From positions 248,001-312,000 of the forward strand of contig CAMCFA010000001.1 of the NCBI GenBank assembly GCA_945873955.1: DNA of 64,000 bases, in the 5' to 3' direction. The position numbers and the translations under genes are program-made. The notes under the pieces are model-generated. The model ran no database searches. It saw only the letters and a program-made list of their open reading frames with translations, and had not been told where the DNA came from. Of this stretch, positions 1 through 64,000 are shown piece by piece (positions within the stretch are counted from its first letter, which is position 1; every line of letters starts with the position of its first letter). Source of the DNA: an uncultured Clostridia bacterium. GTDB taxonomy: Bacteria; Bacillota; Clostridia; Oscillospirales; Ruminococcaceae.

Positions 1-341
1 TCCCGCTTCATCTGAAGGATATCTTTTTCAAGGTTCATAAACCGCTCCTGTACCTGCGGCAGGCATTCCTCAATACCGAACTGCCGCGCGAACCTCTCAA
101 ACAGCCGAAGCGTGCGCCAAGGGTCGAAACATTCACAGTCCATTTCGTCGATAAAGACGTGATATTCCGAATTCAGCGTGAACAGAATGATCTCGTCATC
201 TTGGACTTCGGCGCTTTCTATCAGCGAGGTGTGGATCTCCGTTCCGTCAAGGCAGCGTGGGCTGGAATGCCCGTAAACGATACCGTTTGCGCAATATCCT
301 ATCCCGGTATAGGAAATAAACCAGTTTTCCAAAGTGATCAT
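1..341 (-). CDS. Hypothetical protein, 3' part cut by the window edge
   Basis: An open frame starts at the ATG at 339-341 and runs off the left edge, giving at least 113 residues. The start sits four bases after a clear ribosome binding site (GGAGAAATT) and 20 bases downstream of the GH3 gene stop, so it looks like the last visible gene of the same minus-strand string. The protein begins MITLENWFISYTGIG and is acidic and soluble, with no signal peptide or membrane segment. The middle (FIDEMDCECFDPWRTLRLF) and the charged helical end look like a small intracellular regulatory or binding protein, but I do not recognise the family. Confidence 0.6.
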   Translation of the reverse strand, partial: MITLENWFISYTGIGYCANGIVYGHSSPRCLDGTEIHTSLIESAEVQDDEIILFTLNSEYHVFIDEMDCECFDPWRTLRLFERFARQFGIEECLPQVQERFMNLEKDILQMKR

Positions 342-361
342 AATTTCTCCAAAATGCGCAT

Positions 362-3157
362 TTAGCTGAACTTGAAGGATTTCAGCGAAAGCATGCCGCT
401 GGAAGTAAATTTCAGCGTAAATATGCCGTCAACAGGCTCTGCGTCAGCATTTATCGTGACAAATTCCGTCAGACTTGCGGTGGGCGGGATCTTCAGCGCG
501 GTGACGGTATTGCCGGTTTCCTCGCAGATAATAGTGAGCGCTGCGGTGTCGCCGGGATTTGATACCGTGACTTCAACCGAATGATAACCTCTCATGCGGC
601 AGTATTCAAAGGAAATACTGCTCTGCCAGTCATCAATGAGGGCGTATTCTTCAAGGTTCTTGTCTGCGTCAAAGGTAACACCCGTGTAGTCAAGAGCGGT
701 GACTGCTGGGATCTCCTTAGATACCTCAAGCCCCTCGCAGCAGGCTGCGTTCACCTGTATCTCGCAGGTTCTGCGTATCTCTGTTGAAGAACCGCCGACT
801 TGCAGCGTGTAATTGCCACTGTACAGTTCGAAATCGTCCTTGTTGACGTCCCAGAAGGAAAGATCGTCCACGTTGAAGCTAAGCTCTACCGTGACCGACT
901 CGCCGCGGGGAACAAACACACGTTTGAACTCCTTGAGCTGCTTTTTCGGCATGGTGAGCGGCAGCTTCGGGGAAACAGCGTAAAGCTGAACTACCTCGTC
1001 GCCGTCCATGCGCCCGACGTTTTCAAGCTCAAAGGAGAGCTTAACCGTTTCGCCCCTGCCGTAGGACAGCTTCTCCGGCTTTAGTGCGCTATATCTGAAC
1101 GCGGTGTAGCTAAGACCATGCCCGAACGGGAACAGCGGCTCGCCGTCGTAATACAGATATGTGGAACGGGTGCGCATTATGTTGTAGTCCTTGATGTCGC
1201 AAAGCTCCCCGGCGGACTTATACCATGTGACCGGGCAGCGCCCAGCGGGTGATACATCGCCGAAAAGCGTCCTTGTCACCGCCGCACCCAACGTCGGACC
1301 AGCGTGACAGATATGCATAACTGTTGATGAGTGCTTGTTGTCAAGCTCATACGGGTAGCCGGAGATAAGAAACAGTACTGAATCCGGGTTTAAGGCAAGC
1401 GCGGCGTCAAGATTGCGCTGCTGCTTCTCCGGGAGCTTAAGGTGCTTTCTGTCCATAGTTTCCCGCGCATTTATCAAGGGATTGTTTCCGCAGAACACAA
1501 CGGTCTGGTGCGCTTCGGTTGATACGCGGCGCACGCGCTCGGTGCCGTCCGAGAACATCTCAATATTAAATATCCCGGTCGCGGGAGGTTTCAGCGCCGT
1601 AGTAACTGAGATCCCGCGGTCATTATTTATATACAGGAAACGCTTCTGCCAGTTGCGGAACACACAATCCCTGCCGTCGCGTTCAAGGTAGAAAAGCTCC
1701 TTTACGAACCAGCCGTAAGGCTGGTCGGCGGTGCATTTCATTTCGGTGCCGGTATCAGACAGGAATTTCTTGTTGAAACGGGAACGCAGCGATACCGCCC
1801 CGTCGCCCCATTCAAACAGCTCAAACAGGCAGGTTTCGTTAATGAGCGGGCAATCGCATTTTACCGTGCCGTCCTCTGAAACTGAGAAATAGAATCCGTT
1901 TTCGCCATTTCGCAGCGCAATAACGTCGTTTCCGTTCTCGTAGATGATGTTTTCCCGACCAATTTCAGCGGTGAGAACGTCAAGGATAGTATTGCACTTA
2001 GGCGAAAGCCCGGTGTACCAGTCGCGGAAGATCATGTCCGCGTGATAGCCGATAACGGCAAGTTTTCCGTCCTTTGACAGAGGCAGTACCCCGCGGCTGT
2101 TCCGCAGAAGTATCACCGACTCCTCAGCGGCGGTCTGCGCTGCCTTAAAATGCTCGTCGGAGCAGAGAAGCTCCTCCGGGTAGCTGTCGAACGGCGTTTT
2201 CTCGTCGAATTCACCAAGCAGGAAACGTGCTTTCAGAGCGCCGAACAGCGCACGGTCAATGTTCTGTTCGGTAATGAGTCCCTTTTCCAGCGCGTCCCTT
2301 GCGGCTGTGCGAACTACTTCCTCGCTGTCGGTTATTATGTCCGCGCCGTCATGTGAATATATCTTTGCGAAAGCCTCAGTGTGAGTTTTGTCCCGGCGGT
2401 GGTACTGCACGTTCTGAATGAAATCACCGCCGTCGGTGACAGCAAACAGAAGTCCCCACTGCTCGCGGCAGTATTTCTGAAGCTCCTTTGAGGCGATCTG
2501 CTCAACGCCGTTCACCTCATTGTAGGCGGTCATCAGACTTCCTGCCCTGCCCTCACGGACAGGCTTTTCAAACGCACGGAGATAATATTCGTGCTTCAGC
2601 CGGGTAGGTATATTCACGTTGCAGGTTCCACGGTCCTCCTCGTTGTTGTCAGCGTAGAAGTGCTTCAACGTGGGTATCACACGGCGGTATTTTTCGTCGT
2701 CCCCCGCCATGCCGCCGGTGAATGCCGCCGCAAGAGTTCCGGCAAGGCAGGGATCCTCGCCGTAGCCCTCCTCGGTCCTGCCCCAGCGCGGGTCGCGTTC
2801 AAGGTCAACAGTCGGTCCCCAAACGCACAGGCTGGCTCTGTCTTTCTTGCGGTAGATACGCGTTTCTATACCGGTGATCTCACCCATGCGGCGCATGATA
2901 TCCGGGTCAAATGTCGCCGCAAGCCCGAACGGCTCCGGGAATACGGTGGTGGGAGCCTCGCCGTTTTTATCGTCGCGGCAGACAAGCCCGCGCGCCACCT
3001 CCGCACCGATCCAGAATTCCTTAATCCCCAGCCGGGGAACGGGATTCATGTGGGTGGTGAGAAGCCCCAGTTTTTCGTCAAGGGTGAGTTCGTCAAGCAG
3101 TAGTCTGGTTCGTTCGTCAAAGTCAAGTGAAGCGTCTAGAAATCTGTGTTCCGGCAT
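362..3157 (-). CDS. Glycoside hydrolase family 3 beta-glycosidase, multidomain
   Basis: A 931-residue GH3 enzyme, expected to release terminal beta-linked sugars (glucose or xylose; the substrate cannot be read from the sequence). The N-terminal barrel has the family motifs ERDPRWGRTEEGYGEDP (120-136), KHFYADNNEEDRG and a VTDGGD segment (240-245) with the likely nucleophile D242. The second GH3 domain is split by an insertion at about 410-540 that looks like a beta-trefoil/fascin-like sugar-binding fold (NGFYFSVSEDG, KFLSDTG, RFLYINNDRG). It resumes with CHAGPTLGAA (617-626) and FPFGHGLSYT (676-685). A fibronectin III-like domain (about 698-790) and a 125-residue beta-sandwich resembling CBM6 follow. 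There is no signal peptide, so the enzyme is probably cytoplasmic and acts on imported oligosaccharides. The start has a GGGAGGGG ribosome binding site. It lies 18 bases after the small membrane protein gene. Confidence 0.9.
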   Translation of the reverse strand: MPEHRFLDASLDFDERTRLLLDELTLDEKLGLLTTHMNPVPRLGIKEFWIGAEVARGLVCRDDKNGEAPTTVFPEPFGLAATFDPDIMRRMGEITGIETRIYRKKDRASLCVWGPTVDLERDPRWGRTEEGYGEDPCLAGTLAAAFTGGMAGDDEKYRRVIPTLKHFYADNNEEDRGTCNVNIPTRLKHEYYLRAFEKPVREGRAGSLMTAYNEVNGVEQIASKELQKYCREQWGLLFAVTDGGDFIQNVQYHRRDKTHTEAFAKIYSHDGADIITDSEEVVRTAARDALEKGLITEQNIDRALFGALKARFLLGEFDEKTPFDSYPEELLCSDEHFKAAQTAAEESVILLRNSRGVLPLSKDGKLAVIGYHADMIFRDWYTGLSPKCNTILDVLTAEIGRENIIYENGNDVIALRNGENGFYFSVSEDGTVKCDCPLINETCLFELFEWGDGAVSLRSRFNKKFLSDTGTEMKCTADQPYGWFVKELFYLERDGRDCVFRNWQKRFLYINNDRGISVTTALKPPATGIFNIEMFSDGTERVRRVSTEAHQTVVFCGNNPLINARETMDRKHLKLPEKQQRNLDAALALNPDSVLFLISGYPYELDNKHSSTVMHICHAGPTLGAAVTRTLFGDVSPAGRCPVTWYKSAGELCDIKDYNIMRTRSTYLYYDGEPLFPFGHGLSYTAFRYSALKPEKLSYGRGETVKLSFELENVGRMDGDEVVQLYAVSPKLPLTMPKKQLKEFKRVFVPRGESVTVELSFNVDDLSFWDVNKDDFELYSGNYTLQVGGSSTEIRRTCEIQVNAACCEGLEVSKEIPAVTALDYTGVTFDADKNLEEYALIDDWQSSISFEYCRMRGYHSVEVTVSNPGDTAALTIICEETGNTVTALKIPPTASLTEFVTINADAEPVDGIFTLKFTSSGMLSLKSFKFS

Positions 3158-3175
3158 GAAATTCCCCTCCCGAAT

Positions 3176-3625
3176 TTATTTATTTTCTTGCTTTTCCCGC
3201 TTTTTCTTCGTGACCTTTGCATAGATGAATATGTCACGGGAACGGGTGATATTGAAGCTGTTCTTTCTTATGTAGTCGTTTGCCGTTGCCTTTGGATTCG
3301 CGGTTTTCATCATGGATTTCATTATCATGCAAACGATAAGCGCGATTATAAGTCCCGCTGCCAGAGAGATAAGCAGTTTTTTTACAAAATCGTTGGAGTT
3401 CTCCTCCTCTGGAGCGGTGTTTTCGACCTCCACGGGAGTTTCCGTTTCAGCAAGAAGCAACTGCTGAACCTCTACCTGCGCGCCGTTATCTTCAAAAAGA
3501 ACTGAAACTTCTTCCTGCGCGGAAATGTCAGCATACTCCGCCGGAACAGCCGCCGCAGAGATACCTGTGAAAGTAAGCGAAAGCGCCGCCGCTGCCGCAG
3601 CAAGCAATGATGTAATCTTCTTCAT
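3176..3625 (-). CDS. Small signal-peptide membrane protein resembling the tail of TPM-domain proteins
   Basis: A 149-residue protein with a signal peptide (MKKITSLLAAAAAALSLTFT, cleavage near residue 26), a short glutamate-rich extracellular part, one membrane helix at about 85-105 (LLISLAAGLIIALIVCMIM) and a basic cytoplasmic tail ending in KVTKKKREKQENK. The tail segment NDYIRKNSFNITRSRDIFIY closely resembles, from memory, the end of Clostridial TPM-domain (YgcG-like) proteins, but the roughly 130-residue TPM domain that should sit between signal peptide and helix is absent. The next gene upstream, 12 bases away, is a zinc-ribbon protein that often accompanies TPM proteins. The function is unknown; it may be a regulatory or anchoring remnant of that pair. 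Confidence 0.7.
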   Translation of the reverse strand: MKKITSLLAAAAAALSLTFTGISAAAVPAEYADISAQEEVSVLFEDNGAQVEVQQLLLAETETPVEVENTAPEEENSNDFVKKLLISLAAGLIIALIVCMIMKSMMKTANPKATANDYIRKNSFNITRSRDIFIYAKVTKKKREKQENK

Positions 3626-3637
3626 GCACCCACCCCC

Positions 3638-4693
3638 TTACAGTATCATCTGAAGCACTGTACCTATTGCGGTGACAGCGGCGGTGATTATCGCGAATAT
3701 GCCCCAGAACTTCTTCCAGCTAACCGGCAGTTCGCCCACGAAACGTCCGGTCTGGGCATTCATTGCGAACTTGTAGATCTTGCCGCGGTAGTTGGTGCTG
3801 AGTATCCACACCGGAAGCATTGCGTAGCGTATTTCTCCGGTCTGGAGCCGCACGCTGCTGTTCTGAGTGGTAACGGTGTCGTAGCCCTTGACGGTGTTCC
3901 GCAGAAGCTGCTCCATTCCCGCTTTGATACGCTCGTTAGCGCGGGGCTGTGCAACCTGTGAGTCTATGTTGTACTTATCCGCAAGATATCCGGACAGGTA
4001 CGCCTGCTGGAACTCCACGCCCTTTGTCACATCAAACGGCTCTATCGCCTCCATATAGCGGCTTTCCATTTGTCCGCAGCCGTTCACCGGGACGTCGTCA
4101 AAGAACGCATTTCCCTCGCGGATAACCATGTAATGCTCGGTCTTGGTGTAGTCGAAATCGTCGGTAGACCACTTCTTGACCTTTGTAGCGTCAAAGCGCA
4201 TTTTCCCGGCGGCGTCGCAGTCGTACAACCAGAACGGAACGTAGATACCCTTTATCTCTTGGATACGGTGCTCCGACACAAAGGTCGGCGGCAGGAGCGG
4301 CTTTCCCTTGCAGAAATTACGGAGCGCCTCTTGAGCGTCCTCCTTGCTTTTCTGGAACGGAATAATGAGATCCGGCTTCAGCAGACCGGAAACGTTGTCC
4401 GCAAGGACTACCGGGCTGTCGCAATAGGGACAGCTAGTCGCCGCGGAGTCCTCCTCCGTGGTTATAGCGCCGCCGCAGGACTGGCAGATATAGGTTTTCA
4501 TTCCGGAAACCTCGCCGGAATTCTGATAGGGCGTCCAAGCGTAATTCTCAACCGGCTTTTCGGCTTCCTCCTGCGCGAATTCCTCCAGCGTTGGGATATC
4601 GTATGTGTTGTCGCAGTAATCGCACTTCATCTTCTGCTCGTCGCTGTTCCATTTGAGGGCGGCGCCGCAGGCGGGACATTTGTACTCTGCCAT
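3638..4693 (-). CDS. Double zinc-ribbon membrane-anchored protein
   Basis: A 351-residue protein with two four-cysteine zinc ribbons: C6-x2-C9...C24-x2-C27 and C70-x2-C73...C88-x2-C91. A mixed alpha/beta middle part of unknown function follows, and one C-terminal membrane helix (about 328-350, GIFAIITAAVTAIGTVL) that should leave the ribbons in the cytoplasm. Proteins of this shape are common in Clostridia and are usually annotated as TFIIB-type zinc ribbon proteins near TPM or SPFH/virion-core proteins. Transcription from the upstream U32 gene is likely, since only 70 bases separate them; a small GC hairpin (4740-4753) lies in that gap but lacks a T-run. The start is preceded by GGAAAGGAA. 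Confidence 0.75.
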   Translation of the reverse strand: MAEYKCPACGAALKWNSDEQKMKCDYCDNTYDIPTLEEFAQEEAEKPVENYAWTPYQNSGEVSGMKTYICQSCGGAITTEEDSAATSCPYCDSPVVLADNVSGLLKPDLIIPFQKSKEDAQEALRNFCKGKPLLPPTFVSEHRIQEIKGIYVPFWLYDCDAAGKMRFDATKVKKWSTDDFDYTKTEHYMVIREGNAFFDDVPVNGCGQMESRYMEAIEPFDVTKGVEFQQAYLSGYLADKYNIDSQVAQPRANERIKAGMEQLLRNTVKGYDTVTTQNSSVRLQTGEIRYAMLPVWILSTNYRGKIYKFAMNAQTGRFVGELPVSWKKFWGIFAIITAAVTAIGTVLQMIL

Positions 4694-4763
4694 AGCATGT
4701 TCCTTTCCGCAGCAGGGCTGCTTGGTTATTTTTATGTATGCGCCGTCCGGCGCTGGAATATCA

Positions 4764-6008
4764 CTATATTTTCTTCCTGAGGATAGTATGCGGCGGGACT
4801 GCTATATCCGTCGGTACTGTCAGCTTTTCAGTTGCTCTGCGGGCTATCTCTATCGGCAGCCCGTCCTTGTCGAACATCTTCTCCGGTACGAATTTTATCG
4901 GCTCTGCGTGCGGCGGAAGAAGCTCCAACTCGTCAGAGAGGGTGAAGTAATTCCGCTGGGTGAGGTTCATTATGCCCCCCTCGCAGAAATCGACCACTCC
5001 AACGAAGTCATAATCCCGCATGTAGCCGCTGTCCGCGAAATACTGACCACCATTCGTGACCTCGGCGGGGTCTTGACTTCCGGCACCGTCGGTGGGCTTT
5101 CCGTAGAAAAATCCCGTGCAGTAGGGGCGGTGGCTGATCTTATTCACCTCGTCAAGCACCCACTGCGGCGGCTTCTCGCCTTTAAGATAGCTGTCCAGCG
5201 CCGCGCGGTATGCATTCACCGTGAGCGCAACGTAATAAGCGGACTTAGCTCTGCCTTCGATTTTGAAGCTGGTGACTCCCGCTTCAATGAGGTCGTCAAG
5301 ATGATCTATCATGCACATGTCGCGGGCATTCAAGATGTAACTCCCGCGCTCGTCCTCAAACACTTTGTAGAACTGATTGGGGCGCTTTTCCTCCATGAGA
5401 TAGTATCCCCAGCGACAGGGCTGGGCGCATTCACCGCGGTTCGCGCCTCTCCCGGTCAGATACTCCGAAATAAGGCAGCGCCCGGAAAAGCTGACGCACA
5501 TTGCTCCATGCACGAATACCTCTATCTCCATATCCTCCGGTATCTTCCGGCGGATCTCGCGGATATTCTCAAGATCGACCTCTCGCGCAAGAACCACCCG
5601 CTTCGCGCCCATTTTGTACAGCTCCAGCGCGGTGCGGTAGTTCACGACCCCCGTCTGGGTTGAGATGTGCAGATCCAGCTTGGGCGCGTATTCCTTTATG
5701 AGCGAAATTATCCCCAGATCGCACGCTATCGCGGCGTCAACACCGCACTCCTGCGCGGCGGCGATGAACTGCGGGAACTGCTCGATCTCGCTGTTCAAAG
5801 GTATCGTGTTGCAGGTGAGGTACACCTTTACCCCTCTTTCATGGGAAAGGCTGACCGCAGCGGCAAGCCCCTCCATGTCGAAGTTCTTTGCGCCGGCGCG
5901 CATACCGAAGCTCTTACCAGCAAGGTATACTGCGTCGCAGCCGTAGTCCAGCGCGGAGATAAGGCACTCCATATCCCCCGCCGGAGCAAGCAGCTCTGTT
6001 TTATTCAT
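4764..6008 (-). CDS. U32 family protein, probable tRNA uridine hydroxylase TrhP-like
   Basis: A 414-residue member of peptidase family U32. It starts LLAPAGDMECLISALDYGCD and contains the family signature EVFVHGAMCVSFSGRC with conserved cysteines, then GECAQPCRWGYY and FKIEGRAKSAYY. The upstream in-frame region is only shadow sequence; the ATG at 6006-6008 sits four bases after the mltG stop and follows GAGGAATGAACCT. In Bacillus subtilis the U32 genes yrrN and yrrO lie just after mltG (yrrL) and make 5-hydroxyuridine in tRNA, and the same order is seen here without yrrM and with a single U32 gene. I therefore infer a prephenate-dependent tRNA hydroxylation role (TrhP) rather than collagenase activity, although that substrate assignment rests on synteny. 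Confidence 0.85.
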   Translation of the reverse strand: MNKTELLAPAGDMECLISALDYGCDAVYLAGKSFGMRAGAKNFDMEGLAAAVSLSHERGVKVYLTCNTIPLNSEIEQFPQFIAAAQECGVDAAIACDLGIISLIKEYAPKLDLHISTQTGVVNYRTALELYKMGAKRVVLAREVDLENIREIRRKIPEDMEIEVFVHGAMCVSFSGRCLISEYLTGRGANRGECAQPCRWGYYLMEEKRPNQFYKVFEDERGSYILNARDMCMIDHLDDLIEAGVTSFKIEGRAKSAYYVALTVNAYRAALDSYLKGEKPPQWVLDEVNKISHRPYCTGFFYGKPTDGAGSQDPAEVTNGGQYFADSGYMRDYDFVGVVDFCEGGIMNLTQRNYFTLSDELELLPPHAEPIKFVPEKMFDKDGLPIEIARRATEKLTVPTDIAVPPHTILRKKI

Positions 6009-6012
6009 AGGT

Positions 6013-7410
6013 TCATTCCTCCTCGCGGAGAGCAGCGTCAATGATATTCTGCTCGTGCTTCTCAACGGTGCTTGCGAAGTAGAATACGCCGTCGCTGCTG
6101 CTCACGAAGAAGTAGAAGTCTGTTTCGGCAGGATAAAGCGCCGCGTTTATAGCTTCAAGTCCCGGGCTGCATATCGGACCTGCGGGCAGACCCTCGCAGG
6201 TGTAGGTGTCGTAGGCGTTGATTACGCCCTCGTACAGTCCTAATGAGTTAGACGGGATATTCGGCTTGATATAGTCTTGAATATAATGCTCAGTTGTGTC
6301 AGACTGGAGGTGCGGGAACTCGTACATATTCTCCAGACGATTGTGGAATACGGAGGAAATATTCGCCATGTTTTCCTCGTTCGTACCCTCTTTCTGAATG
6401 AGGGACGCAAGAGTGATCACCTGATCGAAGCTCATTCCCAGCTCCTCGGCGCGGGCGTACATTGACTTTGTGACCTTGCTCTCGAAGTTTGCGTACATCT
6501 TCTCTGCTGCCTTTTTAGCGTACTCGCTGGTGTCCATATCCGGCTTATCCGTGAGGTCGTCGATAACGTAGAACTCGTAGGTATCCGGGAAAAGGTAGCC
6601 CTCCAGCGCATAGAAGCGCTCGTCGGTGACGTTTATCTGCTCCTCAAAATCGTACTTATCCAGCTTGGTGCGGTAGTATTTCTCGAAATCCTCCGCGCGG
6701 CAGACAAGGTTGTTCTCAAGAAGCTGCCCGATCTGCTGGGCATTGTAGCCCTCCGGGATCATGATCGTGACGGTATTCGTGTAGGTGCGCTCTGTTTTCA
6801 GCAGCGTGATGATATTGCTGTACGACATGCCGGAATTAACGATATATTCGCCGTCAAGGAAGCCCTCCGCCTTGTCGGTGATGTTGATATAGGTCTTGAA
6901 CAGCCACGGCATCTCGATTATGCCCTTTTCGTGCAGCTCGTCGGCGATCGTTTCAACGTTCATGCTGCTGTCGATAACAATTTCAGCCTCATGATTCGGC
7001 TTTGCCATTCCGGTGTAGTCCATAAGGGCAACGATCACCTTCCACGCAAGGAAAACTCCCACGCAGAGCGCCGCCGCAGAAAGCACTACTCCCAAAAAGA
7101 TATGCCCCATAGTGCGGGTGTGATTCGTCTGGTGCTTCTTTTTTCTGCGCTTTTTGCGCTTCCTTACGGGATTAGGAGCGGTATAGACCTCCTGCTGATC
7201 CTCGTCCGGAAGCGACAGGGAATCCATCATTCTGGTGCTGCCGGGATCGTCCGCGCTGTTCAGTTCCGCGAAGCGCTCTCTGGGCGCTATTCCCCCGGTC
7301 AGGTCCTCCTGACCGTCGGCGTCATGTATGCTGTCAAGCTCCCTTGTAGCGCCAAAATCGTCCGCGCCGTCCGTCGGGACCCCCAGTTGGTCGAAATCTT
7401 TATTATCCAT
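6013..7410 (-). CDS. mltG: MltG-type endolytic murein transglycosylase
   Basis: A 465-residue inner-membrane enzyme expected to cut nascent glycan strands and so set the end point of peptidoglycan polymerisation. A long acidic cytoplasmic tail (1-80) is followed by a lysine/arginine-rich patch (83-93), one membrane helix (about 103-130), a LysM-like segment and the YceG domain. That domain contains YLFPDTYEF (272-280), ASLIQKEG (335-342) with the presumed catalytic E341, and LPAGPICSPG (408-417). The extended cytoplasmic tail with two DDxGxTR-like repeats (DDFGATRELDS and DDPGSTRMMDS) is longer than in Escherichia coli and could be a contact site for division proteins. The ATG follows GAGGTTAATAT, and the gene lies 34 bases after the cyclo-ligase gene. 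Confidence 0.93.
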   Translation of the reverse strand: MDNKDFDQLGVPTDGADDFGATRELDSIHDADGQEDLTGGIAPRERFAELNSADDPGSTRMMDSLSLPDEDQQEVYTAPNPVRKRKKRRKKKHQTNHTRTMGHIFLGVVLSAAALCVGVFLAWKVIVALMDYTGMAKPNHEAEIVIDSSMNVETIADELHEKGIIEMPWLFKTYINITDKAEGFLDGEYIVNSGMSYSNIITLLKTERTYTNTVTIMIPEGYNAQQIGQLLENNLVCRAEDFEKYYRTKLDKYDFEEQINVTDERFYALEGYLFPDTYEFYVIDDLTDKPDMDTSEYAKKAAEKMYANFESKVTKSMYARAEELGMSFDQVITLASLIQKEGTNEENMANISSVFHNRLENMYEFPHLQSDTTEHYIQDYIKPNIPSNSLGLYEGVINAYDTYTCEGLPAGPICSPGLEAINAALYPAETDFYFFVSSSDGVFYFASTVEKHEQNIIDAALREEE

Positions 7411-7444
7411 ATATTAACCTCATGTATCTGCCGTCGGCAGAGTT

Positions 7445-7981
7445 CTAGTCCGTGATCACAAGATCTGCGCGGCGGTCGTGCGGCTCCCGCGGGATCGCCG
7501 TCACAAAATCAGAGTAGCATATTACCGCCGCTTTTCCGGGGAATCCCGCCAGAAACCTATCGTAATAGCCCCTGCCATACCCCAGCCGAAAGCCGTTTCT
7601 GTCGCAGCACAGCGCGGGAACTATGCACAATGAATTTTCGTCACCCGCCGCAGGAATAGCCCGGTCAGCGGGTTCGTCAATGCCGAATCTTCCCGCTTTC
7701 AGCCCGTCCCAGCCGCGGATTTGATAGAATGTCAGCTCTGAGTCGCCCGAAACCGGTGTAAACACTGGTTTCCCGTGCTGAAAGCACCAGTCTATCAACT
7801 GCCTTGTGTCCACTTCAATTTCCGTGGAAACGTAGGTGAAAACCCCGCTGCACTTCTCCAAAAATGGCAGCAGCTTAGAGAAAACACATTCGTCCTTTGA
7901 ACGCTTTTCTTCTGCGGACAGCTCCCTGCGCCGCCGGATAAGCTCTTTCCTCAGGGCTTTCTTCTGCTCGGTTATGCTCAT
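7445..7981 (-). CDS. 5-formyltetrahydrofolate cyclo-ligase
   Basis: A 178-residue enzyme that converts 5-formyl-THF to 5,10-methenyl-THF with ATP, returning a folate dead-end form to one-carbon metabolism. The N-terminus is the typical basic helix (KKALRKELIRRRRELS). The nucleotide/folate-binding end has the family motif GYGRGYYDRFL, preceded by PALCCDRNGFRL. The ATG at 7979-7981 overlaps the upstream DJ-1 gene stop by four bases (ATGA), which decides this start over an in-frame start 17 codons upstream. The length matches the family (about 180-200). Grouping with thymidylate kinase gives the front of this operon a nucleotide/folate flavour. Confidence 0.9.
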   Translation of the reverse strand: MSITEQKKALRKELIRRRRELSAEEKRSKDECVFSKLLPFLEKCSGVFTYVSTEIEVDTRQLIDWCFQHGKPVFTPVSGDSELTFYQIRGWDGLKAGRFGIDEPADRAIPAAGDENSLCIVPALCCDRNGFRLGYGRGYYDRFLAGFPGKAAVICYSDFVTAIPREPHDRRADLVITD

Positions 7982-8523
7982 CTGTCCGCAACGATAGCGC
8001 TGCGCAGCTCGGCGGACTTTTCGCCGCCGCACAGAAATTTCACCAGTTCCAACCCAAATTCGATCGCAGCGCCTGCGCCTGCGGCGGTGGTGAACCTGCC
8101 GTCGGTAACACAGGGTACATTAAGCACCTTTGCACCGGTGAGGTACTGCTCAAAGCCGGGATAGCACACCGCTTCCCTGCCGGAGAGCAGCCCCAGCTTT
8201 CCAAGTATCGACGGAGCGGCACAGATAGCACCTACCGGGATATCGTTGTCAACGCAGTACTTTATCGCGCCCTGAACCACCGCCGACTTGTCAAGATTCA
8301 GCGTGCCGGGCATACCGCCGGGCAGAACTATAAGCTGTAAATCAGAAGTGAGCTTCACCTCAGATTCGGTGATGTCCGCGGAAACCTTTATCCCGTGGGA
8401 GCTGGTCGGTGTGAGCGTTCCAACACCGACGGTCTTTACCTCCAGCTTTGCGCGCCGGAGCATATCGATAGGCGCAATTGCCTCTGTTTCTTCAAATCCG
8501 TCTGCTAAAAATACATAGATCAT
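7978..8523 (-). CDS. DJ-1/PfpI superfamily protein (YajL/ThiJ-like)
   Basis: A 181-residue DJ-1 family protein. The N-terminus MIYVFLADGFEETEAIAPIDMLRRA carries the conserved acidic residue near E11/E12 that activates the catalytic cysteine. The nucleophile elbow is GAICAAPSILG, with C101. LIVLPGGMPG is the usual oxyanion-hole segment. Members act as protein or metabolite deglycases, chaperones or redox sensors; the precise reaction cannot be told from the sequence. The ATG follows CGGAGGTTAATT, two bases after the DUF2156 gene stop, so it is translated as part of the same operon. Confidence 0.9.
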   Translation of the reverse strand: MIYVFLADGFEETEAIAPIDMLRRAKLEVKTVGVGTLTPTSSHGIKVSADITESEVKLTSDLQLIVLPGGMPGTLNLDKSAVVQGAIKYCVDNDIPVGAICAAPSILGKLGLLSGREAVCYPGFEQYLTGAKVLNVPCVTDGRFTTAAGAGAAIEFGLELVKFLCGGEKSAELRSAIVADR

Positions 8524-8525
8524 AA

Positions 8526-9416
8526 TTAACCTCCGAATCTGACAAAGTATTTTTCTTCCATAAATGCCGGGTGATATGAGAGCTTCGCCTTTCTGAGCCC
8601 CGGAGAACCCGCGTCCTCCTCCCGGTTTATATAGCGGTACTGCCCCGCAATCGTCTTTGCGAACTCGCAGTTTACCGCCGTGTATGCGCCTTGATAATTG
8701 AGCAGCGCCTTTTCTGCGTGAACAACGAACGTGTCCTCTGAGGACTTCTCGCCGAAGGTGAACGCCTGCGGCTCGCCGCTTACACGCAGCAGCCCTCCTG
8801 TATAGCCAAGCGCGGCGAAATTATCCAGACTTTCGCGGACTACCGACGCTTCTGTCTGCTTATCCGCGTCCGGCTCTGTGGAATTCGCAGCCAGCCACTG
8901 ATCCAGCACTGAAACGCAGTCCGGGATATTCGCCGCGGTTATAGGCTCGAAAGACCAGTCGTTTTCGTAGAATCTGTTCAGATGATTCCGTTTGGAATGG
9001 TACTTCTTTCCCTTTAGCTCTGCAAGGTCGGCGGAGTTATAGATGTAATCAAAGCCGTCACGGTCGCCCTCTGCACGGACTTCCGGGTAATTAGCGATAA
9101 GCCACTCGGTGCTCTGTTTATTAGCAGTCATCATCAGCGGAACTCCAAGCCCGGAACAGTATTCCCGCAGCACGGCTATTGCCTCGTGGAGATCGCCCCT
9201 GCCCGCCGGGAAAAAGAACCTCGGCTGACCGTCCGTATGGTCGGAATTCCTAAGCATGTAGAAATCCTTGTAACGGCAGATCTGGATATTATATACCTTT
9301 CGCCACACATAATTATTGCCGAAGGTGTAGATACACCCCCGGAAGCCGGATCCTGCAAGAAGCTCGTCTGCCCACTTGCGGTCTGAAAGCTCCGGCTCTC
9401 TGAAATCTAAAATCAT
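8526..9416 (-). CDS. DUF2156 (phosphatidylglycerol lysyltransferase C-terminal-like) protein
   Basis: A 296-residue soluble GNAT-like protein of the DUF2156 type, the fold that transfers aminoacyl groups in MprF-like lysyltransferases but here without any membrane domain. Recognisable pieces are YIYNSADLAELKGKKYHSKR, a conserved segment of the family, and the C-terminal AYTAVNCEFAKTI and YINREEDAGSPGLRKAK with its RxxxDxGxxGLRxAK-like pattern. The true start is the ATG at 9414-9416, which overlaps the thymidylate kinase stop (ATGA); the much longer upstream frame is a shadow of tmk. The acceptor is unknown; a soluble form suggests acylation of a small molecule or protein, by inference. Confidence 0.85.
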   Translation of the reverse strand: MILDFREPELSDRKWADELLAGSGFRGCIYTFGNNYVWRKVYNIQICRYKDFYMLRNSDHTDGQPRFFFPAGRGDLHEAIAVLREYCSGLGVPLMMTANKQSTEWLIANYPEVRAEGDRDGFDYIYNSADLAELKGKKYHSKRNHLNRFYENDWSFEPITAANIPDCVSVLDQWLAANSTEPDADKQTEASVVRESLDNFAALGYTGGLLRVSGEPQAFTFGEKSSEDTFVVHAEKALLNYQGAYTAVNCEFAKTIAGQYRYINREEDAGSPGLRKAKLSYHPAFMEEKYFVRFGG

Positions 9417-10075
9417 CAGATACCCTCTGTTTCTCTTTTTATTTTGAGGGATATTTCCTCTATCGGGAGCGGATCTTCGCCGTCGGAACAGGGAATTATC
9501 CTCCACCCGCAGCGCTGTGCAGTGTAGAGCGCACTCTCCCGGCAGGCGTTCAGGAACGCCACGTTGCTTTCGTGGATATCCTTTTTGCTCTCGTCGCCGT
9601 TGTACCGCCCAGACAGCAGCTTCTGCGAAACCTCCACCGGCATGTCCAGAAACAGCACCAAATCCGGATTCGGCAGTCCAAGCCTGTTGTACTCGTAGTC
9701 CCACAACCACGCAAGATAGCCGTCCCATTCGTCCTTAGGCAGCTTTGTCATCTGGTAAATTGCGTTGGAGGTGGTGTACCTCCCGGAAATTATCACCTTT
9801 CCGGCGTCGTAGTCCCGCTTCCAGTCTGCGGCGTAGCTCGCGTACCTGTCCCCGGCATAAAACCCGGAGGCGGCATACGCACCAGCCGCGCCCTCGCAGG
9901 GGATCTTCCCCGCCAGATAGTCGGAAACGACCTTCCCGGTGCTGCTGTCATAATTCGGAAAGCTGATGAGCCGTGCTTCACGCACTGCGCTGACCGATCT
10001 GTACAGCAGATCAAGCTGGGTGGATTTCCCGCAGCCGTCAAGTCCCTCTAATACTATTATCTTTCCTTTGTCCAT
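9416..10075 (-). CDS. tmk: Thymidylate kinase
   Basis: A 219-residue P-loop kinase that phosphorylates dTMP to dTDP for DNA synthesis. The P-loop is GLDGCGKSTQ (11-20). The TMPK-specific segments are the ISGRYTTSNAIYQ stretch (nucleoside contact and the serine/alanine/tyrosine/glutamine pattern) and LVLFLDMPVEVSQ. The ATG at 10073-10075 was chosen because it gives the normal short N-terminus; the 28 upstream in-frame codons contain the promoter itself. It is the first gene of the long minus-strand string that continues to mltG and beyond. Compared with common bacterial Tmk, the lid region (SGRYNGDESKKDIHES) is of ordinary length. Confidence 0.92.
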   Translation of the reverse strand: MDKGKIIVLEGLDGCGKSTQLDLLYRSVSAVREARLISFPNYDSSTGKVVSDYLAGKIPCEGAAGAYAASGFYAGDRYASYAADWKRDYDAGKVIISGRYTTSNAIYQMTKLPKDEWDGYLAWLWDYEYNRLGLPNPDLVLFLDMPVEVSQKLLSGRYNGDESKKDIHESNVAFLNACRESALYTAQRCGWRIIPCSDGEDPLPIEEISLKIKRETEGI

Positions 10076-10109
10076 AGTTATCAATCCTACTACATAAATA
10101 TTCATTGTT

Positions 10110-10138
10110 ATTTTATCATATTTTGCTGATTTAGTCAA
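10110..10138 (-). promoter_or_regulatory. Sigma-A type promoter for the tmk operon
   Basis: On the minus strand, TTGACT (10133-10138) and TAAAAT (10110-10115) are separated by exactly 17 bases. The promoter sits 35 bases before the tmk start and just after the DHH terminator, so it should drive the tmk-to-GH3 string. Confidence 0.8.
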
Positions 10139-10159
10139 TGCTTTTGGTACAAAATACAT

Positions 10160-10189
10160 AAAAAAACGGACTGAGGTTTCTCAGCCCGT
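10160..10189 (-). terminator. Rho-independent terminator after the DHH gene
   Basis: Read on the minus strand, a 10-base-pair stem (ACGGGCTGAG / CTCAGTCCGT with one G-U pair) closes a four-base loop and is followed by a run of six T. It lies 15 bases after the stop of the DHH phosphoesterase gene. Confidence 0.88.
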
Positions 10190-10204
10190 TGTGAAAATAT
10201 GTAT

Positions 10205-11143
10205 TTACTTGATGTTGTACAGCTTGTCGTAATTTACAAGCTCGTTAAGAAGCTGGGGAACTTTTTTCTCCATCTGATCGTCCGGGAACTGGCAGGTACC
10301 AACCGCCATGTGCCCTCCGCCGCCGTATTTCAGCATGAGAGAGCCAACGTTCACATGGCTGGTTCTGTTGAGGATAGAATAACCCACAGCGCAGGAGCAA
10401 CCCTTGCCGCCCTTGCCGTCTACTATCCAGCAGGAGATGTTCTGCTCCGGATACAGGCTGTAAATAAGGAAGCGGTTTCCAGTGTAGATCGGTGATACGC
10501 CGCGCAGGTCGGTGATAATAACGTCGCCCTCGACGCGGGTATGCTCATGCACCATGTCCTTGAAAAGCTCGGTCTGCTCGTTGTAGAGCTTAATTCTCTC
10601 CTGAATGTCGGGCATTGCAAGGATCTCGTCGGTGGACATGTATGCGCAGCATTTCAGCAGCTTTTCCATAAGCTGGTAGTTGCTGATAGTGAAGTTTCTG
10701 AAACGTCCCAGACCGGTTCTGGGGTCCATGAGAAAGCCGATAAGGATCCAGCCCTGCGGATTCAGTATCTCCTCACGGGTAAGGTTGCCGCTGTCCACCT
10801 TGTCCACTGCCTCCATGAGGTCGTCGAAATTCGGGAAGCGCTCCCTGCCGCCGTAATACTCATAGATTATCCGGGCGCAGCTCGGAGTAATGCGGCTCTC
10901 GCCCTTGTACTTGCCCTTGTACTTTCTGCGCTCCTCCTCGCTGGAGTGGTGATCAAACCACAGTCCACAGCCCTCAACGAACGGAACGTTCGCAAGAACG
11001 TCGTTTTCAGTTACCGGGATAAGCCCGTCCTGAAGATCTTTGGGGTGAGCAAATGTCCATGAATCTGGCTCAACGACACCTGCACAGAGCAGAAGCGCTC
11101 CGCAGGCAAGTCCGTCAAAATCCGAACGTGTAATCAATCTCAT
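10205..11143 (-). CDS. DHH family phosphoesterase
   Basis: A 312-residue DHH-superfamily phosphoesterase, a metal-dependent hydrolase group that includes exopolyphosphatases, NrnA nanoRNases and c-di-AMP hydrolases. The metal-binding motifs are RSDFDGLACG (D8, D10) and WFDHHSS (D64-H65-H66). The C-terminal DHHA1-like glycine-rich motif is present as LMLKYGGGGHMAVGTCQF. The protein is shorter than GdpP and has no sensor domains. The start chosen is the ATG at 11141-11143 after GAGAGG; a TTG five codons upstream is also in frame. I would not name a substrate; oligoribonucleotide or polyphosphate are both possible. It is a single-gene unit with its own promoter and terminator. Confidence 0.88.
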   Translation of the reverse strand: MRLITRSDFDGLACGALLLCAGVVEPDSWTFAHPKDLQDGLIPVTENDVLANVPFVEGCGLWFDHHSSEEERRKYKGKYKGESRITPSCARIIYEYYGGRERFPNFDDLMEAVDKVDSGNLTREEILNPQGWILIGFLMDPRTGLGRFRNFTISNYQLMEKLLKCCAYMSTDEILAMPDIQERIKLYNEQTELFKDMVHEHTRVEGDVIITDLRGVSPIYTGNRFLIYSLYPEQNISCWIVDGKGGKGCSCAVGYSILNRTSHVNVGSLMLKYGGGGHMAVGTCQFPDDQMEKKVPQLLNELVNYDKLYNIK

Positions 11144-11217
11144 GTCAATACCTCTCAATGCTTAATAATTATAGCCGGAAATACGGCAGAAATTCAAAAA
11201 AATAACCTCTGAATATT

Positions 11218-11246
11218 ATTATAGCAAATAATTCCGCAAAAATCAA
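11218..11246 (-). promoter_or_regulatory. Sigma-A type promoter for the DHH gene
   Basis: On the minus strand, TTGATT (11241-11246) and TATAAT (11218-11223) are spaced by 17 bases. The promoter lies in the gap between the transglutaminase gene stop (11265) and the DHH start, about 75 bases before the latter. Confidence 0.8.
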
Positions 11247-11264
11247 CACTAATTTTTACAAAAT

Positions 11265-13970
11265 TCACGAAATCTTTGTGGAACTGCAAATAATTTTCAG
11301 CGCTCTGATGTTTCCGGGGAAGTCAAACGGCTTTATCTTCGCGATCAGAAGCTCCAATTCATGTAAAACGGAAGTCCTTTCCTCGTTGGAAACCTCGTGT
11401 TCGCCGAACTCCATTGCCGACAGTATCTCAGCTTTCTCTGCAATCGACGTTCCGTATTGCTGGTCTGCCCTGCACCAGAACTCGGTAGGCAGCTCCCCCT
11501 TGCCGGGAGTAAGCCCGTAATGCTCCAACAGCGCCAAAATAAGCCGATATATCACCCTTGCGCAGTACGTGCTTTCCCCTGTCTTAAGGTACTCAAGACT
11601 GCGGCGGGCGCGCTTCTTCAGCCGGCTGAGCCGTACAAGCAGTATCACGCCAAGCGCGATCACCGCAATCAGGGCAAGAGCTACCGGAGCTGCTATCTTC
11701 AATGTTTCCAGAAGCGCGGAGTTATCCGTCTGAACGCCGATCTCCGCTGATTCTTCGGTGGTCTGGAGCTGCTCCTGCGATCCCTTTTCTGCAGGCTGTT
11801 CCGGAGGGCGGTGCTCTGTGGTCGGACGGGTGTCCGGCTTGTCGGGTACGTCCGGTTTTTCCGGGCGGGAAGCGTCCTCTGTGAGATCGGCAGCAGAGGT
11901 CGTATTACGTCCGGGATATGCGGAGGAGCTTGTGGGGTCGAACGTCACCCAGCCGTACTGCCCGGTGTAGACTTCCACCCACGCGTGGAGATTCTTCTCC
12001 CGCAGCAGCACCGAATTGCTTCCGTCCTCTCCCTCAACATAGAATCCGGTGCAGTATCTTGCAGGAATACCTATCTGACGCAGAATGAGCGTCATAGCGC
12101 TGGCGTACAACGAACAATGTCCTCGTTTCGTGTCGTTAAGGAACTGCATTACGGGATTCCGGCTGTTATTGCTGCCGTCAAGGGAATATGTGTAGTTGCT
12201 GCGCAGATATTCCGCGACAATACTTGCCACAGTATAGCGGTACTGCCCCACTGGAATTCCCCCGCTGAGATAATCCTCTTGAATAGGCTCAAGCTGATCC
12301 CGGAGTGTGCGCTGAATGAACTCAAAAATGTCCTTGTCAAAGCTGTCCGGTATACTTAAATAGGTGTCGGTAACGTATGCCTCATAATCAGATAGGATAT
12401 TAGTCCCGGTCATTTCGGGAACTACCGAACTGTAAATGTCGTTCGGCGTACAGAGCGAGTTTTCAAACGCTTTCTCCACCGCGGCGAAGCCCTCCGGATC
12501 GCCGGTGTAGGTCTCGTTACTCATATATGAGGGCAGCAGCGCAGTGCAATGCACAGAATTCACATGGCTGCCCGCGGTTTCGCTCACGCGAACGGCGTAG
12601 TCGGCATAAACGTCGAAATTCTCGTTGTTGTAGAAAGAGTACTCCGCAGTATACGGCGGGAGGAACACCACGTTCGTGGCGCACAGGTATTCTATCGTAA
12701 CATCAGACGCAGTGATGACCGGCCGCCCGTCGCTGCTGTATACATCGCCCTCACTCTCAGCCGCAGAAAGCAGCGCAGCTATCACGCGGCTCTCGCAGGG
12801 GCGGTAGCTGTCTTTCAGTCCGGAGCTGCTCCACAGCGCCGGCTCGTCGCCGACGGCAGTCGTCCATGAAGTCCCGTTGAAGTCTATGCCGATATCTCCG
12901 CGCAGGTATATCGGGCGGTCGCCGGTGTAGGTCACGCGGATTATCTCCCGCTCGCCGCGTCCCGGTGAGATTATGTTGAGCTGGTCGTGCTGCTGGTCGC
13001 CGCCATGGGAAAAGTACTCAGAAGCTGCGCCCTCCTCAAACGGTGACTGGCTGACTCCGCTTTCGCTGCCAAGATCTGTGATGAATTCATACAGACCGGT
13101 ATAGTCAATGCTGCCGCCCTCCGGGATAACAGAAGCGCCGATAATAAGGCAGACCGCCGCCAGTGCCGCGCAGTACATACCCACGCTGAAATACTTTGAA
13201 TAATAGTTGCAGCGCATTTCAAGCCGCTTGATCAAACGCGCAGCGGAAATACGCTTCATAAACGCTTTTTCTTCCTGCTTTATCCTCCTGCGGTAGTCGC
13301 CGGAGCTGCCATGCTTGACCGCCAGACCGCCGGAATAGCTCTTGCGGATAGCGCAAAGTCCCGCAAACGCCGCCAGCGCCGGTATCAGCCACAGCGAAAA
13401 CTCCAGCCGCTCAGAAATCAGCACCGGAACGCACAGCGTTATCATCAGAAGTATAGCCGGAAGCGGCGCAGTCCTGCCGGAAAAGCAGGCGGACACTATA
13501 AGGCTGTACAGTACGCAGAGCAGCACTGTTCCCAGCGTTAATCCCGCGACGAAATCAGCGTTGCTGCCGTCGAGGACTTCACCGGAATGGAACAAAAACC
13601 GCCGCGGGTAGAGAAATCTGCCCTCCACCAGCAGCATACAGCCGTCCGCGAAGTAGCTCAGCCGCTCGACCAGCGGCTCAAAGGTCTGCCAGACCACCGC
13701 GCCCGCCGCAAGGAAAATTGCCGGTATCGCAAAACGCTTTTTTACAAAAACGAACAGCGCCGAAAACCCCGCGCAGCTCACCCCGCAGACCGCCGCCATT
13801 GCCGGCAGGCTAACCGGGAAGCCGTATTCCGTGAGGATAAAAAGCATTGAGCAGACGCAGAAAACGACGGTCAGCAGAATCTTTTTAATCACCAACAGAG
13901 GAGTGCGTGGTTTTGAGCAGTAATACCTGTCATACACCAGCACTCCGTCTGAAAACATATCCTTTGTCAT
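11265..13970 (-). CDS. Transglutaminase-domain membrane protein (TgpA/DUF3488-like)
   Basis: A 901-residue membrane protein. It has about seven N-terminal helices between residues 25 and 283, an extracellular part of about 450 residues, a transglutaminase core, one more helix at about 745-775 (IAAPVALALIAVIALGVILL) and a cytoplasmic DUF4129-like tail. The core has the full papain-like triad: GHCSLYAS (C619), HAWVEV (H662) and FDPTS (D678). After the core there is a proline/glutamate/threonine-rich stalk. Family members are usually encoded beside a MoxR ATPase and a DUF58 protein; neither is present here. Instead the gene follows a tubulin-like gene by 30 bases. The ATG at 13968-13970 is preceded by GGGAAAG. 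Protein cross-linking or proteolysis at the cell surface is the likely activity; the substrate is unknown. Confidence 0.88.
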   Translation of the reverse strand: MTKDMFSDGVLVYDRYYCSKPRTPLLVIKKILLTVVFCVCSMLFILTEYGFPVSLPAMAAVCGVSCAGFSALFVFVKKRFAIPAIFLAAGAVVWQTFEPLVERLSYFADGCMLLVEGRFLYPRRFLFHSGEVLDGSNADFVAGLTLGTVLLCVLYSLIVSACFSGRTAPLPAILLMITLCVPVLISERLEFSLWLIPALAAFAGLCAIRKSYSGGLAVKHGSSGDYRRRIKQEEKAFMKRISAARLIKRLEMRCNYYSKYFSVGMYCAALAAVCLIIGASVIPEGGSIDYTGLYEFITDLGSESGVSQSPFEEGAASEYFSHGGDQQHDQLNIISPGRGEREIIRVTYTGDRPIYLRGDIGIDFNGTSWTTAVGDEPALWSSSGLKDSYRPCESRVIAALLSAAESEGDVYSSDGRPVITASDVTIEYLCATNVVFLPPYTAEYSFYNNENFDVYADYAVRVSETAGSHVNSVHCTALLPSYMSNETYTGDPEGFAAVEKAFENSLCTPNDIYSSVVPEMTGTNILSDYEAYVTDTYLSIPDSFDKDIFEFIQRTLRDQLEPIQEDYLSGGIPVGQYRYTVASIVAEYLRSNYTYSLDGSNNSRNPVMQFLNDTKRGHCSLYASAMTLILRQIGIPARYCTGFYVEGEDGSNSVLLREKNLHAWVEVYTGQYGWVTFDPTSSSAYPGRNTTSAADLTEDASRPEKPDVPDKPDTRPTTEHRPPEQPAEKGSQEQLQTTEESAEIGVQTDNSALLETLKIAAPVALALIAVIALGVILLVRLSRLKKRARRSLEYLKTGESTYCARVIYRLILALLEHYGLTPGKGELPTEFWCRADQQYGTSIAEKAEILSAMEFGEHEVSNEERTSVLHELELLIAKIKPFDFPGNIRALKIICSSTKIS

Positions 13971-14000
13971 AAATCACTTTCCCAATGGAATACGCAGGGA

Positions 14001-16292
14001 TCACTTAAAAATGCGTATTCCGTGCTTTTTCAGCGAGTCGTTCACATACGCGTAGTGCATATTTTCCCACTGCTGATAGCCGCTGAAATTCTCAAGCTGC
14101 GCACCGCCGCAGATAGCCGCCGCAGCGGTCTGGTGCAGGCATACAGATCCGTTCCAGATATAGCCGACACCCTTATGCTGTCCGCGCAGTGCAGAAATAT
14201 CCTCCTGCTTTACCGCTTTCGGGCAGATAACGCGGGTTATTGTGAACTTATCGGACACCGGAGCGCTTACCTTTACGCTTTCAATGCAGCGCTTCATAGG
14301 CTCGCTCACTCCGCCGTTTATGCCGAAATACTCGCACATCTCGCTGTAATTCATGGAAAGCTGCTCCGCAAAGCACTTGCGCAGTATCTTAACCACCGCC
14401 TTAGCCAGCGCCTTTTCGTCGTCCTCCGGCAGATCCAGTATGCCGGACTCCTTGAAATACTGCTCCAGACGCTCTTTTGGTATGCTCTCCGAAAGCTCGT
14501 CAAGTTTCGCCAGAATCTTTTCGTCCGAAAGAGAAAATACCTCGGCAACGCAGCTTCTGCCGGTAGTTTCCGCCTTGATCTCCTCTATGATACCTCCACG
14601 GTTGACGGAGATCTGCTCAAATGGGTCGATAGCCTTTTGCAGAGTTGTGGTGTAATATTCCGTCAGCCTGTCGGTCAATTCTTGATAAAAGTCCAGCATA
14701 GGCTTTGCGGTAGCTACCGCAAGGCTTGCGTCGGCATAGCCCTTCAGCTCGACTAGATACTGCTCCACAGCCTTGTTCACAAACAGCGCGGAGGTCTTGA
14801 CCTTCCGCATTGCGCTGCGTTCAAGACTGCGCGTACGCTCCACCTGCTCGGAGTTATCCTCCTGCTCTGACTTTATCTTAGCCATAGCCACACGCAGCAC
14901 AGAAAGGCACTTTTTCAGTATCTCCTGCGCATAGAAAGGTCCTTTCGCGAAGTCGGTCTTTGCCGCCTCGCAGTCGGCAATTATGCTTTCAGAGATGTCT
15001 CTTACACAGTCGGGAGTGCCGTTGATAACGGCATACTTCATAGCGCTGAGCCATGTTTCCACTGCTGAAAGCGCGTTTTCTCCGCCGCCGCGTATAGACT
15101 TCGCGGAAAATGCGGGGTTGATTCTCTCGTCGAAATCAAGCTGCGGCACCTGCCCGCTCTTTGAAGCCACAAGCTCCATTGAAGCAGTGACCTTCGCTGC
15201 GTATCTGTTTAGCTGCGACTCGCCGACGTTGTTTCCGTTCAGAGTACGGTTCAGCCGCGTGAACAGCTTTATTCCCAGATATGACATTATCTTCCCGACC
15301 GGTATCTCCGCCGCGCTGACGTCGTATGCGAGATAGCGGAACTCGTGTGACTCGTCCGGTTTCAGCATGTTGTAGGACATGATACGCTCTGCGTCGTCGT
15401 CCTTGCTGAAAAGTATCTCCATTCGGTTCAGTATTTTCTCCGCCGCTTTGCTCATTGTGAGGTCATAATTCTCCTCGGCAGGTATAAGGAAGCACGCGTT
15501 GAAAGGCGGCTTGTCGGAGTCCACCTCAAAGGTCTTGGAATACTTCTGTGCGAAGTGCTTTTTGCCGCACTGGAACTTGTCAAGCTCTTTTTTGGCAACT
15601 ATCGTGTTAGCGGAATAGTAGCCGATATCCCGGCTGTCCGCTTCGATAAGAGCCGCAGTATCCGCCGCGAACAGATACGCGTTTACCCGCACTTGATATG
15701 AGCTGCTCTCAAAGAACTTCGTCAGAATGTACGCAAGATCTATGAACATTCCGCCGAAAAAGGTATCTCCCAGATTTCCGGTCAACACGATCTCCAGTGG
15801 CTTGTCGCTGCCGCCGAAATCCTTGAGCGTTTCTGAAGCAAGGGACATTATCTGCTTTAGGCTGTGGAACAGCGCGATCCTGCCGCACTGGCGCTTGGTA
15901 AGCCCGTAGGTAGGCGTTGCGGGGGAATAATTCTTCAGCCCGCTGTCGAACCAGTCCTGCGCGTATTCCGGCAGCTTTGCGGGATTGTTGAGGTACTTAT
16001 AGATCGCCTCGTCCGCCGCAATTGGCAGTACAGATCCGTCCACCGGGACAGTCCCCTCAAAAGAGCTTCCGGCAAGCTGCTTCTGCTCGCCGATACACAG
16101 AAATCTGACCTTTTTAGGGTCTTTGCCGAAACGCTTTTCAGTCAGATGCATACATCTGAGAGCACAGTCCGTGCCGTTTTTGCCTATACCAATAACAAAC
16201 AGCCGGTTCATGCCGAACGGACTTTTCTGACCGTCGTACAGCTTCTGGATACGCTCCGGCTTCAGCCATTCAATTTTTTGTTCAATCTCCAC
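14001..16292 (-). CDS. Divergent tubulin/FtsZ-like protein (Tubulin_2 type)
   Basis: A 763-residue soluble protein. The N-terminal 350 residues carry the marks of the bacterial tubulin-like family: a nucleotide-binding start LFVIGIGKNGTDCALR (31-46), the TKRQCGRIALFHS segment (132-144) that matches the family's GRLAL motif, and VLTGNLGDTFFGGMFIDLAYIL (169-190). The last stretch is where the family normally has a GGTGSGxxxDxAY phosphate loop. Here that loop is altered (GNLGDTFFGG), so GTP binding is in doubt. The C-terminal 400 residues are mostly alpha-helical with no recognised domain. The start is a GTG at 16290-16292 after AGGGGTG. It lies 17 bases after the nitrilase gene and 30 before the transglutaminase gene. 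Function unknown; a filament or scaffold linked to the surface transglutaminase is an inference. Confidence 0.6.
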   Translation of the reverse strand: MEIEQKIEWLKPERIQKLYDGQKSPFGMNRLFVIGIGKNGTDCALRCMHLTEKRFGKDPKKVRFLCIGEQKQLAGSSFEGTVPVDGSVLPIAADEAIYKYLNNPAKLPEYAQDWFDSGLKNYSPATPTYGLTKRQCGRIALFHSLKQIMSLASETLKDFGGSDKPLEIVLTGNLGDTFFGGMFIDLAYILTKFFESSSYQVRVNAYLFAADTAALIEADSRDIGYYSANTIVAKKELDKFQCGKKHFAQKYSKTFEVDSDKPPFNACFLIPAEENYDLTMSKAAEKILNRMEILFSKDDDAERIMSYNMLKPDESHEFRYLAYDVSAAEIPVGKIMSYLGIKLFTRLNRTLNGNNVGESQLNRYAAKVTASMELVASKSGQVPQLDFDERINPAFSAKSIRGGGENALSAVETWLSAMKYAVINGTPDCVRDISESIIADCEAAKTDFAKGPFYAQEILKKCLSVLRVAMAKIKSEQEDNSEQVERTRSLERSAMRKVKTSALFVNKAVEQYLVELKGYADASLAVATAKPMLDFYQELTDRLTEYYTTTLQKAIDPFEQISVNRGGIIEEIKAETTGRSCVAEVFSLSDEKILAKLDELSESIPKERLEQYFKESGILDLPEDDEKALAKAVVKILRKCFAEQLSMNYSEMCEYFGINGGVSEPMKRCIESVKVSAPVSDKFTITRVICPKAVKQEDISALRGQHKGVGYIWNGSVCLHQTAAAAICGGAQLENFSGYQQWENMHYAYVNDSLKKHGIRIFK

Positions 16293-16309
16293 GAAAATGC
16301 ACCCCTTAG

Positions 16310-17089
16310 TTATTCGTAAAAATCTCTGTATAGATCAGGCCGTCTGTCCTTTTTCACCGGAAAGCTCCCCTGCACCGCAGCACATTCTTCCCGGCGGACA
16401 TCGGCGAAAATCAGTTCATCTTTATAACTCTCAGCGGCGCAGATAAGCTCTCCCGCCGGAGAGTACACAGCGCTGTCGCCGGAATAGCTCAGACCGCCGC
16501 CCTCACCGCACCTGTTGCAGCCGGCAATGTAGCACTGGTTTTCGACAGCACGCGCTTTCAGCAGAGCCTTCCAATGCTCGCTGCGCTTGTCTGGCCAGTT
16601 GGCGATGACAAGTATCACAGAGCAGCTTCCGGACAACGCCTGATACAGCTCCGGGAAACGCAGATCATAGCAGACGGTAAGTCCCACGGTCTCGCCGCAG
16701 ACCTCCGACTTGACCAGCTTGCTCCCGGCGGAATAAACGTCGCACTCCCCACCGTAGGAAAACGGGTGGATCTTATCATACGCCGCGGTGATCACTCCCA
16801 TGTCTGCAATGCAGAAGCGGTTGGTGATAACTCCGTAGTGAGCGCAGGCAAATCCAAAGCCCGCCGCAATCCCCAGCTCACGGCTTACCGCTGAAAAGAA
16901 CTCGACAGTTTCACCGTCCGGTGGCTCCGCCAGCGCGGGGTTCATGGTAAATCCAGTCAGTGACAGCTCCGGGAAAACCACAAGCTGCGCGCCCTGCTCT
17001 GCCGCCTGCTCAATAGCGATGCGGCAGCGGCTTTGGTTCGCCGGCTTATTTTCCCACACGATATCACTCTGGACTAAGCACAGCCTCAA
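16310..17089 (-). CDS. Carbon-nitrogen hydrolase (nitrilase superfamily amidase)
   Basis: A 259-residue nitrilase-fold amidase. Counting from the GTG at 17096-17098, the Glu-Lys-Cys triad is E44 (VFPELSLTGF), K109 (YDKIHPFSYGGE) and C143 (LTVCYDLRFPELYQ). The motif set is closest to the omega-amidase YafV/Nit2 group, which hydrolyses alpha-ketoglutaramate or related deaminated products, but the substrate is not certain. Start choice: the GGGAGG ribosome binding site abuts the GTG at 17098, leaving no spacing, whereas the TTG at 17087-17089 has nine bases; I therefore prefer the TTG. First gene of the operon that goes on to the tubulin-like and transglutaminase genes. Confidence 0.87.
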   Translation of the reverse strand: MRLCLVQSDIVWENKPANQSRCRIAIEQAAEQGAQLVVFPELSLTGFTMNPALAEPPDGETVEFFSAVSRELGIAAGFGFACAHYGVITNRFCIADMGVITAAYDKIHPFSYGGECDVYSAGSKLVKSEVCGETVGLTVCYDLRFPELYQALSGSCSVILVIANWPDKRSEHWKALLKARAVENQCYIAGCNRCGEGGGLSYSGDSAVYSPAGELICAAESYKDELIFADVRREECAAVQGSFPVKKDRRPDLYRDFYE

Positions 17090-17132
17090 ACGGTTCACCT
17101 CCCGGCTGGAATAAATAGTACTTCTATGTTAT

Positions 17133-17161
17133 ATTATACAATGTTTCTTTATTATTGTCAA
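17133..17161 (-). promoter_or_regulatory. Consensus sigma-A promoter of the amidase/tubulin-like/transglutaminase operon
   Basis: On the minus strand, a perfect TTGACA (17156-17161) and a perfect TATAAT (17133-17138) are spaced by 17 bases, 44 bases before the amidase start. It suggests strong vegetative transcription of this operon. Confidence 0.88.
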
Positions 17162-17231
17162 CCAAGAATGTGGATTTTACATAAAAATTTAAGAAAAATA
17201 TCCGAGCAGAAGATTCCACCCGGATATATCG

Positions 17232-17735
17232 TCAGTTTTCTGCGGAATCGCGGCGCTTTTTTCTTGCGTACAGGACAAGTGTCACAACTGCGCATATCAT
17301 ATAAAAAATCATTGAAGCGATAACCACCGTTTCGGACGTGAGCTTCCCGTTCTCAATGAAAGAAAGCGTCCCCAAATAATCTGGTAAAAGCAGTATTTCA
17401 TATATCGGGCAGTAAATAAGTATCATGATAGCAGTAAGCTTCACGCCTTTGCCAGACACTCCGAAAAGGCTTCCTTTAACTGCGTTGCGTATCACCCACC
17501 AGCCGTAGGAAAGCGCCGCGCAAAGCACCATGACCGGGAAGCAGCCCTCGCACCATTGCAATATCGTTTCGTTTAGTGCCACCGCAAGCATTGACATCGC
17601 GCCGAACACCGTCAGCGCCTCCACCGTGAGCTGAGTGCGTATCTGCTTCTGCCGCTCGTCATAGATCTCCTTTTCGCTGCCCGGCTCTGCAAGTATCATT
17701 CTTTCGCAGAATTTATCAAAACTCTTTAAGCTCAT
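17232..17735 (-). CDS. Small membrane protein paired with an XRE regulator
   Basis: A 167-residue integral membrane protein with a cytoplasmic N-terminus containing YDERQKQIRTQ and about four helices (roughly 37-57, 66-84, 101-122, 136-157), ending in a basic tail KKRRD. The YDERQ segment followed by helices is common in small Clostridial membrane proteins that are encoded with a short helix-turn-helix regulator. Its ATG overlaps the regulator stop by four bases (ATGA), so the two are translated together. Such pairs often respond to membrane stress or peptides, but nothing here shows the signal. Confidence 0.8.
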   Translation of the reverse strand: MSLKSFDKFCERMILAEPGSEKEIYDERQKQIRTQLTVEALTVFGAMSMLAVALNETILQWCEGCFPVMVLCAALSYGWWVIRNAVKGSLFGVSGKGVKLTAIMILIYCPIYEILLLPDYLGTLSFIENGKLTSETVVIASMIFYMICAVVTLVLYARKKRRDSAEN

Positions 17736-17941
17736 TTCTTTTCCTCCTCGTCCCAGAACAGGTCATCCAGTGTTTTGCCAAGCGCCCTGCATATTGCCAC
17801 GCACAGGTTTATCGTCGGGTTGTAGTCGCCGTTTTCCACTGCGTTTATCGTCTGACGGGCGACCCCAACTTTCTTTGCAAGCGCGTCCTGTGATAGATCC
17901 AACGCCGCCCGTGCTGCTTTTAATCTGAGATTTTTTGCCAT
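17732..17941 (-). CDS. XRE-family helix-turn-helix regulator
   Basis: A 69-residue single-domain DNA-binding protein: NLRLKAARAALDLSQDALAKKVGVARQTINAVENGDYNPTINLCVAI is the complete Cro/C1-type helix-turn-helix, with the recognition helix around GVARQTINAVE. The short acidic end DLFWDEEEKK matches YozG-like mini-regulators. The ATG at 17939-17941 follows AGAGGTGAGGTT; nine upstream codons in frame overlap the promoter region and are rejected. It probably autoregulates the pair with the membrane protein, since it is promoter-proximal. Confidence 0.9.
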   Translation of the reverse strand: MAKNLRLKAARAALDLSQDALAKKVGVARQTINAVENGDYNPTINLCVAICRALGKTLDDLFWDEEEKK

Positions 17942-17958
17942 AACCTCACCTCTTTTAG

Positions 17959-17987
17959 ATTGTAACATATTATTTTCGATTTGTCAA
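17959..17987 (-). promoter_or_regulatory. Sigma-A type promoter for the XRE/membrane-protein pair
   Basis: On the minus strand, TTGACA (17982-17987) and TACAAT (17959-17964) are spaced by 17 bases, 17 bases before the regulator start. The rest of the 17942-18222 gap is AT-rich and shows no further gene; I could not assign a sporulation promoter for spoIVB in it. Confidence 0.82.
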
Positions 17988-18222
17988 GTATATATTACAA
18001 AAAGAAAAATATTTATTTCATATTTTTTCATCATATAATTTCCCGAATAACTGGGCAGAATATTTTTATTCATTTAAAAAGGCTGGTCTAAACCGCCAAA
18101 ATTCGATTTTCGCATTTACTCCCGCTTGTAATTTCCTTTTATATTTCACCCCGGAATGCAAATAGTAAAAGCGTGAGAACGTGACGGAGCATCTTCTCCA
18201 AATCTGAACACGGGGTGAATCA

Positions 18223-19350
18223 ATGGAAAAAGCGGGAAAATTCATATCCGGAGCACTCTGCTGGCTTTTTGCGGCGGCGGCAGGGATCCTCGGATTTTAC
18301 TATACAATGCTCCCCGGAGAGTTAAGCGTGCTGACTGGCGGGAGCGCGCACGCGGCTTTTCTAGGAGCAGAGCTTGAACAGACAAAGGACGGCGGTTACG
18401 GTTTTCGGCTGGGGGCAATGAACATCAAATCTGTGGAGGTAAACTCCACGGAACGCAAAATGCTTATCCCCGGCGGTAATCCGTTCGGGATAAAGCTGCG
18501 CACCGACGGTGTTATGGTGATCTCGGTGAACAGCGGTTCTCCGGCGGACAAGGCGGGAATAAAACCCGGTGACATTATTTCAAGCGTTAACGGTGTTGAG
18601 GTGCATACCAACTCAGAGATAGCGGGAGCGGTGCAGCTTGACTCGGCGGAATGCGTGATTATACTGAATCGCGGGAGCGGTGAATACTGTATTAAAACCG
18701 AGCCTATACAGGACGGTGAGGATCTTCGCATAGGCGCATGGGTGAGGGACAGCGCTGCGGGGATCGGCACTCTGACCTTCTGCGATCCGGAAACAGGAAT
18801 GTTTGCCGGACTGGGACATCAGGTGAGCGACGTTACGACCGGCGAGCTTATGCCGCTTTCAAGCGGAGAGATCACGAATGCGGAAATATACAGCGTGATA
18901 AAAGGTACGACAGGTGAAGCAGGCGAGCTATGCGGCGACATTAGTGAACAGACAGTAGGCAAGCTGACAGCGAACACTGCCGTTGGAGTATTCGGGGAGC
19001 TTTTGTCTGAAACGGAGGGCGAAGCTATCCCCATGGCGTTCCGGCAGGAGGTAAAGTGCGGCGAAGCCACGATCCTTGCAACGATAAACGGCAGCGAGCC
19101 GCAGGAATACTCTATTGAGATAGAGAAGATCAATCTGTGCGCCATGAACGGTACGAAAAGCATGGTGATCCGGGTTACCGACGAACGTCTGCTTAACGAC
19201 GCAGGCGGTATTGTACGGGGCATGAGCGGCAGTCCGATCATTCAGAACGGAATGCTGGCGGGAGCGGTCACGCATGTGTTCCTCAATGACCCTACAAGGG
19301 GGTATGCGGTTTTCGCGGAGAGTATGGTGGAGGAAATGGGAACGGAATAA
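18223..19350 (+). CDS. spoIVB: SpoIVB sporulation signalling serine peptidase
   Basis: A 375-residue S55 peptidase. In Bacillus subtilis SpoIVB is made in the forespore and cuts SpoIVFA to start SpoIVFB processing of pro-sigma-K. Visible parts are an N-terminal membrane anchor (about 7-30), a PDZ domain around 80-155 (GSPADKAGIKPGDIISSVNG), the histidine motif FAGLGHQ (H199) and the serine motif GMSGSPII (S335), followed by the conserved NDPTRGYAVF (D346). All catalytic positions are present, so the product should be active. The gene is monocistronic. It is the strongest sign in the window that the host forms endospores. No spo0A neighbour is seen within the window, unlike in Bacillus. Confidence 0.95.
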   Translation: MEKAGKFISGALCWLFAAAAGILGFYYTMLPGELSVLTGGSAHAAFLGAELEQTKDGGYGFRLGAMNIKSVEVNSTERKMLIPGGNPFGIKLRTDGVMVISVNSGSPADKAGIKPGDIISSVNGVEVHTNSEIAGAVQLDSAECVIILNRGSGEYCIKTEPIQDGEDLRIGAWVRDSAAGIGTLTFCDPETGMFAGLGHQVSDVTTGELMPLSSGEITNAEIYSVIKGTTGEAGELCGDISEQTVGKLTANTAVGVFGELLSETEGEAIPMAFRQEVKCGEATILATINGSEPQEYSIEIEKINLCAMNGTKSMVIRVTDERLLNDAGGIVRGMSGSPIIQNGMLAGAVTHVFLNDPTRGYAVFAESMVEEMGTE

Positions 19351-19355
19351 AAAAT

Positions 19356-19390
19356 CAGGGCTTGGCGGGTGATATGCCTGTCAAGTCCTG
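19356..19390 (+). terminator. Likely terminator after spoIVB
   Basis: A 14-base-pair stem rich in G-U pairs (CAGGGCTTGGCGGG / CCTGTCAAGTCCTG) with a seven-base loop starts five bases after the stop. The following T-run is weak (TTCTCAAATTTTCT), so termination may be partial. Confidence 0.6.
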
Positions 19391-19426
19391 TTCTCAAATT
19401 TTCTGAAAAATATCCCGAAAAATGGC

Positions 19427-19454
19427 TTGATTTATCAAAAAAATCTGATATAAT
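19427..19454 (+). promoter_or_regulatory. Sigma-A type promoter of the kinase/HAD/addBA string
   Basis: TTGATT (19427-19432) and TATAAT (19449-19454) are spaced by 16 bases, followed by a leader of about 100 bases before the PfkB gene. Confidence 0.8.
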
Positions 19455-19471
19455 GTTATTATAGAAGAAAA

Positions 19472-19520
19472 GCGGGACAGGCTGTTCCCGCTGCCGGGAA
19501 TATCTGCCAGTATTTCCGGC
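19472..19520 (+). promoter_or_regulatory. Two tandem stem-loops in the kinase-gene leader
   Basis: The first hairpin (19472-19491) pairs GCGGGA with TCCCGC around a short loop. The second, starting at 19493, pairs GCCGGGAATA with TATTTCCGGC around an eight-base loop. Neither has a T-run, and the ribosome binding site (AGTGAGG) is free 30 bases later. They may stabilise the transcript or bind a protein; I do not recognise a riboswitch class. Confidence 0.45.
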
Positions 19521-19562
19521 AATGCTTTGTTTATGGGGAATCAAGACAGATAAAGTGAGGAC

Positions 19563-20531
19563 ATGATTATGGATAAGGTACTTCTTATAGGCGAACCTAT
19601 GGAGCTTCTTTTCGCAGAGGAAGAGGGCGCTCTTGCAGATGTGACCCATTTCCGGGCGAGCGTTTCCGGCGCGGAAATGAACGTCGCAGTGGGACTTGTA
19701 CGGCTGGGACTGTGCCCGCGATATATGACAAGACTGGGTACAGATCCCAGAGCAGACAGAATACGCAGATTCATGCGCAAAAACGGTATCGCGGACGACC
19801 TTATCATAACCGACCCGTCGCACCTCACCGGAGCCATGATGAAGAACAAGGCAGAGCCGGGAAAGCATGAGATATACTATTTCCGGCAGGATTCGGCGGC
19901 GTCATTCCTGTGCGAGCAGGACGTTGACGCAATAGACCTCACGGATATCCGGGCGGTGCATTTCACTGGGATATTCCCTTCTATTTCAAAAAGCGCGGCG
20001 GACGCTGCAAGGCAGCTTGTAAAGCGCGCCAAAGACAACGACATCATAGTGGTGTTTGACCCGAACCTGCGCTGCCAGCTCTGGAACTCCAGCCCGGAAA
20101 CCATTGCGCTGCTGAATGAATTCGCGGCGCAGGCGGACGTTTTTCTGCCCAGTCTTAAAGAAGCGGAAACTCTCTGCGGGTTGACCGACGCGGAGGAGAT
20201 CGCCGACCACTATCTCTCCCTCGGCACGAAGAAAGTCGTGGTAAAGCTGGGTAAACAAGGCGCTTACTACAAGAGCCGCGTTGAGTCCGGAGTTGCGCCT
20301 ACCTTCCAAGCGGACGCGGTGGTAAATACCGCCGGTGCGGGCGACGGCTTCGCGGCGGGACTCATAAGCGGTCTGTGCGAGGAGATACCCCTCGGAGAAG
20401 CGGTAGTCCGGGCGAACGCAGTCGGCAGTATGCAGATACAGAACGCCAGCGACAATGCGGGACTTCCCACACTGCCAGAGCTGCGGGAGTACATGCTGAA
20501 CCACAGATTCGTAAATCCCGACCGGGACTGA
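19563..20531 (+). CDS. PfkB/ribokinase family sugar kinase (KdgK-like)
   Basis: A 322-residue PfkB kinase. It has the N-terminal GGA-like sugar-contact segment (SGAEMNVAVGLVRLG), FDPNLRCQLW in the core and the C-terminal signature NTAGAGDGFAAGLISG, with the catalytic aspartate near residue 262. The overall pattern is nearest to 2-keto-3-deoxygluconate kinases, which feed uronate and pectin breakdown, but fructokinase cannot be excluded. Two starts are possible, ATG at 19563 or 19569 (ATGATTATG), both within reach of the AGTGAGG site. It is the first gene of a run in which the HAD fusion follows after 19 bases. Confidence 0.85.
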   Translation: MIMDKVLLIGEPMELLFAEEEGALADVTHFRASVSGAEMNVAVGLVRLGLCPRYMTRLGTDPRADRIRRFMRKNGIADDLIITDPSHLTGAMMKNKAEPGKHEIYYFRQDSAASFLCEQDVDAIDLTDIRAVHFTGIFPSISKSAADAARQLVKRAKDNDIIVVFDPNLRCQLWNSSPETIALLNEFAAQADVFLPSLKEAETLCGLTDAEEIADHYLSLGTKKVVVKLGKQGAYYKSRVESGVAPTFQADAVVNTAGAGDGFAAGLISGLCEEIPLGEAVVRANAVGSMQIQNASDNAGLPTLPELREYMLNHRFVNPDRD

Positions 20532-20550
20532 TAAATTATCGGAGAAAACT

Positions 20551-22176
20551 ATGACCCTTTACGCAACCGACCTCGACGGAACGCTGCTGCGCTCCGACAA
20601 AAGTATTTCGGACGAAACCGCCGGTATCATAAACCGGCTGGTTTCCGAGGGAGTGCTTTTTACATATGCTACGGCACGCTCCTTTTCCAGCGCTTCACCT
20701 CTGGTCAAAAAGCTGAATCTCTCCTGCCCCGCTGTTACTTTCAACGGGGTTTTTGTCATTGACCCGAAAACCGGGCGTCATATCGTGGAAAACGTTTTTT
20801 CTGCGGCTTCGTTCAAAACTGCGGTGGAGTTCTTTAACCGTGAGAAATTAGCGCCGCTTGTGTACTCCTACATTGACGGCAGGGAAAGAGTAAGCTATCT
20901 TGAGGACAGGCTTGAGGACGTGTACGGTTATGTAAGCACACGTCAAGGAGATGAGCGCCTGCGCCCGGTGATATCACGGGAGGAGCTGTTTCAAGGGACG
21001 GTTTTCTACTTTACGCTGCTGAATCCTAAGGTGGACTACGAAGTGCTGGACAGGGTGTTTTCCCGCGAAAACGGCTTCGCGGTGAATCTCATGCCGGACA
21101 CCTACAACAAGGACGAAATGTGGTACGAAATTTTCAGCCGCAACGCGAGCAAGGCAGCGGCTCTGTTGCAGGTCATGGAGCTCACACGCGCAGACCGGCT
21201 GGTGTGCTTCGGTGATAATACGAACGACCTCTCAATGATACGGGCGGCGGACGTGGGGGTGGCAGTTTCCAACGCGTGCGCGGAGCTGAAAAAGAACGCT
21301 AACAAGGTTATAGGCAGCAGCCAAGACGGCGCTGTGGCAAGATTTATCGCCGAGGAAAACGGCATGACCCTGCCGGAAGCTAGCGAAGTTACCGCACCGC
21401 GTGAGATCATCACCGACAAGGACAGGTTTTCGCAGGCGCTCAGTTCAGCAATGATACGCATTCGCGGTATGCACGGCTCCGTCGGCACACAGAACGAAAA
21501 GCTGATCCACGCGGTGCTGAAAAACTACTATGCTCCGTTCGCGGACGATCAAGAAATACGGATAGGAAAATTCTTCGCGGACGCAGTGAACGAGGACGGT
21601 ATCTTTGAGATACAGACGAAAAAGCTGCACCTGCTGAGGGAAAAGCTCACCGCATTCACGCAGGCGGCGCGGGTCACTATCGTCCACCCGGTGGAGGCTA
21701 TGACAAGGAGCGTCTACATAGACTCCGACACCGGAGAGGTGGTAAAGGAAACCCCGTTCCGGCGGGTTAATGACCGCCAGAGGATCTACGAGGAGCTTTA
21801 TTCGATACGAGATTTCTTCCCAAACACAAAGATCACAGTAATCCTTGCTAAGCTGCGGACGGAAAAGCGTGTGGCATTCCACGGGGGAAAGCTGCCGGAT
21901 ATGCGCAGCCGCTCAGCCCGGAAAAAGGCTGACATTACAAAGATACCTCTGGAACTGCTGGAGGAAACACGGATAGACCTGCCGGGCGGTCTGCGGATAT
22001 TGCTGCCGGAGGGTCTGCCGGAGCGGTTCACCAAAAAGGAATTTTGCAAGATCGCAAAAGAGCCTTCTTCCTCTTTGCGGCTGGAGGTGCTGCGGGCGGC
22101 GGGGCTTATCACAAAGGTAGATATGATTGGGAAAAGCTATGTCTATTCCATAGCGGAAAGGAGCGAAAATGACTGA
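20551..22176 (+). CDS. Cof-type HAD phosphatase fused to a nuclease-like / winged-helix C-terminal region
   Basis: A 541-residue two-part protein. Residues 1-272 are a complete Cof/YidA-type HAD phosphatase: DLDGTLL (D7, D9), the large cap domain, and GDNTNDLSM (D222, D226). Residues 303-541 are a separate domain beginning IRGMHGSVGTQNEKLIHAVLK. It contains EIRIGKFFADAVNEDG and FEIQTKK: the acidic residues E335, D344, E353 with Q355 and K357 resemble a PD-(D/E)XK nuclease centre of the ExQ type. The last 60 residues (FTKKEFCKIAK to SYVYSIAE) look like a winged helix. The C-terminal half also seems to occur as a stand-alone protein in related bacteria, from memory. The frame is continuous, and the gene overlaps addB by eight bases. 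A link to DNA repair is inferred from that position. Confidence 0.8.
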   Translation: MTLYATDLDGTLLRSDKSISDETAGIINRLVSEGVLFTYATARSFSSASPLVKKLNLSCPAVTFNGVFVIDPKTGRHIVENVFSAASFKTAVEFFNREKLAPLVYSYIDGRERVSYLEDRLEDVYGYVSTRQGDERLRPVISREELFQGTVFYFTLLNPKVDYEVLDRVFSRENGFAVNLMPDTYNKDEMWYEIFSRNASKAAALLQVMELTRADRLVCFGDNTNDLSMIRAADVGVAVSNACAELKKNANKVIGSSQDGAVARFIAEENGMTLPEASEVTAPREIITDKDRFSQALSSAMIRIRGMHGSVGTQNEKLIHAVLKNYYAPFADDQEIRIGKFFADAVNEDGIFEIQTKKLHLLREKLTAFTQAARVTIVHPVEAMTRSVYIDSDTGEVVKETPFRRVNDRQRIYEELYSIRDFFPNTKITVILAKLRTEKRVAFHGGKLPDMRSRSARKKADITKIPLELLEETRIDLPGGLRILLPEGLPERFTKKEFCKIAKEPSSSLRLEVLRAAGLITKVDMIGKSYVYSIAERSEND

Positions 22177-25100
22177 TTTCATCACCGGAACAGCCTGTGC
22201 GGACGTCACCGGAGAGCTGTACCGCCGTATAATGCAGACGGTTAAGGACGGCGGGACTGCAACTGTAATAGTCCCCGACCAGTTCGTGTTTGAAACGGAA
22301 AAGGCGCTCTACCGCAGGTGCGCGGAAAACGGCATAACTCCCCTGTTTCAGCAGATACATGTGCGCACTATCGCTCGGCTTTCGGACGAGATAGTAAAGA
22401 AATTCAGCATAGAAAAGCCACCTGCGGACGACATCACCAAAAGCGTGATAATGTACCGGGCGGTGAGGAAGCGCGACGTGCAGCTTTCGGCGCTGGGCAG
22501 GATCTCGCGAAAGCCGGGCTTCGCTTCGCGTATGGTAAAGACCGTGTCGCTGTTCAAGACCGCCGGGATAGACTGCGGCAAGTTACAGGATTCCCTTGAA
22601 GCAGAAAACTGTATGGTAGACCCTGCGCTTCTGCCAAAGCTGCGGGATATCTGCGCCCTTTACCTTGAATACGACCAGATACTCTCCCGGAACTACACGG
22701 ACAAGCTTGACGTCACTATGCGTGCGGCTGATCTGGCGGCGCGGCATTCATATTTTGCCGGGGAGAATGTGTTCGTGGACGGCTTCAACTCCTTTTCCGG
22801 CAGTCAGCTAATGCTGATGAAAGCTGCGGCGGAACGGGCTGACTATGCCTGCTTTTCTTTCGTATGCGACAGGAACGACAAGCGCGACTTTTTCCGCACA
22901 GTTCTGGCGGACATCGACCGGCTCTCCGGCGAAAACAAGATACCAGAGCCGCTGACAGACAATTCCCGCAGCATGGCGGAGGGTATCAAACGAGCTTCTG
23001 AGCTGATTTACAGCAGGACTACGGACGAAAATTCAGACATGAGCAGCGTGCGCATTATCCGCGCGGACGACATCTACGGCGAAATGGACTTCATCGCCGC
23101 TGAGATACGCCGTCTGGTGAGCGAGGAAGGGCTTAGATTCAACGAGATAGCAGTGCTCTGCTCCGACCCCGGCGAGTACCGCTCCCCCGCCGAGAGCGCC
23201 TTTGCTAAGTACGAAATACCCATGTTCTGCGATATCCCGGAGGTCGTTCTGAACGCGCCGCTGACTAACCTTATCCTTTCGCTGCTGAAAGCTCTGGACG
23301 ACCCGTCGGAGGAAAATATTCTCAGCTATGTCCGCAGTAGCTTTCTGCGCGTGAAAACAGACTCAAATGGGAAGAACGAGAGATTCCGCAGCCTTACCTT
23401 TAATGAAATAGACTGCTTTGACGGCTACATCTACCGTTGGCAGCTCAAGGGCAACCAGTTTGAGGAGCCGTTCGTCACCAATAAAATGGGCAGAGAGGAC
23501 AGCAAACAGGCGCAGTGCGCCGAGGAGGTCCGGGCTGCCGCGGTAGTTCCGCTGATGGCGCTCCGGCAGGAGATAAAATCCGCCGCAAAGGAGCATACCT
23601 GCACCGGGGATTGGCTGACGGAACGGATATGCAGATTTCTGTACGACGAAGCCGGAATAGAACAGGCGGTGCTTTCCGCAGAGGCGGACAGCTCAATGCT
23701 GTGGGACATTCTGGTGCAGATCTTTGAAGCGATACATTCTGCGCTGGAGGGTGTTGAGCTGACCCCCGGCGAGTACTATTCGCTTTTCCGGGATATATGC
23801 GCCGAAACCACCCTTGCCAAGCCACCGCAGCTCACCGACTGCGTACTGGTGGGAGATACCGGGCGTACCCGCGCCGAGGGTATCAAGGCTGCGTTTATCG
23901 CAGGAGCGTGCTATGGTAAATTCCCAGACGAAAGCTCCAGCTTCGGGCTGTTTTCGGAGTATGAAGCCGAGCTATTAAGCGACAGCGACCTCAAAATCGC
24001 TATGAAGCAGGAGGAGATGTACCATTTCAGCAGGTATCAGGCTTACCGGGCGATATCTCTGCCGACGGAGCGGCTGTACCTCACCTATCCCCTGCTCAAC
24101 ACCGCGTGCGAGGCGCTCTCCCCGTCGGAGGCGGTAAACGATCTGATGGAGCTGTTCCCGGCGCTCCGGGTGGAGTACGCCGGGGATATCAGCCGCTTTG
24201 GGGACGAGTTCTACTGCCGGACTAAAACGGCGCTGCGCTCACGGTATGCGTCGCTGTTCGGTACTAAGGAAACATCACGGCGAAGCACTCTGGAACGCGC
24301 TCTGGAGCTTTCCGGAGACTCCGGCTACGCCGAGAATATGAAAAATCTGGTCATCAGCCGCCCGGCTGCCTACCGTCACCGGCTCACTCCGGATACCGCA
24401 GGGCGGCTGTTCAGGAAGAATCAGGTTTCCGCGACCCGGCTGGAGGGACTGAACAAGTGCAGATTCGAGTACTTCTGCCAGCACGGGCTGAAAATACGGG
24501 AGCGCCGCGCCCTCAACGCCGGTAATTCCGAGGTGGGAAACGCGGTGCATTACGTTCTGGAGAAAACTCTGTCCGAGTATTGCACAAAGATGAAGAAATT
24601 CTTTGCGCTCACCCGGGAAGAGCTTTATGCGATATCCGAGAAATATTTGCAGGAATATGCAGAGGAAAATCTCGGCGGCAGCGCGTACAGAAGCCGCTCG
24701 TTCAACTACATGTACAACGGTCTTGCACTAAGCTGCACCGACCTGCTGAATCTGCTGCAAAACGAGTTCAAGAGCCGGAAGTACCGTCCCGTGCTGTTTG
24801 AGCTGCGGCTTAGCAATGGTAATTCCGCGCCGCTGCCGGAAATTTGTGAGGAAACCACAGGAGTACAGCAGACCCTTGACGACCTCATGAACGGCAATGA
24901 CGAACCCACGGGACAGGACAGTTCCGAAGAACCGGAGATACTGCCGCTGTCCGCGAAGTCGCTGAATATCCCACCGCTGAGGCTGAAGATAAACGACCAG
25001 CTCACTATTGCGATAACGGGTATCGTAGACCGTGCGGATATGTTCCACAGCGAGGGCGGGAACGACTATCTCCGTATCGTGGACTACAAAACCGGCGGTC

Positions 25101-25708
25101 ATGCTTTCAAGCTGTCAAACGCACTGTACGGCGTAAACACTCAAATGCTGATATACCTTATAGCGCTGTGCGACGCGAATCCCAACGTCTACCCCGGCGG
25201 GGTAAGTTACCTTACGGCGAAAATGACCGACGCTTCGTCAACTCCCTCCGGGCTATTAAGCCTGCTGGCAAACGGGCATTACCCAAGCGGAATGTGCGTT
25301 CTGGACGAAAACACACAAAACGAAATGGAGCAGTTCGCGGCGGGCTACGCGCGGGCGATACTTGCGGGAACTGACGACAAGCTGAGCACCAAAAAGCTGC
25401 TTCCGAAAGAGGACGCGCAGCCCACGCCGGAGCAGTTCCGAAAGCTGCGGGAGGAGATACTTTCACAGACAAAGGACGTGATACGGCGGCTTTACGCCGG
25501 AGATGTTCAGGCAGTTCCCACCGTTTACACCGAGGAGGGCAAGACAGGACAGCAGAAGTCCTGCACCTACTGCCGGTACAAGAGTGTGTGCGGAAATCAG
25601 GACAAATACGGCGTGCTTGTCGATGAGGAAATCACGCGGAAAAAGCTGTCGGAAACAGACAATACATCAACAGACGATACAACCGGAAAGGCAGGTGACG
25701 CAGACTAA
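22169..25708 (+). CDS. addB: AddB subunit of the helicase-nuclease AddAB
   Basis: A 1179-residue AddB. The complex resects double-strand breaks and recognises Chi. The N-terminus aligns with the inactivated helicase part (VIVPDQFVFETEKALYRR). The C-terminal RecB-like nuclease has IVDYKTGG (D972, K974) and the iron-sulphur cluster cysteines C764 and CTYCRYKSVC (C1132, C1135, C1141), spaced as in Bacillus. One oddity is that the Walker A that AddB usually carries at its extreme N-terminus (GRAGSGKS-like) reads ITGTACADVTGE here and lacks the lysine. The gene overlaps the HAD-fusion gene by eight bases and addA by one (TAATG), so the three are translationally coupled. Confidence 0.93.
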   Translation: MTDFITGTACADVTGELYRRIMQTVKDGGTATVIVPDQFVFETEKALYRRCAENGITPLFQQIHVRTIARLSDEIVKKFSIEKPPADDITKSVIMYRAVRKRDVQLSALGRISRKPGFASRMVKTVSLFKTAGIDCGKLQDSLEAENCMVDPALLPKLRDICALYLEYDQILSRNYTDKLDVTMRAADLAARHSYFAGENVFVDGFNSFSGSQLMLMKAAAERADYACFSFVCDRNDKRDFFRTVLADIDRLSGENKIPEPLTDNSRSMAEGIKRASELIYSRTTDENSDMSSVRIIRADDIYGEMDFIAAEIRRLVSEEGLRFNEIAVLCSDPGEYRSPAESAFAKYEIPMFCDIPEVVLNAPLTNLILSLLKALDDPSEENILSYVRSSFLRVKTDSNGKNERFRSLTFNEIDCFDGYIYRWQLKGNQFEEPFVTNKMGREDSKQAQCAEEVRAAAVVPLMALRQEIKSAAKEHTCTGDWLTERICRFLYDEAGIEQAVLSAEADSSMLWDILVQIFEAIHSALEGVELTPGEYYSLFRDICAETTLAKPPQLTDCVLVGDTGRTRAEGIKAAFIAGACYGKFPDESSSFGLFSEYEAELLSDSDLKIAMKQEEMYHFSRYQAYRAISLPTERLYLTYPLLNTACEALSPSEAVNDLMELFPALRVEYAGDISRFGDEFYCRTKTALRSRYASLFGTKETSRRSTLERALELSGDSGYAENMKNLVISRPAAYRHRLTPDTAGRLFRKNQVSATRLEGLNKCRFEYFCQHGLKIRERRALNAGNSEVGNAVHYVLEKTLSEYCTKMKKFFALTREELYAISEKYLQEYAEENLGGSAYRSRSFNYMYNGLALSCTDLLNLLQNEFKSRKYRPVLFELRLSNGNSAPLPEICEETTGVQQTLDDLMNGNDEPTGQDSSEEPEILPLSAKSLNIPPLRLKINDQLTIAITGIVDRADMFHSEGGNDYLRIVDYKTGGHAFKLSNALYGVNTQMLIYLIALCDANPNVYPGGVSYLTAKMTDASSTPSGLLSLLANGHYPSGMCVLDENTQNEMEQFAAGYARAILAGTDDKLSTKKLLPKEDAQPTPEQFRKLREEILSQTKDVIRRLYAGDVQAVPTVYTEEGKTGQQKSCTYCRYKSVCGNQDKYGVLVDEEITRKKLSETDNTSTDDTTGKAGDAD

Positions 25709-28700
25709 TGAGCGGTATAATGACATGGACAGACGAGCAGAAAACCGCGATAAACTACCCGTCGGACAGCTCTGCCTGCGTTACCGCAGCGGCGGGCAGC
25801 GGTAAGACCGCGCTTCTTATCGAACGGGTAGTCACGCTTATCAAGGGCAACCCCGAAAAGGATATCCCGCCCGTTCCAGGGGATAAGTTCGCGATACTTA
25901 CCTTTACAAGAAACGCCGCGGAGGAATTCCGCACCAGAATGACCCTTGCGATAGACAAGGCTTCCCGCAGCAGCGCAGACAGCGTTCCCCGCGAACAACT
26001 GATCAAGTTCAGAAGTTCTGTCATAAGCACGATAAACTCCTTTTGTCTTGGTATACTAAAGGAGCATGCGGAGCTTTTAGGGCTGCCCGTGAACTTCTCC
26101 ATAGTCGAGGAGAGCAAGGGGCTTATCATGCGCCAAACCGCGCTGGATAACACTATGGAGTACTTCTACTCCCCGGAATTTGCAGCAGACTTTTTGGAGA
26201 TATACGAGGGCTTCGGCGGGGTCGTTTCGGCAGAGGAGCGGGAATCTATCGGCAGCGAGGCAAGAGAGCTGCTGCACAAGAGTTTTTCATTCAGCAAGGA
26301 CGATCAGCTTCGACAGGCAGTGACTGCGATCTATCTGAAATCCACCTCCCTTGCGGACAGCGAGGAATGGCTTGACGGCTGCGCGGAGGTGTTCAGCAGC
26401 GTTGAAAAAATGGAAAGGCGGTTTCTGCCGGTCATCATTGATGATCTGCGGCGGCAGTGCGCCCTGCTGAAAAGCGCAATGCTGCGCTATAAGAGCCTTT
26501 GCGACGGCGCGGACCCGGAATTCAGCGAGAGATTTCAGTCGGTCTTGTCGGTCGATGAAGCTGCGGTTAATATGTTGCTTAGCGCCTTTGAAAATGCTTT
26601 CCCGGAAGATAAGCAGCCGGTTTTATCCGATTTCGCGCGCTTCAACAGCGAATGCCCGGAGCTGACATTCGGGACTTTCAGCCGCTCCGGTATTCCGCGG
26701 AACAACCCGGCTTACAAAGAGCTTAAAGCGGCGGTGGATATCGCGCGAAAGCGCATACAGAAGTACTGCGCCGATATCCGGGAGGGCTGCGGCTACGCCG
26801 GCGACCTTGCGGAGAAAGAGCTTGTACCGCAGCAGAAAGCTGTAACTGCGCTGGTTATGCTGGTTCGGCGGCTGCAGGCGGAATATTCCGCTTTGAAACG
26901 CAAGGCGGGGGTCGTGGATTTCGCCGACTGCGAGCGTATGCTGCTTGATAAGCTGCGCGAGGAGGGCTGCGGGCTGCGGCAGGAGCTTGCGGAACGCTAT
27001 CAGTGCATTATACTGGACGAGTTTCAGGACACAAACGACCTGCAATACGAGATATTCCGGCTGATATCGCGGGAGCAGAAAAACCTGTTCTTCGTGGGGG
27101 ATATCAAGCAGTCAATATACGCGTTCCGCGGCGGTAATCCCGAAATTATGGCGCGGTGCTGCGCTCCGGGCAGCGGATATGAGAAACTTCCGCTGAACCG
27201 CAATTTCCGCAGCCGCAGCGAGGTCATAAACACGGTAAACGCAATGTTCGACGGCGTTATGACCGAGAAATACGGCGAGGTGGACTATTCAGACGGTAAC
27301 GGGCTTGTTCCCGGTGCAAAATTTCCGGGGACGGGCGACGATTACCTTTCGGAGCTGTATCTGCTGGACTTCCCCGCCCGTGAGAAGAAACAGGAGGAAA
27401 CTCCCGCCGAGGGCGAAACCGCAGCAGCTCCCGACAAGAAAAAGCCCACAGAACAGCTTGAGCTTGAAGCAAGCAATCCCGTGGCGGAGGCGCGCTTCAC
27501 CGCTGCGCTGATACAAAAAATGGCTGCGGAGCGCTTCCCGGTGAAGAAGGACGACGACAGCCTGCGCCCCTGCTCATGGGGGGATTTCGCGATATTGCTG
27601 CGAAGCAAGACCCACTTTGCGGACTACAAGGCGGAGCTTGAAAAGCTGGGTATACCGGTGGCAACAAACGGCGGGAACTACCTCTCAGCGGACGAGATAA
27701 ACCTCATTCTTAGCTACCTTAAAGTAATAGACAACCCACAGCTTGACGAGGAGCTTCTGGCGGTGCTGATGTCGCCGCTTTACGGCATTACCGCCGAGGA
27801 GCTGTCCCTGGCGCGGCTGGGAATACTAGGCTACAATATCGAAGCGCTTGACAAATCTGGGATAGACCTTGACCCGCTGTACGACAGCTTTGCGGGACAG
27901 TCCCTGTTCGGCTGTATCTGCGCGGCGGCGGGCAGTGAGCTGGCGCAGCAGAGTTATTCCGGCGCAGCCGGAGAAGTTATGCGGCAGCTTGCGGAGAACG
28001 GCGCGGAACGCTCTCCGGACGTGAAATGCAGGCGTTTCACAGAGCATTTCAGCGAATTTCGCAGATTTGCGGCGAATAACTCAGTGGAGCGGCTTATCCG
28101 GAGAATTTACGACGACACGGATTTCTTTTCGGTCATCTCCACCTACGAGCGCGGTGACAGAAAGCTCGCGAACATTCGCCTACTGCTGAAATACACTGCG
28201 GATTTCGAGGAAAGCGGCGGCGGTACTCTCAGTGATTTCCTGCGCTACACCGACGCTGTGCGGGAAAACTCCGGCGGTCTGGAGGAAGCGGTAGTCCCGC
28301 AGGAGGCGGCGGACGCGGTTCAGATACTTACGTTCCACGCTTCAAAGGGACTTCAATGGAAGATTGTGATTCTAGGCGGGCTTGGTACGGCTCTGCACGA
28401 CGACAGATCAAGCATTATAATAGACCGCAAAACCGGTATCGGACTGAAAAATACGCTGATCAAGCAACGTCTTAGAACTACAACCCTCAGCTACAACGGC
28501 GCGATAGCTTCGGTAGAAACCTCGCAGCTGGGCGACGAACTGCGGCTGCTTTACGTTGCCATGACAAGAGCCGAGGAAAAGCTCGTCATGATAGGACAAA
28601 TCACCGAAAAGTCGGCGGCTGAATGCTGCACCGACTGCTTTTCGCCGGAGTTCGCCCTGTCCGGAAACACTCATTTGAAGTGGATATTAAGCTCCATGCT

Positions 28701-29598
28701 GCGTTATCGTGACGACCTCTCAGAATCCGAGATCCCGGAACTGCTGGAAGCGCCCGGACTGAAACTCAGTTGGGTAAGGGACAGGCCCCCCGAACCGGAG
28801 GAGATCGCACCGGAGCTGCCAGAGGACGGCGAGCCGGACGAGGAAACCGCCATGAAAATAAGCAGCATGATCTCCGAGAAATATGCCAACCGGTACGAAA
28901 CCACGCTGCAAAGCCGTTTCAGCGTTACCGAGCTTGCCCACCGGAACGAACTCCGTGAGAAGAAACCGGGTGATATTCAGCTAAAAAAGCCGGAGTTCCT
29001 CACGCCCAAGAAGCAAGGCGAGGTAAGAATAAGCGGCATTCTTGTGGGAAACACATTCCACCACATCATGGAGCTGTTCCCGCTGGAGGCTCTCCGGGCG
29101 GACTTCTCGCGGGATGACATGGAGGCTGCGGTCGAGGTTGAGATAGATCAGCTAATTGAACAACAGCGGCTCACCCCGGAGGAATGTCTGTGCGCTTCCG
29201 GCGACCGGCATGACGACTTTGTGAAGAAGATCTCGGCGTTCTTCTGCGGCGAACTGGGTCGGGATATGCTTTCCGCTCAGCGGGTGGAACGGGAGTACGA
29301 GATCTTTGCGGAGCTTCCCGCCGCGGAATTGTTCCCGGAGGACAATACCGGTGAGAGTACAACAATAATTCAAGGTCGTGTGGACATGCTGTTCGTAAAG
29401 GACGGCAGGGTGGTCGTTGTGGACTATAAGAGCGACAGCCGCGGAGGTCTTGAAGCGGAATTTGACTCGTACAGCACGCAGCTTCGGCTGTATCGGCGAA
29501 TTCTTCCGCTGCTTATGACAGATTGCAGCGGCGATAATATTGACATGGTTCTTTACTCTTTCGGGCAGGAACATGCTTATTATATTGACAGCAAATAA
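25708..29598 (+). CDS. addA: AddA helicase-nuclease subunit
   Basis: A 1296-residue UvrD/RecB-type helicase with a C-terminal nuclease. The helicase motifs are complete: AAAGSGKT (27-34), LDEFQDTND (D437-E438), FVGDIKQSIYAFRGG, LTFHASKGLQW and LLYVAMTRAEEKLV. The nuclease core is VVVVDYKSD (D1239, K1241). It provides the motor and one of the two nucleases of AddAB. The length is a little above the Bacillus subunit (1232). A glutamate/alanine-rich linker (about 565-590) separates two helicase subdomains. The ATG overlaps the addB stop. No terminator is visible before the next gene at 29621. Confidence 0.95.
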   Translation: MSGIMTWTDEQKTAINYPSDSSACVTAAAGSGKTALLIERVVTLIKGNPEKDIPPVPGDKFAILTFTRNAAEEFRTRMTLAIDKASRSSADSVPREQLIKFRSSVISTINSFCLGILKEHAELLGLPVNFSIVEESKGLIMRQTALDNTMEYFYSPEFAADFLEIYEGFGGVVSAEERESIGSEARELLHKSFSFSKDDQLRQAVTAIYLKSTSLADSEEWLDGCAEVFSSVEKMERRFLPVIIDDLRRQCALLKSAMLRYKSLCDGADPEFSERFQSVLSVDEAAVNMLLSAFENAFPEDKQPVLSDFARFNSECPELTFGTFSRSGIPRNNPAYKELKAAVDIARKRIQKYCADIREGCGYAGDLAEKELVPQQKAVTALVMLVRRLQAEYSALKRKAGVVDFADCERMLLDKLREEGCGLRQELAERYQCIILDEFQDTNDLQYEIFRLISREQKNLFFVGDIKQSIYAFRGGNPEIMARCCAPGSGYEKLPLNRNFRSRSEVINTVNAMFDGVMTEKYGEVDYSDGNGLVPGAKFPGTGDDYLSELYLLDFPAREKKQEETPAEGETAAAPDKKKPTEQLELEASNPVAEARFTAALIQKMAAERFPVKKDDDSLRPCSWGDFAILLRSKTHFADYKAELEKLGIPVATNGGNYLSADEINLILSYLKVIDNPQLDEELLAVLMSPLYGITAEELSLARLGILGYNIEALDKSGIDLDPLYDSFAGQSLFGCICAAAGSELAQQSYSGAAGEVMRQLAENGAERSPDVKCRRFTEHFSEFRRFAANNSVERLIRRIYDDTDFFSVISTYERGDRKLANIRLLLKYTADFEESGGGTLSDFLRYTDAVRENSGGLEEAVVPQEAADAVQILTFHASKGLQWKIVILGGLGTALHDDRSSIIIDRKTGIGLKNTLIKQRLRTTTLSYNGAIASVETSQLGDELRLLYVAMTRAEEKLVMIGQITEKSAAECCTDCFSPEFALSGNTHLKWILSSMLRYRDDLSESEIPELLEAPGLKLSWVRDRPPEPEEIAPELPEDGEPDEETAMKISSMISEKYANRYETTLQSRFSVTELAHRNELREKKPGDIQLKKPEFLTPKKQGEVRISGILVGNTFHHIMELFPLEALRADFSRDDMEAAVEVEIDQLIEQQRLTPEECLCASGDRHDDFVKKISAFFCGELGRDMLSAQRVEREYEIFAELPAAELFPEDNTGESTTIIQGRVDMLFVKDGRVVVVDYKSDSRGGLEAEFDSYSTQLRLYRRILPLLMTDCSGDNIDMVLYSFGQEHAYYIDSK

Positions 29599-29620
29599 CA
29601 GTATTTTATGAGGTGATACT

Positions 29621-30880
29621 ACGAAAAAACAGATCATATCAGCGCTTGCGGCGGCTGCGTTAGCGCTTTCAGGCATGACGGCATTTGCGCAGAGCAGCGG
29701 TTTTGCCGGAGAGGACAGGCTGATCACGGCGGCGGCTGCCCCCTACAACAACAAATATACCCAGATCAAATGGGGCGGCGAGGAAAAACGCACCGGCTGC
29801 GGGATCCCGCTGACCGACGGCGAAAGGCTGCTGCTCCCCTGTGAAAGCTCTCTGCTGGCTCTTGGCGAGGAAACCGGAGAGGTAAAGGCGGAAGTTGAAC
29901 TGCCGGAAAAATGTTCCGAGTACTATGCCGGGGCGAAAACAGGCACTTCCCTGCTGCTGCCGACTGAACACGGCGTGAGCCTTATCAGCACAGACAGCAT
30001 GACGGTTAGGGCCTCCCGCAGCTTTGACGGCGCTGTTGCTTCCGACTGCGCAATGATAGACGATATGGGCTATTTCGCCGTAGAAAGCGTCGACGGATTT
30101 GAGTTCCTGTGCGTGGACCTAGGTTCTGAGGGTCTTTCGACACTGTGGAGCTGCGAGCTACCGGAGCAGCCCACCGCTGCGACAGTGCAGGGCGACTATA
30201 TTATTTTCGGTGCGGGCAGCAGCCTGTATACTCACCACTACAAGGAGGACAGCTTCACCGAGATACCGCTTGGCAGGGAGATCACAGGCACGCCGTTTGC
30301 GACGGAATATGCGGTGTTTTTCTCAACGAAGGACGGCTTCGCGGGAAAGCTGCGGCTCAATATTGACGGCACGCTGGAGCAGGACACTCTGACCTACTGC
30401 GAGATAGGAGCTGAACCCTCCTCGCCGCTGTCATGGAACGGCAGACTGTACGTTGCAACTAAGGACGGGTTCTATATTCTGGACAACCTCAATATGGACG
30501 TTATGCACATCATCACTGACATCAAGGGGGGGTGTACCCCGCAGGTGCATTACGGCAGCGGACCTTATATCTACACCGTTGCAGAGCGGGAGGAACGCTG
30601 GGCGGTCTACTGCGTCCGGGATATGGACGAAGACAGCGACCCGGTGACCGCTATCCTTGCGCAGATGGAGGACTACACGAACGGCGCGTTCTGCGCTTCG
30701 GCAAAAGGGACACTGTACTTCCGGGACGGTATCGGGCGGGTGTACGCGCTGACTGTCGCGCCGTTTGACGTTTTCGGGCTGATAATACGGCTGGTGGTGG
30801 TTCTGGCGCTGATCGTTGTTGTGTTCATCTGGCTGAAAAAAGTGGCGCAGCGACGGGCAAATCTTCGCCCCAAATACTGA
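29621..30880 (+). CDS. Secreted beta-propeller-like protein with C-terminal membrane anchor; apparent ACG start
   Basis: In frame with a 401-residue open frame from the ATG at 29675 there is an upstream extension that reads as a perfect signal peptide (KKQIISALAAAALALSGMTAFAQ). The codon before it, five bases after AGGTG, is ACG at 29621, and an in-frame stop at 29609 rules out any earlier start. I annotate from the ACG (419 residues). The rest has repeated short beta blades (GDYIIFGAGSSLYT, WNGRLYVATKDGFYILDN), resembling PQQ-type propellers, then a membrane helix at the end (about 382-405) and a basic cytoplasmic tail. It is 22 bases after addA. No function can be assigned. Confidence 0.7.
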   Translation, partial: TKKQIISALAAAALALSGMTAFAQSSGFAGEDRLITAAAAPYNNKYTQIKWGGEEKRTGCGIPLTDGERLLLPCESSLLALGEETGEVKAEVELPEKCSEYYAGAKTGTSLLLPTEHGVSLISTDSMTVRASRSFDGAVASDCAMIDDMGYFAVESVDGFEFLCVDLGSEGLSTLWSCELPEQPTAATVQGDYIIFGAGSSLYTHHYKEDSFTEIPLGREITGTPFATEYAVFFSTKDGFAGKLRLNIDGTLEQDTLTYCEIGAEPSSPLSWNGRLYVATKDGFYILDNLNMDVMHIITDIKGGCTPQVHYGSGPYIYTVAEREERWAVYCVRDMDEDSDPVTAILAQMEDYTNGAFCASAKGTLYFRDGIGRVYALTVAPFDVFGLIIRLVVVLALIVVVFIWLKKVAQRRANLRPKY

Positions 30881-30927
30881 TATGACAAATTCTGCAAAGA
30901 AAAATACAGATTTTTTCACAAAACATA

Positions 30928-30956
30928 TTGATTTTTCTCGCAGAGTGTTGTATAAT
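30928..30956 (+). promoter_or_regulatory. Sigma-A type promoter for cheV
   Basis: TTGATT (30928-30933) and TATAAT (30951-30956) are spaced by 17 bases, 32 bases before the cheV start. The first ten bases (TTGATTTTTC) are identical to those of the chemoreceptor promoter at 43223. Confidence 0.82.
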
Positions 30957-30988
30957 GTAACTATAAATAATGAAAAGGAGAGTACGCA

Positions 30989-31882
30989 ATGGACACCAAT
31001 ATACTCTTAGAGAGCGGCACGAACGAACTTGAAGTGCTGGAATTCATGGTAGGCGAACAGAGCTTCGGCATAAATATCGCCAAAGTCACTGAGATCATGA
31101 ACTACCAGACTATGGTCCCAGTTCCCGACTCCCACCCTGCCTTTGAGGGCGTTTTCACCCCCAGAGATAAGGTCATTTCTGTTATCAATCTGCATACCAT
31201 TCTCCACAAGACAAGCCCCGACCCGGAGCATGACCTGCTGATAATCTGCCATTTCAACACGAAGGACGTTGGTTTCCATGTTTCATCTGTAAAGGGTATT
31301 CAGCGCATTTCGTGGGAGGATATCGAGAAGCCCCCGGCTATGTCCGGCGACGGCACTCACAATATCGCCACCGGCATCGCGAAGTTCAAGGACAGGATCG
31401 TGCTTATCCTCGATTTTGAGAAGATAGTATCCGATATGGATCCTACCGCCGCTTTTGATACTTCCGGCGTGGTTGCCACAAGCGCTGACAAATCCGCAAA
31501 GCACATCGTCATTGCGGAGGATTCCCCGTTCCTCAACACGCTTATCGTCAACACACTGCACGACGCGGGCTACAAGAACGTGGTACACTTCGACAACGGC
31601 AAGGACGCGTGGGACTACATCAGCGGTCACAAGGATCTTGGCGGAAACATTCTCGAACAGATCTCCTGCGTGATAAGCGATATCGAAATGCCTAAAATGG
31701 ACGGACATCATCTGACAAAGCAGATAAAAGACGACCCGATCTTAAAGGCTATTCCGGTTTATCTGTTCTCTTCCCTCATCAACGAACAAATGAGGATAAA
31801 GGGCGAGAGCGTCGGCGCGGACGGTCAGTTCTCCAAGCCGCAGATCGGTCAGCTTATCCAGTACATAAACGAACATGTATAA
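30989..31882 (+). CDS. cheV: CheV chemotaxis coupling protein
   Basis: A 297-residue CheW-CheY fusion. The N-terminal CheW domain (about 15-150; VLEFMVGEQSFGINIAKVTEI) couples receptors to CheA. The C-terminal receiver (about 171-297) has the acidic pocket (VIAEDSPF), phospho-acceptor D231 in VISDIEMPKMDG, the switch residue segment LFSSLI and the lysine in QFSKPQ. In Bacillus phosphorylation of CheV helps adaptation. It is a single gene between its own promoter and a terminator; no cheA or flagellar genes lie in the window, so the main chemotaxis operon must be elsewhere. Confidence 0.95.
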   Translation: MDTNILLESGTNELEVLEFMVGEQSFGINIAKVTEIMNYQTMVPVPDSHPAFEGVFTPRDKVISVINLHTILHKTSPDPEHDLLIICHFNTKDVGFHVSSVKGIQRISWEDIEKPPAMSGDGTHNIATGIAKFKDRIVLILDFEKIVSDMDPTAAFDTSGVVATSADKSAKHIVIAEDSPFLNTLIVNTLHDAGYKNVVHFDNGKDAWDYISGHKDLGGNILEQISCVISDIEMPKMDGHHLTKQIKDDPILKAIPVYLFSSLINEQMRIKGESVGADGQFSKPQIGQLIQYINEHV

Positions 31883-31885
31883 AAA

Positions 31886-31919
31886 ATCTCCCGGTTTTCA
31901 GCCGGGAGATTTTCTTTTA
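31886..31919. terminator. Bidirectional terminator between cheV and the epimerase gene
   Basis: A stem AATCTCCCGG / CCGGGAGATT with a six- to seven-base loop is flanked by A-run and T-run, so it can serve both converging genes. Confidence 0.88.
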
Positions 31920-32795
31920 TCAGACCTTCGCTTTATGTTCAACTGCGGTGATCGTATAGGTAAACGCCTTTTCGCCGTCCGGCGGGAGTATCTCTATACC
32001 GCGCTTCTCAGCGAAAACTCCGGTGCAGTCATCAAAATCGGCGGAGCCGCACCACGGCTCAATGCAGAGGAACGGCGCGTTCTTCGCCTGCCAGATACCG
32101 AGGCTGGTGAAATCCGGGAAATCCACGCGAACGCCGACGTTCTCTTTATTCAGCAGTTCCACCTGCCGGCAGTTCGGCTTGTCGAAGTAGCACACGTCCT
32201 CATAGAACATCTCATGGGAAAGCGGCAGAGTGCGCTCACCCTCTAACAGCGTGCGGCGGTTGTGCTCCTCATGAAGCCCGGTGGTGAGATTGTAGTTCGG
32301 CACAGCAGCGGTTTCCGGCATAGGGAATTCAAGACGGTAGTCTGTCATGTCGCCGGGAGTCGCGAACGCCGGGTGAGCGCCGATACAGAACGGCATATCG
32401 CTGTCACTGTTGTTATGTACGCGGTAGGTCACGGTGATACCGTCGGCTTTGAGGGTATACCGCACGGTGAAGCGGAAGTCGAACGGGTACATCGCCTTTG
32501 TGTAGTCGCTCTGGGTGAGTGAAAACATCGCGCTGGTGGTGCTGAACTCCTCCGGAGTGAATTCAAGGTCGCGGGCGAAACCGTGCTTGGTTATTTTGTA
32601 TTCCGCGCCGTTTATCACGGTCTTGCCGTCCTTTAATGTGCCTATCATCGGGAACAGAAGCGGCGACGTCTTTCCCCAGAACGCAGGGTCGGCGCTCCAC
32701 ATAAGCTCTCGGCTGCCGACCTTGAGGGATTTCAGCTCTGCGCCCTTTGAGATTATCTTCGCGGAGATATCTCCATTTTTCAGTGTTATGTCCAT
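31920..32795 (-). CDS. Aldose 1-epimerase family protein
   Basis: A 291-residue galactose-mutarotase fold protein of the YeaD/LacX-like type. Recognisable pieces are the start of the fold (GDISAKIISKGAELKSLKV), the conserved histidine region FCIGAHPAF and the C-terminal FLCIEPWCG with the catalytic glutamate. It interconverts alpha and beta anomers of hexoses or hexose phosphates; the sugar is not clear. The ATG at 32793-32795 has an AAGGAGGAAAAC site, which decides it over an in-frame ATG 12 codons upstream. Last gene of the DacF-RlmH-epimerase string, 16 bases after rlmH. Confidence 0.87.
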   Translation of the reverse strand: MDITLKNGDISAKIISKGAELKSLKVGSRELMWSADPAFWGKTSPLLFPMIGTLKDGKTVINGAEYKITKHGFARDLEFTPEEFSTTSAMFSLTQSDYTKAMYPFDFRFTVRYTLKADGITVTYRVHNNSDSDMPFCIGAHPAFATPGDMTDYRLEFPMPETAAVPNYNLTTGLHEEHNRRTLLEGERTLPLSHEMFYEDVCYFDKPNCRQVELLNKENVGVRVDFPDFTSLGIWQAKNAPFLCIEPWCGSADFDDCTGVFAEKRGIEILPPDGEKAFTYTITAVEHKAKV

Positions 32796-32811
32796 GTTTT
32801 CCTCCTTGAAG

Positions 32812-33291
32812 TCATTTATGATACTTTCCATTGTTGATTATAGAATAAGCGCGGTAGACCTGCTCCATGAGCATTACCCTAGCCAGCGAATGAGGGAATG
32901 TCATAGGCGACATTGAAAGCCGCAGGTCAGCCTGTGATTTTAAATCAGAGTCCAGCCCGAAGGAACTGCCCACCACGAAATTCACCGTGCTGAACCCCTG
33001 CCCCGCCGCTGCTTCCAGCTTCTGCGCAAGCTGCTCGCTGGAGAGGGTCTTGCCCTCAATGCACATGGCAACGGTGAAGCTGCCGGGCTTTATCTGCTCC
33101 CGTATCTTCCCTGCTTCCTGCCGGAGCGCGGCTTCTATCTGCGCCGGGGAGGGCTTCTGCGGGAGGTTCACCGGGTCTGGCTCGCTCACCCTCGCGCTGA
33201 CGTAGCCGCCAAGCCGTTTTAGGTACTCGGCGCAGGCTTCACGGAAATAGGCTTCTTTCAGCTTGCCCATAGCGATAAAGTTGATGTTCAA
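32812..33291 (-). CDS. rlmH: 23S rRNA pseudouridine-1915 N3-methyltransferase RlmH
   Basis: A 159-residue SPOUT methyltransferase. The N-terminus INFIAMGKLKEAYFREACAEYLKRL, the SAM-binding knot NFVVGSSFGLD and the C-terminal MTFPHSLARVMLMEQVYRAYSI are all diagnostic, and the protein ends in the family's NGKYHK. It methylates the modified base in helix 69 of the 70S ribosome. The start is a TTG at 33289-33291, overlapping the upstream carboxypeptidase stop (TTGA); the length fits the family exactly with this start. Confidence 0.95.
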   Translation of the reverse strand: MNINFIAMGKLKEAYFREACAEYLKRLGGYVSARVSEPDPVNLPQKPSPAQIEAALRQEAGKIREQIKPGSFTVAMCIEGKTLSSEQLAQKLEAAAGQGFSTVNFVVGSSFGLDSDLKSQADLRLSMSPMTFPHSLARVMLMEQVYRAYSIINNGKYHK

Positions 33292-34757
33292 TATCTGCGC
33301 CCGCCTTTCTTCTGTGAGGACATGTTCAGCTTCCTGCGGCGGTTCATTTGCGCCACCTTTTTGCGGTACGCCACTTTCATATAGTGGGTGGTTATCAGCA
33401 GAACTATCTCAACAGCAGTAAGCGCTACTATCCACCCGAACAGCGGGTCTGCCATGACCTGCTTTATCTTTTCCTTGTAGAACTCGGTGACGTCTATCTC
33501 CACGCCTGCTTCGGTGATAAGCGGCACTGTGGCAAGCGTTTCGTCGTTGAGCTTCAGCTCAAGCACGCCAACTTGAAGCCCCTTGTTGAACGGTGCTTGA
33601 AGCGGCTCCGCGTCGCTGTTCAGCTTTATCTCCTTTGAAACCGTCGTGCTGTTAAGGCTCTTTTCCAGCAGGGTGTAGAAATCGTCGGAGGCGCAAACGC
33701 CCACCTTATCAGCGTTCTTGCCTTGATTTACGTCCACCTGCGTGATCTGCTCGTTCGCCTTGACAACGTTGGTGTATACAAACTCGCTGAAAGCCCAGTC
33801 GTACAGCGCAATATGATCCTCGAAAGAATAATTCGCTACCGCGCCGGTTTCATCATGATAGGGCGCGCCAAGCGTTACCAGAAGATAGGAATATCCCCTG
33901 CCGTCGCTGCCCTTGCTGGTGCAGGTAGTGACCAACGCCCTTGAACCCTCGTGCGGGTTGGCGGTGTCCCATGCGCCGTCCTTATAGTCGTAGTACTCGT
34001 CGATACTTCCGGTCTTGATACCGCGGACGCCCTCATAGTAATAGGGGCTGCTCTCGTTCATCAGCTTATTTGTGGTGTATATCGTGTAGCCGTCCGGGTG
34101 CTTTGAGTTAGCCGGCATATCGTAGGACGAACTGCTGCATATCGTCATAAAGCCGGGATAATTGTCCATTGCGTACCGGGTGATGAGGTATAAGTCCCTC
34201 GCGGAGGTGTAATTGTCCTCGGCGTAAAGTCCGTGGGTATTCGCGAAATGCGTGTTGGTGCAGCCAATCTCCTCCGCTTTGGCGTTCATCATGTCAACAT
34301 AGGCTGGGATACTCCCGGCAATGTTCAGCGCAAGTAGGTTCGCGGACTCGCAGGCGGAGGCTACCATAAGCGAATACAGGCAGTCCCAGTAGGTAACGTT
34401 GGTCTGTCCGTTCTCTATCTCTGCATTTGAAGCGCCTGATGTGCCGCCGTAATTCGGATTTCCTTCAAAAAATTCGTTGGTGCAGTCGTATGTGACCTTG
34501 ACAGTCTGGTTGAAGTCCTTGATGTTCTCCAGTGCCACAAGCGCTGTCATTATCTTCGTGGTGGAAGCAGGTATCATCTTAGCGTCTGGGTTCTTCGACA
34601 CGATAACAATGTCCGTGTCGAGATTGACCATGTAAACTGCCTCGCTGTGTATGTCAAATTTCGGCGTAAATGCGGCGGAAGCGCTGATTCCTGCGCCGAA
34701 TGTGCTGCATAGTAAAATTATTGACAGAAATAACGAAAAAATTTTTGCTTTTCGCAT
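33288..34757 (-). CDS. D-alanyl-D-alanine carboxypeptidase (DacF/PBP5-like)
   Basis: A 489-residue low-molecular-weight penicillin-binding protein that removes the terminal D-alanine of peptidoglycan pentapeptide. It has a signal peptide (1-28), the SxxK motif ASTTK (S65, K68), KTGS (K248-G250) and a C-terminal membrane helix (about 438-460, WIVALTAVEIVLLITT) followed by a basic tail. The second active-site motif, usually S-x-N, reads S134-A-C136 in SACESAN, a less usual form. The serine enzyme should still work, since other clostridial members vary here. It heads a three-gene string with rlmH and the epimerase. Confidence 0.92.
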   Translation of the reverse strand: MRKAKIFSLFLSIILLCSTFGAGISASAAFTPKFDIHSEAVYMVNLDTDIVIVSKNPDAKMIPASTTKIMTALVALENIKDFNQTVKVTYDCTNEFFEGNPNYGGTSGASNAEIENGQTNVTYWDCLYSLMVASACESANLLALNIAGSIPAYVDMMNAKAEEIGCTNTHFANTHGLYAEDNYTSARDLYLITRYAMDNYPGFMTICSSSSYDMPANSKHPDGYTIYTTNKLMNESSPYYYEGVRGIKTGSIDEYYDYKDGAWDTANPHEGSRALVTTCTSKGSDGRGYSYLLVTLGAPYHDETGAVANYSFEDHIALYDWAFSEFVYTNVVKANEQITQVDVNQGKNADKVGVCASDDFYTLLEKSLNSTTVSKEIKLNSDAEPLQAPFNKGLQVGVLELKLNDETLATVPLITEAGVEIDVTEFYKEKIKQVMADPLFGWIVALTAVEIVLLITTHYMKVAYRKKVAQMNRRRKLNMSSQKKGGRRY

Positions 34758-34809
34758 ATAGACAAATCTCCTATAATGAGTTATTATATATATTGGGTCT
34801 TTAAGTACT

Positions 34810-34838
34810 ATTATATAATAATTGACGAGGATTGTAAA
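34810..34838 (-). promoter_or_regulatory. Sigma-A type promoter for the carboxypeptidase string
   Basis: On the minus strand, TTTACA (34833-34838) and TATAAT (34810-34815) are spaced by 17 bases, about 50 bases before the dac start. Confidence 0.75.
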
Positions 34839-34858
34839 GACTTTTTTTCAAATTGTAA

Positions 34859-34891
34859 CCGAGTTGTAAGAATTTCCTTATTCGAACTCGG
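34859..34891. other. Inverted repeat in the leader of the metallophosphoesterase-like gene
   Basis: CCGAGTT at 34859-34865 pairs with AACTCGG at 34885-34891, with further partial pairing inside (GTAAGAAT / TTATTC). It ends 18 bases before the start codon and has no T-run. It could be an operator or an RNA hairpin; no clear plus-strand promoter was found next to it. Confidence 0.4.
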
Positions 34892-34908
34892 CTGCACGGG
34901 GGGATAAT

Positions 34909-35637
34909 ATGATATACATAACCGGGGATATCCACGGTGATTTTTCACGATTCAAATCGCCGTTGCTGCGCAAACTGCGTAAGAACGACGCGCTTATCGT
35001 CTGCGGAGACTTCGGCTTCATCTGGAACGGCTCTGAAAAGGAAAAGAAGATCCTTAAAAAGATAGGAAAACTTCCTTATAACGTTCTGTTCGTGGAAGGC
35101 TCGCACGACAACTACGATCTGCTGGAGGACTACCCAGAAGAAGAATGGTGCGGCGGCAGGACGCGGCACATCACCGGGCGTCTGCGGCAGCTCATGCGCG
35201 GGCAGATGTTTGAAATTGCGGAAAAGACTGTGTTCTCCTTCGGCGGAGGGCAGAGCGACGACACAGTTGATCTCATTGAGGGCGAAAACTGGTGGCGCAG
35301 GGAGATACCCTCGGAGCATGAGTTGGAGGAGGGGCTTCGCAACCTCGAAGCCGCCGGGAACAGCGTGGACCTCGTTGTGACCTATGAGCCGCCGTCGAAG
35401 CTGCATGACTTCCTCGACCACAACAGCGGCGACAGAAATCACATAAATACTTATCTGAACGACGTTTACGAAAAGCTCAGCTTCCAGCGGTGGTTTTTCG
35501 GGAAGCTGCACCTCAACAAGCTGATACCGCCGAAATATTATGCCGTTTACGACCAGATCGTGGTCGCTGACGATACAAAGATCAAGAAAAAACGGGAACC
35601 CAAATCCCCGAAAAAACAAGACGATAAGGAGAATTGA
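34909..35637 (+). CDS. Metallophosphoesterase-like protein with altered late motifs
   Basis: A 242-residue calcineurin-fold protein. The first three metal motifs are close to normal: GDIHGD (6-11), CGDFGFIW and EGSHDNYD (usually GNHD/E). The two later histidine motifs are changed: VTYEPPSK stands where the family has a histidine (THxPP), and FFGKLHLNK stands where GHxH is usual. Two metal ligands are therefore missing, and activity is doubtful. The C-terminal 20 residues are a lysine-rich tail (KKKREPKSPKKQ) suitable for nucleic-acid contact. One base separates its stop from the PC4-like gene, so the two are one unit. Confidence 0.8.
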   Translation: MIYITGDIHGDFSRFKSPLLRKLRKNDALIVCGDFGFIWNGSEKEKKILKKIGKLPYNVLFVEGSHDNYDLLEDYPEEEWCGGRTRHITGRLRQLMRGQMFEIAEKTVFSFGGGQSDDTVDLIEGENWWRREIPSEHELEEGLRNLEAAGNSVDLVVTYEPPSKLHDFLDHNSGDRNHINTYLNDVYEKLSFQRWFFGKLHLNKLIPPKYYAVYDQIVVADDTKIKKKREPKSPKKQDDKEN

Positions 35638-35638
35638 T

Positions 35639-35875
35639 ATGGCAGAGATCACCTACGAGATCACCAAGGAGCTGGGAGTAATCTCAGAGGACGCAAAGGG
35701 CTGGACAAAGGAGCTTAACCTCATTAGCTGGAACGAGCGTGAGCCTAAGTTCGACATCAGAAGCTGGAATCCCGACCACACCCGTATGAGCAAGGGAATT
35801 TCCCTCACAGAAGAGGAAATGGAGAAGCTGGTTGAGCTTTTCAACGAGAGAAACGAAGAAGACACCTTTGAGTGA
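35639..35875 (+). CDS. PC4/YdbC-like single-strand nucleic-acid binding protein
   Basis: A 78-residue protein of the YdbC/PC4 type (transcriptional coactivator p15 fold), whose relatives bind single-stranded DNA or RNA as dimers. The fold is visible as strands KELGVISEDAKGWTKELNLISWN and KFDIRSWNPDHTRMSKGISLT, then a C-terminal helix EEEMEKLVELFNERNEE. The start is the ATG at 35639-35641 after AAGGAGAATTG, so it begins directly after the upstream stop. Its coupling to the metallophosphoesterase-like gene with a basic tail hints at a shared nucleic-acid role. Confidence 0.85.
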   Translation: MAEITYEITKELGVISEDAKGWTKELNLISWNEREPKFDIRSWNPDHTRMSKGISLTEEEMEKLVELFNERNEEDTFE

Positions 35876-35892
35876 TTTTTATGCACAGCAAA

Positions 35893-35921
35893 GCGGGCTG
35901 AACACGTCAGCCCGCATTTTT
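35893..35921. terminator. Bidirectional terminator
   Basis: Stem GCGGGCTGA / TCAGCCCGC with a five-base loop, followed by ATTTTTATTT on the plus strand; it overlaps the stop of corA, which converges here. Confidence 0.88.
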
Positions 35922-36876
35922 ATTTGAATTTCTGCGTAACATTGATGATGAATCCCACCAGAACTGCCAGCACAAGGCTTATCACCAGCGGAAACCAGAC
36001 ATTCGCCAGCGGCAGTCCCCCGGCGTTTTCGTTGATATTCATGCCGTAGAAGCTGAACACTATCGTAGGCACAGCAATGATAATAGTAAGCGTTGTCATG
36101 CGCTTCATGACTATGTTAAGGTTGTTGGAGATGATACTCGCAAAGGTGTCCATCGTGGTGCTGAGAATGTTTGAATAGATGTTCGTCATCTCTATCGCCT
36201 GACGTACCTCGATAAGCACATCGTCCAGCAGATCTTGATCCTCCTCATACAGCTTGATGTATCTGCCGCGCATGAGCTTTTCAAGCACCGCTTCGTTCGC
36301 TTTAAGAGAGGTGGAGAAGAATACCAGCGACTTTTCCAGCCCAAGAAGCTGTATAAGCCCCTTGTTATGCATGGATTTGTGCAGAGTGCCCTCAACGTAG
36401 TTCTGGATCTTGTCGATCTGTTTGAGGTATTGCAGGTATCTCGCCGCGATACGCAGAAGAATCGTGAACACAAACCGCGTCTTTAGTTTTGTCTGCACCC
36501 CTTTTACGACGCCCTTTGAGATGTCCTCCACCACAGAGTTTTCCTTTGCGCTGACTGTTACGACGTTGTTTTCTGTGATGATTATGGACATAGGCGTTGT
36601 GGAATAAAGCAGCGTGCGGTCGGGATTGTTGTCGGTCTCGGCTACCGGGTAGTCAACGACGATCAGCGTTACCCCGTCGTCGCTTTCGATACGGGACGGC
36701 TCCTCCTCGTCCAGTGCGGCGCGGACGTAATCTCTGTCAATGCCGAGATCGTCCTCAAGGTCGGAGATCTCTGTTTCTGTCGGATCAATGACCGAGATCC
36801 AGCAGCCGGATTCCGGCTTGTCTATTTCACAAATGTGGGATTCAATGTTTCTGTAATACTTTACCAAATCAAGCAC
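35920..36876 (-). CDS. corA: CorA-family magnesium/cobalt transporter
   Basis: A 318-residue CorA channel. The soluble funnel domain (1-255) contains ESGCWISVIDPTE and a long stalk helix; two membrane helices follow with the selectivity motif YGMNIN between them (about 277-283), and a basic end. The protein forms pentamers that import Mg2+ when cytoplasmic Mg2+ is low. Start: the GTG at 36874-36876 is almost touching the AAGGA site, whereas a TTG three codons later (36865-36867) has ten bases of spacing; either is possible. Both lie at or beyond a hairpin that holds the ribosome binding site in its loop, which suggests translational control. Confidence 0.93.
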   Translation of the reverse strand: MLDLVKYYRNIESHICEIDKPESGCWISVIDPTETEISDLEDDLGIDRDYVRAALDEEEPSRIESDDGVTLIVVDYPVAETDNNPDRTLLYSTTPMSIIITENNVVTVSAKENSVVEDISKGVVKGVQTKLKTRFVFTILLRIAARYLQYLKQIDKIQNYVEGTLHKSMHNKGLIQLLGLEKSLVFFSTSLKANEAVLEKLMRGRYIKLYEEDQDLLDDVLIEVRQAIEMTNIYSNILSTTMDTFASIISNNLNIVMKRMTTLTIIIAVPTIVFSFYGMNINENAGGLPLANVWFPLVISLVLAVLVGFIINVTQKFK

Positions 36877-37036
36877 TTCCTTTTCAGTGCGCCTACCAGA
36901 AGCAGTATGGCGCAGAACTACTCAGGAAGTACGCCCAGCGCCTCCCTGAGATATTTTATCCAACCATCTACTTCGGCATAACCCGGGGTCTGCGCTCATG
37001 ATCTCACCGCCTTTAAAAAATCTCATTAGTGATTTT
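36873..37036 (-). promoter_or_regulatory. Structured 5' leader of corA, unclassified
   Basis: About 150 bases lie between the promoter and corA. On the minus-strand RNA I see three stems: GCGCAGA (36989-36995) with UCUGCGC (36910-36916), enclosing a hairpin CUCAGGGAG / CUUCCUGAG (arms 36942-36950 and 36921-36929); then GCACU/AGUGC (36886-36890 / 36873-36877), whose eight-base loop holds the AAGGA ribosome binding site and whose 3' arm covers the GTG. The sequence does not read like the M-box consensus. It fills most of the 36877-37254 gap; an in-frame 73-codon frame there has no supported start. Confidence 0.5.
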
Positions 37037-37065
37037 ATTTTAGCACATTTCTCAGCAAAAAACAA
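37037..37065 (-). promoter_or_regulatory. Sigma-A type promoter for corA
   Basis: On the minus strand, TTGTTT (37060-37065) and TAAAAT (37037-37042) are spaced by 17 bases. Confidence 0.7.
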
Positions 37066-37180
37066 GTAGTTTTGTGTTTTTTTTAGAAAATGGTTCTGTA
37101 AACAATCGTTAAAAAAATCCTTTGGCTTTAATTTATTACGCAATTTATTTTAACTTTAACTTTTTTAACAATGACAATGC

Positions 37181-37209
37181 TTGACAAACCTATATAAAAG
37201 TGATAGAAT
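37181..37209 (+). promoter_or_regulatory. Sigma-A type promoter for the PocR / GGDEF-EAL pair
   Basis: TTGACA (37181-37186) and TAGAAT (37204-37209) are spaced by 17 bases, 45 bases before the start of the PocR-domain gene. Confidence 0.8.
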
Positions 37210-37254
37210 GGAAACTAGAGATATATGTAATACATGGGGACGAGGTGAGCTAAT

Positions 37255-38511
37255 ATGAGGAACTTCACACTTACTCAGCTTATTAAGCCCGAGGTTCTCC
37301 AGCAGATACAGGACGCGTTCTCTGATTTTACCGGGCTGGCGGCGGTCACGACAAATGCCGACGGCGTACCTGTCACTAGAGTGAGCAACTTCACGAACTT
37401 TTGTACTAATATCATAAGGGGAACGGATATCGGCTTACGCTGCTGTCAGAAATGCGACAAGGACGGCGCCGTAAAAACCATGCATTCCGGTTGCCCTGTG
37501 GTCTACCGCTGCCATGCGGGTCTGATAGATTTTGCCGCACCGATCATGTTCAACGGCAGAATGATCGGCAGCTTTGTCGGCGGTCAGGCACTCCCGGAGG
37601 ATCTTGACGATGAATTCTGCCGCAAAAAAGCAATGGAATACGGCATTGACCCGGAGCTTTACATTGCTGAGGCAAAAAAAGCTGTCATAACCTCCCCGGA
37701 GCAGGTCGAAAGATCTGCCAAGCTGATCTATGATATCTCTAAAGCGCTGTCCTCTTTGGCAATGCAGAGCTTCTCCGAGATCGAAAAGAGCCGCAGTCTG
37801 GAACTTGCAGCACGCTCCCAGTCTGATTACATTATGGACGTTATCTCTGACATTCTCAAGACGGCGGGGGGCTATGTCCATACTGCAAGAGAAGCCATAG
37901 AGTCCGGCGACCCGCAGAAGATGAAGTCGGCACTTGAGCTTATCGCCAACGAAGGCTCCGGCACGACGGGAATGATCTACGACTCACTTACATATCTAAA
38001 AATGGTCGGCAAGAACTTCCAAATGAACGAGGATCAATACAACCCTCATGCTACTGTTGCTGCTGTCGTTGACAACATCAGCAGACGCCTTGAGTCAACC
38101 GGTGTTGACCTCTCACTAGAGCTGTCCGACAAGCTACCGAAGCTGCTTCTTGGTGACGCCGGGAGCATGTGCCAGCTTATCGACAAGCTGATCTCTCTCA
38201 GCGTCGATCACGGCGGAAGAAATATCACTGTTTCTATTGACTCTACAAAAAGCTGCTATGCTGAGCTTATTAATATCAAGATCGTCACCGACAAGCTCGC
38301 GATAACAGACGAGCAGCTTGAAACAGTGAACAAACTAATGGTCGAAGACAACGATTTTGCGGTTTCCGGCTCTTTCCAAGAACTTGGACTACCGCTGGCG
38401 CGTTCTCTGCTGCACTCTATGTCCGGGGAGTTCTGTCTGAAACGCTCCGGCGACGGCGCAGAATATATCATTACTATCCCCCAGCTTGAGGTCAAGGGAG
38501 GTGCTGTCTGA
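37255..38511 (+). CDS. PocR-domain sensor with a degenerate histidine-kinase module
   Basis: A 418-residue protein. Residues 1-170 form a PocR ligand-binding domain with its cysteine-rich core (LRCCQKCDKDGAVKTMHSG and PVVYRCHAGLIDFAAPI), thought to bind small hydrocarbon derivatives such as 1,3-propanediol. The remainder is shaped like HisKA plus HATPase_c, but the phospho-histidine is absent (DYIMDVISDIL where SHEIRTP is usual), the N-box lacks its asparagine (SMCQLIDKLISLSV) and the G1 box DxGxG is missing (VTDKLAITDEQ). It is therefore probably a signalling scaffold rather than a kinase. The stop overlaps the start of the GGDEF-EAL gene (TGATG), so it most likely controls that enzyme. Confidence 0.8.
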   Translation: MRNFTLTQLIKPEVLQQIQDAFSDFTGLAAVTTNADGVPVTRVSNFTNFCTNIIRGTDIGLRCCQKCDKDGAVKTMHSGCPVVYRCHAGLIDFAAPIMFNGRMIGSFVGGQALPEDLDDEFCRKKAMEYGIDPELYIAEAKKAVITSPEQVERSAKLIYDISKALSSLAMQSFSEIEKSRSLELAARSQSDYIMDVISDILKTAGGYVHTAREAIESGDPQKMKSALELIANEGSGTTGMIYDSLTYLKMVGKNFQMNEDQYNPHATVAAVVDNISRRLESTGVDLSLELSDKLPKLLLGDAGSMCQLIDKLISLSVDHGGRNITVSIDSTKSCYAELINIKIVTDKLAITDEQLETVNKLMVEDNDFAVSGSFQELGLPLARSLLHSMSGEFCLKRSGDGAEYIITIPQLEVKGGAV

Positions 38512-40184
38512 TGGGCTTTGATTACAAGACCTTCTCAGAGCTGCTCGGAAAATTCATTATTGAGGGCGAAAAGATCAAGATGTTCCGCGGAAAGGAAATT
38601 TCCGGGATCATAGCTCCGCTGTGTAAATTTTTGAGAATTGCGAAGTTCAGCGCAGTTGTCAGCGACACGGCGAAAAAACAAGACGACAAAGCTTCTCGCC
38701 TCGTATATTATGACGAAGGAAACGCTGATGAAAACCGCTGTATTGAGATGCATGAAGAGCTGGTGAGAAACGGTGCCGCTGAATACAGAATATTCCCTGC
38801 TGTTGGCGAGCCGGATTGGTCTGACGAGGAACGCGCACAGATCTCTCTGTTTGAAAAACAAATGTTGCTGTTCACCGAGCGCAGCTATACATTAAAGCTG
38901 ATGACAGACCTTACACTGGAGGATAGTGAATTCGGATTAAAAACGCTCACATATCTTATGACCACAGCGAACCAGATCATAAATCAAGGTCATATCAGTG
39001 AATATGGCGCAGCCTTCTTCAACCTTAGGCGCTTCTCATTGGTCAACGAAAAGATCGGAAGAAATACTGCCAACAAGGTTATGGTATTGTATGCGCAGGG
39101 ACTTCAGGGTAAGCTGAACAACGACGGCTGCGTATGCCGGGTCGGGGGCGATAATTTCGCTGTGCTGTTCCGCCGCGAACATCTGAATTATATCAAGAAG
39201 TACCTCTCCGGAAGAAATGTGATATACGGAAACGATCAGGATACGATCAAGATCTCTGCTACGGCAGGCTTCTATCTTATTCCTGAGGGAACTGAAAGCG
39301 CTTCTGAGATAATGGATCGGGCAAGCGCAGCCTGCCAACTGGCTAGAAACGTTTTCAACCGACCCTATCTTTTCTACGACGCTGAGATCATGAAGCGGCA
39401 GGAACATGTCCGTGAGATCGAATCCATGTTCCCGAAGGCTATTGCCCGTGAGGAATTCCAGGTTTTCTATCAGCCGAAAACACAGCTCAACAACTATCGG
39501 CTCGCCGGTGCAGAGGCTCTCTGCCGCTGGTTCAGAAACGGCAGGATCGTGCCGCCGGGCGAGTTCATTCCCATTCTGGAGAGCAGCAAGGCGATATGCA
39601 CGCTGGATTTCTACATGCTTGCACATGTCTGCCGGGATATCCGCCGTTGGATAAACGAGGGCAAGGACGTTGTAAAGGTTTCTGTAAATCTGTCGCGGCT
39701 CCACCTCGGCGACGAGGATCTTCTTGATACGATAATCGGCATTATTGACAAGTACAATGTTCCGCATAGATACATTGAGATCGAGCTTACCGAAACCACC
39801 ACTGACGTTGACTACGCCGAGCTGAAAAAGCTGGTTTACGGGCTGCGTGAACAGGGTATCAGCACCTCAGTGGACGATTTCGGCATGGGTTATTCCTCGC
39901 TCAACCTTATCCGCGAAATGCCGTGGAATGTGCTTAAGATCGACAAGAGCTTTCTGCCGACCCGTGAGGAAAATCAGGATCAGTCCAAGGTGAAAATGCT
40001 TCGGCACATCATTACAATGTCGCAGGATCTGGGTCTGGAATGCATTGTCGAGGGCGTAGAAACCGCTGAGCAGGTCAAGCTGCTGAAGGACTGCAAGTGC
40101 TATCTTGCGCAGGGCTTTTACTTCGACAAGCCACTGCCGGTGACTGAATTCGAGCAAAGGCTTGACTGCATGAGTGTAGGCTGA
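38511..40184 (+). CDS. GGDEF-EAL cyclic-di-GMP phosphodiesterase
   Basis: A 557-residue protein. An N-terminal part of about 125 residues without a clear family is followed by a degenerate GGDEF domain (GGDNF at 212-216, so no cyclase activity expected) and a complete EAL domain. The EAL catalytic set is present: EAL (335-337), N393 in SVNLSR, IELTET, DDFG (455-458), K477 and VEGVET, with the terminal [10 protein letters not shown]. It should hydrolyse c-di-GMP to pGpG and so lower adhesion and favour motility. No membrane segment, so sensing comes through the N-terminus or the coupled PocR protein. Confidence 0.9.
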
Positions 40185-40193
40185 ACAAAATAG

Positions 40194-40225
40194 AATTGCG
40201 GTTGGTTTATCCAGCCGCAATTTTT
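40194..40225. terminator. Bidirectional terminator
   Basis: Stem AATTGCGGTTGG / CCAGCCGCAATT with a five-base loop and T-runs on both strands, between the EAL gene and the converging lrgB. Confidence 0.88.
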
Positions 40226-40241
40226 ATGCCATTTTCAGATC

Positions 40242-40934
40242 TCAATACAGGTTAGCGAACACCGCCGCTCCGGCAACGGTTATGATTCCCGAAACCGCGA
40301 TTGACAGGCTGCTCATTGCGCCCTCGGCTTCGCCAAGCTCCATTGCCTTCGCCGTGCCTATCGCATGGGCGGAAGTCCCCAAAGCTATGCCCTTCGCCAC
40401 TGGCTCTTTAATGCGGAACAGCTTCAAAACCAGCTCTCCTAGGATATTTCCAAGCACACCGGTGATGATGATAACTCCGGCGGTGATTGGAACTATGCCA
40501 CCCAGCTCCTCCGAAACGCCCATGCCTATGGCGGTGGTTATGGACTTCGGGAGGAACGTGACAAATTCTTCATGCGAGAATCCGAACAGAACCGCAAGTC
40601 CCATTACACTGCCAAGGCTGGACAATACACCAGCTATGATACCAGCAATTACCGCCGCAGCGTTGTGTTTCAGCAACTCAAACTGCTCATAGAGCGGCAC
40701 TGCCAGCGCCACAGTGGCGGGAGTCAGCAGCCACGAAAGATACTGCGCGCCGGAATAATAGGTTTCGTAGTCAATGTGAAGCATAAGCAGCACAGGGATA
40801 GTCAGAATAATGGAGATAAGCAGCGGATTTATCAGCGGCGACTTGAATTTCTTCCTCAGAAGCGCCCCAAGCCCGTAGCCCGCAATGCTGACAAGTACAC
40901 CGAAATATGCTGATTGTGAAAGGAACTCGCTCAT
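40242..40934 (-). CDS. lrgB: LrgB/CidB family membrane protein
   Basis: A 230-residue integral membrane protein of the LrgB type, with six to seven helices and the family segment [16 protein letters not shown] and [21 protein letters not shown]. LrgB acts with LrgA in murein hydrolase control, or in export of overflow metabolites such as glycolate or pyruvate in plants and streptococci. Its start overlaps lrgA by four bases (ATGA), so they are made together. The substrate in this organism is not known. Confidence 0.92.
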
Positions 40935-41296
40935 TTGCCCGCCGCCTTTCTGTTACGAAAACGTATTACTGCCTGCGTCACCATGCCGGAAACCGCCATT
41001 ACTACAACAGTGGTGATGACCGTTACAAGTATGAATTGCAGCCACGACGGCGCAATGATTTCCCATGTGTCCATAAGCCCTACCGCTGCCGGAATAAACA
41101 TCAGCGGCATGATGTTGATCAAGAACTTCGACGCGTCTTTTACCTCGTCAAGCGGGATCAGCCCGATCTTTAACCCTGCGAAAAGCAGAATTATACCGTA
41201 TATCCCGGCGGGAACCGGTATCGGCAGCAGCGCATGCAGTATTTCACCGAGGAAAGTTATCAGCAGTATTATCCCGAATTGTTTTACGTACTTCAT
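40931..41296 (-). CDS. lrgA: LrgA/CidA family holin-like membrane protein
   Basis: A 121-residue protein with four helices (about 6-24, 30-47, 61-80, 89-111) and the LrgA pattern PIPVPAGIYGIILLF and MPLMFIPAAVGLMD. The length fits the family. It is the partner of LrgB, encoded immediately downstream with a four-base overlap. It follows mntP by 31 bases without a clear terminator or promoter, so mntP-lrgA-lrgB may be one transcript; no LytSR regulator is nearby. Confidence 0.92.
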   Translation of the reverse strand: MKYVKQFGIILLITFLGEILHALLPIPVPAGIYGIILLFAGLKIGLIPLDEVKDASKFLINIMPLMFIPAAVGLMDTWEIIAPSWLQFILVTVITTVVVMAVSGMVTQAVIRFRNRKAAGK

Positions 41297-41327
41297 TTTT
41301 CCATCTCCTATGTTCTACACATTTATA

Positions 41328-41921
41328 TTATATATTTAATAAAAGCGAAGCGTCGCCCAGCAGCCCAAGTCCCTCCGCAAGTATTTTTAATCCAAGAAGG
41401 ATAAGTACTATACCTCCGACAAGCTCCGCTTTTGATTTATATTTCGCGCCGCATAGACTTCCCAGCTTAACCCCAAGCGCCGACAGAAGGAACGTCAGAA
41501 TGCCGATGACCCCACACGCCAGCAGCACGGGAACCTCCAGAAACGCAAATGTAACTCCTACCGCAAGGGCGTCGATGCTGGTGGCTATGGCAGGCAATAG
41601 CATTTTCTTCGGGGAGAGCGACGGGTCGGGAAGTTCCTCGTCGTCGCTTCGGCTGAGGGATTCGCGCACCATATTCCCGCCGATTATTACCAACAGAGCG
41701 CAGGCGATCCAGTGATCTATCTCCGACACAAACTGCGAAAACGTGCTGCCCAGAAGATATCCCAGTAACGGCATTAGCGCCTGAAATCCTCCGAACCACA
41801 ATCCAACGATCACTGCATGCTTCAGCTTTATCTTTCCCAGCGCAAGTCCCTTACATATCGACACCGCGAACGCGTCCATTGCAAGTCCGACAGCAAGCAG
41901 AAATATTCCTGCTATTCCCAT
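41328..41921 (-). CDS. mntP: MntP manganese efflux pump
   Basis: A 197-residue six-helix membrane protein made of two DUF204 halves. The transport motif is clear in both: GLAMDAFAVSICKGLALG near the N-terminus and ATSIDALAVGVTFAFL in the second half, with the paired aspartates in the membrane. It exports Mn2+ and protects against manganese excess. The gene has its own strong promoter and a leader of about 95 bases that folds strongly but does not read like the yybP-ykoY manganese riboswitch usual for this gene. Confidence 0.92.
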   Translation of the reverse strand: MGIAGIFLLAVGLAMDAFAVSICKGLALGKIKLKHAVIVGLWFGGFQALMPLLGYLLGSTFSQFVSEIDHWIACALLVIIGGNMVRESLSRSDDEELPDPSLSPKKMLLPAIATSIDALAVGVTFAFLEVPVLLACGVIGILTFLLSALGVKLGSLCGAKYKSKAELVGGIVLILLGLKILAEGLGLLGDASLLLNI

Positions 41922-42016
41922 ATTCCGACCTCCTATATTCCTTAGGAAACGCTGAATTGATCAGATCCTCCCTGTTCAACTCCTAGGGGGATCAAATGAA
42001 GCGTGTCCTTTGTACT
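41922..42016 (-). promoter_or_regulatory. Structured 5' leader of mntP with two mutually exclusive stems
   Basis: On the minus-strand RNA an outer stem joins AGGACACGC..UUGAUC (42008-41990) with GAUCAA..GCGUUUCCU (41962-41944). An inner stem joins GAUCCCCCU (41993-41985) with AGGGAGGAUC (41973-41964). Both need the same GAUC at 41990-41993, so they compete. The AGGAGG ribosome binding site lies a few bases after the outer stem. The conserved yybP-ykoY blocks (GGGGAGUAG, AGCAAGACC) are not seen. Confidence 0.5.
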
Positions 42017-42023
42017 CAGTTTT

Positions 42024-42052
42024 ATTATACATTTTATGGTAATTACGGTCAA
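42024..42052 (-). promoter_or_regulatory. Sigma-A type promoter for mntP
   Basis: On the minus strand, TTGACC (42047-42052) and TATAAT (42024-42029) are spaced by 17 bases. Confidence 0.83.
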
Positions 42053-42096
42053 GGGGAAAAATCCCGTCAAAAGGCGATTACTGCCAATTTCTGTGA

Positions 42097-42125
42097 TTGA
42101 CATTACGGGCAAAATATGCTACACT
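42097..42125 (+). promoter_or_regulatory. Sigma-A type promoter for the lipoprotein gene
   Basis: TTGACA (42097-42102) and TACACT (42120-42125) are spaced by 17 bases, 30 bases before the ATG. It is divergent from the mntP promoter. Confidence 0.75.
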
Positions 42126-42155
42126 TAACATAGTTCATTAATAAGGAAGTAAACC

Positions 42156-43007
42156 ATGAAAAGATTCTTACCATTGATTGCGGCGCTGCCGCTTGTCCTT
42201 TGCTCGTGCAGCGATAATTCAGAAATGCCGCCCTCCCCTGCCACTATTGAGGAAACTGCGGAGGATTCAACCGCCGTTTACAAGGAAGCAGAGATCCCGT
42301 TCACCGAAACAATGGAGGATATCCCGCTGGAGCATGAGCTTTCCCCTGCCGACCCGCTGGGAGCGCTTGATATACAGCCGTCTGGCTACTTCAAGCCGGG
42401 GGTGTGGACCTCCAGCTACACCGACGACACCGGTAATTTCTACATCTTCGACGAAGACGGGCTTCACGGCAGATTTATCCCCATGGCGGACGCCGAGGGC
42501 GTGGATTTCACATATTCTATTGACGGCAGCAGTATGACAATGTTCGTCGGCGAGGAGCTTACGCCGTACAGCGCGGAGCTGGAAACCACGGACGAGGGTC
42601 ATATTATTATCCACATGACCTTCCTCGGCACAGAGGACGAGCTGACCTACCTGTCCGGGATATCATCAGAGAATTTCAGCTTTTACCCGGGGAAAAAGCT
42701 GGCGGCAATGGCTGAAAAGTACTATGAACAGCAGACCGGGCAGGAGCTTGTCGGGGTGGAGTACATCATCACCGAAAACGACATGGTGATACTCAATCTG
42801 TACGTCAACGACGAAAACGGCTGGCGCAGTGATGTGGAAAGCTACACAGTAAGCATGTTCAGCGCCGCCGGTTGGAGCAGCATATCCTGCGAGCCGATAG
42901 ACCTCAGCACGGTGGACATGCAGTCAGCCGAGGTAGAAACGACCACTGGGGACGACATTCAGGACGTGATACTGCCGGAGTCCGCGGAGGCTGCCGAACA
43001 GTATTAA
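42156..43007 (+). CDS. Hypothetical lipoprotein
   Basis: A 283-residue secreted protein. The N-terminus MKRFLPLIAALPLVLCSCSD is a lipoprotein signal with the likely lipidated cysteine at C18 (LCSC). After an acidic, threonine-rich spacer come repeated beta strands (WTSSYTDDTGNFYIFDEDGLHGRFI, YSIDGSSMTMFVG), an arrangement like small lipocalin-like surface proteins. No catalytic motif is visible, and I do not recognise the family. It is a single gene with its own promoter and a long inverted repeat behind it. Confidence 0.75.
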   Translation: MKRFLPLIAALPLVLCSCSDNSEMPPSPATIEETAEDSTAVYKEAEIPFTETMEDIPLEHELSPADPLGALDIQPSGYFKPGVWTSSYTDDTGNFYIFDEDGLHGRFIPMADAEGVDFTYSIDGSSMTMFVGEELTPYSAELETTDEGHIIIHMTFLGTEDELTYLSGISSENFSFYPGKKLAAMAEKYYEQQTGQELVGVEYIITENDMVILNLYVNDENGWRSDVESYTVSMFSAAGWSSISCEPIDLSTVDMQSAEVETTTGDDIQDVILPESAEAAEQY

Positions 43008-43039
43008 TTGTACAACTTTTTACGCTTGAAGTCAAAGTG

Positions 43040-43116
43040 GAATCAGACGTTTATTGATAAAATACGAGCAATTTCGGCGGTTTGTATATTATCAACATAA
43101 ACGTCTGATTCTTTTT
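43040..43116 (+). terminator. Long inverted repeat, probable terminator
   Basis: Arms of 21 and 23 bases (43040-43060 and 43089-43111) pair almost perfectly around a 28-base loop and are followed by CTTTTTGTTT. This lies 33 bases after the lipoprotein stop. The remainder of the 43008-43310 gap is AT-rich and holds only the next promoter. Confidence 0.65.
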
Positions 43117-43222
43117 GTTTATATTCACAATGGAATAAAATTACATTCACTTCAAAAACGCAAACGAGAATAATTTTGTACCAAAATAAACAAAAAAGTT
43201 TTAAGAAAAAGAAAAAATATTG

Positions 43223-43251
43223 TTGATTTTTCCGCTTTGTTATGTTATAAT
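43223..43251 (+). promoter_or_regulatory. Sigma-A type promoter for the chemoreceptor gene
   Basis: TTGATT (43223-43228) and TATAAT (43246-43251) are spaced by 17 bases. The TTGATTTTTC start is shared with the cheV promoter. Confidence 0.82.
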
Positions 43252-43310
43252 TAATATGAAGTTAAATAGACGGATATTGGAATCCGTCTTTAATCCCGGA
43301 GGACATATCT

Positions 43311-45398
43311 ATGAGCATACTCAAGAAAACCGAAACGCCAAAGGTCAAGGAGCCAAAAGCGCCGAAAGCGCCAAAGCCGAGCAAACCTAAGGCAGTAAGC
43401 GAAAAGGCAAAGCCGCAGAAAGCCAAAGCAGTTAAGCCTGCCAAAGCTCCCAAGCAGCCGAGAACCACCAAGATCAAGTACCGTATTCTACGGCTGTCGA
43501 TAATAAGCGTTCTAGTGACCGTTGCGTCGCTCATGATAGTTATGAGCGTCTGCACCAACGATGCGTACAATTCCAGCTACCTCAGTCAGACAAAATCGCT
43601 GGCGCAGTCCTACGGGGTCGTTATCTCAAACACCATAAATTCTCTGACGCTGGAGATCCAGTCGGCGGGCGCAAATCCGAATATCATCAACCAGATGGTG
43701 CCGCTTGTTGAACGGCAGGAGACCCTTGCTGAACTTGCGGAAACTGCTCTGTTCAAGGATTACTCTATTGCGTACCATGACGGAACTACATACAACGACA
43801 CCAACATCTCTGACCGGGATTACTTCCGCAAGGCTTTTGACGAGGGCAAGGTCGCAATTTCCGACCCGCTTATCAGAAGAACCGATGGCTCTGTTACCAC
43901 AATGATGGGTTCCCCGATAGTTTACAGCGGTCAGAAGTACGTCATTTACGGCGGCATTGACTCCACCATATTCTCCAACGGTCTTGAGAAGATCGACATG
44001 GGCGAGGGCAGCAACATAGTAGTTCTCAGCAAAAACGGTCAAGTGATCGCTTCCAGCGACGCAAGTCTTGTCATGAACCTTACCAACCTGCTGGAAAGCG
44101 AGATCCCAGGCGAAAAGGCGCTGGCAGAGGCAATGCTCAGCGGCAATGAGGGTTCTGTGAACTACTCAAACGGCACTCACAACATGATGGCATACTACAT
44201 GCCGATAAGCGGCACGGACGGTTGGGTCATCGCAGTGAGCGGCAACTTTGACGAGGTAGTAAACAACATTATTGTTGATATTCTGATCGGTCTTGCCGTA
44301 GGTCTTCTCCTTATCGTTCTGGAGATCATCATTGCTATTCGTGTATCGCTCAATATCTCCACACCTATCGTTAAATCCACAGAACGTCTCAAGCTGCTGG
44401 CGGACGGCGACGTTTCCACCCCGTTCACAGTGGACGCTCCCAGAGATGAAACCCTCGTTCTTGAAAACTCACTGAAAAGCACAGTTGACACGCTGCGAAC
44501 CTACATCAGCGATATCAGAGAGGTGCTTGAACCTTTGGCAGAGGGCGACCTCACTGTTTACTCCGAGGTCGAATATCACGGCGATTTCGTTACCATAGGC
44601 GCTTCGCTCAACCAGATATCCTCTGCACTCAATACCGCAATGTCAGCGGTAAAGAACAGCGTAAGCAACATTCAGTCCGGCGCAGGTCAGGTGGCAGAAG
44701 GCTCCGCAAGCCTGTCTGAGACCGCGATCAAGGAAGCTGAGCAGGTGGACAAGATCTCCGGACTTATAGGCTCCATTCACGAAAAGGCAGATACCTCGGC
44801 AGAGGTTTCCGCAACCGTTGCGAAGCTTGCGAAGGAAGCAAACAGCAGCGCTCATGAGGGCGGCGATCTGATGCAGGAGCTGCTTGAAGCGGTAGAGAAC
44901 ATAAAGCAGAAGTCCGCTTCTATCAAGAACATCATCAAGACTATTGAGGACATTGCATTCCAGACCAACATTCTGGCGCTGAACGCTTCTATTGAAGCCG
45001 CAAGAGCCGGTGAAGCCGGAAAGGGCTTCGCAGTGGTTGCAAACGAAGTCGGCAACCTTGCTGCCAAGAGTGCAGAGGCAGCGCAGACTACCACGAATCT
45101 CATCAATGCGTCGCTGTCGGCAGTGGACAAGGGTACTCAGCTTGCGGGTGACGTCCATACCTCAATGAGCAGCATAGTTGACGGTATCAGCAAGATCTCC
45201 GAGCAAATGCAGGAGATCACCTCTGCGGCAGTAGAGCAGCAGAAGGCAGTCAACGAGATCACTCAGGGTATCACCGCTATCGAAGCGGGAATGCACTCCA
45301 CCACGGCGACCGCCGAGGAAAGCGCAGCCTCCAGCGAGGAGCTTTCTTCCCTCGCAACAATGCTTGCGGCTGAGGTCGATAAGTTCATCACAGAGTAA
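43311..45398 (+). CDS. Methyl-accepting chemotaxis protein with a long Lys/Pro/Ala-rich N-terminal tail
   Basis: A 695-residue transmembrane receptor. An unusual cytoplasmic N-terminal tail of about 58 residues, built of KAPK/PKAP-like repeats, precedes the first membrane helix (about 60-82). A periplasmic-type dCache ligand domain (about 85-318) follows, with the typical [14 protein letters not shown]-like segment, then the second helix (about 319-342), a HAMP domain and the signalling domain. The highly conserved hairpin tip, [21 protein letters not shown], is at about 548-568. No CheR-binding pentapeptide ends the protein. The ligand is unknown; dCache receptors often sense amino or organic acids. 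A single gene with its own promoter and terminator. Confidence 0.93.
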
Positions 45399-45417
45399 TT
45401 TCAAATTACACAGAGAA

Positions 45418-45450
45418 AGAGCAGGGATATCGCTTCCCTGCTCTTTTTTA
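45418..45450. terminator. Bidirectional terminator
   Basis: Perfect ten-base-pair stem AGAGCAGGGA / TCCCTGCTCT, seven-base loop and TTTTTT, between the receptor gene and the converging DMP19 gene. Confidence 0.9.
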
Positions 45451-45996
45451 ATATTCATCTTCGTCGTCGGCGTCATCAATGTACTGCTCCGGGATATCTA
45501 TCTCGCCGTCGAAGTAGAACGCTTCCCTGTTCGATTGGATATAATTGCACAAAGCACGCTCCAACGCTGAGTCGGAGCTGTAAAACTCGTCGTCGAGGTC
45601 GTCGAACTCTGCGTTGTGCCGCTGAATTTCCTGCCAGCGCTCCTCCCTGTCGAATGACGGGCTGCCGCCCAAACGCTGAGCCGCTTCGTGCAGTATCTCC
45701 TCAAACTGTTGGCAGCCTATCTCCCGCAGTCCCTCCAACGCCAACTGCCACACTATCCCGGTTGAGTTACAGAAAAACTGGTCGTGACCGCCGTTTTCCA
45801 CCTCGGAGCAGTACCACTGTATCGCCCAGACGTACCTCTGCGGCTCGGTGAAACGCTCCAGCGCTTCATACATTTCGGTTTCGCCGTCGTAAATGCTCAC
45901 CGACCACCACAGCGGAGTGATGATCCGCTGTATGTCGCCGTTGTCTATCTGCTCGTCGCCGACTTTATAATGCCTTGTTACCAATTCGTTGTTCAT
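45448..45996 (-). CDS. DMP19 / DUF4375 domain protein
   Basis: A 182-residue acidic soluble protein. The core YVWAIQWYCSEVENGGHDQFFCNSTG is the DMP19/DUF4375 signature, found in small bacterial proteins of which one (Neisseria DMP19) is a DNA mimic. The C-terminus is strikingly acidic (YIDDADDEDEY), which fits a nucleic-acid mimic but does not prove it. It is the third gene of a tightly overlapping trio with the 124-residue membrane protein and the ABC-F gene; its start lies 32 bases inside the membrane-protein gene. Confidence 0.82.
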   Translation of the reverse strand: MNNELVTRHYKVGDEQIDNGDIQRIITPLWWSVSIYDGETEMYEALERFTEPQRYVWAIQWYCSEVENGGHDQFFCNSTGIVWQLALEGLREIGCQQFEEILHEAAQRLGGSPSFDREERWQEIQRHNAEFDDLDDEFYSSDSALERALCNYIQSNREAFYFDGEIDIPEQYIDDADDEDEY

Positions 45997-46339
45997 TTGT
46001 TTCTCCTGAAAGCTGTTCCAGCTTATTATAGATCAGATACATCTTCTGCACGGAATTTTCAAGAAAGTAGTAATGCTTGATATACGGCACAAGCAGCAAC
46101 AGAAACAGTGCCGCCAGTACAAACAGACCCACTCCGCCCTTTATCATAGCCATGAAAAGCGCAATCAAAAAGAACACCGCGAATCCCAGCGTCACCAACA
46201 AATGGATCAGCCGCTCATGGGAGAAAAAGCCTATTCGTACATGCAGCCGTGAAAGCTCTGCGGCATATTCCTCCTGCGAATGTTCCACGTCAAGAAACAG
46301 CCGCAGATGTTCAAGGTACTCTTTGATCTGCTTAGTCAT
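45965..46339 (-). CDS. Small two-helix membrane protein
   Basis: A 124-residue protein with two adjacent helices (about 45-66 and 68-88; LLVTLGFAVFFLIALFMAMI, VGLFVLAALFLLLLVPYI) flanked by soluble ends. The N-terminus is helical and charged. I do not recognise a family. The ATG at 46337-46339 has a GGAGGAATTC site and overlaps the end of the ABC-F gene by eight bases; upstream in-frame codons are a shadow of that gene. Overlap with the DMP19 gene on the other side shows that all three are co-translated. Confidence 0.75.
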   Translation of the reverse strand: MTKQIKEYLEHLRLFLDVEHSQEEYAAELSRLHVRIGFFSHERLIHLLVTLGFAVFFLIALFMAMIKGGVGLFVLAALFLLLLVPYIKHYYFLENSVQKMYLIYNKLEQLSGETNEQRIGNKAL

Positions 46340-48239
46340 TGCCGAATTCCTCCAAAGCCAGAGAGGCTTCTTCCCAGATCTGCATTGCCTGCTCCTGACG
46401 GTTGCGTAGCTCCTCAATCTCGTTTGACAGCTCCATCGCCTTCTGGTAGTCAGTCAGCCCGGAAAGCTCGTTCGTTTTCTGCTCAATAAGTCCGTCAAGC
46501 TCCTCTATTTCCGCTTCTGCGCGGGTGACCTTTGTGTTGAGCTTGCGGCGCTCGCTCTCCCGCTCCTTTTTCAGCTTATAGTCGTTGACCTTTTCGCTCT
46601 TGGCGGGTTTGTCCTCCTGCTTCGGCTGAACTGCATTCTCGGCTGCCAGCGCATAGGCGTCGTAGGAGCCTCGGTACTCCTTTACCCCGTCCGTGGTAAG
46701 ATAATAGATCCTGTCCGCCAGCTTGTTGATGAGATAGCGGTCATGGGAGATTATGAACAGGGTACCGTCGTAATTCATCAGTGCATTTTCCAGAGCCTCG
46801 CAGCTTGATATGTCAAGGTGGTTGGTAGGCTCGTCAAGGAGCAGCATGTTCGCGCCGGACAGCATGAGCTTCAATATCGCGATACGCGCACGCTCGCCGC
46901 CGGAAAGCTCGGAAATATGCTTGAAAACGTCGTCACCCCGGAACAGAAATGACCCCAGTGCAGTCCGAACCTGCGTTTCCGTCATGCGGGGATATGCGTC
47001 CCACAGCTCGTCAATGGCGGTTTTGCTTTCGGTAAGCCCAGCCTGCGCTTGATCGAAGTAGCCGTACTGCACACGGCTGCCGTACGTGTAACTGCCGCTG
47101 TCCGGCTCGTACTGCCCGGTGAACACCTTGAAAAGCGACGTCTTTCCGCAGCCGTTGCCGCCGATAAGGAATATCCGCTCGCCTTTTTTGATGTCGATAT
47201 TCACGTTGCGGAACAGCCGCTTTCCGTCGAAGCTGAGGGAGATACCCTGCGCCGAAAACACGTCGTTTCCGCAGCCGTCGTTGCATTTAAAGCTGAATTT
47301 CAACTCGTCCGGGGAATCCTCCGGCTTTACCAGATCTGCCGCGATACGGTCTATCTGTTTCTGCTTGCTGGCGATAGTGACGTAGTTGTGCGCTTGGTTC
47401 CAGCGCTTCTGCTGCTCGATTATGCCCTCGATCCTGCCGATCTCCTTCATTGCCGACTCGTATTCCTTGCGGCGGCGCTCCATGTCCTCGGCTTTCAGCT
47501 CAAGGAAACGGGTGTAGCTGCCCTTGTAGTCGCGGATATGGCAGTTTTCAAGCTCTATCGTGCGCTTCGTAACCTTATCAAGGAAGTAACGGTCATGGGA
47601 GATAACAATATACGCGCCGCGGTAATCGTTCAGGAAACGTTCCAGCCATTCCACCGACTGAATGTCAAGGTGGTTCGTCGGCTCGTCCAGAAGCAGAAGA
47701 TTCGCGTCAGAAAGCAGCAGCTTTGCAAGCTGGAGCTTGGATTTCTGCCCGCCGCTCAGCACGGAAACCGGCAGCTTCAAGTCGCTTTCAGAGAAGCCCA
47801 GACCCGTCAAGGCGGAGGCTGTGCGGCTCTTGTAGGTAAGTCCTCCCTCACGCTCAAAGCGCTCGGTGAGCAGGGTCTGCCGCTCAATTATCTCCACTGA
47901 ATGATCCCCGCCGTCAATGCGGTCATGTATCTCCTCCAGTTCAAGCTCCATGTCCTCCAGCCACGCAAACACGGTCAGAGCTTCGTCATAAAGCGTTTTT
48001 GAGGAGTCACGGCAGGCAAACTGCTCCATAACTCCTATTTTACAGCTTCCGGCGATATGGATAGCGCCCTCGTCCGGGATATGCTCGCCCCGAAGCAGGC
48101 GAAACAGCGTAGTTTTGCCGCTGCCGTTCACCCCGACGAAGCCAATTCTGTCGTCGTCATATACGTCAAAGGTGACTCCGCTGAAAAGCGTTCTGTCCGC
48201 GAAGGACATTGATACGTCGTTCAAACTTAATAATAGCAT
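46332..48239 (-). CDS. ABC-F family ATPase (Uup-like)
   Basis: A 635-residue soluble protein with two ABC domains and no membrane part. Domain 1 has GVNGSGKTTL, LSGGQKSKLQ and LLLLDEPTNHLD; domain 2 has GGNGCGKTSL, LSGGERARIA and LLLDEPTNHLD; both ATPase sites are intact. Between them lies the linker (P-site tRNA interaction motif region), and the C-terminus is a coiled coil of about 80 residues (ERESERRKLNTKVTRAEAE), as in Uup. ABC-F proteins bind the ribosomal E site and relieve stalling or antibiotic binding; whether this one gives resistance cannot be told. First gene of a trio with the membrane protein and DMP19. Confidence 0.92.
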   Translation of the reverse strand: MLLLSLNDVSMSFADRTLFSGVTFDVYDDDRIGFVGVNGSGKTTLFRLLRGEHIPDEGAIHIAGSCKIGVMEQFACRDSSKTLYDEALTVFAWLEDMELELEEIHDRIDGGDHSVEIIERQTLLTERFEREGGLTYKSRTASALTGLGFSESDLKLPVSVLSGGQKSKLQLAKLLLSDANLLLLDEPTNHLDIQSVEWLERFLNDYRGAYIVISHDRYFLDKVTKRTIELENCHIRDYKGSYTRFLELKAEDMERRRKEYESAMKEIGRIEGIIEQQKRWNQAHNYVTIASKQKQIDRIAADLVKPEDSPDELKFSFKCNDGCGNDVFSAQGISLSFDGKRLFRNVNIDIKKGERIFLIGGNGCGKTSLFKVFTGQYEPDSGSYTYGSRVQYGYFDQAQAGLTESKTAIDELWDAYPRMTETQVRTALGSFLFRGDDVFKHISELSGGERARIAILKLMLSGANMLLLDEPTNHLDISSCEALENALMNYDGTLFIISHDRYLINKLADRIYYLTTDGVKEYRGSYDAYALAAENAVQPKQEDKPAKSEKVNDYKLKKERESERRKLNTKVTRAEAEIEELDGLIEQKTNELSGLTDYQKAMELSNEIEELRNRQEQAMQIWEEASLALEEFGND

Positions 48240-48263
48240 TTTATCACCTAAATTGTGTGTATC

Positions 48264-48301
48264 AAAAAGCCAGCCGCCGGTTTCTGCGCTGGCGGCTGGC
48301 T
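48264..48301 (-). terminator. Terminator after the SurA-like lipoprotein gene
   Basis: On the minus strand, stem AGCCAGCCGCC / GGCGGCTGGCT with a 12-base loop is followed by TTTTT. It ends the pheS-pheT-lipoprotein string before the ABC-F gene. Confidence 0.88.
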
Positions 48302-48316
48302 AACAGTTATAATGGA

Positions 48317-49717
48317 TTATTTTCCAATGCCCTTGAGCTTTTCGGGCGCGTACTTTGTATTCACGAGATAGTCATTCAGCTCAACGGTATAGTTCTCGTA
48401 GGTGCTCTTGAGAAGCTCCTCGAAAGCGTCCTCCTTGATAGAATGCAGCAGGCTCTCGTGCTGGGTCTCCTTCCAGCTATCCTTTGTGGTGATATCCTCA
48501 CGGACAACAACATAGATAGAGTTGCCGTCCTCGGTGTCCTCGAAAAGTGTAGCTTTTCCGTCAGCGGCGGTGTTCCAGATATACTCGGTCAGATCCGCGT
48601 CAAGAGAGGAGCTTTCCTTGCTGATGAACTGGTCGCACTCGTCAGCGCTTGCCTTTTTCTCGGCTGTTGCGGCGTCTATCGCAGCCTGAACATAAGCGTC
48701 ATACTCAGCGTCCCCGGTGGAAACTACCGGCTTGGCAGACACTTCGGTGCTGGGAGCTTCCGCAGGTGCTTCCTCAGCGGGTTCGGCTTCTGCGGTCGCG
48801 GATTCTGCTTCGGCAGTTTGTGCTGCGGGAGCTGCTTCATCTGCTGCGGGCTCTGCGGGAGCTGCTTCTGCCGTAGCTGAGGCAGCCTCGGCAGTGGAAG
48901 AGGACTTCTCCTCCGCATACTGATCCTCAGCGTCAAGCCAAGCGTCAAACCGCGCCTGTCTGAGGTCAAAGTCGTACTGGATATCTACCCAGTCCTCGCC
49001 CGCGTTGAAACGGTCTGCATAGCTCTGGGCAAGATCCTTCACCGCCTGAATGTCGGCTTCGTCCTTAAGCTCCAGTCCTTGATAATCGGTGAGATCTACC
49101 TTAAGCAGCTTTACCGCCGCGTAATTCTCGGTGATATAGCTGTTGATCTCGTCGTCGGTGACAGGCGTAAGCCCGTCGGTATCGTAATTCTTAAGGAAAA
49201 CATACTTCTCCTTGTAGCTGTTTTCGGTCATGCTGCGCAGAGAGGACTTGCCAATGCCAAGATTCTCATAATGCTCGCCAAAGGTGCTTTCCTCAATACC
49301 GTAGTACTGCGCGTAGAAACCAAGATCCTCGTCAAGGGTAGCAATATAGTTGTTGATAGCTTCGTTATCCTCCGCAGAGAGGGACAGTCCGTACTGGCTG
49401 AACAGATCCTCTATCGCAACGTAGCGCTTGACCTGCTCCAGCGCGTAGTCCTTGACCCATGTGGAAGCCGGCTTGCCGTCGATAGTTTCGGTGAAAACAG
49501 TTACCTCTGCTGTGCCCTCAGTGTCGCCGTTCTCCTCGGTGATCTTTTCGGAGGCCTTGTTGTATGCGGTGAACTCAACATTGTACAGATAAATTCCCGT
49601 GGGGATCTGCATTCCGTTGACAGTTCCGATATATCCGTTGTCAGAGCAGCCGCACAGCGAAACCGCGCATACTATTGCACAGCTTGCAGCAGCGATTTGT
49701 CTAATTCTATGTGACAT
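48317..49717 (-). CDS. SurA/PrsA-like lipoprotein with an Ala/Glu-rich insertion
   Basis: A 466-residue lipoprotein (signal peptide with lipobox LCGC, C24). The N-terminal half resembles the SurA N-domain type chaperone helix bundle (NGMQIPTGIYLYNVEFTAYNKA, VKDYALEQVKRYVAIEDLFSQYGLSL). Between about 270 and 335 comes a low-complexity stretch of alanine, glutamate and proline, encoded by imperfect short repeats. It is unlike the rest of the protein, and behaves as a flexible spacer. A typical parvulin isomerase domain with its active-site histidines is not recognisable, so it may be a chaperone only. It is 12 bases after pheT and probably co-transcribed with pheST, an unusual setting. Confidence 0.75.
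   Translation of the reverse strand: MSHRIRQIAAASCAIVCAVSLCGCSDNGYIGTVNGMQIPTGIYLYNVEFTAYNKASEKITEENGDTEGTAEVTVFTETIDGKPASTWVKDYALEQVKRYVAIEDLFSQYGLSLSAEDNEAINNYIATLDEDLGFYAQYYGIEESTFGEHYENLGIGKSSLRSMTENSYKEKYVFLKNYDTDGLTPVTDDEINSYITENYAAVKLLKVDLTDYQGLELKDEADIQAVKDLAQSYADRFNAGEDWVDIQYDFDLRQARFDAWLDAEDQYAEEKSSSTAEAASATAEAAPAEPAADEAAPAAQTAEAESATAEAEPAEEAPAEAPSTEVSAKPVVSTGDAEYDAYVQAAIDAATAEKKASADECDQFISKESSSLDADLTEYIWNTAADGKATLFEDTEDGNSIYVVVREDITTKDSWKETQHESLLHSIKEDAFEELLKSTYENYTVELNDYLVNTKYAPEKLKGIGK
48711..48905. repeat. Imperfect Ala/Glu-coding repeats
   Basis: GCGGGAGCTGCTTC-like and GCTTCTGC-like units recur several times on the plus strand, coding the alanine/glutamate-rich spacer of the lipoprotein on the minus strand. 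Such a tract can change length by slippage. Confidence 0.6.
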
Positions 49718-49729
49718 CAGTTATCCTCC

Positions 49730-52117
49730 TTAGGCTCTCAGTGTGATATTCTTCTCGGCAAGAGCCTTCAGTACCTTTGCTACTACTGCGTCGGCTTCTT
49801 CGTCGGTCATGCTGCCGTCCTTGCGGAGCACCAGCTTATAGGAAAGGCTCTTTTTGCCCTCAGGCACCTGTTCGCCCTTGTACATATCAAACACGGCAAC
49901 GCTTTCAAGATGCTTCGCGCTGGACTTGATGACCGCGATTATCTCGTCGGAGGTCACCTCGTCGTCACATACAAGGCTGAGATCTCTTGTGACTGCGGGG
50001 TACTTAGGCAGCGGCTTGTACTTGCGCTCCTCGCCCTTTGCGTCAAACAGTTTCGGGATATTCACCTCAGCGCAGTAAACGCGGCAGGAGATGTCGTAAG
50101 CGTCCGTTACAGCCGGGTGAAGCTCGCCGATAGTACCTACCTTTTCCTCGCCGACATAGATATCAGCGCATCTGCCGGGGTGGTAGGTCTTGTTGTCCTT
50201 AACCGGAACGAACCGCGCGTCGATAACGAGAGCGTCCATAAGCTCCTCAACAACGCCCTTGACGGTGAAGAAATCCTCCTCAGAGCCGTAAGCGCACAGT
50301 CCAAGCACGTCGCTTTCAGCCGGGAGCTTTTCACCGGTGGGCTGGAATATCCTACCCACTTCAAAGAAACGCGCTTCAAGATTTCTTGCACGCAGGTTCG
50401 TGGAGCATACCGTCATAAGGGACGGAAGCATGCTGGTGCGCATTACGCTTGTGTCCTCGCCGAGAGGGTTAGTCAGCGAAACAGAGTTCTTCAAGCTGTC
50501 GTCAAAACGCAGTTTTTCGTAGGAGCGCGGCGAAATAAAGCTGAACGACATGGTTTCATAGAAGCCCTGCGACAGCATTACGTCCACCATTTTCTTTTCA
50601 AAGCGCTGGCGGGGAGTTACCTCGCCGACAGAGGACAGCATAGGCAGAGTTGACGGGATACGGTTGTAGCCGTAAATTCTCGCAACTTCCTCTGCAAGGT
50701 CGCACTGGCGCTCGATATCGATTCTTGTGTTGGGAACGATAACAGTTCCGTTGTCGTAGCCGAATCCCAGCTTCTTGAATATAGCTACCTGCTCCTCGGC
50801 GGGGATATCAATGCCGAGGTGCGCGTTTATCCAGTCGGGATCGTGCTTCAGCGTGTGGGGAACTTTCTTCGCGTTGTCGATGTCGATATATTCACGAACT
50901 ACCTCGCCGCAGCCCAGTTCCTCCACAAGCTCCAGAGCGCGCATGAGCGCCGCCTTGGCATTTATCGGGTCGATACCCTTTTCAAAGCGGGAGGAAGCGT
51001 CGGTGCGCTTGTTGATCTTCTTCGCGGTCATGCGGACGGATACTCCGTCGAAGCATGCGGACTCAAACACAACGGTCTTGGTGTCCTCCATGATACCGCT
51101 GAACTCACCGCCCATAACTCCGGCAACGGCGATAGGCTTCTTTTCGTCCGCAATGATCAGCATTTCGGGGCTGAGAGTTACCTCCGAGCCGTCGAGAATG
51201 GTTATCTTCTCTCCCTGCCGAGCATTTCTGACGTTGATCTTGCCACCCTCGACATAACGCAGGTCGAAAGCGTGCATGGGGTTGCCGTATTCCAGCATAA
51301 CGAAGTTTGTGATATCGACGAAATTATTGATAGAGCGTACTCCGCTGGCTTTCAGTCTTTCAGCCATCCAGCGCGGTGACGGACCGATCTTTACGTTCTT
51401 AACAACTGCCGCCATGTAGCGGGAGCAGAGCTTTGTGTTGTGTACTTCAACGTTGATGAAGTCCTTAGCGCTGCCGTCAACCCCCTTGAACTGCGGCTCC
51501 TTGACGTTCAGCGGCAGGTCGAAGGTAGCGGAAGCCTCCCTCGCAAGACCGAGAATGGACAGGCAGTCCGGACGGTTGTTGGTGATCTCAAACTCAACGG
51601 TGGTGTCGTTGAAGCCGAGGGCGTCATGAATGTCCATACCCACGGTCATCTTATCGAATTCCGGGTCGTCGTTGAGGATAAGTATACCGTCCGCATTGGT
51701 GTAGGGGACGTCGGACTGCTCCAGACCAAGCTCCTCGTAGGAGCACATCATTCCCTCGCTGGGAACTCCGCGGAGCTTGCCCTTCTTTATCTTCATGTAG
51801 GACATGTCCTTGTGATTGTAGCAGGTCGCGTTATTCAGCGCAACGGGAACAAAAGCTCCCACGAAAACATTCTGCGCGGAGGTCACGATCTGTATCGGAG
51901 CCTCGCCCCCGACGTCTATCTGGCATACCCAAAGGGTGTCCGCATCAGGATGCTTTTCCATAGCCACGCACTTTCCGACTACAACATTTGTGATATCTGC
52001 GCCCTGCGCGGAGTAGGTTTCCACCTTGCTTCCGCTCATAGTCATTCCGTCGCAGAATTCTTTTATCGGCATATCGGCTTTAACATAGTCGTTAAGCCAT
52101 TTCATTGAAAGATCCAC
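49730..52117 (-). CDS. pheT: Phenylalanyl-tRNA synthetase beta chain
   Basis: A 795-residue beta subunit. The order of domains is complete: N-terminal part, EMAP-like tRNA-binding domain (about 40-150; VVGKCVAMEKHPDADTLWVCQIDVGG), B3/4 editing domain (SRYMAAVVKNVKIGPSP), B5, the catalytic-like core (MRTSMLPSLMTVCSTNLRARN) and the C-terminal anticodon-binding FDX-ACB domain (KYPAVTRDLSLV). Length is the usual one for Firmicutes. It forms the alpha2-beta2 enzyme that charges tRNA-Phe and edits mischarged tyrosine. It is 23 bases after pheS. Confidence 0.97.
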   Translation of the reverse strand: MDLSMKWLNDYVKADMPIKEFCDGMTMSGSKVETYSAQGADITNVVVGKCVAMEKHPDADTLWVCQIDVGGEAPIQIVTSAQNVFVGAFVPVALNNATCYNHKDMSYMKIKKGKLRGVPSEGMMCSYEELGLEQSDVPYTNADGILILNDDPEFDKMTVGMDIHDALGFNDTTVEFEITNNRPDCLSILGLAREASATFDLPLNVKEPQFKGVDGSAKDFINVEVHNTKLCSRYMAAVVKNVKIGPSPRWMAERLKASGVRSINNFVDITNFVMLEYGNPMHAFDLRYVEGGKINVRNARQGEKITILDGSEVTLSPEMLIIADEKKPIAVAGVMGGEFSGIMEDTKTVVFESACFDGVSVRMTAKKINKRTDASSRFEKGIDPINAKAALMRALELVEELGCGEVVREYIDIDNAKKVPHTLKHDPDWINAHLGIDIPAEEQVAIFKKLGFGYDNGTVIVPNTRIDIERQCDLAEEVARIYGYNRIPSTLPMLSSVGEVTPRQRFEKKMVDVMLSQGFYETMSFSFISPRSYEKLRFDDSLKNSVSLTNPLGEDTSVMRTSMLPSLMTVCSTNLRARNLEARFFEVGRIFQPTGEKLPAESDVLGLCAYGSEEDFFTVKGVVEELMDALVIDARFVPVKDNKTYHPGRCADIYVGEEKVGTIGELHPAVTDAYDISCRVYCAEVNIPKLFDAKGEERKYKPLPKYPAVTRDLSLVCDDEVTSDEIIAVIKSSAKHLESVAVFDMYKGEQVPEGKKSLSYKLVLRKDGSMTDEEADAVVAKVLKALAEKNITLRA

Positions 52118-52140
52118 TTTATTATTCTCCTTAGATTTTA

Positions 52141-53160
52141 TTAAAATTGTTCGAGGAACTTCATGTTATTCTCGTAAAGCAGGCGCATGTCCTCGATCTC
52201 ATAACGGAGCATGGTGATACGCTCAATGCCTATGCCGAATGCAAAGCCGCTGTATTCCTCAGGGTCAATGCCGCAGTTTTCAAGCACCTTGGGGTGAACT
52301 ACTCCGGCGCCGAGGATCTCAATCCAGCCCTCCCCCTTGCACAGCGGGCAGCCCTTGCCTCCGCAGCGGAAGCACTGGAAGTCTATCTCGCAGCTAGGCT
52401 CGGTGTACGGGAAGTGGTGCGGTCTGAATTTCAGCTTCATGCCCTCGCCGTACAGCTTCTTCGCGAATACTTCAAGCGTACCCTTGAGGTCGGCAAAGGT
52501 GATGTTCTTGTCGATAACAAGACCCTCGCACTGATGGAATATCGGTGAATGCGTGCCGTCCACCTCGTCCCGGCGGTAAACACGTCCCGGGCTGATGATA
52601 GCGATAGGGGGCTTCTCTTTAAGCATTGTGCGGATCTGCACAGAGGAGGTCTGCGTTCTAAGCAGAACGTCATCGGTGATGTAGAATGTATCCTGCGGGT
52701 CGCGGGCGGGGTGTCCCTCCAGCGTATTCAGCATGTCGAAGCAGTACTTTGTTTCCTCGATCTCCGGACCGTCAACAACGGTGTAGCCCATGCCAAGGAA
52801 TATGGATTTAAGCTCGTCCAGCACTATGTTCATAGGGTGGCGCTTTGCGATGAGTCTGCGCTTGCCGGGCATGGTGACGTCCACGGTTTCGGTTCTTAAG
52901 CGCAGGTCTGTCATTGCGGACTTCAGCGTGTTGGTCTTGTCCTTTACCGCGTTTTCAATATCAGAGCGGATCTCGTTGGCAAGCTGACCGATCACCGGAC
53001 GCTCGTCTGCGGAAAGCCCGCCCATCTGCTTCAGAATAGCGGTGAGTTCGCCCTTTTTGCCGAGGAACTTTACTCTGAGAGAGTCGATCTCTTTCATGTC
53101 CGCGCAGGACTTTACCGCCTTCAGCGCTTCCTCTCTGATTGCCTGTAACTGTTCTTTCAT
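52141..53160 (-). CDS. pheS: Phenylalanyl-tRNA synthetase alpha chain
   Basis: A 339-residue class II synthetase subunit. Coiled-coil N-terminus (1-90), motif 2 region YRRDEVDGTHSPIFHQCEG, the phenylalanine-pocket segment and motif 3 GFAFGIGIERITMLRY. CFRCGGKGCPLCKGEGWIE has the paired cysteines typical of Gram-positive PheS. It activates phenylalanine. The operon has a sigma-A promoter and a leader of about 120 bases with two hairpins, but without the T-box consensus often seen in Firmicutes. Confidence 0.97.
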   Translation of the reverse strand: MKEQLQAIREEALKAVKSCADMKEIDSLRVKFLGKKGELTAILKQMGGLSADERPVIGQLANEIRSDIENAVKDKTNTLKSAMTDLRLRTETVDVTMPGKRRLIAKRHPMNIVLDELKSIFLGMGYTVVDGPEIEETKYCFDMLNTLEGHPARDPQDTFYITDDVLLRTQTSSVQIRTMLKEKPPIAIISPGRVYRRDEVDGTHSPIFHQCEGLVIDKNITFADLKGTLEVFAKKLYGEGMKLKFRPHHFPYTEPSCEIDFQCFRCGGKGCPLCKGEGWIEILGAGVVHPKVLENCGIDPEEYSGFAFGIGIERITMLRYEIEDMRLLYENNMKFLEQF

Positions 53161-53280
53161 TAGTTTAAATCAATCCTTCCCTGTTCGGAATATTTCCGCG
53201 CCGTATCACGGCACTGTTATTCTTTGCCGGAGCTTCACCCCGGAATAATTTGCCAGATATAGTGAGAACACTATGCATAC
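53161..53280 (-). promoter_or_regulatory. pheS leader with two hairpins, no T-box
   Basis: On the minus-strand RNA, CCGG-GGUGAAGCU-CCGG (about 53243-53227) and GCCGU-GAU-ACGGC (about 53204-53192) form hairpins. The T-box element UGGNACCGCG is not found. If there is feedback by phenylalanine supply it must work in another way. Confidence 0.45.
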
Positions 53281-53286
53281 TTCTTA

Positions 53287-53315
53287 ATTATATCACAACA
53301 TTGAGAAAATTTCAA
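53287..53315 (-). promoter_or_regulatory. Sigma-A type promoter for pheST
   Basis: On the minus strand, TTGAAA (53310-53315) and TATAAT (53287-53292) are spaced by 17 bases, just upstream of the leader. Confidence 0.8.
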
Positions 53316-53332
53316 GTGGCATATTGCCGGTA

Positions 53333-54202
53333 TCAGCCAGCCGCCGATTCTTCTGTCTGAGGCTGATAATCGCTGAACCGAACGGACATCAGCGTGTCCT
53401 TGCCGTCCCAGCGGCTGATCGTGTACTCCATGTACTTCTCCGGCTGCGCCTGAAGTCCATTGATACCCGCTACCGCCGCGACAGTCGGGGGCAGATAACC
53501 TACAATGACCGTGTAAACGTCGCCGTCCTCGGCTACGCTGATTATCTGCGGAGAATAGGTGAGGTAACGGATATTCTTATTCGCGGAATAGGTGTGGGTC
53601 TCCTCGTCGTATACAAAGCGTACCTCGGCAGTGCCTACCGTCTGGTGCTCCAGAGATACCGTAGAGCCGAACAGCTCGCGGCAGGAGGCGCTGACGTTGT
53701 ACTCCGGGATAGTAAGTCCCATGCTGCCGTCCTTTTCAAATTCAGAGGTGTCGCTGTTTAACAGGATATTCCATATCGCGCAGGATATCTTGGAGGAATC
53801 CGGGATCTCATCTACCTCTTCAAACGGGGCGATATCGTTTACCACCACCGGGAAGATGAACGCCGCAAACTCGTTTTTCAGCGATGTGTTGTCCAGCAGA
53901 TTCGCGGTTACTCCCGCCACGAACCGCACCGACGAAACAAGTCCTATTATCGCCATAATAATCACAAACACCGCAAAACCGAAGAAAAACCTGCGTTTCT
54001 TCTTGCTGACCGGCTCGCTCTGTTCTGCCTCGGCAGCGCCGCCAAGCTCCGCGATATCGCTTTCGATGTCCGGTTCTGAATCCGGTTCAAGAGAACCGAA
54101 AAGCTGGTCGATAACCTTTTCGCCCTGCTGCTTTTCCGGCTGATTCTCCTGCTTATTTGCCGGCTGCCGGTTCTGGGGTGTATTTTTTCTTCTCTTTGCC
54201 AT
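53333..54202 (-). CDS. Hypothetical bitopic membrane protein
   Basis: A 289-residue protein with a hydrophilic cytoplasmic part rich in lysine, glutamine and acidic residues (1-72), one helix (about 73-97; FGFAVFVIIMAIIGLVSSVRFV) after a KKKRR stop, and an extracellular domain of about 190 residues with mixed strands and no recognised family. Some pieces (FDYxxTHTYSANKN-like, YTVIVGYLP) resemble small NTF2-like or lipocalin-like extracellular domains, but not clearly. It follows proA by 15 bases, so it is the third gene of the proBA transcript; whether it has anything to do with proline is unknown. Confidence 0.7.
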   Translation of the reverse strand: MAKRRKNTPQNRQPANKQENQPEKQQGEKVIDQLFGSLEPDSEPDIESDIAELGGAAEAEQSEPVSKKKRRFFFGFAVFVIIMAIIGLVSSVRFVAGVTANLLDNTSLKNEFAAFIFPVVVNDIAPFEEVDEIPDSSKISCAIWNILLNSDTSEFEKDGSMGLTIPEYNVSASCRELFGSTVSLEHQTVGTAEVRFVYDEETHTYSANKNIRYLTYSPQIISVAEDGDVYTVIVGYLPPTVAAVAGINGLQAQPEKYMEYTISRWDGKDTLMSVRFSDYQPQTEESAAG

Positions 54203-54217
54203 AAAAACCTTTCTTGA

Positions 54218-55462
54218 TCAACCGCGTATCTGACCGTTTCCATTTATCAGATATTTATAAGTGGTGAGCGCTTCCAGTCCCATAGGACCTCTCGCGTGGA
54301 GCTTCTGGGTGGAAATACCGATCTCAGCGCCAAGCCCGAACTCAAACCCGTCGGTAAAACGTGTGCTGGCGTTCACGTAGACCGCCGCCGCGTCTACACG
54401 CTGCTGGAAAAGCTCCGCATTGCGCAGGCTTTCGGTAACGATACACTCGCTGTGCTTTGTGCCGAAACGGTTGATATGCTCTATTGCTTCGTTTACGTCC
54501 TTTACTATCTTTGAGGCAAGGCGGTAGTCAAGGAACTCCTTCGCATAATCCTCATCGTCGGCGATTTTCTCAACTTCGACGAACTTCGCCGTTTCCTCGT
54601 CGCCGCGTATTGCGACTTTTCCCTGCCACTTCTCAGAGAGCTTTCTGAACAGCTCCGGCGCGACCTTTTCATGTACAAGAATGTTCTCGATAGCGTTGCA
54701 GACAGAGGGACGCTGGGTCTTTGCGTTGTTGATTATCTCCACTGCCATGTCGATATCGGCGCTTTCGTCGACGTAAACGTGGCAGTTGCCCTCGCCGGTC
54801 TGGATCACAGGGATCGTGGAATTTTCAATGACTGAGCGGATAAGTCCGCCGCCGCCCCGCGGGATAAGCAGGTCAATGTACTTGTTGAGCTTCATCATTG
54901 CGTTTGCTACGGCGCGGGAGGTGTCCTCAACAAGCTGTACGGCGTCGGGGTTGCAGCCGCAGGACGTGAGTGCTTCTCTCATAAGTCCCACCAGCGCCTT
55001 ATTAGAATTGATAGCGTCGCTGCCGCCACGGAGGACAACGGTGTTCCCCGCCTTGAAGCAGAGCGCAGCCGCGTCTACCGTGACGTTCGGGCGGGACTCA
55101 AAGATAATGCCGATAGTCCCGATAGGAACGCGCTTTTTCACGACATGCAGACCGTTGGGCAGGTCGCCGCCGCCGATAACTCCGCCGACAGGGTCCGGGA
55201 GGGAGATCACCTTGTCCACGCCCTCCGACATGCCGGATATCCGGGCTTCGGTGAGGGTCAGGCGGTCGATCATCGCCTCGGACATGCCGTTATTGCGTGC
55301 CGCTTCTATGTCCAGCCGGTTCGCCGAAATAAGCTCCCCGGCATGGGAACGCAGCGCAGCGGATATCGCTGAAAGAGCCTTATTCTTCTCATTAGTCCCC
55401 ATAACGGAGACCTCCGGCTCTGCCGCCTTTGCGTTTGCGCCTAACTGTTCAATGTATTCCAT
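54218..55462 (-). CDS. proA: Gamma-glutamyl phosphate reductase
   Basis: A 414-residue aldehyde-dehydrogenase-fold enzyme that reduces gamma-glutamyl phosphate to glutamate semialdehyde in proline synthesis. Family segments are RVPIGTIGIIFESRPNVTVD, LRGGSDAINSN, the catalytic cysteine in RPSVCNAIENIL and the C-terminal FGLGAEIGISTQKLHARGPMGLE. The ATG at 55460-55462 follows AAAGAGGTCAAC; eight upstream codons are not supported. It is 20 bases after proB. Confidence 0.96.
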   Translation of the reverse strand: MEYIEQLGANAKAAEPEVSVMGTNEKNKALSAISAALRSHAGELISANRLDIEAARNNGMSEAMIDRLTLTEARISGMSEGVDKVISLPDPVGGVIGGGDLPNGLHVVKKRVPIGTIGIIFESRPNVTVDAAALCFKAGNTVVLRGGSDAINSNKALVGLMREALTSCGCNPDAVQLVEDTSRAVANAMMKLNKYIDLLIPRGGGGLIRSVIENSTIPVIQTGEGNCHVYVDESADIDMAVEIINNAKTQRPSVCNAIENILVHEKVAPELFRKLSEKWQGKVAIRGDEETAKFVEVEKIADDEDYAKEFLDYRLASKIVKDVNEAIEHINRFGTKHSECIVTESLRNAELFQQRVDAAAVYVNASTRFTDGFEFGLGAEIGISTQKLHARGPMGLEALTTYKYLINGNGQIRG

Positions 55463-55482
55463 GTTGACCTCTTTCCGCAGTA

Positions 55483-56268
55483 TCACTTAAGTGCCTTGAA
55501 ATATGTACACCTCGGCTCGCCCTCGAACAGCTCGTAGAGCAGGTTCGGGTCATGATTGCCGATTATCACCGTGTCGATTCCCGCTTCGGTGGCTATCTGC
55601 GCCGCCTCTATCTTGGTGAGCATTCCGCCCGTGCCAAGTGCGCTTCCTGCACCCTGCGCCGCCGAAATTATCTCCGGGGTGATCTTCTCTACCAATGGTA
55701 TCAGCTTTGAGGAGGGATCCTTCGGATCGCCGTCGTAAAGACCGTCAACGTCGGTCAGCATTACCAGCAGGTCAGCCTCGCACAGGGACGCAACTATCGC
55801 CGATAGTGTGTCGTTTTCGTCGAAATCAAGCTGCTTTATCGAAATTGCGTCGTTCGCGTTGATTATCGGCACGACCTTCATCTCAAACAGCCTGTTGAAG
55901 GTGTTGATAACATTTGTCTTGCGCTCCTTGTTTGAGATAACATCTCTCGTCAGCAGGAGCTGCGCCACCTTGTGGTTGTATTTCCCGAAGGTCTCGCTGT
56001 AAAACGTCATCAGCTCCGACTGACCTATCGCCGCGCACGCCTGCTTGCCCGGCATGTCGGTGGGCTTGCCGGGAAGTCCCGCCTGCGCCGCGCCGACGCC
56101 CTGCGCGCCGGAGGTCACGAATATGACCTCTCTGCCGGAGTTCTTGATATCCGACATGACCTCAATGAGGCGCTGGCATTTTCTGATGTTCAGATGTCCT
56201 GTCGGGTAAGCCAGAGTGGAGCTGCCTACCTTTATTACAATACGCTTTTTATTCTCAAAATCCTTCAT
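55483..56268 (-). CDS. proB: Glutamate 5-kinase without PUA domain
   Basis: A 261-residue amino-acid kinase that phosphorylates glutamate at the start of proline synthesis. The fold is clear from VIKVGSSTLAYPTG, FVTSGAQGVGAAQAGL, VINANDAISI, LLVMLTDVDGLYDGDPK and GTGGMLTKIEAA. The C-terminal PUA domain of the longer enterobacterial enzyme is absent, which is common in Firmicutes and usually gives looser proline feedback. The ATG at 56266-56268 follows AGAGGG; the 24 upstream codons that extend to 56340 overlap the leader and promoter and are rejected. Confidence 0.95.
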   Translation of the reverse strand: MKDFENKKRIVIKVGSSTLAYPTGHLNIRKCQRLIEVMSDIKNSGREVIFVTSGAQGVGAAQAGLPGKPTDMPGKQACAAIGQSELMTFYSETFGKYNHKVAQLLLTRDVISNKERKTNVINTFNRLFEMKVVPIINANDAISIKQLDFDENDTLSAIVASLCEADLLVMLTDVDGLYDGDPKDPSSKLIPLVEKITPEIISAAQGAGSALGTGGMLTKIEAAQIATEAGIDTVIIGNHDPNLLYELFEGEPRCTYFKALK

Positions 56269-56342
56269 GGAGAACCCTCTTTCCGGTTCATGCTTGTCTT
56301 TCAGCGGAAGAAACCGCGTCTGCACATAAACGTACATCATAT

Positions 56343-56371
56343 ATTATATCAAAAAGTTGCCGGAATTGCAA
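56343..56371 (-). promoter_or_regulatory. Sigma-A type promoter for proBA
   Basis: On the minus strand, TTGCAA (56366-56371) and TATAAT (56343-56348) are spaced by 17 bases. The leader of about 70 bases is too short for a T-box. Confidence 0.78.
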
Positions 56372-56453
56372 CATAAATCTTCAAAATTTTTTCGTTAATA
56401 TAAAAACTTCTGACTTTCTATCTGAAAATTATGCGAAATAGATAAAAAACCTA

Positions 56454-56482
56454 TTGATTATTTATAGAATTTATGGTACAAT
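56454..56482 (+). promoter_or_regulatory. Sigma-A type promoter of the GTPase-nuclease operon
   Basis: TTGATT (56454-56459) and TACAAT (56477-56482) are spaced by 17 bases, about 55 bases before the first gene. The operon it drives probably extends to trmO. Confidence 0.78.
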
Positions 56483-56536
56483 TTAATTAACAAACGTGCA
56501 GTGATCTGCCGTATATTAAAAATCTAAGGAGAAATA

Positions 56537-57052
56537 ATGGATAATATAGCAGAACAGTTGGTGGAAAAACGCCGCACCGGCGCGGACACCGTAAAAAAAA
56601 TACTCATTTCAGTGGGAGCGCTGCTTCTGGCATCTTTCTTTATGTATCTTGCGATGATGGGCGCATTCACTATGGTCATCTTCGCGGTGCTTGTACTTGT
56701 GGGAGGCGTCTGGCTGCTGGGCAGCTTCGGCGTTGAGTACGAATACATCGTTACCAACAACGAAATGGACATCGACAAGATCATCGGCAGAAGAAAGCGC
56801 AAGCGCATGATCACCGTGGACATTTCAGAAGCGGAGGAATTCGCACCCTACCCTGCCGAACAGGACACTCCCGTTGACGCGACGGTACACGCGTATTCCG
56901 GCTCTGAGACCGACGCGTACTATCTGGTGGTAAACCACAGCGGCTACGGCAAGGTAAAGCTCATCTTCAATCCTAACGAAAAAATAAGGGAGGCAATTAT
57001 GCAGGAGCTCCCCAACGCGCTCCGCATAAAGCTCAGACGTAATGGCAGCTAA
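56537..57052 (+). CDS. Small membrane protein (DUF6106-like)
   Basis: A 171-residue protein with two close helices (about 22-42 and 46-66) near the N-terminus and a soluble cytoplasmic domain of about 100 residues containing FGVEYEYIVTNNEMDIDKIIGRRKRKRMI. The YEYxxTNxEMDIDKIxGRxKRK pattern is one I associate with a conserved Clostridial family of unknown function (DUF6106). The soluble part resembles a PH-like bacterial membrane domain. It starts the operon that contains the GTPase-nuclease fusion, and its end overlaps the AcpS-like gene by 11 bases. Confidence 0.75.
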   Translation: MDNIAEQLVEKRRTGADTVKKILISVGALLLASFFMYLAMMGAFTMVIFAVLVLVGGVWLLGSFGVEYEYIVTNNEMDIDKIIGRRKRKRMITVDISEAEEFAPYPAEQDTPVDATVHAYSGSETDAYYLVVNHSGYGKVKLIFNPNEKIREAIMQELPNALRIKLRRNGS

Positions 57053-57422
57053 CATTTTTATACGAGTAGGCACGAATATTATCGAATTAAAGCGAATACG
57101 CCGTGCCGCAAGAAATCCGAAATTCCTTGTGAAGTATTTCTCCGCAGATGAGATACGTTTCTTTGTTTCCCACAAGCTGTCTACGGAGCTTATCGCAGAA
57201 AATTACTGCGCTAAGGTCGCGTTCGCAAAGGCGATAGGCACGGGCTTCCGGGTAATTCGCCCTCAGGATATCTCGATACTTCGCGATAGGCTGAATTCGC
57301 CTTTCATCATCACCGACGGGCGCGCGAAAATGCTCGAAGAACGGGAAAACTATGTGTTCAACCTTTCCGTAGCACACTGTAAGACCTACGCAACGGCGAC
57401 GGTGATAATCAACAGAAAATAA
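57042..57422 (+). CDS. AcpS-like protein lacking both magnesium ligands
   Basis: A 126-residue protein with the holo-ACP synthase fold: VGTNIIELKRIRRA at the N-terminus, a central YCAKVAFAKAIGTGF helix and the C-terminal VFNLSVAHCKTYATATVI. In active AcpS the first motif is GTDIVEI and the central one is AAKEAFxKA; the aspartate and the glutamate hold the Mg2+ for phosphopantetheine transfer. Here they are N12 and V59. The glutamate-to-valine change needs more than one base change, so this is unlikely to be a sequencing error. The product probably has no transferase activity. It overlaps the preceding gene by 11 bases and lies 52 bases before the GTPase-nuclease gene. Confidence 0.8.
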   Translation: MAANIFIRVGTNIIELKRIRRAARNPKFLVKYFSADEIRFFVSHKLSTELIAENYCAKVAFAKAIGTGFRVIRPQDISILRDRLNSPFIITDGRAKMLEERENYVFNLSVAHCKTYATATVIINRK

Positions 57423-57426
57423 AATG

Positions 57427-57458
57427 TGCGCCGCACAGCTAGCTGCGGCGCATTTATT
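57427..57458 (+). other. Stem-loop before the GTPase-nuclease gene
   Basis: A perfect nine-base-pair stem TGCGCCGCA / TGCGGCGCA with an eight-base loop is followed by TTTATTA, two bases after the AcpS-like stop. It could be a weak terminator or attenuator that sets the level of the next gene. In TetM-type genes leader attenuation is known, so control by ribosome stalling is conceivable here but not shown. Confidence 0.55.
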
Positions 57459-57474
57459 ATGCAGGAATGATGAT

Positions 57475-60048
57475 ATGAAACGACTTGTTATCGGTATGAC
57501 CGCGCATGTGGACTCAGGAAAGACCACTCTTTCGGAGGCAATGCTTTATACTGCCGGGGAAATACGAAAGCTGGGCAGAGTTGACCACGGTGACGCTTTC
57601 CTCGACACGAACCCGCTGGAGCGCAGCCGCGGTATCACGATATTCTCTAAGCAGGCTGTGCTGAAATACGGCGGAAATGAATACACCCTTCTGGACACGC
57701 CGGGGCATGTGGATTTCTCCGCAGAAACAGAACGCGCTATGCGGGTGCTTGATTACGCCGTGCTGGTCATTAGCGGCACTGACGGCGTACAGAGCCATAC
57801 AGAAACCCTCTGGCGGCTGCTGAAGCGTTACAATATTCCGGCGTTCATTTTCGTGAACAAAATGGACATCTCGTTTCTGGGGCGGGATTCACTGATAAAT
57901 GAGCTGAAACGCAAGATCTCGCCGGGCTGCGTGGATTTCTCAGAGCAGCGCAGCCACGGCGAGCTTGCCGAGGAACTAGCGGAATGTTCAGAGGATATGA
58001 TGAACAGCTACCTTGACAACGGCGATATTTCACAGGAAATTATTTCCACGGAAATTTCCCGCAGGAATGTGTTCCCTGTTGTATTAGGCTCGGCGCTGAA
58101 GCTGAAAGGCGTGGACGAGCTGCTGAGAGTTATTGACGTTTACACGAAAGAACCTCCGCGGCAGCAGGAATTTGGCGCGGTCATCTACAAGATCACCGCG
58201 GACGAACAGGGCGCAAGGCTCACCCACATGAAAATAACCGGCGGTTCTCTGCGGGTGAAAACCCAGCTCTCCTGCGGAGGAAAGCAGGAAAAGGTGAATC
58301 AGATACGGGTGTATTCCGGCAGCAAATTCACGACGGCGGACGAAGCTCCGGCGGGGACGCTCTGCGCTGTGACCGGGCTTTTCGCCGGCAGCGCCGGAGA
58401 GGGTCTGGGAACGGAGAGCAACTGCGCTTCCCCGCTGTTAGAGCCGGTGCTGACCTACCGTATAATACTGCCGCCAAAAACCGACATTCCCTCCGCGCTG
58501 GAAAAGCTGCGCGCCCTGTCGGACGAAGACCCTATGCTGCGTATCGTGTGGAACGAACAGCTAAAAGAGATACACATTCAGCTTATGGGTGATATACAGC
58601 TTGAAATACTGAAAAGCGTTATAAATGAGCGTTTCGGGCTGGAGGTCGAATTCGACGAAGGCAGCATTGCCTACAAGGAAACCATTGCCGCCCCGGTGGA
58701 GGGCGTCGGGCATTACGAACCGCTCAGGCACTATGCGGAGGTCCACCTGCTGCTTGAACCGGCGGAGCGCGGCACTGGGCTGCAATTCTTCACCGACTGC
58801 CGCAAGGACGACCTTGACATCAACTGGCAAAGGCTGATACTCACACATCTTGAGGAAAAAACGCACCTCGGCGTACTCACCGGTTCACCGATAACCGATA
58901 TGAAAATTACCGTCGTCGCCGGGAAAGCGCACATCAAGCACACCGAGGGCGGCGACTTCCGGCAGGCTACCTACCGCGCCGTACGACAGGGACTGCGGTC
59001 TGTGGAGTCGGTGCTGCTCGAACCGTGGTACGAGTTCCGGCTTGCCGTTCCGCAGGAATGTACCGGGCGCGCCATGACTGACTTACAGCGAATGTCCGGT
59101 GAGGTAGATCCTCCCGAAACTGTCGGCGTGGAAACGGTATTCACCGGGAGCGCCCCTGTATCGGAGCTGCGCGGCTATCAGAGCGAGGTCGTGAGCTACA
59201 CCAAAGGCAAGGGGCGGCTGAGCTGTATCCCAAAGGGGTATTTCCACTGCCATAACTCGGAGGAGGTCATAGCCCGAATAGGCTACGACTGCGACGCGGA
59301 CACTGAAAACTCCGCGGACAGCGTGTTCTGCTCCCACGGAGCGGGTGTGCTTGTTCCGTGGAACGAAGCCCCCGCCAGAATGCATGTTGACAGCGGACTG
59401 AGATTTGGCGAAAACGAACATGAGGAAGCCGAGCCTGTGGTAACTCCCCAGCTTGTCAACAGCTACAAGCAGCGCGTCGCAGCCGACAAGGAACTAATGG
59501 AGATATTCGAGCGCACCTACGGCAAGATAAAGCGGAATGAACGCTCTGCCATGCATACCGAGAAATCACCTCCCCCGCCGAAAACGCCGAAGCTCCCTCT
59601 GCCGCCGCAGGGACCGGAGTATCTGCTGGTTGACGGCTACAACATCATTTTCGCATGGGACGAGCTGAACCGTCTGGCAAAGGAGAATCTTGAACTGGCG
59701 CGGTCAAGGCTCATCAACATTCTGTGCAATTACCAAGGCTTCCGGCGGTGCAATCTGATACTGGTGTTCGACGCATACTGCGTCAAGGGAAACCACCGGG
59801 AAATTGAGCAGGAAATGGGCATAACCGTTGTCTACACCAAAGAAGCGGAGACCGCCGATATGTTCATCGAAAAGACCGCCCATGAGCTGGGGCGGAAGCA
59901 CCGCGTCCGGGTGGCGACGTCGGACAATGTGGAGCAGATAATAATCCTCGGAAACGGCGCTGTCAGAGTTTCCGCGACGGAATTTCTGGCGGAGGTCACC
60001 GAGGTGGAAAATACAATAAGAAAAATCATAGAAGAAAAGTATAATTAG
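57475..60048 (+). CDS. TetM-like ribosomal GTPase fused to a YacP/Rae1-type NYN endoribonuclease
   Basis: An 857-residue fusion. Residues 1 to about 690 match ribosomal protection proteins (TetM/TetO, EF-G-like): G1 AHVDSGKTT (10-18), ERSRGITI switch I, DTPGHVDF with catalytic H78, NKMD (128-131), then the EF-G domains II-V. A proline-rich linker (about 696-712) leads to a complete NYN/PIN domain of the YacP/Rae1 type (715-857): LLVDGYNII (D720), LVFDAY (D766), ETADMF (E792, D795) and TSDNVEQ (D817). All acidic catalytic positions are present. Rae1 in Bacillus cuts mRNA in the ribosomal A site, the same site where TetM acts, so a GTPase-delivered A-site nuclease is a natural inference. The ATG at 57475 removes 17 unsupported codons. 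Tetracycline resistance is possible but not to be assumed. Confidence 0.88.
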   Translation: MKRLVIGMTAHVDSGKTTLSEAMLYTAGEIRKLGRVDHGDAFLDTNPLERSRGITIFSKQAVLKYGGNEYTLLDTPGHVDFSAETERAMRVLDYAVLVISGTDGVQSHTETLWRLLKRYNIPAFIFVNKMDISFLGRDSLINELKRKISPGCVDFSEQRSHGELAEELAECSEDMMNSYLDNGDISQEIISTEISRRNVFPVVLGSALKLKGVDELLRVIDVYTKEPPRQQEFGAVIYKITADEQGARLTHMKITGGSLRVKTQLSCGGKQEKVNQIRVYSGSKFTTADEAPAGTLCAVTGLFAGSAGEGLGTESNCASPLLEPVLTYRIILPPKTDIPSALEKLRALSDEDPMLRIVWNEQLKEIHIQLMGDIQLEILKSVINERFGLEVEFDEGSIAYKETIAAPVEGVGHYEPLRHYAEVHLLLEPAERGTGLQFFTDCRKDDLDINWQRLILTHLEEKTHLGVLTGSPITDMKITVVAGKAHIKHTEGGDFRQATYRAVRQGLRSVESVLLEPWYEFRLAVPQECTGRAMTDLQRMSGEVDPPETVGVETVFTGSAPVSELRGYQSEVVSYTKGKGRLSCIPKGYFHCHNSEEVIARIGYDCDADTENSADSVFCSHGAGVLVPWNEAPARMHVDSGLRFGENEHEEAEPVVTPQLVNSYKQRVAADKELMEIFERTYGKIKRNERSAMHTEKSPPPPKTPKLPLPPQGPEYLLVDGYNIIFAWDELNRLAKENLELARSRLINILCNYQGFRRCNLILVFDAYCVKGNHREIEQEMGITVVYTKEAETADMFIEKTAHELGRKHRVRVATSDNVEQIIILGNGAVRVSATEFLAEVTEVENTIRKIIEEKYN

Positions 60049-60060
60049 GAGGACAAAGAT

Positions 60061-60525
60061 ATGCTGCAAGAAAAAACACCCGCACCGGATTTCACGCTCA
60101 ATGACAAAGACGGAAACAAGGTCTCCCTGTCGGATTTCTGCGGTAAAAAGGTCGTTCTGTATTTCTACCCTAAGGACAACACTCCCGGCTACACACGGCA
60201 GGCGTGTGCCTTCGCGGCGGCGTACAACGATTTCCGCAGCGCGGATATTCAGGTTATCGGTATAAGCAAGGACAGCGAGGCTTCTCACCGGAAGTTCGCC
60301 GAGAAGTACGACCTGCCGTTTATCCTGCTGTCAGACCCGGAACTGGAGGTTATCAAGAAATACGACGTCTGGGCAGAGAAAAAGCTGTACGGGAAGCTCG
60401 GCTTCGGTGTGCTTAGAAGCACCTATATTATCGACGAAAATGGCGTTATTGAAAAGGCAATGCCGAAGGTAAAGCCGGACACCAATGCCGCGGAGATTCT
60501 CGCGTATCTGAAAGGAAAAGCATGA
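60061..60525 (+). CDS. Bcp/PrxQ-like thioredoxin-fold protein without the peroxidatic cysteine
   Basis: A 154-residue peroxiredoxin of the Bcp type in overall sequence: KTPAPDFTLNDKDGNKVSL, VVLYFYPKDNTPG, QVIGISKDSEASHRKF and STYIIDENGVIEKA. The active-site motif, normally TPGCTxEAC, reads TPGYTRQAC: Y44 replaces the peroxidatic cysteine, while the resolving cysteine C49 remains. The codon is TAC, one G-to-A transition from TGC. Unless this is an assembly error, the protein cannot reduce peroxide in the usual way. The gene is 12 bases after the GTPase-nuclease gene and overlaps trmO by four bases. Confidence 0.85.
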   Translation: MLQEKTPAPDFTLNDKDGNKVSLSDFCGKKVVLYFYPKDNTPGYTRQACAFAAAYNDFRSADIQVIGISKDSEASHRKFAEKYDLPFILLSDPELEVIKKYDVWAEKKLYGKLGFGVLRSTYIIDENGVIEKAMPKVKPDTNAAEILAYLKGKA

Positions 60526-61202
60526 TAACGCTGAAAGAGATCGCAGTAATACGCACTGACTTCCCGGAGAAATTCGGCATTCCCCGGCAAAGCGGGCTGG
60601 TGGAGGAGCTAAGATCCACACTGGTGTTCCACCCGGAATTCCGCGTGCCGGAGGCGCTGCGGGGGCTGGAGCAATATTCACACCTGTGGCTTATCTGGGA
60701 GTTCTCAAAGGCGGTGCGTGAGGACTGGAAGCCAACTGTGCGCCCGCCCCGGCTGGGTGGAAACACCCGCATGGGAGTTTTCGCCACCCGCTCGCCCTAC
60801 CGCCCGAATCCTCTGGGACTTAGCTGTGTACGGCTGGAGGGAATTGACTTTGACGCGCCGGACGGTCCCCTGCTGCACCTCTTCGGAGCAGACCTCATGG
60901 ACGGTACTCCCATTTACGACATCAAGCCCTACCTTCCCTACGTTGACTGCCGCCCGGAGGCTTCAAACGGCTTCGCGCTGGCGCAGCAGGAGGGCGTGCT
61001 GTCCGTGGAACTCCCGAAGGAGCTTGCCGAGCTTGTGCCGGAGGATCGCCGAGGAGCGCTGATCTCAGTGCTGGCGCAGGATCCCAGACCGCAGTACATC
61101 TCCGACCCGGAGCGGGTCTACACAATGAGCTTCGCCGGGCTTGAGGTGAGCTTTACCGTTGACGGTTCGAATCTGACGGTAACTGACATTCATAAAAGCT
61201 GA
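60522..61202 (+). CDS. trmO: TrmO-type tRNA (t6A37) methyltransferase
   Basis: A 226-residue protein of the TsaA/YaeB/TrmO family, which methylates N6-threonylcarbamoyladenosine at tRNA position 37 with SAM. Family pieces are the N-terminal EIAVIRTDFPEKFGIPRQSGLV, LRGLEQYSHLWLIWEF, GVFATRSPYRPNPLGLS (the SAM-binding core) and DLMDGTPIYDIKPYLPY. The start overlaps the Bcp-like stop (ATGA). It ends the operon and fits the translation theme of the GTPase-nuclease gene. Confidence 0.93.
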   Translation: MITLKEIAVIRTDFPEKFGIPRQSGLVEELRSTLVFHPEFRVPEALRGLEQYSHLWLIWEFSKAVREDWKPTVRPPRLGGNTRMGVFATRSPYRPNPLGLSCVRLEGIDFDAPDGPLLHLFGADLMDGTPIYDIKPYLPYVDCRPEASNGFALAQQEGVLSVELPKELAELVPEDRRGALISVLAQDPRPQYISDPERVYTMSFAGLEVSFTVDGSNLTVTDIHKS

Positions 61203-61215
61203 AACACACAAAAAA

Positions 61216-61255
61216 AGACCTGAGAAGCATCGAACCTCTCAGGTCTGAATTTTTA
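61216..61255. terminator. Bidirectional terminator
   Basis: Stem AGACCTGAGA / TCTCAGGTCT with an 11-base loop, A-run before and GAATTTTTATG after; it serves trmO and the converging ABC exporter gene. Confidence 0.88.
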
Positions 61256-63103
61256 TGTAGCGATCCCCGCGAACTGGCTCTGGTAGAGATTGTAATAACA
61301 GCCCTTCTGCGCCAGAAGCTCGTCGTGGTCACCGGCTTCGACTACCTTTCCGCCGCTGATGACAACTATTTTGTCTGCGTCGCGGATAGTCGAAAGTCTG
61401 TGCGCGATAATAAGACTCGTCCTGCCCTTCATCAGAGCGACCATTGCCTCTTGAATATGCATTTCGGTGCGGGTGTCTATGCTGGAAGTTGCCTCGTCAA
61501 GAATGAGTATCTTCGGGTTAGCAAGCACCGCCCTCGCTATTGAGATAAGCTGACGCTGCCCTTGTGAAAGGTTGCTGCCGCCCTCGGTCAACATGGTGTT
61601 GTAGCCCTCCGACAGCTTTGACGCGAAGTCGTCAACACGCGCGACCTTCGCTGCTTCGATTACCTCCTCGTCGGTGGCGTCTATCCTGCCGTAGCGGATA
61701 TTCTGCGCTATCGTGTCGGAGAAGATAACGGTGTCCTGCAATACTATGCCGATACTTCCGCGCAGCTTGTCAACCGGGATATTCCGGATATCCTGCCCGT
61801 CAAGAGTTATAACTCCGCCGTCCACATCGTAGAACCGTGTAAGCAGATTCACGACCGTGGTCTTGCCGCTGCCGGTCGCGCCGACTATCGCGATCTTCTG
61901 ACCTCTCTTCACCCAGAGGTTGAAGTCTTTAAGCACCTGCTCGCCGGGGATATAGGAGAAGTCGATATCCTTGAAATTGAGGTCGCCCTTTACATTCTCG
62001 ATCTCGAACGGCTCGTTTCCGCCGGGGTTCTCCGGTTCGCTGTCCATGACCTCAAACACGCGTTCTGCGCCGGCAAGCGCCGACTGTATCTGCGCGTACT
62101 GGTTCGCAATCTCGTTGATAGGTCTTGTGAACTGCTTTGAGTAGGTGATAAACGCCTGTATCGTGCCTATTGAGATATAGAACATATCAGTTTCCGGGCG
62201 GGAAGCAAGCACCGCGCCGACAACTGCGATAAGCAGGAATCCGAAATTGCCTATGGTGTTCATGCAGGGACCCATGCTGCCGCCTAGTATCTGCGCCTTA
62301 ACGCCGACAGTCCGCAGCTCGTCGCTGGTGCGGTTGAAGTCCTCGCAGATCTTGCCCTCGTGGGTGAACGCCTTGACTGTCTTGCAGCCGCTGACTGCTT
62401 CCTCTATCTGACCGTTGAGCTGTCCCAGCTTTGCCTGCTGAAGCGGGAAGAATTTCCGCATGAACTTCGACAGGGTCTTGGTAACAAGCAGCGTAAGTAC
62501 AATCGTTATCATGCTGACAAGCGTCATCAGCCACGAATTTACCAGCATCATAACAAAGCAGCCTATCAGCATGATTATGCCGGATATCAGCGAACCAAGC
62601 GACTGGGAAACTGAGTTCGACACGTTCTCGACGTCGTTTGTCATACGGCTGAGGATATCGCCGTGCTTGTGGGTATCTATGTAGCGTATCGGCAGCTTTG
62701 ATATCCTCGCGAACAGATCCTTACGCATGACCTTTACGGTGTACTGCGAAAGCATTGCCGCGAACAGATTCTGGAAATAGGTAAATACTGCTGAGAATAA
62801 ATAAACGACTGCCATAATTCCCAGCCACATCAGCAGCGAATCTGCGTCCAGCTTTGCGATAGCGTCAATCGCATTCGCCTGTATAGTCGGTGCAGCGACA
62901 TTCAGCAGGGTAGCCAGCAGCATTACCGCAAGCATTGCAACTATCAGCTTCTGGTTCTTGCCGATATAGCTGAGTATGCGGCTGAGCGTAGCTTTGAGGT
63001 TCTTGGGCTTCTCGCCGGGCAGAACTCCGGGGGGCGCGTGTCCCGGACCTCTTCCCGGTCCTCCGCCGGGACGGAGATTAATCATCGGTTTGTTGTCAGC
63101 CAA
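61253..63103 (-). CDS. ABC exporter half-transporter, canonical ATPase site subunit
   Basis: A 616-residue type IV ABC exporter subunit. A Gly/Pro-rich N-terminal tail of about 33 residues (PGGGPGRGPGHAPPG) precedes six membrane helices (about 50-340) and a C-terminal ATPase: GATGSGKTTV, LSQGQRQLISIARAV as signature and LILDEATSSID with the catalytic glutamate. The start is a TTG at 63101-63103 after GGGGGCTGAGCAGG. It overlaps the partner gene by eight bases. With the partner it forms a heterodimer of the LmrCD/BmrCD/TmrAB type, probably exporting drugs, lipids or peptides. Confidence 0.93.
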   Translation of the reverse strand: MADNKPMINLRPGGGPGRGPGHAPPGVLPGEKPKNLKATLSRILSYIGKNQKLIVAMLAVMLLATLLNVAAPTIQANAIDAIAKLDADSLLMWLGIMAVVYLFSAVFTYFQNLFAAMLSQYTVKVMRKDLFARISKLPIRYIDTHKHGDILSRMTNDVENVSNSVSQSLGSLISGIIMLIGCFVMMLVNSWLMTLVSMITIVLTLLVTKTLSKFMRKFFPLQQAKLGQLNGQIEEAVSGCKTVKAFTHEGKICEDFNRTSDELRTVGVKAQILGGSMGPCMNTIGNFGFLLIAVVGAVLASRPETDMFYISIGTIQAFITYSKQFTRPINEIANQYAQIQSALAGAERVFEVMDSEPENPGGNEPFEIENVKGDLNFKDIDFSYIPGEQVLKDFNLWVKRGQKIAIVGATGSGKTTVVNLLTRFYDVDGGVITLDGQDIRNIPVDKLRGSIGIVLQDTVIFSDTIAQNIRYGRIDATDEEVIEAAKVARVDDFASKLSEGYNTMLTEGGSNLSQGQRQLISIARAVLANPKILILDEATSSIDTRTEMHIQEAMVALMKGRTSLIIAHRLSTIRDADKIVVISGGKVVEAGDHDELLAQKGCYYNLYQSQFAGIAT

Positions 63104-64000
63104 CCTGCTCAGCCCCCTCTCTCATCTGGGAGTTGTAGATATCACGGTAGACCTCGCAGTTTTTCATCAGATTCTCGTGGTTGTCAAATGCGGCGATACA
63201 CCCGTTGTCAATTACCGCGATCTTGTCCGCGCGCATTACGCTCGCCACACGCTGGGCTATCATAATGACGGTAGTCCCCTCCAGCTTCTCGCGGAGCGCT
63301 TTTTGCAGCTTCGCGTCGGTGGAAAGATCCAGCGCAGACATGCTGTCGTCGAAAATAAGTATTTCCGGGTGCTTCACTATGGCTCTGGCAATGGAAAGAC
63401 GCTGCTTCTGACCGCCGGAAAGAGAACTGCCCTTTTCGGTTATCATGTCCTTGTAGCCGTCGGTGAAACCGCTGATGAACTCGTGTGCCTGCGCTATTTC
63501 AGCGGCACGGCGGACTTCCTCATCAGAGGCGCTGGCGTCGCCCCAGCGTATGTTCTCTTCGATCGTTTCAGAGAAAAGCTCACTTTTCTGGAGCACAAAG
63601 CCTATCCTGCTGCGAAGATCCTCCAGCTTGTAGTCGCGGACATTTACGCCGTCCACCAGCACCTCGCCCTCTACCGCGTCATAGAACCGCGGGATAAGGC
63701 TGACGAGCGAGGTCTTGCCGCAGCCGGTCGCTCCGAGGATAGCAACAGTTTCACCCTTGTTCACGCGGAAATTAACGTCATTCAGCACATTGCCGCTCTG
63801 AACGCCGGGGTATCTGAAGGACACACCGCGAAACTCGACAGTGCCGGTTTCGGGGGTCTCGCCCTCAAATGTGCCGTCGGAGATGACCGGGTCAGCTTCA
63901 AGCACCTCTCTGATACGTCCCGCAGAGGCGGAAGCCCTTGTTACCTGCTGGAACATCATGCCGATCATCATCATTGACATGAGTATCTGGGTTATGTAGG
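63096..64000 (-). CDS. ABC exporter half-transporter, degenerate ATPase site subunit, cut by the window edge
   Basis: The C-terminal 300 residues of the partner subunit; the frame stays open to the right edge (YITQILMSMMMIG), so the membrane domain lies outside the window. The visible ATPase has GATGCGKTSLV, the signature LSGGQKQRLSIARAI and Walker B LIFDDSMSALD. The residue after Walker B is aspartate instead of the catalytic glutamate, the mark of the non-hydrolytic site in heterodimeric exporters, while the partner keeps the glutamate. The stop overlaps the start of the downstream subunit by eight bases, consistent with coupled translation. Confidence 0.92.
   Translation of the reverse strand, partial: YITQILMSMMMIGMMFQQVTRASASAGRIREVLEADPVISDGTFEGETPETGTVEFRGVSFRYPGVQSGNVLNDVNFRVNKGETVAILGATGCGKTSLVSLIPRFYDAVEGEVLVDGVNVRDYKLEDLRSRIGFVLQKSELFSETIEENIRWGDASASDEEVRRAAEIAQAHEFISGFTDGYKDMITEKGSSLSGGQKQRLSIARAIVKHPEILIFDDSMSALDLSTDAKLQKALREKLEGTTVIMIAQRVASVMRADKIAVIDNGCIAAFDNHENLMKNCEVYRDIYNSQMREGAEQVG

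Follow-up and report, generated by a model that had tools for sequence, protein, structure and literature searches.

Known systems closest to the fused protein

The union of a tetracycline-resistance (Tet)-like translational GTPase and a Rae1-type nuclease in a single polypeptide is not new: a YacP-like NYN domain was described in 2015 in proteins of ten clostridial species, which were placed in the Tet subfamily (Atkinson 2015, PMC4342817). These proteins have the same architecture as the one analysed here and very probably belong to the same family. That paper gives the architecture and a suggestion of antibiotic resistance; to this, the present study adds a position of the GTPase outside the Tet clade, the unfused sister GTPases, and the coincidence of the fusion with loss of free rae1.

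The Bacillus subtilis endoribonuclease Rae1, or YacP (PDB structures: 5mq8 and 5mq9), shares with the nuclease half the NYN_YacP domain and the acidic active-site residues. Rae1 is described as an endoribonuclease of the ribosomal A site, acting on mRNA; it stands alone, with its gene next to rlmB/yacO, and the R166P substitution, in its tail region, was isolated as a loss of function (PMC6613710). The fused domain, in contrast, is tethered to a GTPase and usually lacks the tail.

TetM, TetO and TetW have a five-domain EF-G-like body, about 27-29% identical to residues 1-598 of the fused protein and alike in overall fold. In TetM, Pro509 is the proline at the tip of domain IV that overlaps tetracycline and displaces the drug (PMC7456112, PMC8161019). 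The fused GTPase differs from these proteins in having no equivalent of Pro509, a tip loop of the form HxKHTEGGDFR, an additional conserved extension, and a score below the cut-off of the Tet family model. The EF-G encoded in the same genome has a different tip loop and is without this extension.

Fused gene and its reading frame

The window, i.e., the whole stretch of 64,000 nucleotides that was analysed, contains the fused gene on the forward strand at 57475..60048, from an ATG start to a TAG stop. Translation gives one open frame of 857 codons with no internal stop, and all features given below lie on the same strand. A second in-frame ATG is found upstream, at 57424; similarity to the relatives starts at 57475, not at this upstream codon, and the annotated start of the Monoglobus homologue matches the 57475 position, while start codons of the other relatives were picked by closeness to the query start and lend no independent support to it. 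The chain opens with domains I-V of the GTPase, continues through an extension that is folded and a linker that is flexible, and ends in the complete NYN_YacP nuclease. All Pfam matches exceed their cut-offs: GTP_EFTU at residues 4-224 (3e-49), EF-G_D2 at 233-308, EFG_III at 323-394, EFG_IV at 396-508, EFG_C at 513-594, and NYN_YacP at 717-855 (2e-49).

The preliminary description, made from the letters and open reading frames, had proposed that a TetM/EF-G-like GTPase is joined in one continuous frame to a Rae1-type nuclease, with all key residues present, and both the frame and the residues (H78, D720, D766, E792, D795 and D817) are found where it had put them. A frame artefact or mis-assembly is ruled out by the open frame, with no stop between the halves, and by full-length fusions in many genomes. 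In the class sample the fusion turns up in no fewer than 24 family codes. Common gut bacteria (Faecalibacterium, Ruminococcus, Intestinimonas) have members of the family. Both halves are under purifying selection; in the nearest pair of sequences (L001/L002) the GTPase has an omega of 0.079 and the NYN domain one of 0.038.

Our main alignment comprised 119 fused rows, which stand for 116 distinct proteins (L031, L032 and L034 repeat L003, L004 and L007), and 12 Tet rows, 11 of them distinct, after setting aside the partial L120 and L139 and L161, which is in pieces.

GTPase half

The G domain with its G' region (residues 4-224, 57484..58146) has intact G motifs, namely the P-loop AHVDSGKTT, RGIT, DTPGH, NKMD and SA, which are conserved among the relatives checked, 110 distinct proteins with the fusion and 15 without it. 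H78 (codon at 57706..57708) occupies the position of the DTPGH histidine, which is catalytic in EF-G, and is found in all 116 distinct fused and all 15 unfused proteins. Next come domains II and III (residues 233-394, 58171..58656; block pLDDT at least 84), domain IV (residues 396-508, 58660..58998), which reaches into the A site in EF-G and TetM, and domain V (residues 513-594, 59011..59256). With intact G motifs and domains II-V, the protein is a translational GTPase of the EF2 family. Structures of ribosome-bound EF-G and of EF-G2 paralogues (7pjv, 1wdt, 8dmf), which are not known to carry a nuclease, are among the best structural matches of the predicted model over residues ~1-608.

Although the best curated match of the fused-type proteins is a tetracycline-resistance model, the GTPase of the window is, judging by its sequence, no typical tetracycline-protection protein. 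It scores 390.8 bits with the NCBIfam model tet_protect, about half of the curated cut-off of 775, and the Tet(M) control scores 875.7. In the tip loop of domain IV (residues 486-496, 58930..58962), K488 occupies the position of TetM Pro509; this column holds Lys or Arg in 116/116 distinct fused proteins and Lys in 15/15 unfused ones; of the 11 distinct rows labelled here as Tet-type, five have Pro. In the GTPase tree, the fused proteins and their unfused sisters make up a clade of their own, apart from Tet proteins, in which the fused rows group together (quick search, 25 of the 119 fused rows). In view of these three observations, a tetracycline-protection function of the GTPase is not supported.

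Domain V runs into a clade-specific C-terminal extension (residues 588-640, 59236..59394; block pLDDT about 90), common to fused and unfused sister GTPases, with conserved C592, C619, W629 and H637; its C619-H637 part is absent from the Tet-type rows. In sequence searches with the extension, nothing in Pfam exceeded the cut-off and nothing in the PDB matched convincingly.

The tether that follows (59410..59616) is composed of a flexible hinge at 646-655, a predicted helix at 658-682, and a disordered, basic and proline-containing linker at ~688-714 (13% Pro, 25% Lys/Arg); pLDDT of the model falls below 50 at 646-655 and 690-707. The linker could be measured in 86 of the 119 fused rows, and is 30-39 residues long in 78 of these 86. 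The model of the whole chain shows an EF-G-like body from which the nuclease stands apart on a tether with two hinges; as the pTM is 0.68, the model should not be used to place the nuclease with respect to the body. A structural search with the whole model has no bearing on the NYN domain, as GTPase matches fill the matches listed and YacP is not among them.

Nuclease half

The NYN_YacP nuclease (residues 717-855, 59623..60039) scores 168.4 bits against a cut-off of 24.6 and carries the complete acidic active site (D720, D766, E792, D795, D817). B. subtilis YacP is its only solved sequence relative found (5mq8/5mq9; phmmer E 3e-26 over 137 residues). Had the NYN residues varied among homologues, the initial reading would have suffered, but they are conserved in 111-116 of the 116 distinct fused proteins: D720, D766 and D795 are invariant, as is H78, E792 is Glu in 111 (Gln in five) and D817 is Asp in 115. 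In an earlier alignment of 110 fused proteins, the counts were 110 each for H78, D720, D766 and D795, 108 for E792, and 109 for D817.

The C-terminal tail of free Rae1 is missing from the window protein, which has 21 residues after position 836; there are at most 30 such residues in 96/116 distinct fused proteins, as opposed to 45-49 in 13/13 free Rae1. Loss of the tail in most fused NYN domains is what would be expected if docking is supplied by the GTPase.

Fused and free Rae1 in Clostridia

Among 343 Clostridia-level genomes, 119 have the fused form (in eight of them, G228, G212, G351, G241, G291, G103, G130 and G246, split or at contig edges), 98 have free Rae1 (including one 342-aa frame in G342), and only one has both; G317, below the cut-off, is left out of these counts. 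In a second sample, none of 12 further fused genomes has free Rae1. The two forms are exchanged even within genera, as in g56 (free in G110, fused in six genomes), g51 (free in G262, fused in two) and g111 (free in G152, fused in G228). Many Clostridia can do without the function, since neither form is found in 127/343 genomes.

The slot between rlmB and sigH, where these genes are neighbours, contains intact rae1 in 11/11 genomes with free Rae1 and in 0/20 genomes with the fusion only. Stop-containing remnants of rae1 are discernible in this slot in G082 (E 8e-13), G155 (7e-8) and G134 (7e-4); the three are confined to two family codes, and 19 reversed slots gave no match. The slot cannot be judged at 21 of the 52 rlmB loci examined, which have no rlmB-sigH pair, and these include 5 of the 16 examined genomes with free Rae1, where rae1 is not beside rlmB. 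Replacement of free Rae1 by the fused nuclease, with loss of the free gene, is well supported by these sequence comparisons. The link to Rae1 biology, proposed initially from domain content, has been strengthened beyond what a single sequence could reveal, since the fusion coincides with near-exclusion of free Rae1 and with decayed rae1 remnants.

The unfused sister GTPase occurs in 22/343 genomes, never together with the fusion. It is accompanied by free Rae1 in 16 of the 22, as well as in 3/3 further genomes, and its association with free Rae1 is modest (16/22 vs 81/202, Fisher p 0.0055, kinship ignored). The remaining 6/22 have no NYN_YacP at all, and free Rae1 is found without either GTPase form in 81 genomes; each half can thus work alone.

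The NYN tree, built with 25 of the 119 fused rows and 14 free ones, does not unite the fused domains in one clade: free Rae1 from G265 and G281 nest among them, and these two may have split off from a fusion or may be related to its donor.

Genomic neighbourhood

A terminator-like hairpin of 10 bp (57426..57453) lies 22 nt upstream of the start codon, a distance that leaves no room for a promoter. Such hairpins precede the gene at 16/25 same-genus loci, and were counted at 26/118 fused loci (two of the 26 belonging to repeat proteins) vs 26/508 control ORFs.

The flanking genes had been read in the preliminary description as an operon with a translation-quality-control theme, in which TrmO is joined by AcpS-like and Bcp-like proteins without catalytic residues. 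TrmO is indeed present, but it is a neighbour in only 7/82 fused loci, and Bcp in 4/82 (the window is counted in both); in the whole survey (L031-L110, L162 and the window, several of these loci being cut by contig ends) no neighbour cluster recurs in more than 9/82, so that the operon reading is not sustained. The AcpS-like gene is near the fusion in 21/25 same-genus loci and a few named ones, and its lack of the catalytic Glu extends to every relative covering the column. The Bcp-like protein of the window has lost the peroxidatic Cys as described, but the relatives seen have kept it. A role in anti-phage defence was also considered and rejected, as no PADLOC family matched at E 0.001.

Proposed function and alternatives

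The reading that we favour, as probable though far from assured, is that of a GTP-driven ribosome factor that brings the Rae1 nuclease to stalled ribosomes and has replaced free Rae1. The gene product would be a GTPase of a distinct EF-G/Tet-like subfamily with the Rae1 endoribonuclease tethered at its C terminus. The GTPase half may recognize ribosomes with an empty or blocked A site and bind them in the GTP form; the tethered nuclease would then cut the message at the A site or beside it. Judging by descriptions and structures of TetM and Rae1, the simple dock-then-cut version appears to meet a steric problem: as long as the A site is filled by domain IV, the Rae1 part of the molecule would lack the room that it needs there, precluding simultaneous docking and cutting on one A site. 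The cut might occur after GTP hydrolysis withdraws domain IV, or else on an adjacent collided ribosome. The shortened message would leave a non-stop ribosome for tmRNA, which is encoded in the genome. In these Clostridia, the fused nuclease has taken the place of the free Rae1 whose gene adjoins rlmB and sigH. Ribosome docking, the stalled-ribosome targets, the GTP-gated order of events and the cutting of mRNA are all inferred.

Two independent activities may instead share one chain, the GTPase being a translation factor in its own right (for alternative translocation, recycling or stress) and the NYN domain an ordinary Rae1, with fusion only fixing their co-expression or ratio. Near-exclusion and loss of rae1 show the fused form to be enough for the role of Rae1, without requiring that the halves be coupled; the separate occurrence of each half, and the long, flexible tether, agree with such independence. 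Loss of the free-Rae1 tail, however, suggests that some of the work of Rae1 passed to the GTPase, and we regard independence as rather improbable. Cleavage of rRNA, not mRNA, by the NYN domain during ribosome maturation or quality control, with the GTPase checking the ribosomes, would accord with the frequent location of free rae1 next to rlmB and an mrnC-like gene, both related to 23S rRNA, and with the original proposal of NYN involvement in rRNA/tRNA maturation, as cited in PMC4342817. It is hard to square with the A-site activity on mRNA described for B. subtilis Rae1 (PMC6613710), and strikes us as highly improbable.

Resistance to tetracycline or another A-site antibiotic, with the RNase adding a new mechanism, was suggested in PMC4342817; as a main role it is rejected as the best reading and we consider it unlikely. 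Besides the separate clade, the sub-cut-off score, and the basic residue in place of Pro509 in all 131 distinct fused and unfused proteins, there is the wide taxonomic spread of the fusion, while among 72,556 plasmid records just two match 80% or more of the fused protein. Moreover, one genome (G049) carries a Tet(W) in addition to the fusion; over 639 aa, this Tet(W) does not differ from that of a plasmid (L147, L164).

Implications

The fusion bears on the route by which Rae1 enters the ribosomal A site. An EF-G-like GTPase that is naturally fused to Rae1 and replaces the free form suggests delivery by a translational GTPase, and allows this to be addressed in one polypeptide. The evidence for these proteins being something other than Tet also matters for resistance-gene surveys, because the curated model that matches them best is one for tetracycline resistance. 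More tentatively, Clostridia may possess a dedicated GTPase-nuclease pathway for stalled ribosomes: the A site would be probed by an EF-G paralogue through its basic tip loop, and Rae1 would thereby be prompted to cut the message. Where the fusion exists, a single protein would do this; elsewhere, free Rae1 would have the unfused GTPase as a hitherto unrecognised partner. If true, this pathway would be a bacterial counterpart, in its logic, to GTPase-assisted no-go decay.

Spread and conservation of the fusion

The preliminary description proposed that the gene at 57475-60048 (+) joins an EF-G/TetM-like GTPase to a complete Rae1-type (NYN_YacP) nuclease. The fusion is real, and its GTPase-NYN architecture is already in print (Atkinson 2015, PMC4342817). 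No later treatment was found among the papers listed by searches of open PubMed Central literature, and the portion examined of a 2020 tetracycline-gene screen (PMC7725328) does not mention it. For Rae1 itself (Leroy 2017), the description followed is that given in PMC6613710 and PMC8266666. His78, Asp720, Asp766 and Asp795 (numbering of the window protein) are invariant in all 116 distinct fused proteins; Glu792 is retained in 111 and replaced by Gln in 5, and Asp817 is present in 115. Omega for the nearest pair, L001/L002, is 0.079 in the GTPase and 0.038 in the NYN domain, and for L001/L004 it is 0.103 and 0.071, dS being saturated for several other pairs.

The fusion occurs throughout the window's genus and outside it. 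All 61 genomes searched (the window's own and 60 relatives) gave some match, because EF-G itself matches; full-length fusions with their loci were recovered from 30, with further ones at contig ends. A scan of species genomes returned at least 586 relatives, not necessarily all fusions, and the 80 kept include proteins of Ruminococcus flavefaciens, R. callidus, Faecalibacterium prausnitzii, Intestinimonas and Anaerotruncus. The suggested survey of two-part proteins, run on 343 class-level genomes, located the fusion in 119.

Probable replacement of free Rae1

NYN_YacP scores above cut-off in 216 of the 343 class-level genomes. Its frames are either short, at about 160-216 aa, or long, most of them at about 840-960 aa; the exceptions in size are broken fused frames and one frame of 342 aa. 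The fusion is found in 119 genomes, free Rae1 (the stand-alone protein) in 98, both in one (G340) and neither in 127; the two forms almost exclude each other, with G340 the only genome of the 343 to have both. In the window's genome the fused copy is the only NYN_YacP, and free Rae1 is absent from all 12 further fused genomes of a second, phylum-level sample. Judging by gene content, the switch can be seen within single genera: six members of g56 have the fused form and one only free Rae1, g51 has two and one, and g111 one of each. The 342-aa frame (L158, G342:C66) comes from a genome in which this GTPase gave no match at E 1e-40. A divergent fused frame, L139 (G246:C1), contains one in-frame TAG, which may reflect a pseudogene, a sequencing error or recoding.

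Free rae1 is often flanked by rlmB and sigH, and in many cases mrnC lies upstream (sigH and mrnC are names assigned from reading the sequences). The best rlmB locus was inspected in each of 52 genomes, in three batches; 21 of these loci show no rlmB-sigH pair and are uninformative on the slot. Of the 16 free-Rae1 carriers, 11 (including G340) have the pair, with rae1 in between every time, and five (G265, G281, G107, G131, G174) show no such pair and have rae1 elsewhere. The pair is also present in 20 fused-only genomes, none with an intact rae1 in the slot. In three of these slots remnants of rae1, interrupted by in-frame stops, are still recognizable: those of G082 (85 and 36 aa, E 8e-13), G155 (40 aa, E 7e-8) and G134 (35 aa, E 7e-4). 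For all three, the best of five queries was the free rae1 of G340, the keeper of both forms. In G355 and G196 the match is confined to 13-15 residues around the active site motif, which alone is not significant; none of 19 reversed slots, used as controls, gave a match. Since the clear remnants belong to two family codes (f47, f71) and swaps occur inside genera, the data suggest that free rae1 was lost more than once. The free Rae1 proteins of G265 and G281 (L156, L157), 58-60% identical to the fused domain, fall within the fused domains in the NYN tree, and rlmB is not adjacent to their genes.

The two forms also differ at the C-terminus. Free Rae1 has 45-49 residues beyond position 836 in 13/13 proteins, whereas 96 of the 116 distinct fused proteins have 30 or fewer, and the window protein 21. 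In B. subtilis Rae1, R166P was reportedly isolated among loss-of-function suppressors (PMC6613710); by its position, this substitution would fall within the tail. If the tail is needed for ribosome contact, it would be dispensable where the GTPase does the docking.

An unfused GTPase of the same subfamily occurs in 22 of the 343 genomes, none of which has the fusion (7.6 expected); free Rae1 accompanies it in 16 and no NYN_YacP in 6. Three further genomes with the unfused GTPase all have free Rae1. This is the pattern that would be expected of two partners joined in one lineage, though the enrichment is modest and its figure uncorrected for kinship. The six exceptions, together with 81 genomes that have free Rae1 and no such GTPase, indicate that each half is able to act without the other. 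G163:C1 carries two unfused copies (L123, L124). An unfused relative of the GTPase, 47.9% identical and in two pieces, lies at 8001-9895 of L161, a 138-kb Ligilactobacillus salivarius plasmid, where the PLSDB table lists no gene.

Relation to tetracycline resistance proteins

A TetM-type resistance role, one of the possibilities raised at the outset, is disfavoured. The best curated model for the window protein is tet_protect, whose cut-off is 775; the protein scores 390.8 bits and a Tet(M) control 875.7. In the GTPase tree, a quick search with 25 of the 119 fused rows, the fused proteins group in a single clade (support 99) and 15 unfused ones in another (support 90), and the two jointly (support 99) are separate from the Tet rows. 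Pro509 of TetM, which overlaps tetracycline (PMC7456112, PMC8161019), aligns with Lys488; the column has Lys in 114 and Arg in 2 of the 116 distinct fused proteins, and Lys in 15/15 unfused ones. Fused and unfused members have in common the loop HxKHTEGGDFR, together with an extension containing Cys592, Cys619, Trp629 and His637. The Cys619-His637 stretch is a gap in 11/11 distinct Tet rows, four of which have Cys at position 592; the extension had no match above cut-off in Pfam and no convincing relative among PDB sequences. The fused GTPase is, to judge from these features, atypical as a Tet protein. G049 has, beside the fusion, a Tet(W) with 100% identity to a plasmid copy across 639 aa (L147, L164), which speaks against full tetracycline resistance being conferred by the fusion alone. 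On the opposite side counts one fused copy inside a 518-kb Monoglobus record labelled plasmid; yet only 2 of 72,556 plasmid records cover at least 80% of the fused protein. Another set of Tet-like GTPases in the class genomes (L142-L145, L149, L150) has Val, Ile or Met in place of Pro509, an HxxHT tip in the rows inspected, and tet_protect scores well below cut-off where tested (L142, 561; L150, 521).

Gene neighbourhood

No family-wide conserved neighbour of the fused gene was found. Of 25 same-genus loci, 21 have the AcpS-like gene seen upstream in the window (57042-57422, +), one of them in partial form, at identities of about 61-90%. Two columns, which we take to be catalytic, are covered by 24 rows: Glu is replaced by Val, Ile, Met or Ala in all 24, and Asp by Asn, Ala, Ser or Gly except in L003 and its duplicate L031. 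The protein, described earlier as lacking catalytic residues, is by these substitutions a conserved pseudoenzyme; two other PF01648 matches in the genome are frames of 214 and 233 aa. For the Bcp-like gene (60061-60525, +) the corresponding claim stands in the window, where Tyr replaces the presumably peroxidatic Cys, but not in five related loci (one a duplicate), which keep the Cys.

A terminator-like hairpin (57426-57453) directly precedes the fused gene. Such hairpins occur in 26/118 fused loci (two are repeats) versus 26/508 control ORFs. Most of the fused loci concerned belong to the window's genus, where 16 of 25 loci have one of varying sequence ending 21-48 nt ahead of the start codon. 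Because no promoter fits in this interval, transcription probably reads through, and attenuation control of the fused gene is possible.

Proposed mechanism

The EF-G-like body would dock GTP-dependently in the A site of a stalled ribosome, and the tethered nuclease would then cut the mRNA, either after domain IV departs or on a neighbouring ribosome; tmRNA, which is present in the window's genome, would clear the ribosome afterwards. The docking, trigger and target are what we infer for the fused protein, the comparative steps alone being observed. Domain IV and the nuclease would clash sterically in the same A site, a conflict that order of action or action on a neighbour must solve, and the long two-hinge tether would permit either. 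The role of the fused protein is better explained by a GTPase-linked replacement of Rae1 than by a resistance protein.
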